The notes under the pieces: generated by a model | What the model was told of the DNA's origin: nothing | The model's database searches: none | Seen by the model: only the letters and a program-made list of their open reading frames with translations | Position numbers and translations under genes: made by a program | NCBI GenBank assembly: GCA_012798955.1 | Contig: JAAZMF010000166.1 | Location: 1 to 48,564, forward strand | From: Bacillota bacterium | GTDB taxonomy: Bacteria > Bacillota > Limnochordia > DTU087 | DNA: 48,564 nucleotides | Reading direction: 5' to 3' | In this document: piece by piece, positions 1 through 48,564 of the stretch | Layout of the letters: every line of letters begins with the position of its first letter | Numbering within the stretch: the first letter of the stretch is position 1

Positions 1-128
1 AACCTATTCTGGTAAAATGTCACTCACTAGAGCGCGGATGTTTCGGATGCTGTAGGTGGGTGGTCTTTTGGAGGACTGGATAGCTTACTCCCGGGCCGGG
101 TTTGTGACCAAGCTCATTTAACCTGTTT

Positions 129-157
129 TTGCCCAGTTTTTCTGGATATGGTACAAT
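129..157 (+). promoter_or_regulatory. sigma-A-type promoter upstream of pduL-like gene (TTGCCC-17-TACAAT)
   Basis: -35 TTGCCC at 129-134, 17-nt spacer, -10 TACAAT at 152-157. Confidence 0.6.
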
Positions 158-162
158 AGGGG

Positions 163-180
163 CTGTGAGAAACCTCACAA
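163..180 (+). promoter_or_regulatory. inverted-repeat operator CTGTGAGAAACCTCACAA (Rex- or CRP/FNR-like)
   Basis: TGTGAG-N4-CTCACA perfect inverted repeat (164-179) at the expected transcription start; fits TGTGA-N6-TCACA. Confidence 0.45.
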
Positions 181-231
181 ACGCGCATCAAGAGATTATC
201 ACCAGTGATATACCATAGCTAGGGGGCATGA

Positions 232-825
232 TTGGAAATGGCAGATAAGGTTCTCGGGAAGGCGCCAGTAGGCATATCTAATCGTCACGTACATCTGTCT
301 GCGGCGGATGTAGACAAGCTTTTTGGCAGTGGCCATAGCCTTACCAACATTAAGGATTTATCCCAGCCGGGACAGTTTGCCGCTGATGAAACTGTGACTC
401 TAGTAGGTCCTAAAGGGGTTATCCCTAGAGTTAGAGTGCTGGGGCCGACACGGGGTCAGACCCAAGTAGAGATTTCTCGAACTGATGCATTCGCATTGGG
501 AGTAAGACCGCCGGTGCGAGATTCGGGCGATCATGAAGGAAGTGCCGGTCAAGTGACGGTGGTAGGACCAAACGGGGCAGTGACCTTGTCCAAAGGCATT
601 ATCTTAGCCAAACGGCATGTGCATATGACACCTGCTGATGCTGAGCGCATGGGCCTTCAGAACAAGGATCTTGTGAAAATCCGCTGTGGCGGTCCCCGGG
701 CCCTCACATTTGAGCAGGTCCTCGTACGAGTGCATGAAGATTTTGCCCTCGACTGCCATCTAGATACCGATGAGGCCAACGCCGCCATGCTTAATAACGG
801 CGATGAAGTGGAGATACTAAGGTAA
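232..825 (+). CDS. pduL: phosphate propanoyltransferase (PduL-like phosphotransacylase)
   Basis: ORF 197 aa; motifs VGISNRHVHLS and ILAKRHVHMTP typical of PduL; start could be TTG 232 or ATG 238. Confidence 0.88.
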   Translation: MEMADKVLGKAPVGISNRHVHLSAADVDKLFGSGHSLTNIKDLSQPGQFAADETVTLVGPKGVIPRVRVLGPTRGQTQVEISRTDAFALGVRPPVRDSGDHEGSAGQVTVVGPNGAVTLSKGIILAKRHVHMTPADAERMGLQNKDLVKIRCGGPRALTFEQVLVRVHEDFALDCHLDTDEANAAMLNNGDEVEILR

Positions 826-888
826 TAGTACTTCCCTTCAGTAGTACTTCCTAAGTGATGTGTTTAAGGAATGTGTTTTGGTTATCAT

Positions 889-916
889 AGGCCCCTGGGT
901 ATACTGGGGGCTTTCC
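889..916 (+). terminator. intrinsic terminator
   Basis: AGGCCCC-loop-GGGGCTT stem followed by TTTCC. Confidence 0.5.
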
Positions 917-980
917 TGTCGTATTCTAAGATACACTGTGATACAATTAGGTCAATGACCTACTAAGCAATGTAGGGGGG

Positions 981-1199
981 ATGAGAAGCATGCCCTTGCG
1001 GGAATTCCAGTGCATAAACTGTGGGGAGAAATTCGAGGAATTAGTGCGCAACGGTACAAAGGTTGTATGCCCCAAATGTAATAGCCAGGAGTTGGAGAGT
1101 TTGATCTCCTCCTTTGGCTTTAAAGGCTCCACCAAATCCAGTGCTATGCAAGGGGGTTGTGGCACCTGTGCCGGCGGACACTGTAGCACCTGTCACTAA
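981..1199 (+). CDS. FmdB-family zinc-ribbon protein
   Basis: 72 aa; MPLREFQCINCGEKFEEL...VVCPKCNS plus Cys-rich C-terminal tail; upstream GGGGGG SD. Confidence 0.75.
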   Translation: MRSMPLREFQCINCGEKFEELVRNGTKVVCPKCNSQELESLISSFGFKGSTKSSAMQGGCGTCAGGHCSTCH

Positions 1200-1421
1200 T
1201 ATAAGCCAAGAATCTTGCGTACCCGATGATATGAAGCATTTGCTTGCAAGGGTGCTATAGCATAGCGTAGTTGGAGTCTTCCGTTCCTGGCCTCTTGGCA
1301 TTTTGCCGCTCCCATGGAAGGAAGATCTAGGTAGATGTCTAAGTAGGACATGGGCAGAAAAATCGGCAATCGGGGCTACAGGCATGAAGATTGCTGAAAA
1401 ACAACGCTGGAGGAGACGCAA

Positions 1422-2489
1422 ATGAAAAAGACGAGGGTCGCCCTCATTGGATGCGGTCGAGTAGCAAGGGTTCACGCCGAAGCTTTGGCTTCATTGGATG
1501 AAGTCGAACTAGTTGCCGTTGTTGACATTAAGCCTGATCGGGCAGAGGATTTTAGCCAAAGGTATGACGCAAAAGCGTACACCGATTACAAGGAAGTCTT
1601 AGCTCTATCCCATGTAGATGCGGTACAGCTAGCCACACCACATAATACCCACGCTGAGATTGCCATTGACGCTCTTAAGGCTGGTAAAGATGTACTTACA
1701 GAAAAACCCATGGCCATCACAGTTCCTGATATGGAGGCCATGATTGAAACTGCCAAGGAAACCGGTCGTACGTTAGGGGTTATTTTTCAGAATCGGTATA
1801 ATGACGCTTCCCAGGCGGTGAAGCAAGTTATCGAAGATGGTAGACTGGGTGAGATCAAGGGCACTCGGGCGATCATTACTTGGCGCCGCACAGATGAGTA
1901 CTATTCCCATAGTGACTGGAAGGGAACCTGGGACAAAGAGGGTGGCGGGGTCCTGATCGATCAGGCTATCCATACTATAGACCTGATGCAATGGCTCACC
2001 GGAGAAATAGATTACCTGGAAGCCCGGTATGATACAAGGGCCCATGACATGATTGATGTGGATGACGTGGCTGAAGCCCATATAGTGTTTAAGAACGGTG
2101 CGATTGGTTGTCTTTATGCTAACTGCAACTATTCCTATGATGCACCAATTTTCCTGGAGATCCATGGAGAGAAAGGAATTGCCCATATCATCGGCGATAC
2201 CGCGAGAATCACCATAGGCAACAAGACCATCACGGTAGAGCAAGAGGCCGATGAGGCATCTGGCCTACGGTATTGGGGTTTCAGCCATAAGCGACAGATT
2301 CGAGACTTCTATCGAGATCTGCAGGCAGGCAAAAGACCGTTTGTCGATGGCACCGAGGGGAAAGTTGCCGTAGATATAGTGCTAGCCATGTATGAGTCCT
2401 CCCGTCGTCAAACACCCATCTATTTCCCATATGTGCCGGGAGCACCTTCATGTGGGAAACATCGAGATGGCAAATGTGACTGCTCGTAG
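1422..2489 (+). CDS. Gfo/Idh/MocA family oxidoreductase
   Basis: 355 aa; N-terminal VALIGCGRVARVHAEAL Rossmann motif, EKPMAITVPD motif. Confidence 0.88.
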   Translation: MKKTRVALIGCGRVARVHAEALASLDEVELVAVVDIKPDRAEDFSQRYDAKAYTDYKEVLALSHVDAVQLATPHNTHAEIAIDALKAGKDVLTEKPMAITVPDMEAMIETAKETGRTLGVIFQNRYNDASQAVKQVIEDGRLGEIKGTRAIITWRRTDEYYSHSDWKGTWDKEGGGVLIDQAIHTIDLMQWLTGEIDYLEARYDTRAHDMIDVDDVAEAHIVFKNGAIGCLYANCNYSYDAPIFLEIHGEKGIAHIIGDTARITIGNKTITVEQEADEASGLRYWGFSHKRQIRDFYRDLQAGKRPFVDGTEGKVAVDIVLAMYESSRRQTPIYFPYVPGAPSCGKHRDGKCDCS

Positions 2490-2503
2490 AGGAGTATTTC
2501 ATC

Positions 2504-2533
2504 TTGACATTGGCTAGCTGGTGCTGGTATGCT
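2504..2533 (+). promoter_or_regulatory. promoter TTGACA-18-TATGCT upstream of pyr operon
   Basis: -35 TTGACA 2504-2509, -10 TATGCT 2528-2533, in the pyrB upstream intergenic region. Confidence 0.5.
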
Positions 2534-2660
2534 TAGAGAAACATAAAATTGATTCCCTTTAAGGTGATCCGGCGAGGTCAGCAAGGGGCGGGCTATCGGT
2601 GTGCACTATTGCGTCACTGAGGTCTAGTGGAGTTTGCGCAGATATTGTGGCAAAACTAAT

Positions 2661-2695
2661 AAACCCTGCCGGATAGGCGGGGTTTTCCTTTTTGA
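2661..2695 (+). terminator. strong intrinsic terminator in pyr leader (candidate attenuator)
   Basis: AAACCCTGCC-GGATA-GGCGGGGTTTT, 10-bp stem followed by T-rich tract, ~55 nt before pyrB start. Confidence 0.7.
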
Positions 2696-2749
2696 CCCCG
2701 GGACACCTTTACCAAGAGATTGAGGTGGAAAAACCCTGGAGGTGAAGCC

Positions 2750-3694
2750 ATGGCATGGCAGAGAAAGGATCTACTAGGGCTAGCCGATCTTTCTGTAGAC
2801 GAAACAGAGACTTTACTAAAGTCGGCTCAAGCCTTCAAACATGTGTTTGAACGGAGTGTCAAGAAATTCCCCACCCTAAGAGGAAAGACAATCGTCAATC
2901 TGTTCTATGAACCCAGCACGCGTACCCGGAGTTCATTTGAAATCGCTGGAAAATGGCTCAGTGCTGATGTCATCAATGTATCCGCATCTACCAGCAGTGT
3001 TGCCAAGGGAGAAAGCCTGAAAGACACAGCCAAAACCTTAGAAGCTATGGGAGTTGATGCCATAGTCCTTAGGCATTCTGCCCCTGGCACCCCCCATTAT
3101 TTAGCCAACTCGTGTAATGCCGCTATTATCAATGCCGGTGATGGCGCCCACGAACATCCTACCCAAGCTTTGCTAGATCTACTTACCTTAAAAGAAAAGT
3201 GGGACTCCTTCCAAGATAAGGAGGTCCTCATCATCGGAGATATCCGCCATAGCAGAGTCGCCAAATCCAATATTTACGGATTAACTCGGCTCGGGGCAAA
3301 CATAACTGTTTGTGGCCCAGCAACCCTAATGCCTCCAGGCTTAGATAAGCTCGGTGTTAGGGTGAAGGAGCGTCTAGATGATGAGTTGCTACAAGCAGCG
3401 GATTTAGTCTATGTTCTTCGTATTCAGCGGGAAAGGCAAGAACAGGGCCTATTCCCCTCCCTTAGAGAATACAGCAGATTATATGGATTAAATGCCGCGC
3501 GAATGGAGCAAACCAAACCTGATGTCATCGTGATGCATCCTGGGCCCGCTAATCTTGGTGTGGAGATTACTACCCAAGTGGCATATAGCAGAGCATCATC
3601 GATTCAAGAGCAAGTGACTAATGGTGTGGCTGTGAGAATGGCCGTATTGTATCACCTTGTGGGAGGAGAACGCCAGGATGTCGATCTTAATTAA
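2750..3694 (+). CDS. pyrB: aspartate carbamoyltransferase catalytic subunit
   Basis: FYEPSTRTRSSFE, HPTQALLDLLT, HPGPxNxGVEI motifs; SD GGAGGTG before ATG 2750. Confidence 0.95.
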   Translation: MAWQRKDLLGLADLSVDETETLLKSAQAFKHVFERSVKKFPTLRGKTIVNLFYEPSTRTRSSFEIAGKWLSADVINVSASTSSVAKGESLKDTAKTLEAMGVDAIVLRHSAPGTPHYLANSCNAAIINAGDGAHEHPTQALLDLLTLKEKWDSFQDKEVLIIGDIRHSRVAKSNIYGLTRLGANITVCGPATLMPPGLDKLGVRVKERLDDELLQAADLVYVLRIQRERQEQGLFPSLREYSRLYGLNAARMEQTKPDVIVMHPGPANLGVEITTQVAYSRASSIQEQVTNGVAVRMAVLYHLVGGERQDVDLN

Positions 3695-4964
3695 GCAGGG
3701 CACACTGCTAATGGGTAGCCCAGGGACCCAGACTCTAGAGGTTGGCGATATTCGGATCGAAGATACTCGGATCCAGGCCCTAGGATCAGATCTCACTCCC
3801 CAAGCCGAAGATGAGGTCATCGAGGCCCAGGGCCGATTGGTTGCACCTGGTCTAGTTGATCTGCATGTGCATTTGAGGGAGCCGGGTCGGGAAGATGAAG
3901 AGACAATCATCACCGGTGCTGAAGCTGGGGCGGCTGGTGGCTTCACCACCATCGTGTGTATGCCTAACACTAGTCCGCCATTGGATTCGGGCCCTGCAGT
4001 CTTGGCCATTCATAGCCGAGCCCTGCACGCTCCCATTCGGGTTATACCAGTAGGATGCGTGAGTAAAGGTCGAGATGGTAGGGAGCTCGCTGAAATCGGG
4101 GAGTTGGTGGAGGCAGGCATTTGGGGCATCTCCGATGATGGTAGTCCCATTATGGATAGTGAGCTAATGCGCAGGGCACTAGAATATAGTCGTCCCTTTG
4201 GTATACCGGTGATTAGTCATGCAGAAGACCCAAAACTAGTTGGGCAAGGTGTTATGCATGAAGGTTTTATGTCGACTATTCTCGGTCTAACTGGCATTCC
4301 TGCCGAAGCGGAATCTATCATGGTAGCCCGAGATGTGCTCTTGGCTAAGGCCACTGGAGCTTGGCTCCATGTTGCCCACGTATCGACTAAAGAAAGCGTT
4401 AGTATGATACAGGCGGCGAAAGCCGAGGGGGTTAAGGTAACTTGCGAAGTTACTCCCCATCACCTTGTCTTGACCGATGAGGCTGTAAAGGATTTTGACA
4501 CCAACACTAAGGTCAATCCACCACTGCGTAGCCAAGATCATGTGGAAGTCTTGCGGACGGCTTTGGCTTCCGGTGTGATAGATTGCATTGCAACAGATCA
4601 TGCTCCCCATAGCTGGGAGGAAAAAGACTGTGATTACGATCAAGCGGAGTTTGGACTAATTGGTCTAGAAACAGCTCTACCTGTGCTTTTAACCCACTTG
4701 GTAGATTCGGGTGTCATTGATTTGTATACACTATGGGATCGGATATCATACGGGCCTGCCAGTCTTTTGGGACTTGAGGATCACGGTTTACAAGTGGGCA
4801 ATCGAGCAGATATTGTAATAGTTGATTTGGAGCGGGAAAAGGTGGTGGATCCTGCCAAGGGACGTAGTCTTTCTCAAAACACTCCCTTTGCCGGTGCAAA
4901 GCTAACAGGGTGGCCTGTTGTAACCATTGCCAATGGGAAAGTTGTTTTCCGGGAGGTGATTTAG
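3678..4964 (+). CDS. pyrC: dihydroorotase
   Basis: DLHVHLREPGREDEE, HVSTKESV, TDHAPHSWEEK motifs; ATG 3678 overlaps pyrB end. Confidence 0.95.
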   Translation: MSILIKQGTLLMGSPGTQTLEVGDIRIEDTRIQALGSDLTPQAEDEVIEAQGRLVAPGLVDLHVHLREPGREDEETIITGAEAGAAGGFTTIVCMPNTSPPLDSGPAVLAIHSRALHAPIRVIPVGCVSKGRDGRELAEIGELVEAGIWGISDDGSPIMDSELMRRALEYSRPFGIPVISHAEDPKLVGQGVMHEGFMSTILGLTGIPAEAESIMVARDVLLAKATGAWLHVAHVSTKESVSMIQAAKAEGVKVTCEVTPHHLVLTDEAVKDFDTNTKVNPPLRSQDHVEVLRTALASGVIDCIATDHAPHSWEEKDCDYDQAEFGLIGLETALPVLLTHLVDSGVIDLYTLWDRISYGPASLLGLEDHGLQVGNRADIVIVDLEREKVVDPAKGRSLSQNTPFAGAKLTGWPVVTIANGKVVFREVI

Positions 4965-7900
4965 TGCCTATTGATGCAGAGCTAAAAAAGGTCATTGTGA
5001 TCGGTTCTGGACCAATTGTTATTGGCCAAGCCGCTGAATTTGACTATGCCGGAACCCAAGCCTGTGGTTCCTTGCGGGAGCAAAATCTTGAGGTAGTGCT
5101 GGTCAATAGTAATCCTGCCACCATCATGACCGATGCTGACATTGCTGATACAGTCTATATCGAACCTTTGACAGTGGAGTTTATCGAGCGGATCATTGCC
5201 AGGGAAAAACCCCAAGGATTGTTAGCTACTATGGGGGGACAGATTGGGCTTAATCTGGCAGTTGAGGCTGAGCAGCGGGGGATTTTAGCCCGCTATGGTG
5301 TTAGACTGTTGGGCACCCCCCTATCCGCCATTCAACAGGCCGAAGACCGAGAGTTGTTTAAAAAGGCCATGGAACATCTCGGTGAGCCTATACCGGAAAG
5401 CGCTATTGTTAGGTCAATCCGAGAAGCTAAAGCATTTGCCACGGTGATCGGTTATCCCGTGATTATCAGGCCGGCATTTACTCTAGGTGGTGCCGGTGGG
5501 GGAATTGCAGAAGATGAAGATGCGCTCATTGAGATCACAGAAAGAGGCCTCGCTAATAGCCCCATAGGTCAGGTACTGATGGAGAGAAGTGTGGCTGGTT
5601 GGAAAGAGCTCGAATATGAGGTTATCCGAGACGGTGACGGAAGTAGTGTTGTAGTTTGCACCATGGAGAATTTCGATCCCGTAGGGATTCACACCGGTGA
5701 TAGCATTGTAGTCGCGCCCTGCCAGACCGTTAGCAAAAGAGATGATGAGGCTTTGCGGAAGGCGGCACTTAGTATCGTTAGCCATCTTGGGATACTAGGG
5801 AGCTGCAATGTGCAATTTGCTTTGCATCCTAGTGATGGGAGTTATTATGTGATTGAAGTTAATCCCCGCCTTAGTCGCTCCAGCGCCCTAGCGTCAAAGG
5901 CAACGGGTTACCCCATTGCTCGGGTGGCGGCGAAGATAGCCATTGGGCTATCACTTGATGAGATCAAATGCTCTAGTCCATCTTTCTCCTTTGCCAGCCA
6001 AGCACCAGTGCTTGATTACGTCGTAGTCAAGATCCCTCGCTGGCCCTTTGATAAGTTCGAAGATGCGGACCGGGCTTTGGGTACCCAGATGAAGGCAACC
6101 GGTGAGACCATGGCCATAGGCAGGGACTTCCAGTCCGCATTGCTTAAGGCGATTCGCTCTCTGGAAACAGAAGCGACAGGACTTTTTCTGCCAGAGCATA
6201 TTCACTTAGCCGATGAAGCTATCGTAGCGCGCCTAGCAAAGGCAGATGATGAACGGATATTCCTTTTGGCCGAGGCTATCAGGCGGGGATGGGATATCAC
6301 GAGACTGCATGATATTAGCGGGATTGCGCCTTGGTTTCTAGATCAGATTCGGCAGTTAGCCCTTACCTTACAGGGCCTTGGAGAGGGGAAGGGCCCTGAT
6401 GATTTTGTATGTCTGCAATCTGCCAAGATGGCCGGTTTTGATGATAGAACTCTAGCCCACATTTGGGGTGTCGATGAAGCAGAAGTGCGGGCAAGGCGTA
6501 TAGAGATGGGCCTTGTGCCAGCCTATAGAGGGGTGAGCGCCAATCCTTGCCACAAGGAAGAGGCTCAGGCCTATTACTATTCTAGTTACGGTACCCCAGG
6601 CAAGCCCGCCCAGGAATCTGGGCGTAAGGTGCTTATCGTGGGATCCGGACCGATTCGCATTGGCCAGGGCATTGAGTTTGATTACTGCAATGTGCATTGC
6701 GCCTTGGAGCTAAGGCGACAAGGACTACAAACCATTGTCATCAATAACAATCCGGAAACTGTAAGCACAGACTTTGATGTGGCCCACAAGTTGTATTTTG
6801 AGCCATTGACTTCAGAAGATGTGTTAAACGTGGTGGCTAGGGAAAAACCAGAAGGGGCAATAGTACAGTTCGGTGGGCAGACAGCACTAAATCTCGCGGC
6901 CACACTAGCTAGAGCTAATGTGCCAATCTTAGGCACTTCCTTAGAAGCAATTGATACAGCAGAGGATCGGGAGAAGTTTGAAGCGCTCCTTGAAAAGCTT
7001 GATGTTAGGCGTCCCCCGGGCAAGACCGCCCACACCAAGGCAGAGGCCTTGCATGCCGCTGAGCTTGTTGGCTATCCTGTGCTCGTAAGGCCTTCATATG
7101 TATTGGGGGGTAGGGCCATGGCCATTGTCCACAGCACCCAGGAGTTAGAGGAATATATCCATGGGGCAGTGCGGGTTTCCCGGGACAAACCAGTCCTAAT
7201 TGACAAATATCTACCTGGAGTTGAACTTGAGGTAGATGCCATCAGTGACGGCCACGATATTCTCATACCCGGAATTATGCAACATGTGGAGCGGGCCGGC
7301 GTCCACTCAGGAGATAGCATAGCCTTCTGCCCAGCTCGGCTAGATAGTGGCCTTGAAGATGAGATCGTTGATATCACGGCAAAGCTAGCCAAGGATTTGC
7401 CCATCGTAGGATTGCTCAATATCCAATATGTAGTCCACGATGGTAAAGTATACGTGATTGAAGTCAATCCCCGGGCTAGCCGCACTGTACCTTTCCTAAG
7501 CAAGCTCACCGGCATCCCCTTGGTGGCCCTTGCCTGCAGGGTGAGTCTTGGCCAAAGCTTAAAAGACCAAGGCTATGGCACAGGTCTCTATTCTAGATCC
7601 CCGGTAGTCGGTGTAAAAATGCCAGTTTTCAGTTTTGCGAAGCTCAAAGGTGTCGATGTGTCTCTAAGTCCAGAAATGAAATCCACTGGCGAATGTATGG
7701 CGGCAGATACCTACATGGAGGCTGCTCTACTCAAGGCCTTTCTGGCGGGTGGTATGTCACTACCTGAAGATGGTGTGATCTTGGCCACTATTGCCGACCG
7801 GGACAAGGACGAAAGCCTAAAGAACTTAACTCAGCTAGATAAGCTAGGCTTTCGCATTATGGCAACTCCCGGAACGGCCTGCTTTCTAAGGAACCATGGT

Positions 7901-8194
7901 ATCATGGCTGAGTCTGTAGGTAAGATCCGCGAACAGGCTCCTACTGTCCTCGATGTCTTGCGTAAAGGCTCTGTGAAACTTGTGATCAATACCATGACGG
8001 CAGGTAAACAGCCTTGGCGGGATGGGTTTCAGATTCGCAGAACCGCGGTGGAACTAGGCATACCCTGTTTCACTTCCTTGGATACATTGGCTGCTTTCAT
8101 AGAAGCACTCAAGTTTCATCGGACAAGGCGGGAGCCTAAGATTTTGTCCCTAGCCGATTATGAGGTCTTGAGGATGGGAGGAGGTCAAGGATGA
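4964..8194 (+). CDS. carB: carbamoyl-phosphate synthase large subunit
   Basis: IVIGSGPIVIGQAAEFDYAGTQAC; duplicated ATP-grasp halves (IVGSGPIRIGQGIEFDYCNVH); GTG start overlaps the pyrC stop. Confidence 0.95.
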   Translation: MPIDAELKKVIVIGSGPIVIGQAAEFDYAGTQACGSLREQNLEVVLVNSNPATIMTDADIADTVYIEPLTVEFIERIIAREKPQGLLATMGGQIGLNLAVEAEQRGILARYGVRLLGTPLSAIQQAEDRELFKKAMEHLGEPIPESAIVRSIREAKAFATVIGYPVIIRPAFTLGGAGGGIAEDEDALIEITERGLANSPIGQVLMERSVAGWKELEYEVIRDGDGSSVVVCTMENFDPVGIHTGDSIVVAPCQTVSKRDDEALRKAALSIVSHLGILGSCNVQFALHPSDGSYYVIEVNPRLSRSSALASKATGYPIARVAAKIAIGLSLDEIKCSSPSFSFASQAPVLDYVVVKIPRWPFDKFEDADRALGTQMKATGETMAIGRDFQSALLKAIRSLETEATGLFLPEHIHLADEAIVARLAKADDERIFLLAEAIRRGWDITRLHDISGIAPWFLDQIRQLALTLQGLGEGKGPDDFVCLQSAKMAGFDDRTLAHIWGVDEAEVRARRIEMGLVPAYRGVSANPCHKEEAQAYYYSSYGTPGKPAQESGRKVLIVGSGPIRIGQGIEFDYCNVHCALELRRQGLQTIVINNNPETVSTDFDVAHKLYFEPLTSEDVLNVVAREKPEGAIVQFGGQTALNLAATLARANVPILGTSLEAIDTAEDREKFEALLEKLDVRRPPGKTAHTKAEALHAAELVGYPVLVRPSYVLGGRAMAIVHSTQELEEYIHGAVRVSRDKPVLIDKYLPGVELEVDAISDGHDILIPGIMQHVERAGVHSGDSIAFCPARLDSGLEDEIVDITAKLAKDLPIVGLLNIQYVVHDGKVYVIEVNPRASRTVPFLSKLTGIPLVALACRVSLGQSLKDQGYGTGLYSRSPVVGVKMPVFSFAKLKGVDVSLSPEMKSTGECMAADTYMEAALLKAFLAGGMSLPEDGVILATIADRDKDESLKNLTQLDKLGFRIMATPGTACFLRNHGIMAESVGKIREQAPTVLDVLRKGSVKLVINTMTAGKQPWRDGFQIRRTAVELGIPCFTSLDTLAAFIEALKFHRTRREPKILSLADYEVLRMGGGQG

Positions 8195-8991
8195 CTAATA
8201 TGATCACCCACGAGACTGAAGTACTAGCCAACGAAGAGGTGAAGCCCGGTTTCTATCATCTTTACCTAAGCGCGCCGGTGTTAGCAGAAGTGGCCACTCC
8301 CGGTCAGTTTGCTCTGTTACGATGTGCAAGTGACAATGTGGCAGATCCTTTGTTGCGGCGTCCTTTGAGCTTCAGCAACGCCTTTCCCGAGAGGGGCGAG
8401 ATAACCTTTCTGTACCAAGTGAGAGGAAAGGGTACCAAGGAACTCTCTAGATTAAGGGCGGGCCATCTTGTAGATGTGATGGGCCCATTGGGTACAGGAT
8501 TTAGACTCCCCGACCATCGGCAACCAATCGCCATAATCGGTTGCGGGGTAGGGGTAGCACCTTTGATCTATCTAGCCCACTACGGCGCCCAGAAAGGCCA
8601 TGAGGTATATACGTTTCTAGGTGCCCGTAGTAGAGATAGTCTACTATATGATCCCATCCTGGTAGCTAACTCTACTGACATAGTTGTTGCTACAGAGGAT
8701 GGTAGCGATGGCATCAAGGGGAATATTACAGCACTGCTCAAAAAGTATCCCCATGATCTAAAAATGTGTGGCTCCGCCTATATTTGTGGCCCCGAGGCTG
8801 CCATGGAAGCGGCGGCATCAATCTGTAATAGTTTTGGCGTTCCTTGCCAAGTATCCCTGGAGAGCATTATGGCCTGTGGAGTGGGGGCCTGCCTAGGCTG
8901 CACTTGTACTACCACCCGCCATGTCAACTATACCCGGGTATGTACTGAAGGTCCTGTGTTTGATGCCCAGGAGGTGTTTTTCCATGGATAG
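8191..8991 (+). CDS. pyrK: dihydroorotate dehydrogenase electron-transfer subunit
   Basis: FAD/NAD domains, C-terminal MACGVGACLGCTC [2Fe-2S] motif. Confidence 0.92.
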   Translation: MTNMITHETEVLANEEVKPGFYHLYLSAPVLAEVATPGQFALLRCASDNVADPLLRRPLSFSNAFPERGEITFLYQVRGKGTKELSRLRAGHLVDVMGPLGTGFRLPDHRQPIAIIGCGVGVAPLIYLAHYGAQKGHEVYTFLGARSRDSLLYDPILVANSTDIVVATEDGSDGIKGNITALLKKYPHDLKMCGSAYICGPEAAMEAAASICNSFGVPCQVSLESIMACGVGACLGCTCTTTRHVNYTRVCTEGPVFDAQEVFFHG

Positions 8992-9937
8992 TCCTAAGCT
9001 TAAAGTGAATATCGCTGGTCTGGAACTGGCCAACCCTATTATGACAGCATCGGGGACCTTTGGCTACGGCTTAGAGTATCTGCCACTTATGGATCCCAAG
9101 GACTTAGGTGCACTAGTTGTCACTGGTACTACTCTAGAGCCTTGGCCAGGGAATGCTCCACCGCGAATTTGCGAAACTCCCGCCGGTATGCTTAATGCCA
9201 TTGGACTAGAAAATTGTGGTGTAGAGGCGTTCATCCAGGAGGTATTGCCACAGATTGCACCATATGATCTGCCCATAATTGTGAATGTGGCCGGCAAGAG
9301 TGTAAATGAATATGTCGAAGTGGTGAGATACCTAGAGGGCACCCCAGGTATTGTCGGGTATGAGCTCAATATCTCTTGCCCTAATGTCAAGCAAGGTGGT
9401 ATGGCCTTTGGAACAGATTGTCATACCGCTGCTACAGTTACTAGGCTAGTCAAGCAAGTGGCCACCAGGCCAGTTATTGTCAAGCTCTCCCCTAATGTGA
9501 CAGACATTACTGCCATAGCTAGAGCAGTGGAAGATGCCGGGGCAGATGCCATATCCTTAGTTAATACCTTTTTGGGTATGGCAATAGATATCCACAAACG
9601 TTGCCCTGTCTTAGGCAATCGCATCGGCGGTCTATCTGGTCCCGCTATAAGGCCAATAGCCGTACGTATGGTCTGGCAAGTTGCCCAAGCAGTCAAAATA
9701 CCGATTATCGGTATGGGAGGTATTGACTCCTGGCAAAGCGCCTTGGAGTTCATCTTAGCCGGGGCTGATGCCATAGCTGTCGGCACAGCATTTTTTGTAA
9801 AGCCCAGTATCGCGAAAGAGATCAATCAAGGATTGCTAGATTACATGGAGAAAAACGAGATCAATCATCTATGTAAACTAGTGGGGGCAGCTTTACCCAA
9901 CAGACGTGATGGTAGGACGGATGAAAATCACCAGTAG
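8984..9937 (+). CDS. pyrD: dihydroorotate dehydrogenase (class 1B)
   Basis: NPIMTASGTFGYG, ELNISCPNVK, GMGGIDSW motifs; ATG 8984 overlaps pyrK. Confidence 0.94.
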   Translation: MDSPKLKVNIAGLELANPIMTASGTFGYGLEYLPLMDPKDLGALVVTGTTLEPWPGNAPPRICETPAGMLNAIGLENCGVEAFIQEVLPQIAPYDLPIIVNVAGKSVNEYVEVVRYLEGTPGIVGYELNISCPNVKQGGMAFGTDCHTAATVTRLVKQVATRPVIVKLSPNVTDITAIARAVEDAGADAISLVNTFLGMAIDIHKRCPVLGNRIGGLSGPAIRPIAVRMVWQVAQAVKIPIIGMGGIDSWQSALEFILAGADAIAVGTAFFVKPSIAKEINQGLLDYMEKNEINHLCKLVGAALPNRRDGRTDENHQ

Positions 9938-10712
9938 GAAGCTAGAGAGGGTGACGATAGAAGTGACTCGTAACAGCGGGGAGGGATTCTTTGTGGGTAG
10001 ACAAGCAGGCGATTATAACCCCATCATAGTGGCTTTAGATGTGCCAAGCTGGCAACAGGCCCAGGACTTGGTTGTGGAACTAAGTCCCGTGGTGGACTTT
10101 TTCAAAATCGGTATGGAGCTCTTTACTGCCGTGGGACCCAAAGCTATTCGGGCTATTAAGGCAGAAGGGTGCAAAGTTTTTCTAGATTTGAAGTACCATG
10201 ATATCCCCAATACTGTCAAGGGGGCCGTAGGTGCTGCCACTGCCTTAGGCGTGGATATGATGACTATTCATGCTAGTGGGGGCAGGACCATGCTACAAGC
10301 AGCGGTAGCTGGGGCAAATGAGAGTACCAAAGCTCCGATACTATTAGGTGTTACGGTGCTAACTAGTATCGATACCCACGTCTTACAATCTGAACTCCAG
10401 GTGCAGGCAGAAGTAACTGACCAGGTAGTCCATTTGGGGAAATTATCCATTGGTAGTGGACTGCAAGGTGTTGTTGCCTCGCCCCTAGAGATCACCAATT
10501 TGCGAATGGCGCTGGGGGATGAAGCCGTTATCGTTACCCCTGGTATTAGGCCGCCCTGGGATGAGCGGGGTGATCAGAGGCGGGTGGCAACTCCCCAAGA
10601 GGCAATAGTCCAGGGTGCTGATTATCTAGTAATCGGTAGGCCCATCACTGCCGCAAAGGATCCTAGGGCCGCGGCTGCAAGAATTGCAGCTGAGCTGAAG
10701 ACTGGTGATTAG
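9906..10712 (+). CDS. pyrF: orotidine-5'-phosphate decarboxylase
   Basis: IIVALDVPSW, FLDLKYHDIPNTV, VTPGIRP motifs; start codon uncertain (N-terminal extension likely overcalled). Confidence 0.94.
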   Translation: MMVGRMKITSRKLERVTIEVTRNSGEGFFVGRQAGDYNPIIVALDVPSWQQAQDLVVELSPVVDFFKIGMELFTAVGPKAIRAIKAEGCKVFLDLKYHDIPNTVKGAVGAATALGVDMMTIHASGGRTMLQAAVAGANESTKAPILLGVTVLTSIDTHVLQSELQVQAEVTDQVVHLGKLSIGSGLQGVVASPLEITNLRMALGDEAVIVTPGIRPPWDERGDQRRVATPQEAIVQGADYLVIGRPITAAKDPRAAAARIAAELKTGD

Positions 10713-10724
10713 GAGGAGACACAA

Positions 10725-11315
10725 ATGGTGAAGCAAGGAATATTGACGGATCAGGAGATATTGGAGATTTTGGAGGAGACCGGCGCTTACCTACAGGGGC
10801 ATTTCCTTCTGACATCGGGAAGGCATAGCGACCGGTATTTTGAGAAGTTTCGTGTGCTTGAGCATCCCCAGCACACAGAGCGCTTGTGCCGTGAATTGGC
10901 TAGGCGGTTTAGTGATGTTCCCATAGATGTAGTGATTGGTCCTGCTATCGGTGGTATCATCATCGCCTACGAGGTAGCGAGGCATCTCGGGGCTCGGGCG
11001 ATTTTTGCAGAACGAGAGGCGGGCCAGATGCGTCTTCGGCGAGGTTTTGCCATTCACCCTAAAGAGCGGGTCCTAGTAGTGGAAGATGTGATCACCACAG
11101 GTGGATCGGTGCAAGAGGTCATTAGGCTGGTGGAAGACACCGAGGGCCATATCGAGGGTGTTGGTCTACTTATGGATAGAAGTGGGGGAGCTATTGATTT
11201 AGGCTACCGTACAGCAGCCCTGGTGACCGCGGGGATATTGAGTTACGAGCCTGAGGATTGCCCTTTCTGTAAACAAAATCTTCCCCTGGCACAAAGAGGT
11301 TCTCGCAATCTTTGA
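10725..11315 (+). CDS. pyrE: orotate phosphoribosyltransferase
   Basis: LTSGRHSDRYFEKF, VLVVEDVITTGGSV PRPP-binding motif. Confidence 0.94.
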   Translation: MVKQGILTDQEILEILEETGAYLQGHFLLTSGRHSDRYFEKFRVLEHPQHTERLCRELARRFSDVPIDVVIGPAIGGIIIAYEVARHLGARAIFAEREAGQMRLRRGFAIHPKERVLVVEDVITTGGSVQEVIRLVEDTEGHIEGVGLLMDRSGGAIDLGYRTAALVTAGILSYEPEDCPFCKQNLPLAQRGSRNL

Positions 11316-11406
11316 TCTGTATAGATATAGTACATACAGGTAAGTGGTAGGCCGAGGGTGCATATAGGAAGGGAGAGAGGCCCCACCAATCTGGGAGCCG
11401 CATGGT

Positions 11407-12003
11407 ATGTGGAAGAAGTTCATTTTGGCTTTTGTCTTACTGTTTGTCCTGGGTATTATATTCGGTGCTGCCCATGAATGGCGCAAGGGGGAGTTATTGA
11501 AGTCGCCCGAGCAAGTGCCCCCACAGGATACGGAAACACCGCCCCCTGAGCCACCTAGTGAAGATGACCTACCAAGAGCAGATGAGACCAAGACCATTAC
11601 CATCTATTTTGGCGATGGGGAGGCCATGTATCTAATACCAGAACAGCGGATAGTAGATTGCAGTGAAGAGAGCTGGGCAGAGACGGTGGTAGGTGAGCTA
11701 ATCCGAGGCCCACAGCAGGCCGACCGCGTCAAGACGGTGCCACCTAATGCTGAGCTAAGGAATCTATGGGTTGACGACAATGGAATAGCGTATGTAGACT
11801 TCTCCCGGGAGTTCCAAACAGACCATTGGGGTGGCTCAGCCGGTGATACTTTCACGCTATTCTCTGTAGTTAACTCCTTAACTGAGCTGGAAGGTATAGA
11901 AGCTGTCCAGTTCCTAATTGAGGGAGAGACTCAAGAAGCTATACTAGGACACACTGACACTACTAGGCCCATGGGTCGCAGGGAGGACCTAATTAGACGC
12001 TGA
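11407..12003 (+). CDS. GerMN domain-containing membrane-anchored protein
   Basis: N-terminal hydrophobic segment, ITIYFGDGEAMYLIPEQR ... VNSLTELEGIEAVQFLIEGE GerMN-like region. Confidence 0.75.
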   Translation: MWKKFILAFVLLFVLGIIFGAAHEWRKGELLKSPEQVPPQDTETPPPEPPSEDDLPRADETKTITIYFGDGEAMYLIPEQRIVDCSEESWAETVVGELIRGPQQADRVKTVPPNAELRNLWVDDNGIAYVDFSREFQTDHWGGSAGDTFTLFSVVNSLTELEGIEAVQFLIEGETQEAILGHTDTTRPMGRREDLIRR

Positions 12004-12207
12004 CTGAGCACCTAGCAGAAGCATCTAACTGTGAGCTACTGTCGGGAAAAGTAAAAATGGACAATGCTTCCTTTGTCGATTCTACTGAGTAAGTGGAAAA
12101 TGCAAGGGAAGATTGTCCTACGGCCACTAGCGCAGATGCCGTATACCGTTGCTAAGGAGAACACATCGTCTTCGATCTGTTCCAATAAGAGTTCGATCAT
12201 AATCCTA

Positions 12208-12236
12208 TTGACAGATTGACTATGTCATTATAAAAT
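12208..12236 (+). promoter_or_regulatory. promoter TTGACA-17-TAAAAT for T-box/aroF transcript
   Basis: consensus -35 12208-12213, -10 12231-12236, immediately upstream of T-box leader. Confidence 0.75.
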
Positions 12237-12264
12237 AGCAGCTAATAGACTAGATGACTCTTAC

Positions 12265-12567
12265 TAAGGCTATGAAGGGGAAAAGTAGCCCCGCCAGCAC
12301 GTTACAGAGAGCCGGGTTAGGTGCAAGCCGGCACGGAAAGCGAAGGCAAAGTTCTCCCTGGAGCCGTGTTGCTGAACATTGAAGTAGGCAATACCGGAGA
12401 CTTCCACCGTTACAAGGAAGCAGGCCTCGACTGTCTTCGATTTCCTTTGGAGGGAATAGTGAGATAAAGGTGTCTGAACAAGTGGTGTGATTCTCAAAGG
12501 ATCACACAAAAAGGGTGGTACCGCGAGTAACCCCTCGTCCCTTAATTGTGGATGAGGGGTTTGTTGA
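12265..12567 (+). ncRNA. T-box leader, specifier TTC (Phe) at 12352-12354
   Basis: AAGTAG loop, AGAGAGCCGGG, GGTGCAAGCCGG apical loop, GTTCTCCCTGGAG specifier region, T-box sequence AAGGGTGGTACCGCG (12511-12525), terminator CCCCTCGTCC/GGATGAGGGG. Confidence 0.93.
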
Positions 12568-12588
12568 TCTATGAGGGAGGTCAGATTG

Positions 12589-13635
12589 ATGATTATCGTT
12601 ATGGATAAGGGCGCGACTAAAGGGCAGCTGGAAGAGATATTGACCCGTATTGAGGGGTATGGCTTGGAGCCCCATGTGATCGTGGGGGTAGCTAGGACAG
12701 TGATCGGTATAGTAGGAGATAAGAATGGACTAGAGCCTGATGCCTTTGCTGGACTCCCCGGGGTGGATAAGGCAGTCCCCATCATGGCCCCCTACAAACT
12801 TGCCAGTCGTGATGCAAAGCACGAAGATACCGTAGTTCAGGTGGGCAATGTGGCCATTGGCGGAGAAGAGCTGGTGTTTATAGCTGGTCCTTGCGCCATT
12901 GAAAGTCAGGATCAGATTTTAGAAACAGCCCATGCCATAAAAGCTGCTGGTGCCACAATGCTTAGGGGAGGAGCCTTTAAGCCCCGCACATCTCCCTATA
13001 GCTTCCAGGGACTAGGAGAGCTAGGCCTTAGACTACTGGCGGAAGCTGGTAGGGCCACCGATTTACCAGTTATTTCCGAAGTAATTGAGCCCGGTGATGT
13101 AGAGCTTGTTGCCCAATACGTGGATGTGTTGCAGATTGGTGCCCGCAACATGCAGAACTTTTCGCTCCTGCGGAAAGTTGGGCAAATGCAGGTACCAGTG
13201 TTACTCAAGCGAGGCTTGGCGGCCACCATTGAGGAGTGGTTAATGGCCGCAGAGTATATCATGTCTGAGGGCAATTACCAGGTTATTCTTTGCGAGAGGG
13301 GTATACGGACCTATGAGACCGCTACCCGCAATACTCTAGATGTAGCGGCCATTGCTCTAGCAAGAAGACTTAGTCATTTGCCAGTAATAGCAGATCCTAG
13401 CCATGCCACCGGTCAAGTCGATTTGGTGGCGCCGGCTGGTTGCGCCGCCATAGCCGCGGGTGCCCAAGGCCTAATGGTGGAGGTTCATCCTGATCCAAAT
13501 AGTGCCCTTTCCGATGGCCCCCAATCCTTGACACCACTTGAGTTTACAAAGATGGTACATCAGGTGCATCGAGTAGCCAACGCGGTAAAGCAAAACATAT
13601 CGGAGTATGGGCATCATGAAAGACAGGTTGTTTGA
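12589..13635 (+). CDS. aroF: 3-deoxy-7-phosphoheptulonate (DAHP) synthase, N-terminal ferredoxin-like domain type
   Basis: MIIVMDKGATKGQLEEIL N-domain; FIAGPCAIES, RGGAFKPRTSPYSFQG, ADPSHATGQ motifs. Confidence 0.94.
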   Translation: MIIVMDKGATKGQLEEILTRIEGYGLEPHVIVGVARTVIGIVGDKNGLEPDAFAGLPGVDKAVPIMAPYKLASRDAKHEDTVVQVGNVAIGGEELVFIAGPCAIESQDQILETAHAIKAAGATMLRGGAFKPRTSPYSFQGLGELGLRLLAEAGRATDLPVISEVIEPGDVELVAQYVDVLQIGARNMQNFSLLRKVGQMQVPVLLKRGLAATIEEWLMAAEYIMSEGNYQVILCERGIRTYETATRNTLDVAAIALARRLSHLPVIADPSHATGQVDLVAPAGCAAIAAGAQGLMVEVHPDPNSALSDGPQSLTPLEFTKMVHQVHRVANAVKQNISEYGHHERQVV

Positions 13636-13664
13636 CAAAGGGAAAAACTCCCGCAGGAGGGAAT

Positions 13665-14897
13665 ATGAGGTTACTGCGGTATATTGTGAGAAAGGGAGGA
13701 GCTGTAATCACAATGGATAGAGCCTATGGACTTTTGCAGGATAGTCTCCCTGCGGGAGTGGATTTGGCCCTAGCTCAAAGCAAACTGATGAGCCAGAGGA
13801 TTGAGACACCATCTTGGGGATATGGTGATAGCGGTACACGCTTCCAGGTGTTTAAGCAACCAGGGGCGGCCCGGGATGTCTTTGAGAAGCTCGAAGATGC
13901 GGCTGAAGTGCATCGGATGACCGGCATCACCCCTAGTGTGGCTTTGCATATCCCTTGGGATAAGGTGGAAGATTATCAGGATGTTATGGATTACGCCCAT
14001 GGGCTGGGGTTAACGATTGGGGCCATCAACCCTAATCTATTTCAGGAACCCGAGTACAAGTTAGGTAGTGTGTGCCATCCAGACCCTAGCGTTAGGAAAA
14101 TGGCCATCGATCATCTGCTTGAATGTGTGGAGATCATGCATTCCACAGGATCCAAGATACTGAGTCTATGGCTCGCCGATGGCACCAACTACCCTGGGCA
14201 AGATGATTTTCGTAGCCGAAAACGCAGGCTTGAGGAAGCCATGGAGATGGTATATGCTGCTTTGGCAAGCGATGAGCGACTATTGATCGAATACAAGTTT
14301 TTTGAACCGGCATTTTACCATACAGATATTGCTGATTGGGGGATGGCCACACTCCTGGCCATGAAGCTTGGCCCTAAGGCGCAAACACTAGTGGATCTGG
14401 GCCACCACCCCCTTGGCACCAACATAGAGCATATCGTGGCATATCTCATCGATGAGGGCAAATTGGGAGGGTTTCATTTCAATTCCAAGAAATACGCCGA
14501 TGATGATCTGACCACAGGGGCCATTAATCCCTATGAATTGTTCTTGATATACAACGAGCTAGTGGCCGGTGAGGCTGATCCCGGGAGTAATCTGGATGTG
14601 GTTTACATGATTGATCAAAGTCATAATGTTAAGCCCAAGGTGGCCGCGATGATTCAGTCAGTTGAACAGATTCAAATGGCATATGCCAAGGCTCTTTTGG
14701 TGGACAGAAAGGGATTAGCCGATGCACAAGAGCAAGGTGATATCATTGGTGCTGAGACCATCTTAAGGGCAGCCTATGATCGGGATGTTACGCCACTTTT
14801 GGTACGAGTACGGAAGCAGCTAGGTGTTCCAGCTAATCCCCTAGAAGCCCATCGCCGGAGTGGTTATATGGCCAAAGTAGTGAAAGCCCGTAGCTAG
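13665..14897 (+). CDS. L-rhamnose isomerase-like sugar isomerase (RhaI type)
   Basis: SWGYGDSGTRF, EYKFFEPAFYHTDIADWG, DLGHHPLGTNIEHIVA motifs; alternative start ATG 13713. Confidence 0.75.
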   Translation: MRLLRYIVRKGGAVITMDRAYGLLQDSLPAGVDLALAQSKLMSQRIETPSWGYGDSGTRFQVFKQPGAARDVFEKLEDAAEVHRMTGITPSVALHIPWDKVEDYQDVMDYAHGLGLTIGAINPNLFQEPEYKLGSVCHPDPSVRKMAIDHLLECVEIMHSTGSKILSLWLADGTNYPGQDDFRSRKRRLEEAMEMVYAALASDERLLIEYKFFEPAFYHTDIADWGMATLLAMKLGPKAQTLVDLGHHPLGTNIEHIVAYLIDEGKLGGFHFNSKKYADDDLTTGAINPYELFLIYNELVAGEADPGSNLDVVYMIDQSHNVKPKVAAMIQSVEQIQMAYAKALLVDRKGLADAQEQGDIIGAETILRAAYDRDVTPLLVRVRKQLGVPANPLEAHRRSGYMAKVVKARS

Positions 14898-14935
14898 TAA
14901 GGGCTAATGTATGCCTATGCCACTAGTTGATGCCT

Positions 14936-15391
14936 TTAGTCGAGGTCTAAGGCGGCATATGTACTTGGTCCGACCACACCATCCGGCTGCAGGCCTTGAG
15001 CCTTTTGAAAGGCCACAACCGCGGCCCGGGTAGCTTCATCAAAATGACCGTGGGCCCTTTGAGTGAGGTAGCCTAGTTGATACAGCCTTTCTTGGACTAA
15101 TAGAACATCGGATCCTCGGGAACCTATTGCCAGAGTAGATGCTCCTGGCCGTTCTAGGCTAGGGGCGTCTCTTGTTTGGTTGTTGGGGTCGAGAGCCTCT
15201 TCAGTTCGCCCATCCCTGGTTCCCACAGGGGAAGAGGGAGCTTGTGGAGTGGGTTGTCGCCAGATAAATTCATGGGTCTTGGGAGTATCTAGCACATCGC
15301 CATAGCTTAAGAGGGCTATAGAAGCTCCTAAGAGGAAGCCTACCAATGCTAGAAATGGATGAGTCCGTCTGGAACGGGCCAATTTGCCCAT
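14936..15391 (-). CDS. membrane-anchored peptidoglycan-binding (PG_binding_1) protein
   Basis: N-terminal TM helix; LGSRGSDVLLVQERLYQLGYL...AVVAFQKAQGLQPDGVVGPSTYAAL. Confidence 0.85.
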   Translation of the reverse strand: MGKLARSRRTHPFLALVGFLLGASIALLSYGDVLDTPKTHEFIWRQPTPQAPSSPVGTRDGRTEEALDPNNQTRDAPSLERPGASTLAIGSRGSDVLLVQERLYQLGYLTQRAHGHFDEATRAAVVAFQKAQGLQPDGVVGPSTYAALDLD

Positions 15392-15562
15392 ACTTCATCA
15401 CCTCAAGCTAGAATTTTTCCGCGTAATAGCTTCGGAATATAATGACATGCAGTAAAACCTATTGCTATTCTATGGGAAATATGAGAGGAATAGGCGCCTA
15501 CAGTGTGCAATTAGTTATACGTTAGCCCTAGATAGCTAGTGGTCGCGTAAGGAGGAGTACGA

Positions 15563-16618
15563 ATGACAGGTAAAGACCTTTTATTTGCGCTTTCTAGCGC
15601 AAAAGGAGTGTCGGGGTATGAGTCGGATATTGTGCCTTTGCTAACCGAGACCTTCGAGCCCTTAGTAGACGAGGCGCAGGTGGATAAGCTAGGTAACTTG
15701 ATCATGCTCAGGAAAGGCAATGGACCCGAGCCCCGTCCGAAGATCATGTTGGCAGCTCACATGGATGAGATCGGCCTCATCATTACGGGCTATGAAGATG
15801 GAGGATTTCTCCGGTTTGCTAGCGTTGGTGGCATCGACCAGAGAGTGCTCTTAGCCCAAGAAGTAGTGGTCCACGGCCAAAAAGACCTCGTAGGCGTAAT
15901 TGGTGCTAAGCCACCCCATATTCAAGAGCCTGGGGAACAGGACAAGACAGTCAAGATGGAGGATCTTTTCATCGATGTTGGTTTAGGAGATGCGGAGCTT
16001 GCGAAATTAGTTTCGGTAGGAAATATGGTGACATTAGCCCAGCAGCCGGTGGGATTACTTAATGAGCGTTCTGCAGGTAAGGCCATGGATGACCGCGCCG
16101 GGGTTGTAGTTATGTACCTATGCCTGGAGAATCTTGCCAAGCTATCCCACATGGCGGACGTTTATGTTGTTGCCACCGTTCAAGAAGAAGTAGGGCTTAG
16201 GGGGGCTACTGTCAGTACTTATGGTATCGTACCCGATATTGGTATCGCCATTGATGTTGGCCACGGTGATATACCCGGGGTGCCGGAATCAGATACTTTA
16301 CCCTTAGGCAAGGGTTCTGGCATTGCCATAGGTCCCCAGGTACATCCCCAACTCTATGATCGTTTGACTAAGGTAGCCAAGGAATGGAATATTCCCTATG
16401 CTATCGAACCTAACACTACACCAAGAGGCACCGATGCCTTTGCCATTCAGATTACCCAAGGGGGTATCCCCACGGCCTTGGTCTCACTGCCTCTACGCTA
16501 TATGCATACACCGGTTGAGACTTTGGAGTGGCCGGATCTGACTGCTGCCGCAAGGCTTTTAGCCATGTTTATTTGCGCCGTAGATTCCGATTTTGTGGAG
16601 GGATTACAATGCTACTAG
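15563..16618 (+). CDS. M42 family metallopeptidase (paralog 1)
   Basis: AAHMDEIG, KAMDDRAG, QEEVGLRG, IDVGHGDIPG motifs. Confidence 0.9.
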   Translation: MTGKDLLFALSSAKGVSGYESDIVPLLTETFEPLVDEAQVDKLGNLIMLRKGNGPEPRPKIMLAAHMDEIGLIITGYEDGGFLRFASVGGIDQRVLLAQEVVVHGQKDLVGVIGAKPPHIQEPGEQDKTVKMEDLFIDVGLGDAELAKLVSVGNMVTLAQQPVGLLNERSAGKAMDDRAGVVVMYLCLENLAKLSHMADVYVVATVQEEVGLRGATVSTYGIVPDIGIAIDVGHGDIPGVPESDTLPLGKGSGIAIGPQVHPQLYDRLTKVAKEWNIPYAIEPNTTPRGTDAFAIQITQGGIPTALVSLPLRYMHTPVETLEWPDLTAAARLLAMFICAVDSDFVEGLQCY

Positions 16619-17616
16619 CTCGACTAAGCGAAGCCGCCGGTGTTTCCAGTCAGGAACAGGAAGTTAGAGACTTGATCAAACAAGAGGCTGGCGCTAAGAC
16701 GGGGGTCGAGATTAAGACTGACGCGCTTGGCAATGTCCTAGCCTATAAACAGGGCCGCAAGAACGGGCCTACTGTGATGATAGCTGCCCATATGGATGAA
16801 GTGGGACTCATGATAGTTGGTGTGGAAAACTCTGGCCTACTGCGTTTTAAGCCCGTGGGGGGTATTGATCTTAGGGTGCTAGTGGCTAAGCAAGTGTTTG
16901 TTGGTCCTGATCGAATCCCGGGAGTTATCGGCTCTAAGCCTATTCACCTGCAGAAGGCCAATGAACGCAAGACACCCTTTCAGTGGCAAGAGCTTTATAT
17001 CGATATTGGTGCCAAGAGCAAAGACGAGGCAGACAAGCTAGTGCCCATCGGTACCACTGCGATTTTTGCTACCACCTTCCGGCAACTGTCCAGCGATATT
17101 ATCATGGGCAAAGCCTTAGATGATCGGGTGGGATGTAACGTGCTACTGGAGTTGCTTGATGGTGAATATGACTGCAATCTGGTATGCGTTTTCACAGTTC
17201 AAGAAGAGGTAGGCTTACGGGGTGCTGGTGTGGCAGCCTATGCGGTAGAGCCGGATTTGGCCCTAGTAATTGAAGGTACCACAGCATCTGATGTGCCGGG
17301 GGTAAAGCCCCATGGGCACGCTACCTCTGTTGGCAAGGGACCGGCACTTACCTTCATGGATAGGGTGACAATCCCTGCTCGGCCCCTAGTAGAGAAGCTA
17401 CAAGAGGTGGCCGAAAGAGAGAGTATAGCTATCCAGTTTAGACGAGCCACCACCGGTGGGACAGATGCTGGCGTGATTCGACTTACCAAAGGCGGTATTC
17501 CCGTGGCCGGGGTCTCAGTACCGTGCCGCTATATCCATTCTCCGGCTTCGGTGGCGAGCCTATCCGATATTAATGCCACCACCCGTCTAGTTAGGGCTTT
17601 TTTGCAGACGTGTTAA
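16609..17616 (+). CDS. M42 family metallopeptidase (paralog 2)
   Basis: AAHMDEVG, KALDDRVG, QEEVGLRG motifs; ATG 16609 overlaps paralog 1. Confidence 0.9.
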   Translation: MLLARLSEAAGVSSQEQEVRDLIKQEAGAKTGVEIKTDALGNVLAYKQGRKNGPTVMIAAHMDEVGLMIVGVENSGLLRFKPVGGIDLRVLVAKQVFVGPDRIPGVIGSKPIHLQKANERKTPFQWQELYIDIGAKSKDEADKLVPIGTTAIFATTFRQLSSDIIMGKALDDRVGCNVLLELLDGEYDCNLVCVFTVQEEVGLRGAGVAAYAVEPDLALVIEGTTASDVPGVKPHGHATSVGKGPALTFMDRVTIPARPLVEKLQEVAERESIAIQFRRATTGGTDAGVIRLTKGGIPVAGVSVPCRYIHSPASVASLSDINATTRLVRAFLQTC

Positions 17617-17634
17617 ATGAGAGGAGTGTACCTT

Positions 17635-18627
17635 ATGAAAGATACAATTAAACAACTAGTGGAGGCCTATGGCCCAGCTGGTAGAGAGGAACAGGTGGCA
17701 AAGTACCTCGCAAGTGTCATGGAGGAACTGGTGGACAAAGTATATACCGATGAGTTAGGTAATGTGATTGCTGTCAAACAAGGCCCTGCCAATGCCAAGA
17801 AGGTAATGCTTGCTGCCCATATGGACGAAATTGGTGTAATAGTAACCGATATTGACGATAATGGTTTTCTACGCTTCTCCAACCTCGGAGGCGTGTCGCC
17901 GCATACTCTAATCGGCCAAAGAGTTAGATTTGCAGATGGTACCGTAGGTGTCTTTGGTCAGGAGAAACTTGATAATATCAAGGACCTCAAACTAAACAAG
18001 ATGTATATAGATATAGGGGTGACTTCCCGGGAGGAAGCCAATGCCAAGGTCAGTATCGGGGATGCGGCTGTCTATCACCGGGAATTCAGTCAGCAAGGTA
18101 GCCGTATTGTCGCGAAATCCTTAGATAACCGCATTAGTTGCGCCGTGCTCATAGAGGTTGCCAAGCGACTCAAGAACTCTCCCCATGAAGTATACTTAGT
18201 TTTCACAGCCCAAGAGGAGGTGGGGTTAAGGGGAGCCCGCACCGCCGCGTACACGCTAGATCCCGATTACGGAATAGCAGTGGATGTGACCGCTACTGGT
18301 GATACTCCTGAGGCCCCTCGGATGGCCGTATCATTGGGCAAAGGAGCCGCCATCAAAGTCAAGGATGCGTCGGTGATCAGCCACCCATTGGTGAAAAATT
18401 TGTTAGTTAATACCGCCCAGGCCCATGATATCCCCTATCAGATGGAGGTATTGGAATGGGGCGGGACTGATGCTGGCTCCATCCACCTTACCCGCAGTGG
18501 CATACCGACTGGTGCAGTTTCTATCCCCTGTCGCTATATCCATACACCTTCAGAAATGGTAGACCTTGGCGATGTAGAGCACTGTGTGCAATTGTTGGTG
18601 GGTGTCCTGGAAGGCCCATTACCATAG
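17635..18627 (+). CDS. M42 family metallopeptidase (paralog 3)
   Basis: AAHMDEIG, KSLDNRIS, QEEVGLRG, VDVTATGDTP motifs; SD GAGGAG before ATG 17635. Confidence 0.9.
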   Translation: MKDTIKQLVEAYGPAGREEQVAKYLASVMEELVDKVYTDELGNVIAVKQGPANAKKVMLAAHMDEIGVIVTDIDDNGFLRFSNLGGVSPHTLIGQRVRFADGTVGVFGQEKLDNIKDLKLNKMYIDIGVTSREEANAKVSIGDAAVYHREFSQQGSRIVAKSLDNRISCAVLIEVAKRLKNSPHEVYLVFTAQEEVGLRGARTAAYTLDPDYGIAVDVTATGDTPEAPRMAVSLGKGAAIKVKDASVISHPLVKNLLVNTAQAHDIPYQMEVLEWGGTDAGSIHLTRSGIPTGAVSIPCRYIHTPSEMVDLGDVEHCVQLLVGVLEGPLP

Positions 18628-18760
18628 ACCTATATGGAGTTGATGCAGGAATAGGTATTAAATAGGCGCCGGTGCCGTGGCAGGTACAGAGGGTCCCCTT
18701 GTGGAATCTACAACATAGTTGGAATCTATGGGTTAACCCAAATCCAAAGGGGGAATCACT

Positions 18761-19483
18761 TTGAAAATCCAAACACTAATCGCGAAAATTGTGCTTGTCG
18801 CCCTGATCATAGCGGTGATGGGAGGCACTTCAATGGCTTTCGGCCAGGAAATCCGTGAGATACATGTCCGGGGGCAGGGCAGTATTAAAGTAGAGCCCGA
18901 TTTAGCCCATGTTAGCCTCGGGGTAGTTACCCAGGCAGAGGTAGCGGAAGCAGCCCAGGCTCAGAACGCCCTGAACATGCGCAATATCTTGGTGGCTTTA
19001 GAAGAGTTAGGTATCGAGGATGGGGATATCGAAACTAGCTACTTCAATGTCTATCCAAATTACAGGTATGATCAAGAAAAAGGCGATCGATTGATGGGTT
19101 ATCGGGTGAGTAACACTATATCTGTATCACTAAAGGATCTTTCCCTTGTTGGTGAAGTAATAGACCGTGCCATTGCCGCTGGTGCCACCAATGTCAACAA
19201 TGTACAGTTTACAATAGCAGATGAGGAGCCTTGGCTCGATAAGGCCTTGACTGCCGCCGTACAAGATGGGCGTCGTAAAGCCGAGATCATGGCCACCGCC
19301 GCCGGAGAAGAGCTAGGACTAGTCATGCTGATTAGGGATCCCGGCACCAATTTGGAGCCGTATTTTGTCAAGGATCAGATGGTATCTAGGATGGCTTTAT
19401 CTGAGGGTGCAGCTCCCACATATATTCAGCCTGGCAAATTGGAGATAAGAGCCAGTGTGGAACTGATCTATGCGGTGAAATAG
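18761..19483 (+). CDS. SIMPL (DUF541) domain protein with signal peptide
   Basis: REIHVRGQGSIKVEPDLAHVSLGV ... YRVSNTISVSLKDLSLVGEVIDRAIAAGATNVNNVQF; TTG start after AAGGGGGA. Confidence 0.85.
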   Translation: MKIQTLIAKIVLVALIIAVMGGTSMAFGQEIREIHVRGQGSIKVEPDLAHVSLGVVTQAEVAEAAQAQNALNMRNILVALEELGIEDGDIETSYFNVYPNYRYDQEKGDRLMGYRVSNTISVSLKDLSLVGEVIDRAIAAGATNVNNVQFTIADEEPWLDKALTAAVQDGRRKAEIMATAAGEELGLVMLIRDPGTNLEPYFVKDQMVSRMALSEGAAPTYIQPGKLEIRASVELIYAVK

Positions 19484-19599
19484 CATATCGAAAAGTGATC
19501 TGACTTTCATCGGCGCTGGTGCCGTCAAGTGACCTTGGCTCCTAGGCGGGGTAAGCAACTAGTAGCAACAGGGTAATCATGTCTGTGTTGCATATTCGG

Positions 19600-19626
19600 G
19601 GGAGGCGAAGGTATCGCCTCCCTTTC
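19600..19626 (+). terminator. intrinsic terminator GGGAGGCGA-aggta-TCGCCTCCCTTTCT
   Basis: perfect 9-bp GC-rich stem with T-rich tail, ~20 nt before the serine acetyltransferase start. Confidence 0.65.
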
Positions 19627-19644
19627 TAGGAAGGTGGGGGTAAT

Positions 19645-20547
19645 ATGACAAGCCCAATCGTTCAGCAACTTGCTTCTGTGGCCGGTGCATTAGGTTATAC
19701 TGAAGAAAATGGGAATAAGATTGTCCCAAAACCGGAAAATGTCATTGAATTGCTGGCGGATCTGCGTAGCATACTTTTCCCAGGGTATTTCGGGCCATCA
19801 CGTAACGGCCATGGTGTAGTTTGCATGTTGGAGCATTTGGGGGTTGTATATTGGCGCTTGGCCGGGCAAATTCATAATACCTTGCATAGTACCTGCTCCC
19901 ACACTTGTGATGCCAAGGCTGTTGCTTGCCCAGTCATGGAGAAGAGCTGCCAGCTTTCCATGGAATACCTAGGGCTATTACCTAGTATCCAAGCACGGTT
20001 ACAGAAAGATGTGGAGGCTGCCTATGACGGTGACCCGGCGGCCACCAATTTAGAAGAGATCATTTTGTCCTACCCCGGTGTTTATGCTATCACCGTCCAT
20101 AGATTAGCCCATGAGTTCCATCGGATGGGGTTGACTTTGATTGCCAGGATCATGAGTGAGTATGCCCACAGTACTACTGGCATAGATATTCATCCCGGCG
20201 CCCGGATTGGTAATAGCTTCTTTATTGATCATGGTACCGGTGTAGTCATCGGTGAGACTTGCGTAATCGGCGATAATGTCAAGATTTACCAAGGAGTGAC
20301 CCTTGGAGCCTTAAGCTTCCCCAAGGATGAAAAAGGGAACTTACTCAGAGGCCATCGCCGCCATCCTACCATCGAAGATGATGTGACCATATATGCCGGG
20401 GCCACCATCCTAGGAGGGGACACAGTTATTGGCAAAGGTTCAGTAATTGGTGGTAATGTATGGATAACAGAAAGCCTGCCACCCTATAGCAAAGTTTTGA
20501 ATCGCCCCCAGATAGAGACCCGGACAGGTCCCCACCCAACTAGATAA
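19645..20547 (+). CDS. epsC: serine O-acetyltransferase (EpsC/CysE-type)
   Basis: left-handed beta-helix hexapeptides; GIDIHPGARIGNSFFIDHGTGVVIGET. Confidence 0.9.
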   Translation: MTSPIVQQLASVAGALGYTEENGNKIVPKPENVIELLADLRSILFPGYFGPSRNGHGVVCMLEHLGVVYWRLAGQIHNTLHSTCSHTCDAKAVACPVMEKSCQLSMEYLGLLPSIQARLQKDVEAAYDGDPAATNLEEIILSYPGVYAITVHRLAHEFHRMGLTLIARIMSEYAHSTTGIDIHPGARIGNSFFIDHGTGVVIGETCVIGDNVKIYQGVTLGALSFPKDEKGNLLRGHRRHPTIEDDVTIYAGATILGGDTVIGKGSVIGGNVWITESLPPYSKVLNRPQIETRTGPHPTR

Positions 20548-20561
20548 GGAATGATAATTTA

Positions 20562-22349
20562 ATGCCCAAACAGGAAAGTACCCTAACCCCGGTCGCCCTT
20601 GTAAGCTTGAATGCTAAATTCATCCACTCCAACTTAGCCATTGATTATTTGCGGTCCTACTCAGAAAAGGAGCAAATTCCCGTGGCTATTGAGGTGGTGG
20701 AATTCCACATCAATCAGCCGGTAGATTACATTGTGGGCGAACTGCTCATGATGGATATAGATATTGTCGGATTTTCTTGCTACATCTGGAATATTACCGC
20801 CACTTTGCATGTGATCACTCGGCTAAAACTGGCAAAACCCGAGATGACGATCATAGTAGGTGGACCCGAAGTCTCTTATGAGTCGGCGGAGCTCCTTGAA
20901 AAACACCCTGAGATAGACTACTGCATTATCGGGGAGGGGGAGCAAAGCTTCGGGGATCTGTTACGAGATTTGGTAGACAAGGGCGGGGTTTTAGAGGCAA
21001 GAGAGCGCATAATTCACGGGATTCCTGTTCCCCTACATGAGATTCCCTCACCATACCCCCATGATCTAGGGGAGAGATACCACAACAAACTGGTTTACTT
21101 AGAGACATCCCGGGGCTGTCCTTTTAATTGCCAGTATTGTCTATCTGCCAATACCCGGCAGGTGCGCTATTTTCCTTGGCAAAGGGTAGAAGAGGAGTTT
21201 ATTAAACTCATGGACGGAGGGTTCCCTCAGGTCAAACTAATTGACCGGACCTTTAACGCTAATTCCGCCTGGGCATTGCGGATCTTCCGTTTCTTAGTTG
21301 AGGAAAACACTAAACGGGGTGCCTTCGACAATGGCGCACCTCCTACGATTTTTCATTTTGAAATAAGCGCTGATATCTTGACAGAAGAACTTTTGGCATA
21401 CCTTAGTCAAGTACCACCTGGCCTCTTTCAATTTGAAATAGGAATTCAATCTACCACACCAAGGGTGCTAGAGGTAATTCAGCGACAAAGCGATTGGCGA
21501 ATTCTGTCTGAGAATATCAGGCGTTTAGCCAAACCCGGTAATATTCACCTTCACCTGGATTTGATCGTAGGGCTTCCCCAGGAGACGTGGAAGAGCTTCC
21601 GACAATCCTTTGATGATGTGTATGAACTGGGTGGTCAACGGATTCAAATGGGTTTTCTGAAGCTCCTTAAGGGCTCAGGGCTCAGGGAACGCAGTGAAGA
21701 GCTAGGGCTGGTGTTTGATCCTTACCCTCCCTATGAGGTTGTTGCTACTTCCACCATGACTGCCTTGGAAATCGTTAGGCTAAAAGAGATTGAAGCCCTC
21801 CTGGAGCAGTACTATAATAGCCATCGATTCACCATGACTCTAGACCTTATGACTAGTCAGGTTTACACATCGCCTTTTCAGTTCTTCCAGGATCTTGCAA
21901 CATACTTTCGAAGCCGTCGGTTGCATCAAGTTTCCCATAGTCCTTTGGCGCTGTATGATATCCTCCATAGCTTTATTGGCCAATATCACGGCCAGGTATT
22001 GCCTTTGGCTAAAGAAGCATTGAAGTTCGACTATCTAAGGACTGAGGGCCACAGGCCCTTGCGATCATGGATGCCCAATGAGCTAGGTAGAGATCATAGA
22101 AGGGCAAGACATGACCTACTACAAGACACCCACGTACGGGCTAAGCTCGACCCTGCCACTTTGGCTCTCTCACCTAGAGAGATGGCCCAACAAGTGCGTG
22201 TGGGCAGGTTTTCCAGGGATTTCATCGAATTTTTGTGTCAAAGAAGAGTAAAGGACAAAGATGCTGTAGGAAGCGGCTGGATTATTTTCAATCATCATAG
22301 ACCAGACCCGTGGACTAAAGAAAGCGACTATACTGTGATACTAGAGTAG
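20562..22349 (+). CDS. B12-binding domain radical SAM protein (DUF4080-type)
   Basis: N-terminal cobalamin-binding-like domain; LETSRGCPFNCQYC CxxxCxxC motif. Confidence 0.88.
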   Translation: MPKQESTLTPVALVSLNAKFIHSNLAIDYLRSYSEKEQIPVAIEVVEFHINQPVDYIVGELLMMDIDIVGFSCYIWNITATLHVITRLKLAKPEMTIIVGGPEVSYESAELLEKHPEIDYCIIGEGEQSFGDLLRDLVDKGGVLEARERIIHGIPVPLHEIPSPYPHDLGERYHNKLVYLETSRGCPFNCQYCLSANTRQVRYFPWQRVEEEFIKLMDGGFPQVKLIDRTFNANSAWALRIFRFLVEENTKRGAFDNGAPPTIFHFEISADILTEELLAYLSQVPPGLFQFEIGIQSTTPRVLEVIQRQSDWRILSENIRRLAKPGNIHLHLDLIVGLPQETWKSFRQSFDDVYELGGQRIQMGFLKLLKGSGLRERSEELGLVFDPYPPYEVVATSTMTALEIVRLKEIEALLEQYYNSHRFTMTLDLMTSQVYTSPFQFFQDLATYFRSRRLHQVSHSPLALYDILHSFIGQYHGQVLPLAKEALKFDYLRTEGHRPLRSWMPNELGRDHRRARHDLLQDTHVRAKLDPATLALSPREMAQQVRVGRFSRDFIEFLCQRRVKDKDAVGSGWIIFNHHRPDPWTKESDYTVILE

Positions 22350-22355
22350 GGGTAG

Positions 22356-25300
22356 GTGGTATTCGTGTTTGTGCATCTACATGGCCACAGCTATTGGTCT
22401 TTACTAGACGGCGCTGCGCCACCTAAGCAGCTTTTCAGGCGGGCCGCTACCTTGGGTATGCCGGGTATCGCCGTGACTGACCATGGGGCCATGTATGGGA
22501 CGGCTGAGTGTTATATGCTGGCCCAAGAGATCTCCCAGGAAACAGGCAAGGAGTTTCGCTTCATTCCCGGTGTAGAAGCCTATGTAGCACCCCGCAGTCG
22601 CTTTGATAAGGACAAGAATCAAGGAGATGATTCTAACTGGCATCTTGTACTGTGGGCCCTAGACAACACTGGGCTATCTATGCTATATCGGCTCGTCTCC
22701 CGCTCGGAGCTATACTACAAGCCCAGGATTGACAAATCCTTGCTTAGTGAACTTGTGGAGGAATGTGGGCAGGGTCATATAGCAGGTAGCTCTGCATGCC
22801 TTGCGTCAGAGATCAATCGTCATCTCTTAGGGGGCAATTACCCAACAGCGAAAGAGGTCGCTCTATCTTACCGGGAAATCCTTGGTGAGGGAAATTTCTT
22901 TTTGGAGTTGCAGGATCATGGACTGGAAGAGCAAAGGTTAGTAAATCGTGACTTGTTGCGGATACATGAGGAGACAAAGATACCTTTAATAGCCACCAAT
23001 GATTACCACTATGTGGAGCCGGAACATGCCTTTTTGCATGATGTTGTTGTGTGTATTCAAACCGGTAAGTTGCTTTCTGATGATGATCGTATGCAATTTG
23101 ATAGTAACCAAGCCTATCTGAAGAGCCCCCAAGAGATGCTACAAATATTTCCCCATCATAGGCAAGCACTCCATAATACCATGGGCATCATGGAACGTTG
23201 TCAAGTGAAACTAGATTTTGACACGGTCCATCTGCCTCACTTTGATTTGCCACCGGGTTTTGCGACATCTAGTGATTATCTACGCCACTTGACCCGGGAG
23301 GGTGCAGTGATGCGTTTCGGTGAGATTAGTCAATCTGTCAAGGACAGGCTCACATATGAGCTTCATACCATTCAGGAGATGGGCTACTGTGATTATTTTC
23401 TAATTGTATGGGACTTTGTGCGCTTCGCTAAAGATGTCGGCATACCTGTAGGGCCAGGAAGGGGTAGCGCGGCTGGCTCACTTGTGGCCTATTGCCTTGG
23501 CATTACCAATATCGATCCCCTCCGCTATGGGCTCTTGTTTGAGCGGTTTCTAAACCCGGCTAGAGTAACACTTCCTGATGTAGATATGGATTTTTGCTAT
23601 CACCGCCGCAATGAAGTGATCGAGTATGTTGTGGACAAATATGGCTCAGATCGCACAGCCCAGATCATTACCTTTGGTACGTTAAAGGCAAGGGCTGCAG
23701 TGCGGGACGTATCCCGAGTGCTCGGTGTGCCCCTTCGCAAGGCAGATAGCTTGGCTAAGGCTATTCCCTTTAGTACATCATTGTCGGAGGCTTTGGAGAC
23801 AGTAGCCGAGCTAAAAAACGCATATGAGCAGGATCCTGAATCTAAACGGGTCTTAGATACTGCTCGGTTTATTGAGGGGTTTCCCCGGCATGCATCCACC
23901 CATGCCGCGGGAGTTGTGATCGCTCCTAGACCTTTAGAATTGGATATACCCCTTACCAAGGCCGATAGTAACAAGGTGGTAACTCCCTTTACGACTCAAT
24001 ATCCCATGGGTGTTCTAGAAGAAATGAAATTCTTAAAGGTGGATTTTCTCGCTTTGAGAAATCTATCGGTGATTCAGGAGGCCGTTGATTGGGTAAATAG
24101 ACTATATGACAAAGACTTGGATATCGAGGCTGTACCAACAGATGATGAGGAAACATATAGGTCCATTTTCCAAAAGGGGCTGACTGGTGGCATATTTCAA
24201 TTTGAATCTGAGGGCATGCGCAGGCTATTACAGGATTTCCAGCCAGAAAGCTTGGAGCATTTGACATTGCTCAATGCCATGTATAGGCCTGGACCCATGC
24301 AGTATATACCTACAGTTGTGCGAAGGCGTCAAGGTCAAGAGGCCATCGACTGGCCCCATCCGGTATTGGAGGCTTTACTCCGGGAGACCTATGGTATTAT
24401 GGCTTATCAGGAGCAGGTTATGGCTGTTGCCCATCACTTTGCGGGATTTTCCTTGGGAGAGGCCGACTTGTTGCGGAGAGCTATGGGCAAAAAAAAGCAA
24501 GAGATTATGGATGAATCCCGAGAGGAGTTTATCCGAGGAGCCATGGCAGAAGGTCACCCAAAGGCTCTTGCCCAGCAAATCTATGATGACATTGAAAAGT
24601 TTGCCGGCTATGGGTTCAATAAAAGCCACGCGTGTGCCTACGCGCTGATTGCTTTCCAGACCGCGTATTTGAAGACTCACTATCCCACGGAGTTCATGGC
24701 GGCCCTACTTACTAGTGTGATGGGCAAAGACAAAAACAGCAAATTAGGCGAATACTTAGCAGAATGCAAGGATATGGGCATTGTGGTAGAGCCCCCCGAT
24801 GTGAACAGTAGTCACATTACCTTTGTTCCTCAGCCTGGGGGCGTGATCAGATTCGGGTTGTCTGCCATAAAAAACGTCGGGGAGAGTGCTGCCAAATCCA
24901 TTGTCAAAGGTAGGGAATCCGGTTCCTATCAATCGCTGGTGGAACTCTGTACCCGTACGCAACTAAATAGAGAGGCATTACTTAGCCTAATTCGGGTAGG
25001 AGCACTAGATAGTTTAGGCAAGCATCGGGCCGAGCTAGAAGCGTCCCTAGATGGGGCGCTACAGATGGCCACAAGCTACCATCGCCAAACCCACCGTGGA
25101 CAGACCACTCTCTTTGACTTAGGAGACCTAGATATGGAGCCTTTGGATGGGGGGATGGGGGGTACGCTGCCAGAATATGATGAGTACCAGCGCCTGCAAT
25201 ATGAACGGGAACTAATTGGTGTGTATCTTTCGGGTCACCCCCTCAATCAACACGCCCAGTGGCTTGCCGCTAGGGGAGTGATTACCAGTCGAGGGCTAGA

Positions 25301-25889
25301 GCACTGTCGCCAGGACGAGATGGTGACTGTAGCGGGGGTTGTCACTGAGTATCGTCGCATTTTGACCAGACGCAACGAGGAGATGGCATTTGTCACCCTC
25401 GAGGATCAGGTAGGTTCCATGGACATTATCGTTTTCCCAAGAGTCTATGGGCAATATCGAGAGCTCTTGACCGGAGAGTCTTTGCTCGTGGTGGAAGGTC
25501 GCAATGATTCCTCTGTGGAAGAGCGAGAAGACCTAGCTTTAGATGAGCTCCAGGCTGAAGATGAGCCCCAGGGAGAATTCCAGGCGAAGATCATAGCCAA
25601 TGGTCTATACAAGCTAGAGGATTGGCGGACTCGGGTGTCCGAGAAAATGCCATTGGGCCGGTTAATCATCGGCGCCGACAATCTAGAGGAGAAATCCTTG
25701 GTAAGGCTACAGAAGTTGCTCAAGGGCTACCCAGGCCCTTTACCTGTGGCTTTGTTTTTCCATAGGCCCCAGGCAACTTATCTATCCTTATCTAAGGAAT
25801 ATGGGGTTGATCCCAATAAGACACCAGAATTGATTGAAAAGATCGCAGAAATAGTGGGCCAAGGTCAGGTTCGGTGGTCCCGCACCTAG
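22356..25889 (+). CDS. dnaE: DNA polymerase III alpha subunit
   Basis: PHP domain FVHLHGHSYWSLLDGA; GPGRGSAAGSLVAYCLGIT; PDVDMDF; C-terminal OB fold; 1177 aa. Confidence 0.96.
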   Translation: MVFVFVHLHGHSYWSLLDGAAPPKQLFRRAATLGMPGIAVTDHGAMYGTAECYMLAQEISQETGKEFRFIPGVEAYVAPRSRFDKDKNQGDDSNWHLVLWALDNTGLSMLYRLVSRSELYYKPRIDKSLLSELVEECGQGHIAGSSACLASEINRHLLGGNYPTAKEVALSYREILGEGNFFLELQDHGLEEQRLVNRDLLRIHEETKIPLIATNDYHYVEPEHAFLHDVVVCIQTGKLLSDDDRMQFDSNQAYLKSPQEMLQIFPHHRQALHNTMGIMERCQVKLDFDTVHLPHFDLPPGFATSSDYLRHLTREGAVMRFGEISQSVKDRLTYELHTIQEMGYCDYFLIVWDFVRFAKDVGIPVGPGRGSAAGSLVAYCLGITNIDPLRYGLLFERFLNPARVTLPDVDMDFCYHRRNEVIEYVVDKYGSDRTAQIITFGTLKARAAVRDVSRVLGVPLRKADSLAKAIPFSTSLSEALETVAELKNAYEQDPESKRVLDTARFIEGFPRHASTHAAGVVIAPRPLELDIPLTKADSNKVVTPFTTQYPMGVLEEMKFLKVDFLALRNLSVIQEAVDWVNRLYDKDLDIEAVPTDDEETYRSIFQKGLTGGIFQFESEGMRRLLQDFQPESLEHLTLLNAMYRPGPMQYIPTVVRRRQGQEAIDWPHPVLEALLRETYGIMAYQEQVMAVAHHFAGFSLGEADLLRRAMGKKKQEIMDESREEFIRGAMAEGHPKALAQQIYDDIEKFAGYGFNKSHACAYALIAFQTAYLKTHYPTEFMAALLTSVMGKDKNSKLGEYLAECKDMGIVVEPPDVNSSHITFVPQPGGVIRFGLSAIKNVGESAAKSIVKGRESGSYQSLVELCTRTQLNREALLSLIRVGALDSLGKHRAELEASLDGALQMATSYHRQTHRGQTTLFDLGDLDMEPLDGGMGGTLPEYDEYQRLQYERELIGVYLSGHPLNQHAQWLAARGVITSRGLEHCRQDEMVTVAGVVTEYRRILTRRNEEMAFVTLEDQVGSMDIIVFPRVYGQYRELLTGESLLVVEGRNDSSVEEREDLALDELQAEDEPQGEFQAKIIANGLYKLEDWRTRVSEKMPLGRLIIGADNLEEKSLVRLQKLLKGYPGPLPVALFFHRPQATYLSLSKEYGVDPNKTPELIEKIAEIVGQGQVRWSRT

Positions 25890-25903
25890 AGAGGAGATAC
25901 CCC

Positions 25904-28006
25904 ATGAGATTGGGCCTAGGAATAGATGCCGGGGGCACCTATACCGATACGGTTTTGTTTGATTTCATATCCAAGTCCGTGCTAAGTAAGGGTAAGGCTC
26001 TGACGACTAGAGATGATTACACTAAGGGGATCAATAATTCACTTAGTCAGCTGACCATAGAAGATCCACAACTTGTTGACATTGTGGGCCTTTCGACAAC
26101 ATTAGCCACCAACTCATTAGTCGAAGGCAAAGGCGCCAGAGCCGGCCTTGTACTCATTGGCTATGATCCGGATTTGGTGGAACGCTTTCTTGAAGTTGGT
26201 CCTTACTGGATAGTCGCCGGTGGCCACGACATGCGGGGCCAAGAGCGGGCGCCCCTCGATGACGAGCAGGTGCGGCAGACCATAAAGACCATGTCCCGGG
26301 AATGTGATGTCATAGCCATCAGCCAGATGGGTGGGGCGGTAAATCCAGAACATGAGCGTCGGGTGCAGGAGCTGATTGAACGGGAGTTTTCCATACCTGC
26401 CATAAGTGGCCATGAGATCAGCACAGACATGGATTCTATGAAGCGGGCGACAACAGTTTTTTGGAATGCCAAATTAATCCCTGTGATACTAGAACTGATT
26501 GATGCCGTGAAGGCTGTATTTAGGGAGCGAGGTATCGATGCTCCCCTCATGCTTGTCCGTAGTGACGGGACAATGATGGGTGAGGAGCTAGCTCGTCGAC
26601 GGCCCATTGAGACTTTGATGTCTGGACCTGTGGCTAGTATCTATGGGGCTCTCTATCTAACAGGCGCCAAAGATGCCTTGGTAATAGATATGGGAGGCAC
26701 AACCACAGACATGGGGTTGGTCAAAGACGGGCGTCCCCGCTTGAGTCCCAAGGGCGCCAAAATCGGGGTATATCGTACCACTGTTAGGACTTTGGATCTT
26801 CACACCATTGGTCTTGGCGGTGATAGCGAGATCTCCATTGCCCAAAATGGGCGATTGGCCATTGGCCCAAGGCGAGTTGTGCCTATCAGTCTTGCTGCCC
26901 ACCAATATCCCAATATTGCCCAGGAGATGCGAGATTGGGCCACCATCCAAGATAAATATGTGGATGCAAGATTGCTACCCCCTGTGGAGTTTTACACTCC
27001 TTTTGCCAAAGAAGGAGTTCAGGTGAGAGGTTCCACAAGGATTGAGCGTCTCCATGGAAGTAGTCCCATCCCACCACTAACAGCAAGGGAAGAGGCGATT
27101 CTAGCGGCCCTCGAGTCGTTAGGTGGAGCGTCTCGCTACAAGCTGGCGGCTATCGTAGATTATCCCTATCCATCCCTCTTGCCCCTAGATCACTTGGAAG
27201 ATCTTGGGTTAGTTCAGAGGGTGGGACTGACACCCACCGATGTGTTGCAGGCTTTAGGTAGGCTTGAATCTTGGGGTGGCGATGTCTCTAAACAAGCCCT
27301 GCAGGCCTTTGGTGAGCGGGTGCAAGAGAAATATGGTCCCATGGGCGAGGTAATTCTAGATGGGTTTAGGGGGCAATTGGCAGACGAGATGCTCAGTGTC
27401 TTGCTGACAGAGAGTATGGTGGCCCCAGGTCGACAAAATAGGCAGTGGGCTCAAAACGGGGGTCCCTGGGGACGCAATCAGGAAGCAGCGATTATGGATC
27501 TGTGTCCCATCTGTCGGTATTTGGTTGGCCTAACGTTAGACAAAGATAGGAGCAAAACAGTATCATGTAGCATGCAGATCGGCATACCCCTAGTTGCGGT
27601 AGGAGCTCCTGTGAAGGCCTATTTCCCTTCTTTGGCCGAGAACCTGCAAACTGATCTGATCATCCCTGCCCACGCCGATGTAGCTAATGCCATTGGTGCC
27701 ATCGTTGGCAGTGTTAGTCTTGCCGTGGAAGTAGTTGTTGCCATCACCGGTGATGAGAGATACATCATCCGGGGAATGCCAGAGAACAATAGCTTTGATG
27801 AGCTAGGTGACGCTCTAGATGTGGCCACCGACTATGTGATCAGGGTAGCCAAAGAGCGGGCCATGGCCGCCGGCGCTGAAACAGTGCAGATTGAGATAGA
27901 GGAAGAGCAATTGGTCTCCGAGGTGGGCCAGGAAACCCTCCAAACCATATTCCTGGAGACGAAAATCACCGCTCGAGCCAGTGGACAGCCTAAGACCCGA
28001 GATTAG
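25904..28006 (+). CDS. hydantoinase/oxoprolinase-family protein (HyuA-like)
   Basis: GLGIDAGGTYTDTVLFD, MSGPVASIYGALYLTG, VIDMGGTTTDMGLV motifs. Confidence 0.85.
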   Translation: MRLGLGIDAGGTYTDTVLFDFISKSVLSKGKALTTRDDYTKGINNSLSQLTIEDPQLVDIVGLSTTLATNSLVEGKGARAGLVLIGYDPDLVERFLEVGPYWIVAGGHDMRGQERAPLDDEQVRQTIKTMSRECDVIAISQMGGAVNPEHERRVQELIEREFSIPAISGHEISTDMDSMKRATTVFWNAKLIPVILELIDAVKAVFRERGIDAPLMLVRSDGTMMGEELARRRPIETLMSGPVASIYGALYLTGAKDALVIDMGGTTTDMGLVKDGRPRLSPKGAKIGVYRTTVRTLDLHTIGLGGDSEISIAQNGRLAIGPRRVVPISLAAHQYPNIAQEMRDWATIQDKYVDARLLPPVEFYTPFAKEGVQVRGSTRIERLHGSSPIPPLTAREEAILAALESLGGASRYKLAAIVDYPYPSLLPLDHLEDLGLVQRVGLTPTDVLQALGRLESWGGDVSKQALQAFGERVQEKYGPMGEVILDGFRGQLADEMLSVLLTESMVAPGRQNRQWAQNGGPWGRNQEAAIMDLCPICRYLVGLTLDKDRSKTVSCSMQIGIPLVAVGAPVKAYFPSLAENLQTDLIIPAHADVANAIGAIVGSVSLAVEVVVAITGDERYIIRGMPENNSFDELGDALDVATDYVIRVAKERAMAAGAETVQIEIEEEQLVSEVGQETLQTIFLETKITARASGQPKTRD

Positions 28007-28046
28007 CCGGGAAACGGAACTATGAAATCCCCAGGAGGTGGCGGAA

Positions 28047-29750
28047 ATGAATGGAAGCAACCCTTATGTTTCAGTCAATATCGAGGGGGTTGACCACCGC
28101 AACGTACGTACCGGAACTACCCTGCAACAGCTTACTCAAGAGCTATGGCCAGATACTTGGCGAGGAATTGTGGCTGCTTATGTCGACAATGAGTTAAAAG
28201 AGCTCACCTATTCCGTTACTGAGGACTGCAGTATAGTCTTTTTTGGCCTAGAGGCAAAAGATGGCCATCGCATCTACCAGCGAAGTGCGACGTTTCTGCT
28301 AATTCGGGCGGCCAGGGAGATTCTACCTGGATGTCGGGTTACTATCGAACACTCTTTGAGTAATGGATTATACGGAGAGATCCATCATACCCGGGCCCTG
28401 ATGGAGCAAGATTTAAGAGATATAGAAGGTCGCATGAAGGAAATTGTTGAGCGGGATGAGCCATTTGAGAAAATGGTGATGGAAAAAGAGGCGGCCCGAG
28501 CGCTGTTCCTCGAGGATAACCAGCTAGATAAGGTTAATCTTTTGAAATACCGTGAAAGTGATTTTGTCAATATCTATCGTTCCGGCTGGTTCCACGACTA
28601 TTTTTACGGCTATATGACTCCCAGTGCCGGATATCTGCAGCAAATCAAGCTAAGATACTATCTGCCTGGCTTTATCCTGCAAATTCCGGATTCTAATAAT
28701 CCAGACGTTATTCCCACCTACAGGGAGCAACCCAAGTTAGCCAGTGTCCATCGGGAAGCCGAACGTTGGGGTGACATATTACAAGTAGGGACAGTATCGG
28801 CTCTAAACGACATGATTGTAGCAGGCCATGGTGGAGACCTAGTTCGTATCGCGGAGGCTTTGCACGAGAAAAAGATCGCTCAAATTGCCGACTCAATTTT
28901 CCAGCGCCGGGATACGCTGCGGGTAGTGCTAATTGCCGGGCCCTCGTCATCGGGCAAAACCACCTTTGCCCAAAGGCTGTCTATTCATATGCGGGTCAAT
29001 GGCTTGCATCCGGTGGCGATTCATCTAGATGACTATTTCCTTGATCGAGACAAAACTCCCCGCAATGAGCAGGGAGAATACGATTTTGAATCCATTGAAG
29101 CCATTGATCTTGATTTGTTCAACACCCATTTGAGCCAGCTGATTCAAGGCCAAGAAGTGGAGATGCCCACGTTTGATTTTACCAGTGGCAGTCGGCAGTA
29201 TACGGGAAAACGGCTACAGGTAGCTGAAGATCAACCGATTATTATTGAGGGTATCCATGGACTAAACCACCGATTGACAGAGTCCATACCTAGTGGAAAT
29301 AAGTTCAAGATCTATATCAGTGCTCTGACACAGCTAAATATCGATGATCATAATCGTATCCCAACAACAGATGTGCGTTTGATCAGACGCATGGTTAGGG
29401 ATCACCAGTTCCGCTCCAATCCTCCGGAAAACACCCTAAGACGCTGGGCCGCGGTGCGACAGGGAGAACGGGTAAACATCTTCCCGTTCCAAGAGGAAGC
29501 GGATGTAATGTTTAACTCGGCCTTGGCTTATGAGCTTGCCGTTCTAAAGGGTCACGCAGAGCCACTGTTAAAAACTGTCAATAGATGGGATCCAGGATAT
29601 GCTGAGGCCAAGCGACTCCTGAAATTCCTAAGCTACTTCTTGCCTTTGGAAGAAGAAGACGTTCCTGCCACATCCATACTTAGGGAGTTTATCGGTGGCA
29701 GTTGCTTCCACGAGACTGAGCCGGAATTGGTGGAGGCTATCTGCCGTTAG
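28047..29750 (+). CDS. nucleoside kinase (N-terminal TGS/ThrRS-like region plus uridine kinase/PRK domain)
   Basis: VLIAGPSSSGKTTFAQRL Walker A, HLDDYFLDRDKTPRNEQGEYDFESIEAIDLDLF; SD AGGAGGTGG before ATG 28047. Confidence 0.85.
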   Translation: MNGSNPYVSVNIEGVDHRNVRTGTTLQQLTQELWPDTWRGIVAAYVDNELKELTYSVTEDCSIVFFGLEAKDGHRIYQRSATFLLIRAAREILPGCRVTIEHSLSNGLYGEIHHTRALMEQDLRDIEGRMKEIVERDEPFEKMVMEKEAARALFLEDNQLDKVNLLKYRESDFVNIYRSGWFHDYFYGYMTPSAGYLQQIKLRYYLPGFILQIPDSNNPDVIPTYREQPKLASVHREAERWGDILQVGTVSALNDMIVAGHGGDLVRIAEALHEKKIAQIADSIFQRRDTLRVVLIAGPSSSGKTTFAQRLSIHMRVNGLHPVAIHLDDYFLDRDKTPRNEQGEYDFESIEAIDLDLFNTHLSQLIQGQEVEMPTFDFTSGSRQYTGKRLQVAEDQPIIIEGIHGLNHRLTESIPSGNKFKIYISALTQLNIDDHNRIPTTDVRLIRRMVRDHQFRSNPPENTLRRWAAVRQGERVNIFPFQEEADVMFNSALAYELAVLKGHAEPLLKTVNRWDPGYAEAKRLLKFLSYFLPLEEEDVPATSILREFIGGSCFHETEPELVEAICR

Positions 29751-29956
29751 ATGTCCAGAAAGTTTAATACAAGTGTTACATTTTCCTGCAGGAATCTCCC
29801 CTGGAAAAAGGAATATACTAGTTAGTCGGATTCATTACTAACAACAGCGGAGAATGACAACCAGTGTGGTAGTTTTTTGGGGTATTGGCGGTTTACCAAG
29901 ATGGTTCAGTAGTTCCGCTAAAAGGTGACTGCTCATAGCACCAAGGAGGGGATAGA

Positions 29957-30730
29957 ATGCCAGCATTGAAAATGGTCTACCAGGAAAATCTCTCATATAG
30001 ACGGGATAAGCAGTTGGTGGCTAAGTATCTCGCCCAGTATGAAAAAACCAAATCACCGGAGTTGCTGGAAGTCTTGGTGCAAGCCCACTGGGAACTAGTG
30101 GAATATCTGGCAGGGAAGTTCTCCAAAGATGCTCAGCTACGGGAGGATCTTATCCAGGTAGGAGGGATAGGTCTTACCAAAGCCCTCCAGCGGTTTGATA
30201 GTGACCGTGGTGTATTGTTTGTAACCTATGCAACACCTACCATTGTCGGGGAGATCAAGCGCTACCTAAGGGACAGCACTTGGAGTGTCAAAATAGGTAG
30301 ACAGTCAAAGGCCCTTTATTATCAGATGGAAGAGGCTAGAAGCTACCTAACTAGCAAGAATGGAAAGACACCAACCCTAAAAGAAATCAGCGAGTGGCTC
30401 AATGTAGATGAAGAGAAACTGATTGAGGCTTCCGAAGCTGGCCCAAATCGCGTGACAGCCTCCTTCCAACAGGAGACTAGTGGCGAAGAAATGGTCCTTG
30501 AAGATCTTCTTGGTGATGCCGATTTGGACTATGACGCAGTGGAGAACCGGATTTTACTTAAGGATAGTATGGCTATTTTGCCGGAGAGGGATCGGCAGAT
30601 TCTATATCTACGATATGTGGAAGGTTTGTCCCAGAGCCTAGTAGCGGAGATGTTGGGCATATCGCAGATGCACGTATCTCGCCTAGAACGCAAGTCTTTA
30701 GCTATGCTAAGATCAGCAGTTGCATTCTAG
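29957..30730 (+). CDS. RNA polymerase sigma factor, SigB/SigF/SigG subfamily
   Basis: EDLIQVGGIGLTKALQRFDSDRGVLFVTYATPTIVGEIKRYLRD region 2; region 4 LPERDRQILYLRYVEGLSQSLVAEMLGISQMHVSRLE. Confidence 0.9.
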   Translation: MPALKMVYQENLSYRRDKQLVAKYLAQYEKTKSPELLEVLVQAHWELVEYLAGKFSKDAQLREDLIQVGGIGLTKALQRFDSDRGVLFVTYATPTIVGEIKRYLRDSTWSVKIGRQSKALYYQMEEARSYLTSKNGKTPTLKEISEWLNVDEEKLIEASEAGPNRVTASFQQETSGEEMVLEDLLGDADLDYDAVENRILLKDSMAILPERDRQILYLRYVEGLSQSLVAEMLGISQMHVSRLERKSLAMLRSAVAF

Positions 30731-30860
30731 TTGCTCTAAACGGCACATCAAGGCCTAAGCAGAAGCTAGGTAGCCGATTGGCCAACCCTGGCTTTTTGTG
30801 ATTACAATAGGAATGCCGGGATAAAAGTGATTAAGTCGTGGATGGAGTCATGATTGCCAT

Positions 30861-31733
30861 ATGCAGGGAAACATGGGATCTACAGATCAAGCAAGTAACC
30901 ATTATGTAACTAGTCCCCAGAGGCCTAAGTTGGGGCTCGCGCTTGGCGGAGGAGCTGCGCGGGGGATTGCTCATATAGGTATACTGCAAGTACTTTGGGA
31001 AAATGGCATTGGCATAGATGCGATTGCGGGAACTAGTGCTGGGGCAATGGTAGGTGCGCTAGTTGCTGCGGGCATTAACCCCAGTAAAGTGGCTGAGATT
31101 GCCAGGGCGAGCAATTATTGGTTCTTGGCCAAAGATATTTCACTACGCAAGGCCGGTATTTTGCAGTCAACAGGTATCGAAAAATGGATGCGGCGCCATA
31201 TTAAAGACAAATCCTTTGCCGAACTGGAGATACCTCTGGCGGTGGTGACAACGAACATCCTAGATGGGGGGACTGTGGTCTTCACTGAGGGCGATGTGGC
31301 TTGGGCCGCGCGGGTAAGTGCCACAGTACCCGGCATATACGCACCTGTAGAGTATGGCGATGACTTGCTTGTCGATGGGGGCCTTACCCAAAATGTACCG
31401 GTAGAGGCGCTACTAAGTATGGGAGTGGACATAACCCTTGCAGTTAGTCTAAATGAATCGTTCTGGCATCGGGGTATGCCGGAGCATCCAGTCGAGACAA
31501 TTCAACAAGCCATTACTATCTTGCAGAGAGCCCATATCGGTAGGCAACTAAGCAAGGCTGACTTAGTCGTTGCCCCCGATTTACAAGAGCTAAGCCTGAC
31601 AGACTTTAAGGAAGTAGATGAGTTTCTAAGATTAGGTAGAGTGGCTATGGAAGCGGCCTTACCTAGGCTTAATGCTATACTAGACATGTGGGCAGAAAGG
31701 AAGGACACCTATGGGCAAATCGTCGGTAGCTAA
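30861..31733 (+). CDS. patatin-like phospholipase (RssA family)
   Basis: LGLALGGGAARGIAHIGIL oxyanion motif, GTSAGAMVGAL (GxSxG), VDGGL. Confidence 0.9.
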   Translation: MQGNMGSTDQASNHYVTSPQRPKLGLALGGGAARGIAHIGILQVLWENGIGIDAIAGTSAGAMVGALVAAGINPSKVAEIARASNYWFLAKDISLRKAGILQSTGIEKWMRRHIKDKSFAELEIPLAVVTTNILDGGTVVFTEGDVAWAARVSATVPGIYAPVEYGDDLLVDGGLTQNVPVEALLSMGVDITLAVSLNESFWHRGMPEHPVETIQQAITILQRAHIGRQLSKADLVVAPDLQELSLTDFKEVDEFLRLGRVAMEAALPRLNAILDMWAERKDTYGQIVGS

Positions 31734-32253
31734 AATTGATCCCCTAATAGGGGTTGTTCTGGGCAGTGATAGTGATTTGCCGGTATTGGCCCCCGGCCTT
31801 AAGATGCTAGAGGATTGGGCCATACCCTTTGAGGTGCATATCCTCTCAGCCCATCGCACACCTGAAGCTGCAGCTGACTACGGTAGGTCGGCTGAGGTAC
31901 GGGGCCTTCAAGTTCTGATTGCAGCTGCCGGTATGGCAGCCCATCTCCCCGGAGTGTTGGCCTCTTATACAACTCTTCCGGTGATTGGCCTACCAGTAGC
32001 TAGTGGCCATCTAGGAGGGAAGGATGCTTTGTACGCCATCGTACAGATGCCTCCAGGTATACCAGTGGCAACAGTAGGTATTAATGCCGGGAAAAACGCT
32101 ATATTGCTAGCGCTGGAGATTTTGGCCTTGGCTAACCCGCTTTACCAAGACAAACTCAAGGCGTTCCGCAAAGAACAGGCCCAGGGAGTCCTAGACAAGG
32201 ATGCCCACCTGCAAGAACGTGGCTTTCAAGGGTATGGTGTTGCGCGTACATAG
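31711..32253 (+). CDS. purE: 5-(carboxyamino)imidazole ribonucleotide mutase
   Basis: [34 protein letters not shown] motifs; overlaps the patatin gene by 23 nt. Confidence 0.95.
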
Positions 32254-32268
32254 ATCCCTTGATATAAT
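32240..32268 (+). promoter_or_regulatory. promoter TTGCGC-17-TATAAT for riboswitch/purL transcript
   Basis: -35 32240-32245, -10 TATAAT 32263-32268, overlapping the purE 3' end. Confidence 0.6.
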
Positions 32269-32310
32269 TGACTTACCACAACACAACTGCATACTCACCT
32301 TTGATGAAAG

Positions 32311-32458
32311 TGCACCTAGGGTTCCGTCGCCATGGGGCGAGTCTGGACCAAGTGGTGCAGGCACTGCGTTTTGCGGCAGTGTTACACCCTAGAAGGATAA
32401 AAGCCTGGGCGGGTAGGTTTCACATGAGATTAGTGTAAACCTGCCTGCCTTTTGTTTT
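32311..32458 (+). ncRNA. ykkC-family riboswitch (probable PRPP-sensing subtype 2b) with intrinsic terminator
   Basis: CTAGGGTTCCG ... GTCTGGACCAAG ... CCCTAGAAGGATAAAAGCCTGGGCGGG core; P1 CTAGGG/CCCTAG, hairpins TCGCC/GGCGA and CACTGC/GCAGTG; terminator GGCGGGTAGGTTT/AAACCTGCCTGCC-TTTTG (32409-32453); upstream of purL. Confidence 0.82.
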
Positions 32459-32503
32459 GGCTTGGTATATCAGGAGGAAAAGACTTAAGGAGGCTACAAC
32501 AAT

Positions 32504-34741
32504 ATGTCAGCTGGCAACAATGCCAAATGGGAAGATATGGGGATTAGTGCTACTGAATATGCCACAATCGTGGACATGCTTGGCCGAGAACCTAATGAGT
32601 TGGAGTTAGCTCTTTTTTCTGTGATGTGGTCAGAGCATTGTGGGTACAAGTATTCAAGAGCCCTTCTTTCGAAATTGCCCACTGAAGGTAGCCAAGTACT
32701 ACAGGGGCCGGGGGAAAATGCCGGCATCATCGATATCAAGGATGGTCAGGCCATTGTCATGAAAATCGAAAGCCATAACCACCCCTCCGCCATAGAACCA
32801 TATGCTGGAGCGGCCACAGGTGTGGGAGGTATCCTGCGGGACATTTTCACCATGGGGGCTAGGCCTATCGCTGGCCTAAATTCTCTGCGTTTTGGTGCTC
32901 TATCTGATCCCCATCAGCAAAGCCTACTAAAAGGGGCCATAAAGGGCATGGCAGGCTATGGGAACACCGTTGGAGTGCCCATGATTGCAGGGGAAATCTA
33001 TTTTGATGAATCATACAGTGGTAATTGCCTGGTGAATGCCATGGCCGTTGGTTTGCTGGAAAAAGACGATCCAATGGCCAAAGGTCTAGCTACAGGGGTA
33101 GGCAACACTGTAATGGCCGCGGGTACACCCACCGGGCGAGACGGTATCGAGGGTGCAGCTTTTGCATCGGTGGAGCTTACCGAAGCGTCACAGGAAAGGC
33201 GCTCTGCCATACCCCAGGGTTACCCTGAAACTGGCAAGCGGTTGATCGGGGCTTGCCTCGAGGCCATTGCATCGGGACACTTAGTTGGTATCCAGGACAT
33301 GGGTGCCGCTGGCCTTACGAGCTCGGCCAGTGAAATGGCGTATAGGGGAGAGCATGGGATTGAACTGGACATGGATCGTATTCCGGTTAGGGAAGAGAAC
33401 ATGACACCCTATGAGATAATGTTGTCAGAGACTCAAGAACGCATGCTATTTGTGGTTAAGGCCGGAGAAGAGGCTGCCATAGAGGCTATTTTCACCAAGT
33501 GGGATATCCCGGTGGCTACTGTTGGGAAAGTCACCGATGATGGCATGATGCGCCTCAAGAAAGGCGACACCACATTGGCAGAGGTGCCGGCTAAAGCCTT
33601 AGCCAGTGCCCCTATGTATCAGCCGGAAGCCCATCGCCCCGCCTATCTAGCCGACACAACTAGTTTTGATCTAAGTAGCCTACCACAACCAGAAGATCAC
33701 AATGCTATACTCTTGAGGTTGCTTGCCACGCCGAATATTGCCAGTAAGGAGTGGGCCTACCAGCAATTCGACTATTCGGCCCAGGGTAACACGTTGATAC
33801 CACCGGGTCAGACCGGCGCTGGGTTACTCAAGGTTCAGGGCACAGACAAGGCCATTGGTTTTAGTGTTGATTGTAACGCCCGATTCTGCTATCTCGATCC
33901 TAAGAGCGGTGCAGCAGCGGCAGTGGCTGAGGCAGCCCGCAACTTGGTCTGCAGTGGTGCTAAGCCACTAGCTGCTACAGACGGTTTAAATTTTGGTAAC
34001 CCAGAAAAGCCTGAGATTTATTGGCAGTTTTCCGAGACTATTGATGGAATAGCCGAGGCATGTAAAGTCCTAGATACACCCATCGTTGGTGGAAATGTAT
34101 CCTTCTATAATGAGAGTAAAGGCCAGGCCATCTATCCTACGCCCATTATTGGCATGCTAGGTTTGGTAAGTGATGCCGATAGTATTTGCACGCAAAGCTT
34201 CAAGCAAGCGGGGGATGCAATTGTGCTCCTTGGTATCAATAAGGGAGAATTAGGTGGTAGCGAATACCTTGCCACCATTTGTGGCCTAACTACCGGGCGA
34301 CCGCCGGAGATGGATCTTGATCTTGAAAAACGGGTACAGGATGCATGCCTAAGGGCCATCAAAGAGGGGTTAGTGCGCTCTGCCCATGATTGCAGTGAAG
34401 GCGGATTGGCAGTGACTTTAGCTGAGTGTTGCATTCTGGGACAGCTAGGCGCCTCCGTCACCTTAACAGACCATGTTCCACCGGCAGAGCTACTCTATGG
34501 AGAAAGCCATAGCCGTATAGTGTTGTCGGTTGCCCAGGAGAACCTAACTAAGCTAGAGAAGCTGGCTGAAGAGCAAGATGTGCCTATGGAGGTAATCGGG
34601 GAGGTACAATCGGGACATTTGGAGATACGGGCCTTGACGTGCAATGACGACAGGGCCAAGAAGCTCCTTGTGAATTTGCCAATACAGAAACTAGAAAGCA
34701 CGTGGCGGGAGGCTATTGCATGCCACATGAATCGGTCATGA
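32504..34741 (+). CDS. purL: phosphoribosylformylglycinamidine synthase subunit (small PurL type)
   Basis: ALFSVMWSEHCGYKYSR, IVMKIESHNHPSAIEPYAGAATGVGGILRDIFTMGARP motifs; 745 aa. Confidence 0.95.
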   Translation: MSAGNNAKWEDMGISATEYATIVDMLGREPNELELALFSVMWSEHCGYKYSRALLSKLPTEGSQVLQGPGENAGIIDIKDGQAIVMKIESHNHPSAIEPYAGAATGVGGILRDIFTMGARPIAGLNSLRFGALSDPHQQSLLKGAIKGMAGYGNTVGVPMIAGEIYFDESYSGNCLVNAMAVGLLEKDDPMAKGLATGVGNTVMAAGTPTGRDGIEGAAFASVELTEASQERRSAIPQGYPETGKRLIGACLEAIASGHLVGIQDMGAAGLTSSASEMAYRGEHGIELDMDRIPVREENMTPYEIMLSETQERMLFVVKAGEEAAIEAIFTKWDIPVATVGKVTDDGMMRLKKGDTTLAEVPAKALASAPMYQPEAHRPAYLADTTSFDLSSLPQPEDHNAILLRLLATPNIASKEWAYQQFDYSAQGNTLIPPGQTGAGLLKVQGTDKAIGFSVDCNARFCYLDPKSGAAAAVAEAARNLVCSGAKPLAATDGLNFGNPEKPEIYWQFSETIDGIAEACKVLDTPIVGGNVSFYNESKGQAIYPTPIIGMLGLVSDADSICTQSFKQAGDAIVLLGINKGELGGSEYLATICGLTTGRPPEMDLDLEKRVQDACLRAIKEGLVRSAHDCSEGGLAVTLAECCILGQLGASVTLTDHVPPAELLYGESHSRIVLSVAQENLTKLEKLAEEQDVPMEVIGEVQSGHLEIRALTCNDDRAKKLLVNLPIQKLESTWREAIACHMNRS

Positions 34742-36153
34742 CATCAGAGCTGGATTTCGGTAAGCCTCAGGAAGCCTGTGGTGTTGTAGGTATCTTCGGG
34801 GATAATCGCAGTACCAATGTCGCGTCACTGTGCTACCTTGGCCTCTATGCTTTGCAGCATCGGGGCCAGGAGAGCGCTGGCATGGTCACCTCCGATGGCA
34901 AGAATCTTTGGCTAGATAAAGGACCTGGCTTGGTTCCCGATGTGTTTAATCAAGAGCATATTGATCGATTGCCGGGCCATGCGGCCATAGGCCATGTGCG
35001 GCTAGCCACAGACAAGGACCGCCATGTAGTGAACACACAACCTTTAGTAGTTCGTTCTACCTTTGGTAGCTTGGCTATCGCCCAAAATGGTAGTCTCGTC
35101 AATGGAGGAGATTTAAAGAAGGGTTTACTTGATGCCGGTGCCGTGCTACAGACCGATACTGATTCAGAGATCGTATTAAATCTGATAGCTAAAAGCAAGC
35201 AGAAAGATTTGCCCGGGGCAGTAGCGGAGATCCTCAAGCTTTTGAAAGGAGCCTATGCCTTAGTGATCTTAAGTGAGAATATGCTACTGGCAGCACGGGA
35301 TCCTTTGGGTAATCGGCCTTTGAGCCTAGGTAGGCTAGATGAGGGCTATATTGTAGCATCCGAATCATGCGCTGTGGCTAATCTTGGTGGTGAATTGCTG
35401 AGGGAAGTGCAGCCTGGGGAGCTTCTGGTCCTCGATCAATCAGGCTATTATACCCACACCTTGCTACCGTCGGATAGAAAAGCATTGTGTGCCTTTGAGC
35501 ATATCTATTTTGCTAGGCCTGATAGTCGCTTAGGGGGCCAAAACGCCTACCTAGTTCGCAAAGCCATTGGTCGGGAATTGGCGTTGGAATCAGTAGTAGA
35601 AGCTGATGTGGTGATTGGTGCGCCGGACTCAGGAATCTCACCGGCCCTTGGTTTTGCTGAGGCAGCAGGCATCCCCTTTGAGACAGGTGTGATCAAGAAT
35701 CGCTATGTGGGACGGGCGTTTCTGCAACCAACCCAGGCAAGACGGGATCTTACTGTTCGCATCAAGCTAAATCCCATTGCCGAAGTACTCGATGGGAAGC
35801 GAGTGGCTGTGATCGATGACTCCATAGTGAGGGGGACGACTTCCGGTAAGCTTATTGGCCTGCTGAGAGAGGCTGGTGCTCGGGAAGTACACATGTATGT
35901 TGCCTCCCCACCATATCGGTACCCATGCTTCTATGGGATCGAGCCATCGTCTAAGAACGAGTTGGTTGCACGGGGGCGGACCGTAGAGGAGCTTCGCAGC
36001 TTCATCGGAGCCAATTCTCTGCAATATGTGTCACTGGAGGGGCTAGCTAGAGCCCTTGAGATACCTAAGGAGGAGCTTTGCTTGGCCTGTTTCACCGGCG
36101 ATTACCCTGTGTCTGCCACAGACGGGTGCAAAAAGGCCTCCAAGAGACTATGA
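34738..36153 (+). CDS. purF: amidophosphoribosyltransferase
   Basis: EACGVVGIFG N-terminal glutaminase, YALQHRGQESAGM, VAVIDDSIVRGTTS; ATG overlaps the purL TGA. Confidence 0.95.
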   Translation: MTSELDFGKPQEACGVVGIFGDNRSTNVASLCYLGLYALQHRGQESAGMVTSDGKNLWLDKGPGLVPDVFNQEHIDRLPGHAAIGHVRLATDKDRHVVNTQPLVVRSTFGSLAIAQNGSLVNGGDLKKGLLDAGAVLQTDTDSEIVLNLIAKSKQKDLPGAVAEILKLLKGAYALVILSENMLLAARDPLGNRPLSLGRLDEGYIVASESCAVANLGGELLREVQPGELLVLDQSGYYTHTLLPSDRKALCAFEHIYFARPDSRLGGQNAYLVRKAIGRELALESVVEADVVIGAPDSGISPALGFAEAAGIPFETGVIKNRYVGRAFLQPTQARRDLTVRIKLNPIAEVLDGKRVAVIDDSIVRGTTSGKLIGLLREAGAREVHMYVASPPYRYPCFYGIEPSSKNELVARGRTVEELRSFIGANSLQYVSLEGLARALEIPKEELCLACFTGDYPVSATDGCKKASKRL

Positions 36154-36200
36154 GCATGCCTTATTTGGCGAGGTTCCGATGGTGATTGTAGAAGAGTTTA

Positions 36201-37247
36201 ATGGGGGGAAGAGTGTTGTCTGAAAGTACGTATAGGGCGGCAGGTGTGGATATCCATGCCGGGTATGAGGTAGTTAAGCGGATTCGCAAACATACCGAAT
36301 CTACCTTTCGGCCAGAAGTGTTAGCGAATATCGGTAGCTTTGGATCTCTATTTGCCTTGGATACAACTAAGTATCAAGAGCCTGTCTTGGTGGCTGGAAC
36401 TGATGGCGTAGGGACTAAGCTGAAGATTGCATTCATGATGGACAAGCACGATACTATTGGTGTTGATGTAGTAGCCTATTGTGTCAATGATATCATCTGC
36501 CAAGGGGCCGAACCCTTGTTTTTCTTGGATTATCTTGCTGTTGGTAAGACGTATCCACAGAAAATTGAACAGATTGTGGCTGGTGTTGCCGAAGGCTGCC
36601 GTCAAGCGGGCTGCGCCTTGGTGGGTGGCGAAACCGCGGAAATGCCTGGTTTCTACCCAGAGGATGAATACGATTTAGCCGGCTTTACAGTGGGAGTAGT
36701 CGAGCGGTCTAAGGCTTTAACAGGGGCAGGGGCTAGGGCTGGGGACGTTGTCATCGGTCTAGCTTCTAGTGGCTTACAAAGCAGTGGGTTTTCCTTGGTT
36801 CGCAAGATATTTTTCCATGACCATAACTACAGCATAACACATCGATTTGATGACCTTGCTCGCACCCTTGGTGAGGAATTACTGGAACCAACCACAGTCT
36901 ATGTAAAACCTATTCTTGATCTGATTGCTGAGTATGACGTGGTGGGCGTAGCCAACATCAGTGGAGGAGGTCTTCCTGAGAACTTGCCTCGCTCCATGCC
37001 GGAAAATCTAGATGCTGTAATTCGCAAAGGTGCTTGGCCCATTCACCCCATTTTCGACATTTTGCAGAGGGTTGGCAATGTGGCTGAGGAGGAAATGTAT
37101 AATACCTTCAATATGGGTATTGGCATGGCTGTTATAGTAAGGCCCGAAGATGTAGATGCTGCCATGAAGAGGCTCTCTAAGCATGGAATCAATGCCTACG
37201 TTTTAGGTGAGCTCACCCTTGGTCAAGGGCAGGTGGTATTTGCCTAG
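36201..37247 (+). CDS. purM: phosphoribosylformylglycinamidine cyclo-ligase
   Basis: AAGVDIHAGYEVV, VAGTDGVGTKLKIA, VGGETAEMPGFY motifs; start may be GTG 36213. Confidence 0.95.
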   Translation: MGGRVLSESTYRAAGVDIHAGYEVVKRIRKHTESTFRPEVLANIGSFGSLFALDTTKYQEPVLVAGTDGVGTKLKIAFMMDKHDTIGVDVVAYCVNDIICQGAEPLFFLDYLAVGKTYPQKIEQIVAGVAEGCRQAGCALVGGETAEMPGFYPEDEYDLAGFTVGVVERSKALTGAGARAGDVVIGLASSGLQSSGFSLVRKIFFHDHNYSITHRFDDLARTLGEELLEPTTVYVKPILDLIAEYDVVGVANISGGGLPENLPRSMPENLDAVIRKGAWPIHPIFDILQRVGNVAEEEMYNTFNMGIGMAVIVRPEDVDAAMKRLSKHGINAYVLGELTLGQGQVVFA

Positions 37248-37294
37248 AGGCGGCTCTTGTTCTTAAAGGTGCATTATGCTAAGGAGGAAATGGT

Positions 37295-37897
37295 GTGAGT
37301 GTGGGGCGGTTAGCAGTACTCGTCTCAGGACGGGGATCGAACTTGCAGGCTTTAATCGATGCCATAGGGCAAGGCGATCTTGAAGCAGAAATAGTCACGG
37401 TAATCAGTGATCGGGGCGATGCATTAGGCCTCGTGAGGGCAGAAAAAGTCGGCATTCCCACAAGGGTATTTCCCTGGAGAGGCGATGCACACCGGGAAGA
37501 CTATTTTGAAGACATATCTGAAGCTGTATGTGAAGCCCAAGCTGATTTAATCATATTGGCGGGGTTTATGCGGGTGCTTTCACCAAACATAGTACAGAGA
37601 TTTCCCCATAGGATTATTAACATTCATCCTTCGCTACTGCCGGCTTTTCCGGGTCTCCGTGCCCAGCGTCAGGCATTGAAATATGGCGTGAAGTTCGCCG
37701 GTTGCACTGTCCATTTCGTAGATGAAGGAGTAGACTCAGGTCCGATACTAGTTCAAAAAGTCGTGCCCGTTTACCCCGATGATACGGAAAAAGCACTAGA
37801 GGAACGGATTTTGATCCAGGAGCATATCGCTCTGCCAGAGGCTATTCGGTTGGTCCTGGAGGGCAAATGGGAAATACAGGGGAGAAGGGTAGTATGA
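37295..37897 (+). CDS. purN: phosphoribosylglycinamide formyltransferase
   Basis: LAVLVSGRGSNLQALIDA, INIHPSLLPAFPG motifs; GTG start. Confidence 0.95.
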   Translation: MSVGRLAVLVSGRGSNLQALIDAIGQGDLEAEIVTVISDRGDALGLVRAEKVGIPTRVFPWRGDAHREDYFEDISEAVCEAQADLIILAGFMRVLSPNIVQRFPHRIINIHPSLLPAFPGLRAQRQALKYGVKFAGCTVHFVDEGVDSGPILVQKVVPVYPDDTEKALEERILIQEHIALPEAIRLVLEGKWEIQGRRVV

Positions 37898-39162
37898 AGG
37901 TCTTTGTGGTAGGTAGTGGTGGTAGAGAGCATGCTTTGGTCCAAAAGCTTTCTGAAAGTCCTGAAGTTGATTCTATCTGGTGTTATCCTGGCAATGCGGG
38001 CATTAGAGGTATTGCTCAAATACCAAGCTTGGTGGCGCCAGAACCCAGCATATTGGCAGATTTTGCCGAAGCACAAGGAATTGATTTGACGGTGGTGGGT
38101 CCAGAAAACTTCCTGGCCCAGGGTATTGTCGATGTCTTCCGAGGTCGGGGTCTAACGATTTTCGGTCCCACCAAGGCCGCGGCCCAGCTGGAAAGTAGCA
38201 AGATCTTTGCCAAAGCACTTATGGAAAAATACCAAATCCCAACTGCTAATCACTCAGTTTTCACCGATTACGCCAGTGCCAAGAGCTATATAGAAAGGGT
38301 CGGAGCTCCAATAGTTATTAAGGCAGATGGGCTGGCGGCTGGCAAAGGCGTAATAGTGGCCGAAACTGTAGAGGAAGCCCTTGAGGCGGCCAAGGCCACC
38401 TTATCTGGCCAGATGGTCGGTGAGGCCGGGCGACGTATTGTAGTTGAAGAGTTTTTGAAAGGCCAGGAAGTCTCCATATTGGCTCTATGCGATGGATCAG
38501 TCTGTGTTCCTCTTAGCCCTAGCCAAGATCACAAGACCATCGGTGAAGGTGATACAGGGCCTAATACAGGCGGTATGGGTGCTTATAGTCCTGTGCCCGC
38601 CGTAGATTCTGCTCTGGAAAAAGAAATCTATGACACTATACTTAGCCCCGTGCTGGCTGCTTTGCAGGCTGAGGGCATCAAATATACAGGGGTGCTTTAC
38701 GCGGGATTGATGTTGACAGAGTCGGGTCCTAAGGTCATCGAGTTTAACTGCCGTTTTGGTGATCCTGAAACCCAAGTCATTTTGCCCCGGCTAAAAAGTG
38801 ATCTATTTGAACTACTACTAGCCAGCTGCCAGGGTCGCTTGGCCTCTTTGACACCTATCGAATGGGATGCCCGGGCATGTGTTTGTGTCATCGCCGCTTC
38901 AAAAGGGTATCCAGGGGCATATCCAAGAGGCTTACCCATCAGGGGTTTAGAGAATCTTGGTAAGTGTAATGATATCCGCGTTTTCCACGCAGGAACAGCT
39001 CTTTCATCAGGACAAATAGTCACTGCAGGCGGTCGGGTGCTAGGCATATGTGGGCTTGGTAGGGACGTGGGCGAAGCTAGAGAACAGGCCTATACAGCGC
39101 TAGGCGAGATCGATTTTCAAGGGATATACTACCGTCGAGATATAGGTTGGCGGGCCCTTTAA
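37894..39162 (+). CDS. purD: phosphoribosylamine--glycine ligase
   Basis: MKVFVVGSGGREHALVQKL, VVVGPENFLAQGIVD-like, CRFGDPETQVILPRL motifs; ATGA overlap with purN. Confidence 0.95.
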   Translation: MKVFVVGSGGREHALVQKLSESPEVDSIWCYPGNAGIRGIAQIPSLVAPEPSILADFAEAQGIDLTVVGPENFLAQGIVDVFRGRGLTIFGPTKAAAQLESSKIFAKALMEKYQIPTANHSVFTDYASAKSYIERVGAPIVIKADGLAAGKGVIVAETVEEALEAAKATLSGQMVGEAGRRIVVEEFLKGQEVSILALCDGSVCVPLSPSQDHKTIGEGDTGPNTGGMGAYSPVPAVDSALEKEIYDTILSPVLAALQAEGIKYTGVLYAGLMLTESGPKVIEFNCRFGDPETQVILPRLKSDLFELLLASCQGRLASLTPIEWDARACVCVIAASKGYPGAYPRGLPIRGLENLGKCNDIRVFHAGTALSSGQIVTAGGRVLGICGLGRDVGEAREQAYTALGEIDFQGIYYRRDIGWRAL

Positions 39163-39188
39163 TGGCCAGCCCCTTCTTATGCCACAGT

Positions 39189-39217
39189 TTGCCCTGTGAC
39201 CGAAGATCGTCTATAAT
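39189..39217 (+). promoter_or_regulatory. promoter TTGCCC-17-TATAAT
   Basis: -35 39189-39194, -10 39212-39217 upstream of the metallophosphoesterase. Confidence 0.6.
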
Positions 39218-39256
39218 GTTACCATAGATAAACTGGTGAAAAAGAGGGGGCTTTCC

Positions 39257-39889
39257 TTGCATTTCCTTATAGTAGCCGATCACATTGATCCATTACTATA
39301 TGATCACTACAGACCGGAACGGTTTCCAAGTATTGATCTGATTCTTGCCTGTGGTGATTTGAAACAGTGGTATTTGTCTTATTTGATGTCCACTTTTAAT
39401 GCCCCTCTGTATTATGTGCGGGGCAATCATGACTCAGCATACGAACAAGAACCTCCTGAGGGTGGGGAGGATATCCATGGGCGCATCGTCACTCATAAAG
39501 GTGTGCGGATCATGGGCTTTGAGGGTAGTCACGTCTACACACGGGACGCTGTACAGTACACTGAGCGGGAGATGTATTGGAGATACATGCGTACACGTTT
39601 TGGGCTGTGGCGGCAGGGGGGAGTGGATATCGTAATTACCCACGCGCCTCCCAAAGGGATTCATGATATGCAGAACGTTACCCATGCTGGATTCTCTACC
39701 TTTACTAGAATTATAGAAAGGCACTCCCCGAGATACTTCTTTCACGGCCATACCCACCTAAATTATGGCCGTAGGCAAGAGCGGGTAACTAAGGTAGAGG
39801 ATACCTATGTGATCAATGCCTATGGGTTCTATGTACTCAATTACGAAGGGGGCCCAGAGGGCAGTACGGCCTACCAGACCCCCCGATGA
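39257..39889 (+). CDS. metallophosphoesterase
   Basis: FLIVADHID, YVRGNHDS, VITHAPP, FHGHTH motifs; TTG start likely at 39257. Confidence 0.85.
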   Translation: MHFLIVADHIDPLLYDHYRPERFPSIDLILACGDLKQWYLSYLMSTFNAPLYYVRGNHDSAYEQEPPEGGEDIHGRIVTHKGVRIMGFEGSHVYTRDAVQYTEREMYWRYMRTRFGLWRQGGVDIVITHAPPKGIHDMQNVTHAGFSTFTRIIERHSPRYFFHGHTHLNYGRRQERVTKVEDTYVINAYGFYVLNYEGGPEGSTAYQTPR

Positions 39890-39912
39890 TCGATGATTGC
39901 GTGATGAATGCC

Positions 39913-40887
39913 TTATCCTACCGCTTTATCATAGGCGATGTTCTGCCATTTGTGGCACCGATCACCCCATCTAGCTAGTACCGTTGTATCCTGACGGATC
40001 TCCACAATCTCACAATGATTGGCACATCCATCACATTCAAAACTTACTGATGAGAACTCTAGCTCACTGGCAAGAAAGCCCCGGAAGTTTGTTTTCCCGC
40101 CTTGAGCAACAGTTTCCTGAGCTAGTATCGCCATACCAAGGGCTCCCATCACATCAAAGTGCTCTGGCACTAATACTGGCACCTGTAACTCTTTTTCAAA
40201 GGCACGCCTAATCCCTAGGTTAGCCGCCACACCGCCTTGGAAAACCACTGGTGGGGCAATGGGCTTACCCTTACCTACGTTATTTAAGTAGTTTCGTACT
40301 AAGGCATCACAAAGACCAGCGATTATGTCATTGGTTCCATGACCCATCTGCTGTTTGTGGATCATATCTGATTCTGCAAAAACTGAACAACGACCAGCTA
40401 TGCGAACGGGGTGGTCGCTTTCTAAGGCAAGTTCTCCAAATCGTTCAATGGGAATGCCTAAGCGTCCAGCTTGTTGATCCAAAAAAGAACCTGTACCCGC
40501 GGAGCAAACGGTATTCATAGCAAAATCTACTACAACACCATCTCTTACAACGATCAGCTTAGAGTCCTGGCCACCAATCTCCAGAACTGTCTGCACATCA
40601 GGCAGGCAATGCAACGCAGCTATGGCATGGGCCGTTATCTCATTTTTGACGATATCAGCACCAACGATAACCCCAGTGAGCTCTCGGGCCGAACCAGTGG
40701 CCCCGGCTCCCAATATCCGTAAAGAAGGAGGGATTTTCTCTCCCAGTTTCTTCAAACCAATCTGGATAGCCTGAATCGGTTGCCCCATGGTGCGAATGTA
40801 TAAGCTCTCCAGCAGCTCACCGGATTCATCCATTAGAACAAAGTTGGTACTAACTGAACCTACATCTACTCCCATATAAGCGTTCAT
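39913..40887 (-). CDS. acyl-CoA dehydratase activase (BadF/BadG/BcrA/BcrD/HgdC ASKHA ATPase) with extra C-terminal Cys motif
   Basis: GVDVGSVSTNFVLMDE, GAGATGSAREL, IGGQDSKLIVV, NTVCSAGTGSFLDQQAGRLGI, GRCSVFAESD; tail CDGCANHC...RCHKW. Confidence 0.88.
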   Translation of the reverse strand: MNAYMGVDVGSVSTNFVLMDESGELLESLYIRTMGQPIQAIQIGLKKLGEKIPPSLRILGAGATGSARELTGVIVGADIVKNEITAHAIAALHCLPDVQTVLEIGGQDSKLIVVRDGVVVDFAMNTVCSAGTGSFLDQQAGRLGIPIERFGELALESDHPVRIAGRCSVFAESDMIHKQQMGHGTNDIIAGLCDALVRNYLNNVGKGKPIAPPVVFQGGVAANLGIRRAFEKELQVPVLVPEHFDVMGALGMAILAQETVAQGGKTNFRGFLASELEFSSVSFECDGCANHCEIVEIRQDTTVLARWGDRCHKWQNIAYDKAVG

Positions 40888-41981
40888 GCTGACTCACCTC
40901 GTAATCGTGCACGCCGCATGGCCAAAAGATCTACAAAGGCCTCTAGGCGGGTGCTCACACCGGCCTTGCCGGTCTGCTCATCTAGCATCAAGGTCAAAAC
41001 CGGGATATCAAAATCCGCACTCACTTTGGGCATGATGCTTTTTGCAACGATTTCGGGAATACAGGTAAAGGGCGCTAGTTGTACAACCCCATCAAATCCC
41101 CGTTTAGCATAGAGAATCGTATCACCGATACTGTTTTGTCCATGCCCACCGATCATCTCCGGTAGGTAGGGGCGAGCAGCCCGCTTTATATTCATCTCAC
41201 CTTCGATGCGGAAGGCATCCAAAATGGCATTATCCTTCGTCCAATCGGTGAGGAATATGGCCCGATCTACGAAAACGCCCATATGACCCAAGGTTTCTAC
41301 GACATCAAGATTCACAAACGGCTCCAGCACCACGTAGATCTCCCCGATAACGCCAATCTGCAAAGGGTCCCTTGTAGGATCTTGGGGCAGGGCACGTAGC
41401 CGCTTTAGCTCATCGTTCATCACTTGCTCGACATCGGCAACTGTTTGGCACTCATCTATTCGAGCAAAAGCTCTTGCGGTAATTCGTGAAGTTGCTCCTT
41501 GTTCTAGCTCTAGTGGACGAACTCGGTGACTTTCCCTCTCTATGGAATCAAGGGCCAACAGTTTCTGCCAAGTGAGCCACGCTACAGTTATAAAATCTCG
41601 AAAACCTACCTGGACCAATTCCCGCAGAATTCGGTAGGTGCCCCGCCAATTGCGATTCAGTGGCTCAAAGGTAATCACTCTCACGTCATGGCCCAGCTGT
41701 TCGTTTAGGATCCTCTCTTGGAGCTGGGTATAATACCCAGCACGACAGGGACCAACCCCACCGGAGGACATAATGGTATCCGCCCCTAGCTCAATGGCTT
41801 CTAGATAGCTGCCAAGGAGGACCTTAAAGGGTAAACAAGCGAATTCGGGGGCATACTTAGTCCCCAAATCTAGTGTCCGCTTAGTCGGTGGGGGAGCTAA
41901 GATGACCTCTTGGCCAAGGCCTTCGACCAATGTTTTCAGACCGATCCATGACGTTCCCATGCGGGGGAAGCTAACTTTCAT
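40884..41981 (-). CDS. DUF2229/HgdB-like acyl-CoA dehydratase-related protein (paralog A)
   Basis: EFACLPFKVLLGSYLEAIELGADTI, SGGVGPCRAGYYTQLQE, APFTCIPEIVAKS, DEQTGKAGVSTRLEAFVDLL. Confidence 0.75.
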   Translation of the reverse strand: MKVSFPRMGTSWIGLKTLVEGLGQEVILAPPPTKRTLDLGTKYAPEFACLPFKVLLGSYLEAIELGADTIMSSGGVGPCRAGYYTQLQERILNEQLGHDVRVITFEPLNRNWRGTYRILRELVQVGFRDFITVAWLTWQKLLALDSIERESHRVRPLELEQGATSRITARAFARIDECQTVADVEQVMNDELKRLRALPQDPTRDPLQIGVIGEIYVVLEPFVNLDVVETLGHMGVFVDRAIFLTDWTKDNAILDAFRIEGEMNIKRAARPYLPEMIGGHGQNSIGDTILYAKRGFDGVVQLAPFTCIPEIVAKSIMPKVSADFDIPVLTLMLDEQTGKAGVSTRLEAFVDLLAMRRARLRGESA

Positions 41982-43044
41982 TAAGCATCACCTTCCGACG
42001 GGTTAGCATATCTACAAATGCTTCTAGGCGAGTCATGACACCGGCCACCCCTGTGTGTTCATCAAGGGCCAAAGATAAGAAGGGTAACCGACCATATTTC
42101 CTGCAATCGAGCTCCAAAAGCTTGTCAACCATGGCATCGGGTCCACAACCAAAGGCGGTTACATGGATGAGGCCATCTATTAGTTGCTTCTCGAGAAAGT
42201 AGTATGTTGCCCGCATAATCTGATTGCTATAGTACCAAAAAAGGTTCTTCGGCTGCTTAAGAGCCTGTGCTTCACGGTGTTTGGCAGGAACCATCTCTGG
42301 CGTCAGAATTCTAACACCCAAACGGGCTAGATTGCCCATTAGATCGCAACTGGTAAACTTATCATAGATAGCGTAAGGATAGCCAACTAGTCCTAACCTG
42401 ATGGAGCCATTGGCGTTAGGGTCAGTATTCCCCTTAGTTTTCGGCTCGGCTTTGGCTGTGGGGATCCCTGTTTCGTGCTCAGGTAATGCAGAAGTCCCGT
42501 TGTTTTTTGCCGAAGACCACCATGTATGGGCTAAAGCCATGGCTTCTTCGGGCAACATGCCTTGTGCCAGTAAAGACTCATATTGGTCCCCAACACGTAA
42601 AGAGCTTCGATAAGCAGATAAAGCCTTGCACTTGCCAACGCCTAAGCTCTTGGCAACTTCAAGCCAGGCCCTCATAGGTGCAAATCTGCCATCCCGTACA
42701 TCAAGCCTCGGTGTCAAGAGTGGTGGTAGGTCTTTTACCGATGCCTCCACCATTTCTGGCAACCCCAAGAATTTTGGACAAAAAGTCGCTTGGCCATCTA
42801 CGCTCACCAAACGTGGTATGAGAATATAATCTACTGAGCCAATTAGGGCTGCTACATGTCCATGGAAAGATTTGATGGGAATGCATGCATCTGTTACCGT
42901 ATAACGAATCCCCATATCTAGGACATCTTTAGTTGTCGGAGGGCTCAGTATTACCTCCATCCCCAGCTCTTCAAGGTAAGTCTGCCACTCGGGGTAAAAT
43001 GAATAATAGGCTAGTGTTCTAGGTATCCCAACCCGGGTCGTCAT
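41971..43044 (-). CDS. DUF2229/HgdB-like acyl-CoA dehydratase-related protein (paralog B)
   Basis: RVGIPRTLAYYSFYPEWQTYLEELGMEVILSP, TDACIPIKSFHGHV, AFGCGPDAMVDK, DEHTGVAGVMTRLEAFVDML. Confidence 0.78.
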   Translation of the reverse strand: MTTRVGIPRTLAYYSFYPEWQTYLEELGMEVILSPPTTKDVLDMGIRYTVTDACIPIKSFHGHVAALIGSVDYILIPRLVSVDGQATFCPKFLGLPEMVEASVKDLPPLLTPRLDVRDGRFAPMRAWLEVAKSLGVGKCKALSAYRSSLRVGDQYESLLAQGMLPEEAMALAHTWWSSAKNNGTSALPEHETGIPTAKAEPKTKGNTDPNANGSIRLGLVGYPYAIYDKFTSCDLMGNLARLGVRILTPEMVPAKHREAQALKQPKNLFWYYSNQIMRATYYFLEKQLIDGLIHVTAFGCGPDAMVDKLLELDCRKYGRLPFLSLALDEHTGVAGVMTRLEAFVDMLTRRKVMLNES

Positions 43045-43150
43045 TGTTCAACCTCCCGAAATCTCCCTCTATTTAGTTCGAGATAGGTTGACGAAACGCC
43101 TGCTCGGGTGGCAGACTTATCCAAGGGATTGTTTAGATTTTCTTGCGTAG

Positions 43151-44191
43151 CTAGAAATTATCTAAACCTAGCCAGTGGACAGTGACTGAAGGGCTACGGG
43201 CGCTTTCGTGGCCCCCAATGTCAATGCTGGAAACAGCAAACTCAAAATGCAGGGGTCCATCACCCAAATCAACTCTCGGTTGATAATAGTAGGCAGTTGC
43301 TGTCTTTGGCAACTCCGCCACGAGCTCAAACCCCTGGTAGACATCGGATTGGGCATAAATTCTATAGCCCCGTAGATCATCCTCTGGTGGCGTGACAGAA
43401 GCCCAGGTGATCAGGATACTTTCTGCATCTACAATAGCATTGATCTCGGTAGGCGATGGGGGAGGTAAGTCTATTTTGCCAATCACCTCCACCAAACCTA
43501 AGGCTGGACTCCAAGATAGATTGGTGGTCTTGCCCGGGTCGATGGCGACTGTTTGCCATGGTCCCTCATAGATGCAATTGTATGAGTGGTATGTGTTCCT
43601 ATATATCTCTACTTTAAGATCATGGGTGCGGGGAGGCAGATCCTTAATAACGGCTGTAGCAGCATAGTCTTGGTCTCTGATGAATTCCTTTACTAAGTCT
43701 GGCTTAGTACCAGTGCCAAAAACCAACTTGCCCTTGATGAGTTCATGACCAGCGAACTCCGTTAGATCGAGTTGCACAACTAACTCACCCGGAGCGGTGG
43801 TGAGAGTGACCTCCGCTGCAGTTGTTCTGCCCTCCTCAACCACAATAGAAGTGACACCGGCGTACAGGAGCTCATCCTGGGGGCTAAAGACATCTACTCG
43901 TAGCTCCCATGTACCGATCATCACGCTAGGTATCGTTCCTGAAGCTATCATGTTGGCATGATCAATGTTCAGATCGTGCTCAATAACGTGACTACCCCGA
44001 GTAAGAGTGGCCGTAACTCTACCCATTTCCTGGGTTTGGCCAATACCTTTGGCTAAGACGGCCTGGACAGCTAATCCACCAGTAGGACCCGATGGGGTGG
44101 TCGGTGTGTATGATACGGCGTTCCCTGGATTGCCAAGGCATCCGCTAGCTAAAGTGGCAATAGCAATCAAAAGAGGCAGTATAGTAAGCAT
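43151..44191 (-). CDS. lipoprotein with fibronectin type III-like C-terminal region
   Basis: signal MLTILPLLIAIATLASGC lipobox; C-terminal PSPTEINAIVDAESILITWASVTPPEDDLRGYRIYAQ FN3-like. Confidence 0.75.
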   Translation of the reverse strand: MLTILPLLIAIATLASGCLGNPGNAVSYTPTTPSGPTGGLAVQAVLAKGIGQTQEMGRVTATLTRGSHVIEHDLNIDHANMIASGTIPSVMIGTWELRVDVFSPQDELLYAGVTSIVVEEGRTTAAEVTLTTAPGELVVQLDLTEFAGHELIKGKLVFGTGTKPDLVKEFIRDQDYAATAVIKDLPPRTHDLKVEIYRNTYHSYNCIYEGPWQTVAIDPGKTTNLSWSPALGLVEVIGKIDLPPPSPTEINAIVDAESILITWASVTPPEDDLRGYRIYAQSDVYQGFELVAELPKTATAYYYQPRVDLGDGPLHFEFAVSSIDIGGHESARSPSVTVHWLGLDNF

Positions 44192-44289
44192 TCTAACATC
44201 GATGGTTGAGATTACCTTAGCATGGTCTGTTTTGATGGGGGAGGAGTAGGATGGGGAAGTGAGTTTTCCAATGCGCCAAAACAACAAAA

Positions 44290-44326
44290 CCGCCTCCTAA
44301 CCTCTAATGGGGCAAGGCGACGGCAC
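44290..44326 (-). terminator. intrinsic terminator (minus strand) downstream of recombinase
   Basis: minus-strand CCGTCGCCT...AGGAGGCGG followed by TTTTGTTGTTTT. Confidence 0.5.
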
Positions 44327-44495
44327 AGGACCTCCGGAGTTTCCTAGTGTGTTCAGTATAGACTCTCAGATGAATACCTGTCAAGCTGTTGGCGAAAATA
44401 TCAAAAATATGGTCTTCAAAGTCATGCAGGAAAGCATTCTCTAAATCGGTTTCTCCATCACGAAGACTTCATACGAATTGCACCCTAACAACTTG

Positions 44496-44520
44496 ACAGC
44501 CTCATACTAACAGCCTCATA
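44496..44520. repeat. 14-nt-period tandem direct repeat (ACAGCCTCATA x2)
   Basis: ACAGCCTCATA at 44496-44506 and 44510-44520. Confidence 0.8.
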
Positions 44521-44521
44521 A

Positions 44522-45544
44522 CTAGCCGGCAAAGGGGTTTTTATCCAATGAGGCCCTGAGTTTTTCTTTGTCTACATGGGTATAAATAGTAGTAGTGGCG
44601 ATGTTTTCATGACCCAAGAGGCGCATTAATGTTCGCAGATCTTCGCCATTGAGATAAAGTGCGGTGGCAAAGGTATGTCGCAGCTTATGGGGAGTCAGCA
44701 TCAACTTCTTGCTTTCGGGGAGATCAGTCAAGGCCACATACTCTTTGAGCTTTTGCTGCACTGCCCGGGGTGTAATTCTGGTATATCGATTACCAAGAAA
44801 CAGGGCGAGACGATGTTGACCTTTTGCCTTATCGCCAGGGCGAACTCTCATGTAGGCGGCCACTGCTTCCCGTACAACAGGGGGGACAGGTAAGGGGCGA
44901 TTTTTGCCACCTTTAGCACCAGTCACCCGATAAAAGTCAGTATCGGGACCAATGGAATCGATGTTCATATTGACAACTTCGCTGATTCTAAGGCCCATAC
45001 TCAACATGATCAGAAACATAGCATAGTCTCGTTCACAGCCATGTTGTTTGACTGTGTCTAGGAAGTGAAAAGCTTCCTCGGCGGACAGATGTTTGGGCGC
45101 CTCATCCCGGCGCACCGTCTTGGTCTCCAAATCGCTGATTATGGATGGGTCTGTAAGCATACCATGGTCGAATAGATATGTGAAAAACCGCCTAACCGCC
45201 ACGATCTTGCGATTGAGGGTAGTTTGGGCATAGCCTAAGGTTTCCTTGAGAAAAAGAAAATAGCCTACTAGATCGTCGGGTTCGATAGCCCTGAGATCAA
45301 CGGTAAAACCATCTAGTAATTGCCCAGAGACTGCGGAAAGCCTAAAGTCATTGGCTTTCAATGCAGCTTCTAGATTACTGAAGGCCAAGGGATCTTGTGG
45401 TGCCACAACGCAATCACACCGGGCTAAGACAAGGTGTAGCTTCAAGAGTCTCAGATCAGAGCGATATGCCTTGGCAGTGTTGATGCTCTTGTTGATGCCG
45501 AGCACAGCGATGAACCGTTCTACCTGTAAGTCAAAATCTAGCAT
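44522..45544 (-). CDS. tyrosine recombinase (Xer-family, long N-terminal domain)
   Basis: catalytic GLRISEVVN, KGGKNRPLP, HKLRHTFATALY, LLGHENIATTTIYTHVD; SD GGAGGT before ATG 45544. Confidence 0.93.
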   Translation of the reverse strand: MLDFDLQVERFIAVLGINKSINTAKAYRSDLRLLKLHLVLARCDCVVAPQDPLAFSNLEAALKANDFRLSAVSGQLLDGFTVDLRAIEPDDLVGYFLFLKETLGYAQTTLNRKIVAVRRFFTYLFDHGMLTDPSIISDLETKTVRRDEAPKHLSAEEAFHFLDTVKQHGCERDYAMFLIMLSMGLRISEVVNMNIDSIGPDTDFYRVTGAKGGKNRPLPVPPVVREAVAAYMRVRPGDKAKGQHRLALFLGNRYTRITPRAVQQKLKEYVALTDLPESKKLMLTPHKLRHTFATALYLNGEDLRTLMRLLGHENIATTTIYTHVDKEKLRASLDKNPFAG

Positions 45545-45639
45545 AGAGCGACCTCCGGACGTCTTTACCAATTATATTCTAGTTGTAAGTGGGGAATCCC
45601 TACTTGAACTCACTATGGTAGCGTCACCTTCACGACATC

Positions 45640-45667
45640 ACTTCGCAGAAGATATATTATGCGAAGT
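45640..45667. promoter_or_regulatory. dif: dif-like Xer recombination site ACTTCGCAGAA-GATATA-TTATGCGAAGT
   Basis: 28 bp with 11-6-11 layout; arms 10/11 inverted-repeat match; resembles B. subtilis dif as remembered (ACTTCCTAGAATATATATTATGTAAACT); 95 bp upstream of the xer-like CDS. Confidence 0.85.
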
Positions 45668-45705
45668 GCGTAGTCGTTATTTTCCGGGCACGCGTAGAAA
45701 CACGC

Positions 45706-45725
45706 ATAGAACTATATAGAACTAT
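45706..45725. repeat. tandem direct repeat ATAGAACTAT x2
   Basis: two exact abutting 10-mers. Confidence 0.85.
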
Positions 45726-45742
45726 TCTGGCCCCATTCAGAA

Positions 45743-47533
45743 CTAACCTGTGCTGGTCTTTTTGTCGGCAACCTCCACAGCTCCTTGCTTTTGGTAAAGC
45801 CTATAGTATTCACGGGCTAAGACCATTAGCTCATCGTGTGTGCCTTGTTCCACAATGCGTCCTTTATGTAAGACATAGATGCGGTCTACTACCTTGGTTA
45901 TGGAAAGCCGGTGGGTCGCTATCATCATTGCTGGTCTTGGGGCTAGGCTCAGAAGGGATCGATAAAGCTCTCTCTCAGTGTTGATGTCTAGGAATGCAGT
46001 TGGTTCGTCCAGCAGCAAAATCGTACTGTCTTTCATAATGGCTCTGGCCAGGGCCACACGCTGACGCTGCCCGCCCGAAAGCGACGCGCCTTTCTCTCCA
46101 ACACTAGTCTTGTATCCCTGTGGTAGGCTCACGATATATTCGTGAATTCGGGCCTTTCGCGCCGCCTGAAAGACCTTTTCGGGGTGTCCTCTACCCAGGG
46201 CTATGTTCTCTAGTATGCTACCATAGAAGAGGTAAGCTGATTGTGGGACATAGGCAATGGCATTTCGCAAGGTCTTCGTATCGTATTCTCGAATATCTTG
46301 GCCACAGAACTCGATGGTTCCACTGAACTCAGTGTATAATCGCAGTATCAGTTGCAGGAGCGTGGTCTTGCCAGAGCCACTTTCTCCTACAATAGCAATA
46401 GTCTCACCGGGAAATAATTCTAGATTAATGTCATCTAGGATTTTGGTCTCGCGGTGAGAGAGCGAAAGGTGTTGAATCTGTAACAGCGGTTCGGAATTGT
46501 CTGCTGGTATAGGTGTGGCATGGATGAGATGGGGCTTATCTTTATCTTCATCGCCTAGTTCCAAGACATTAATGAGCCGTTTGGCTGTTGCTGCTAAGCC
46601 ATGCAAATCAGTCCATCCTTTGCCAATCGTGTTGAAAGCACCTGTGATCACTGCTGCGTATCGCATAGATGCAAAAAACGCCCCGAGTGCAATATCTCCC
46701 CTAGAAACTAGGTAGGTTCCTATACCAACAAGAGTCAGATCTTCTATATATCCCATGGTTTTTCCTAGAATAGCTTGCCCGGTGGAAATATGGACCTGTC
46801 GCAGTTGTTGTTCTTCAATACGACTATTCGCGTTTGTGAAAGTCCTCTGGTAGTTAGGCTCGAATTGGTACATACGCACAACCGGCATCCCGTTTAGAAA
46901 GCGTAGCACGACATCCGACAACTGCCCCCTACCTTCTTGTATGGATCTAGCAACTTCCTGAGTCGGGATCAGGAAGATTGCATGAAGCAGAAAAGATATG
47001 ATCCCTACCAATACCCCTGCCATAGCTAGCCATGGGTGAATTAGCCATATGAGGATGAGGCTTCCCACACTTTCCACGAAGGGACTAATCAGCTTAGTAG
47101 ATAATCCCCTCGTCACTAACATCTTGGCCTTATCAATATCACTAGTGAAACGGCTCAAGAGATCGCCCGTTGGGAACATATCTAGGTTTTGTTTTGACGT
47201 AAGCATGATACGATTTACTAGCGCGTGTCTAATATTGACCACGAATCGAGTCTGTACATGGGCCATCAAGTAAGAAGCACAGAACCCGAAAACAAACGCA
47301 GATAGGGGAACAACAGCTCCGATAAATCTTAGACTATCACGCATATTCCCCATCTGAGCGCCATCTAGCAGCCTCTCAAAGGAAGATGCTATCACATAAG
47401 TATAGACTAATCCGTCTAGGCTCGTCAGTAGCATGGCCAGGCCATACTGCCAAGACGCATCCTTAGTAAAAACCAGAGTCTTTCTTAGGATGACCAAGTT
47501 TTCCTTCGCCACTGCCGAGTTATTGTGAGTCAT
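45743..47533 (-). CDS. ABC transporter, fused TMD-NBD (exporter type)
   Basis: Walker A GESGSGKTT, LSGGQRQRVALARA, ILLLDEPT, ATHRLS. Confidence 0.92.
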   Translation of the reverse strand: MTHNNSAVAKENLVILRKTLVFTKDASWQYGLAMLLTSLDGLVYTYVIASSFERLLDGAQMGNMRDSLRFIGAVVPLSAFVFGFCASYLMAHVQTRFVVNIRHALVNRIMLTSKQNLDMFPTGDLLSRFTSDIDKAKMLVTRGLSTKLISPFVESVGSLILIWLIHPWLAMAGVLVGIISFLLHAIFLIPTQEVARSIQEGRGQLSDVVLRFLNGMPVVRMYQFEPNYQRTFTNANSRIEEQQLRQVHISTGQAILGKTMGYIEDLTLVGIGTYLVSRGDIALGAFFASMRYAAVITGAFNTIGKGWTDLHGLAATAKRLINVLELGDEDKDKPHLIHATPIPADNSEPLLQIQHLSLSHRETKILDDINLELFPGETIAIVGESGSGKTTLLQLILRLYTEFSGTIEFCGQDIREYDTKTLRNAIAYVPQSAYLFYGSILENIALGRGHPEKVFQAARKARIHEYIVSLPQGYKTSVGEKGASLSGGQRQRVALARAIMKDSTILLLDEPTAFLDINTERELYRSLLSLAPRPAMMIATHRLSITKVVDRIYVLHKGRIVEQGTHDELMVLAREYYRLYQKQGAVEVADKKTSTG

Positions 47534-47584
47534 TGGTCTGCCTCCCGAGACTCATAGTAGGTCTCATGTTGTTCATCGGCTCTT

Positions 47585-48564
47585 CTACCCAGTTTCGGGT
47601 CTAGAGAACTGTTGCATGTACATTTGATAGTACTTACCTTTTCTTTCAAGCAGTTTATGATGAGTACCCTGCTCTACAATCCTTCCCTGACCCAGAACGA
47701 TGATGTTATCAAGACCCTTCACGATATTTAACCTGTGTGAAACAACAATCGCTGTTCGTCCTTCAAAAAGGTCTTTCAAAGCATCGTGAATCCAAGATTC
47801 AGTCGCAGCATCAAGTGCACTTGTTGGCTCATCTAGCAGGACAAGCATCGGTTCCTTATAAAACGCCCTAGCAAGGGCAATTCGCTGCCTTTGCCCAACT
47901 GAGAGATTCTCTCCATTGCCTCGGATAACTAGGTGGTATCCCTCATGTCTGGAATCCATGAGGTCAGATAACCTAGCTCGTGCTATGGATTCTTTCAATT
48001 TCCTATCCTTAATCTCTTCGGGATGATTGTTGCCCAGCACAATATTGTCACTGACGGTAGTTGGGAACAGATAGGGGTCTTGTTGCACAAAAGCTAAGTG
48101 TCTCCTAAGCTCATCTAGTCTCCACATCCTTATATCCGTGCCCCCGAAAGATATGAGACCTGTGTAGTCTTCATGAAACCCGCACAGTAGATTAAGAATG
48201 GTAGTCTTCCCGCACCCGCTTTCACCTACTATTCCCAGGGTCTTCCCCTGCTCAAGCTTAAATGTAATCCCGTTGGAGGCTATCTGGTCACTATCCGGAT
48301 AACTAAACTGCACGTTTCGAAATTGGACAAGAGGTTTTGCCCCGTCAATTGGGGCTGACTCTCCCTCAAGGCGTTCTTTAGGTTCATCCCATAGGCTAAA
48401 CAACCTGTCGGCTACAGTAATAGACGTCCGAAATGAGTGTGGATCTAAATCCCATATGAAGTTCAGAAACACAGGCGTTATGCGAAGAAAAACAAATAGC
48501 TGTCCAATACTCATCTGCCCTCTTTGGATGTAGAAGGAAGCCAAAAGTACTATAATCACCGGGT
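47585..48564 (-). CDS. ABC transporter, fused TMD-NBD (N-terminus truncated by window end)
   Basis: Walker A GESGCGKTT, LSVGQRQRIALARA, LLDEPTSALD, VSHRLN; reading frame runs off the window edge. Confidence 0.88.
   Translation of the reverse strand, partial: PVIIVLLASFYIQRGQMSIGQLFVFLRITPVFLNFIWDLDPHSFRTSITVADRLFSLWDEPKERLEGESAPIDGAKPLVQFRNVQFSYPDSDQIASNGITFKLEQGKTLGIVGESGCGKTTILNLLCGFHEDYTGLISFGGTDIRMWRLDELRRHLAFVQQDPYLFPTTVSDNIVLGNNHPEEIKDRKLKESIARARLSDLMDSRHEGYHLVIRGNGENLSVGQRQRIALARAFYKEPMLVLLDEPTSALDAATESWIHDALKDLFEGRTAIVVSHRLNIVKGLDNIIVLGQGRIVEQGTHHKLLERKGKYYQMYMQQFSRPETG

Follow-up and report, generated by a model that had tools for sequence, protein, structure and literature searches.

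A singlet ykkC subtype 2b element, very probably a PRPP riboswitch, between purE and purL in a Bacillota genome

Locus and Controlled Genes

The window, i.e., the whole 48,564-nucleotide stretch of Bacillota DNA analyzed here, carries a ykkC-class RNA element between purE and a run of purine genes. On the forward strand, the aptamer (32305-32423) and an overlapping intrinsic terminator (32407-32458) precede a Shine-Dalgarno sequence read from the sequence (TAAGGAGG, 32486-32493) and purL (32504-34741), the first controlled gene, which encodes a PurL of the small type (745 aa; NF002290, 962 bits). The remainder of the operon, comprising purF, purM, purN, and purD, occupies 34702-39162 on the same strand, and the genes that the initial annotation had placed under the switch, purL-F-M-N-D, are thus confirmed downstream. 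The order purE–riboswitch–purL is found in 11 of 11 sampled family genomes, including that of the window. On the 5′ side, a patatin-like protein gene and purE lie at 30861-32253; the patatin-like gene overlaps the start of purE and stands directly before it in 10 of the 11 family genomes. Elsewhere in the window, a T-box leader (131.9 bits, 12263-12545) precedes a DAHP synthase gene (12571-13635), and aromatic amino-acid synthesis is therefore probably controlled.

Covariance-Model Match and Extent of the Aptamer

In a cmscan of the 48.6-kb window, the Rfam model RF00442 (gathering score, 63) matched over its full length of 107 positions at 32305-32413 on the forward strand, within the aptamer at 32305-32423, with 69.9 bits (E = 1.8e-10), which is the outcome of the covariance-model search that the initial annotation had named as a check. 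RF00442 is the only Rfam model exceeding its gathering score at the element, and its match also ranks best in a permissive Rfam scan around the element, in which an L21_leader match (RF00559, E = 2.2) is weak and is regarded as chance. The element receives the Rfam label “Guanidine-I” because RF00442 lumps ykkC subtypes with several classes of ligand. It is the sole RF00442 match in the 2.59-Mb genome, and a second copy was likewise absent from the genome when searched with R1, a model built from the relatives (next best, 12.6 bits); neither model found extra copies, though purC and purH lie elsewhere. On R1, whose training set includes the window itself, the element scores 138.9 bits.

The limits of the whole aptamer (32305-32423) are drawn from RF00442, R1, and covariation over 65 sequences. 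It opens at 32305-32310 with the P0 5′ strand (U-G-A-A) and the contact residues A5 (32309) and G6 (32310), identical to the T. mathranii 5′ end TGAAAG. The P1 helix (32311-32316 with 32354-32359) encloses P1a and P1b, and its span (32311-32359) contains G48 (32352) and the discriminator base 49 (U32353). The P2 hairpin (32360-32383), defined by RF00442 and covariation, is followed by the P3 domain (32384-32409) with C75 (32385), A76 (32386), C77 (32387), C78 (32388), and the specificity base G96 (32408), which pairs with C75. Alignment with T. mathranii places the 3′ ligand-contact tail (G101 32413, A103 32415, G104 32416, and G105 32417) and the P0 3′ strand at 32413-32422. The ykkC core strings quoted in the initial annotation are all present at their places, and the P1/P1a/P1b, P2, and P3 scaffold is supported by RF00442 and covariation. 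Of the extent given there (32311-32458), the end holds, the terminator tail reaching 32458; the start has to be moved 6 nt upstream to 32305 because the omitted 32305-32310 is the P0 5′ strand with two ligand contacts.

Relatives, Covariation, and Singlet Arrangement

An exact pattern scan across the genomes of 84,980 species recovered 47 further loci, nine of which are duplicates of family members; where readable, the downstream genes are purL, purB-like, purC-like, purE, and NCS2-type permeases, as judged from similarity and inspection. In alignment A2 (65 sequences), which was fitted to the structure, 96.9% of cells are paired versus 81.9% in shuffles, a value reached by none of 500 shuffles, and pairing falls to 31-44% when partners are slid by 1-3 columns. 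Both-side changes occur in 20 of 32 pairs in this alignment, among them 7 of 8 pairs in P2 and 2 of 4 in P0. Positions 1-8 and 10-22 are conserved by construction in loci L025-L071 because a constant 5′ pattern was used to retrieve them; as the pattern sets the P0 5′ strand in them, P0 is tested by the other loci only, and bases 49, 75-78, and 96-105 lie outside the pattern. G96 is present in all 65 sequences. Two PRPP-type aptamers lie within a few kb of each other on the same contig in three cases (L041, 1838/2827; L037, 2066/3052; L058, 5222/7558), with purine genes in part of these loci.

A decayed aptamer, of which only a plain attenuator remains, would be compatible with a terminator that is very stable in isolation, but it is scarcely credible given that the conserved residues are all retained in 11 of 11 family genomes while the stems vary by compensation.

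With respect to neighboring aptamers, no match to the purine riboswitch model RF00167 was obtained near the element, even at a permissive threshold, and no guanine aptamer (RF00167) was detected anywhere in the genome. The element had been described as solo, with no guanine aptamer in front, and both the nearby and the genome-wide search uphold this description. A tandem guanine–PRPP gate was rejected, a guanine aptamer not being found directly upstream. Among 257 published PRPP aptamers, 127 are tandem and hence 130 are non-tandem (PMC5912903); a singlet is therefore ordinary.

Ligand Specificity

Features separating the ykkC subtypes are available from previous work on the T. mathranii aptamer (PMC6031431): base 49 is A in guanidine-I and a pyrimidine in ppGpp and PRPP aptamers; extended 5′ and 3′ ends pair as P0; and base 96 is G in >97% of PRPP aptamers and non-G in ppGpp aptamers, the G96A change alone shifting specificity about 40,000-fold. 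At all positions separating subtypes 1, 2a, and 2b, the element is on the PRPP side: base 49 is a pyrimidine (U32353), base 96 is G (G32408), and P0 forms by UGAA/UUCA pairing, with ends agreeing with those of T. mathranii. The element also retains the PRPP contacts known from the T. mathranii crystal structure (A5, G6, G48, C77, C78, G96, A103, G104, G105, and pyrimidine 49); the differences at contacts are C49 to U, still a pyrimidine, and A101 to G, at a position described as a weakly conserved purine (PMC6031431).

A control set was assembled from RF00442 matches in 250 genomes across the phylum and 40 further regions, which were scored with R1 and read by position at A5-G6, the AGGU tail, base 49, and base 96; genes were assigned by reading the first downstream ORF, without curated annotation. 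The counts of P0 pairs in the control alignment (A4) are not discriminating because it is model-fitted, and guanidine-I rows show 2-3 chance pairs. The control loci form two groups on R1, one of 15 loci at 38-52 bits and one of 55 loci, including the window, at 66-139 bits. In the low group, base 49 is A in 12 and G in 3 loci, the AGGU tail is mostly absent, and 12 of the 15 lie directly before genes for small SMR-type exporters or membrane proteins, a guanidine context. The high group has pyrimidine 49 in 53 of 55 loci and A5-G6 in all 55. Within it, A96 is found in exactly three loci (L160, L161, and L169), all preceding ilvE-like aminotransferase genes; the ilvE-type context is a published ppGpp context, and these three are likely ppGpp riboswitches. 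Two further loci resembling subtype 2 (L151 and L155, the latter also with G49) carry C96 before ABC permease genes, and the remaining high-group loci, including the window, carry G96. Base 49 thus divided the exporter-linked loci from the others, and base 96 is informative, though the control contains few ppGpp types. The sorting by residues agreed with gene context.

The Rfam name itself would make the element a guanidine-I riboswitch, and RF00442 is indeed the model that alone passes its gathering score here. The element, however, has U where guanidine-I aptamers have A (G in three low-scoring control loci), possesses P0 and the conserved AGGUUUC tail, and is followed by none of the exporter, carboxylase, or urea-related genes; moreover, no guanidine-type locus exceeds 52 bits on R1, against 66-139 bits for loci of the 2a/2b type. 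This identification is almost certainly wrong, and the bare label “Guanidine-I” names the wrong ligand for subtype 2b, for the re-sorting of which bases 49 and 96 together with the P0 tails suffice.

The ppGpp riboswitch (2a), which would activate the purine genes in the stringent response, is closer, since 2a and 2b aptamers are nearly alike and G96A alone interconverts them (PMC6031431); R1 does not separate the two, and the distinction depends on base 96 and gene context. Against a ppGpp ligand stand G96 in the window and throughout A2, the restriction of A96 in the control to the three ilvE-like loci, purine genes as a context foreign to ppGpp, and the 46-fold weaker binding of ppGpp than of PRPP by a G96 aptamer (PMC6031431), all of which render it very unlikely. 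Membership in subtype 2c (nucleoside diphosphate) or 2d, or a change of ligand in an aptamer of purine genes, is extremely unlikely: 2c and 2d are set apart from the element by gene context only, 2c accompanying NUDIX/HAD hydrolases and 2d EamA/TauE transporters (PMC7266159), whereas purine genes follow in the window and its relatives.

The element is thus very probably a singlet ykkC subtype 2b riboswitch sensing PRPP, the ligand-bound fold of which would permit transcription of purL-F-M-N-D. The initial annotation had called it probably PRPP-sensing, a reading now supported by bases 49 and 96, P0, the purine genes, and a transcriptional platform of the predicted ON type. We infer PRPP as most likely the ligand of an element whose class, covarying structure, diagnostic residues, overlapping folds, genes, and conservation are observed, and which represents a well-supported PRPP switch, at the same spot in every sampled member, in a family of Bacillota represented here by metagenome assemblies.

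Promoter, Terminator, and Switching

A probable sigma-A promoter (32240-32268, forward strand), recognized from sequence and recurrence, overlaps the 3′ end of purE and consists of a weak -35 element, TTGCGC (32240-32245), a 17-nt spacer, and the -10 element TATAAT (32263-32268). The TATAAT promoter previously noted in front of the element is thereby located, and 6 of the 11 family genomes show TATAAT with a TTGCAC or TTGCGC -35 element at 17 nt, placed 41-50 nt upstream of the aptamer; a stricter consensus promoter scan did not list 32240-32268. Use of this promoter is probable, and from the recurrence, purLFMND is therefore probably a separate transcription unit downstream of purE.

The terminator comprises a stem-loop at 32407-32450, predicted by folding (-26.6 kcal/mol; z = -5.0), and a U-rich tail read from the sequence (UUUUGUUUU, 32450-32458), both on the forward strand. 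A simple terminator scan did not list 32407-32458, presumably because a bulge interrupts the stem and a G interrupts the tail; a comparable stem overlapping the aptamer 3′ end is predicted in 11 of 11 family genomes. The 5′ arm (32407-32420) coincides with aptamer bases 95-108 and so takes in G96 through G105 as well as some of the P0 3′ strand. Sequence and energy agree with the earlier proposal that this overlap makes the two folds mutually exclusive.

PRPP switches are ON switches in which P3 serves as antiterminator, and the Heliobacterium modesticaldum purB PRPP switch gives ligand-dependent read-through in vitro and in B. subtilis (PMC5912903). Since the terminator recruits the 3′ sides of both P3 and P0, the genes are expected to be turned ON by ligand binding. 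At high PRPP, the nascent RNA would fold as P0-P1-P2-P3 around the ligand and hold these 3′ sides (32407-32422) away from the terminator, such that purL-F-M-N-D would be transcribed; at low PRPP, 32407-32450 would pair as the long terminator stem, RNA polymerase would halt on reaching the U-rich tail, leaving the operon off. Compared with the free fold, the forced aptamer fold costs approximately 9 kcal/mol at the point where transcription of the aptamer has just finished, and 26 kcal/mol after completion of the terminator (-45.9 vs. -71.9 kcal/mol). Since the completed terminator is clearly favored on energies alone, the switch would have to act kinetically, as is usual among such switches; read-through would result when the ligand holds P0 and P3 in the interval before the terminator is completed.

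Possible Purine Amidation Without PurQ and PurS

The genome, which encodes the small PurL (745 aa), yielded no detectable PurS or PurQ, and every sampled family member likewise has a small PurL with neither of them detected. Only two proteins with a class-I glutaminase were found in the genome, a CTP-synthase-like protein and GMP synthetase (L082, 352-1752, reverse strand), and the glutaminase half of the latter lacks the GICYGxQ nucleophile motif with the catalytic cysteine. The motif is missing from GMP synthetase in all nine family genomes with a readable N-terminal part (L112-L120) and is present in some class members possessing PurQ (G015 and G019). PurF retains its N-terminal cysteine (C26, ACGVVGIFGD). 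These sequences suggest ammonia-fed amidation at two purine steps, FGAM synthase and GMP synthetase, and a diverged glutaminase escaping the models used here is possible. With a PurL free of PurQ/PurS and a GMP synthetase with a degenerate glutaminase, both steps would therefore use free ammonia. That the switch controls such an unusual purine pathway is a tentative proposal, somewhat more doubtful than probable; if true, a PRPP switch gates a pathway whose nitrogen at the FGAM and GMP synthetase steps is not derived from glutamine.

Comparison With Known Systems

The closest structural reference is the T. mathranii PRPP aptamer, the crystal structure of which is available (Knappenberger et al., 2018; PMC6031431) and the ends of which, TGAAAGTGTACC (5′) and GCCCGGGAGGATAGGTTTCAC (3′), are given by the primers printed in that report. 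The corresponding ends in the window, TGAAAGTGCACC (5′) and GCCTGGGCGGGTAGGTTTCAC (3′), align with them without gaps, and the 3′ 21 bases show three differences. The P0 helix, G48, G96, and A103-G105 are common to both, whereas the element has U for C at 49, C for A at 98, and G for A at 101. With the H. modesticaldum purB singlet (Sherlock et al., 2018; PMC5912903), the element shares the aptamer class, the singlet arrangement, a terminator competing with P3, a downstream purine gene, and the predicted ON direction, although it belongs to another lineage and, flanked by purE and purL, probably has a promoter of its own. It resembles only the PRPP half of the tandem guanine–PRPP riboswitch (IMPLY gate), the upstream guanine aptamer being absent. 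The guanidine-I riboswitch (RF00442, ykkC subtype 1) has the P1-P2-P3 scaffold and most core bases in common with the element, which passes the Rfam threshold, but the element differs in pyrimidine 49, P0 with the 3′ tail, and the purine genes; the ppGpp riboswitch (2a) shares P0, pyrimidine 49, and the tail, whereas the element keeps G96 and its genes are not amino-acid genes. Because singlet PRPP switches at purine genes have already been published, the element is an addition to a known class, i.e., a new example of a PRPP switch in its usual setting.
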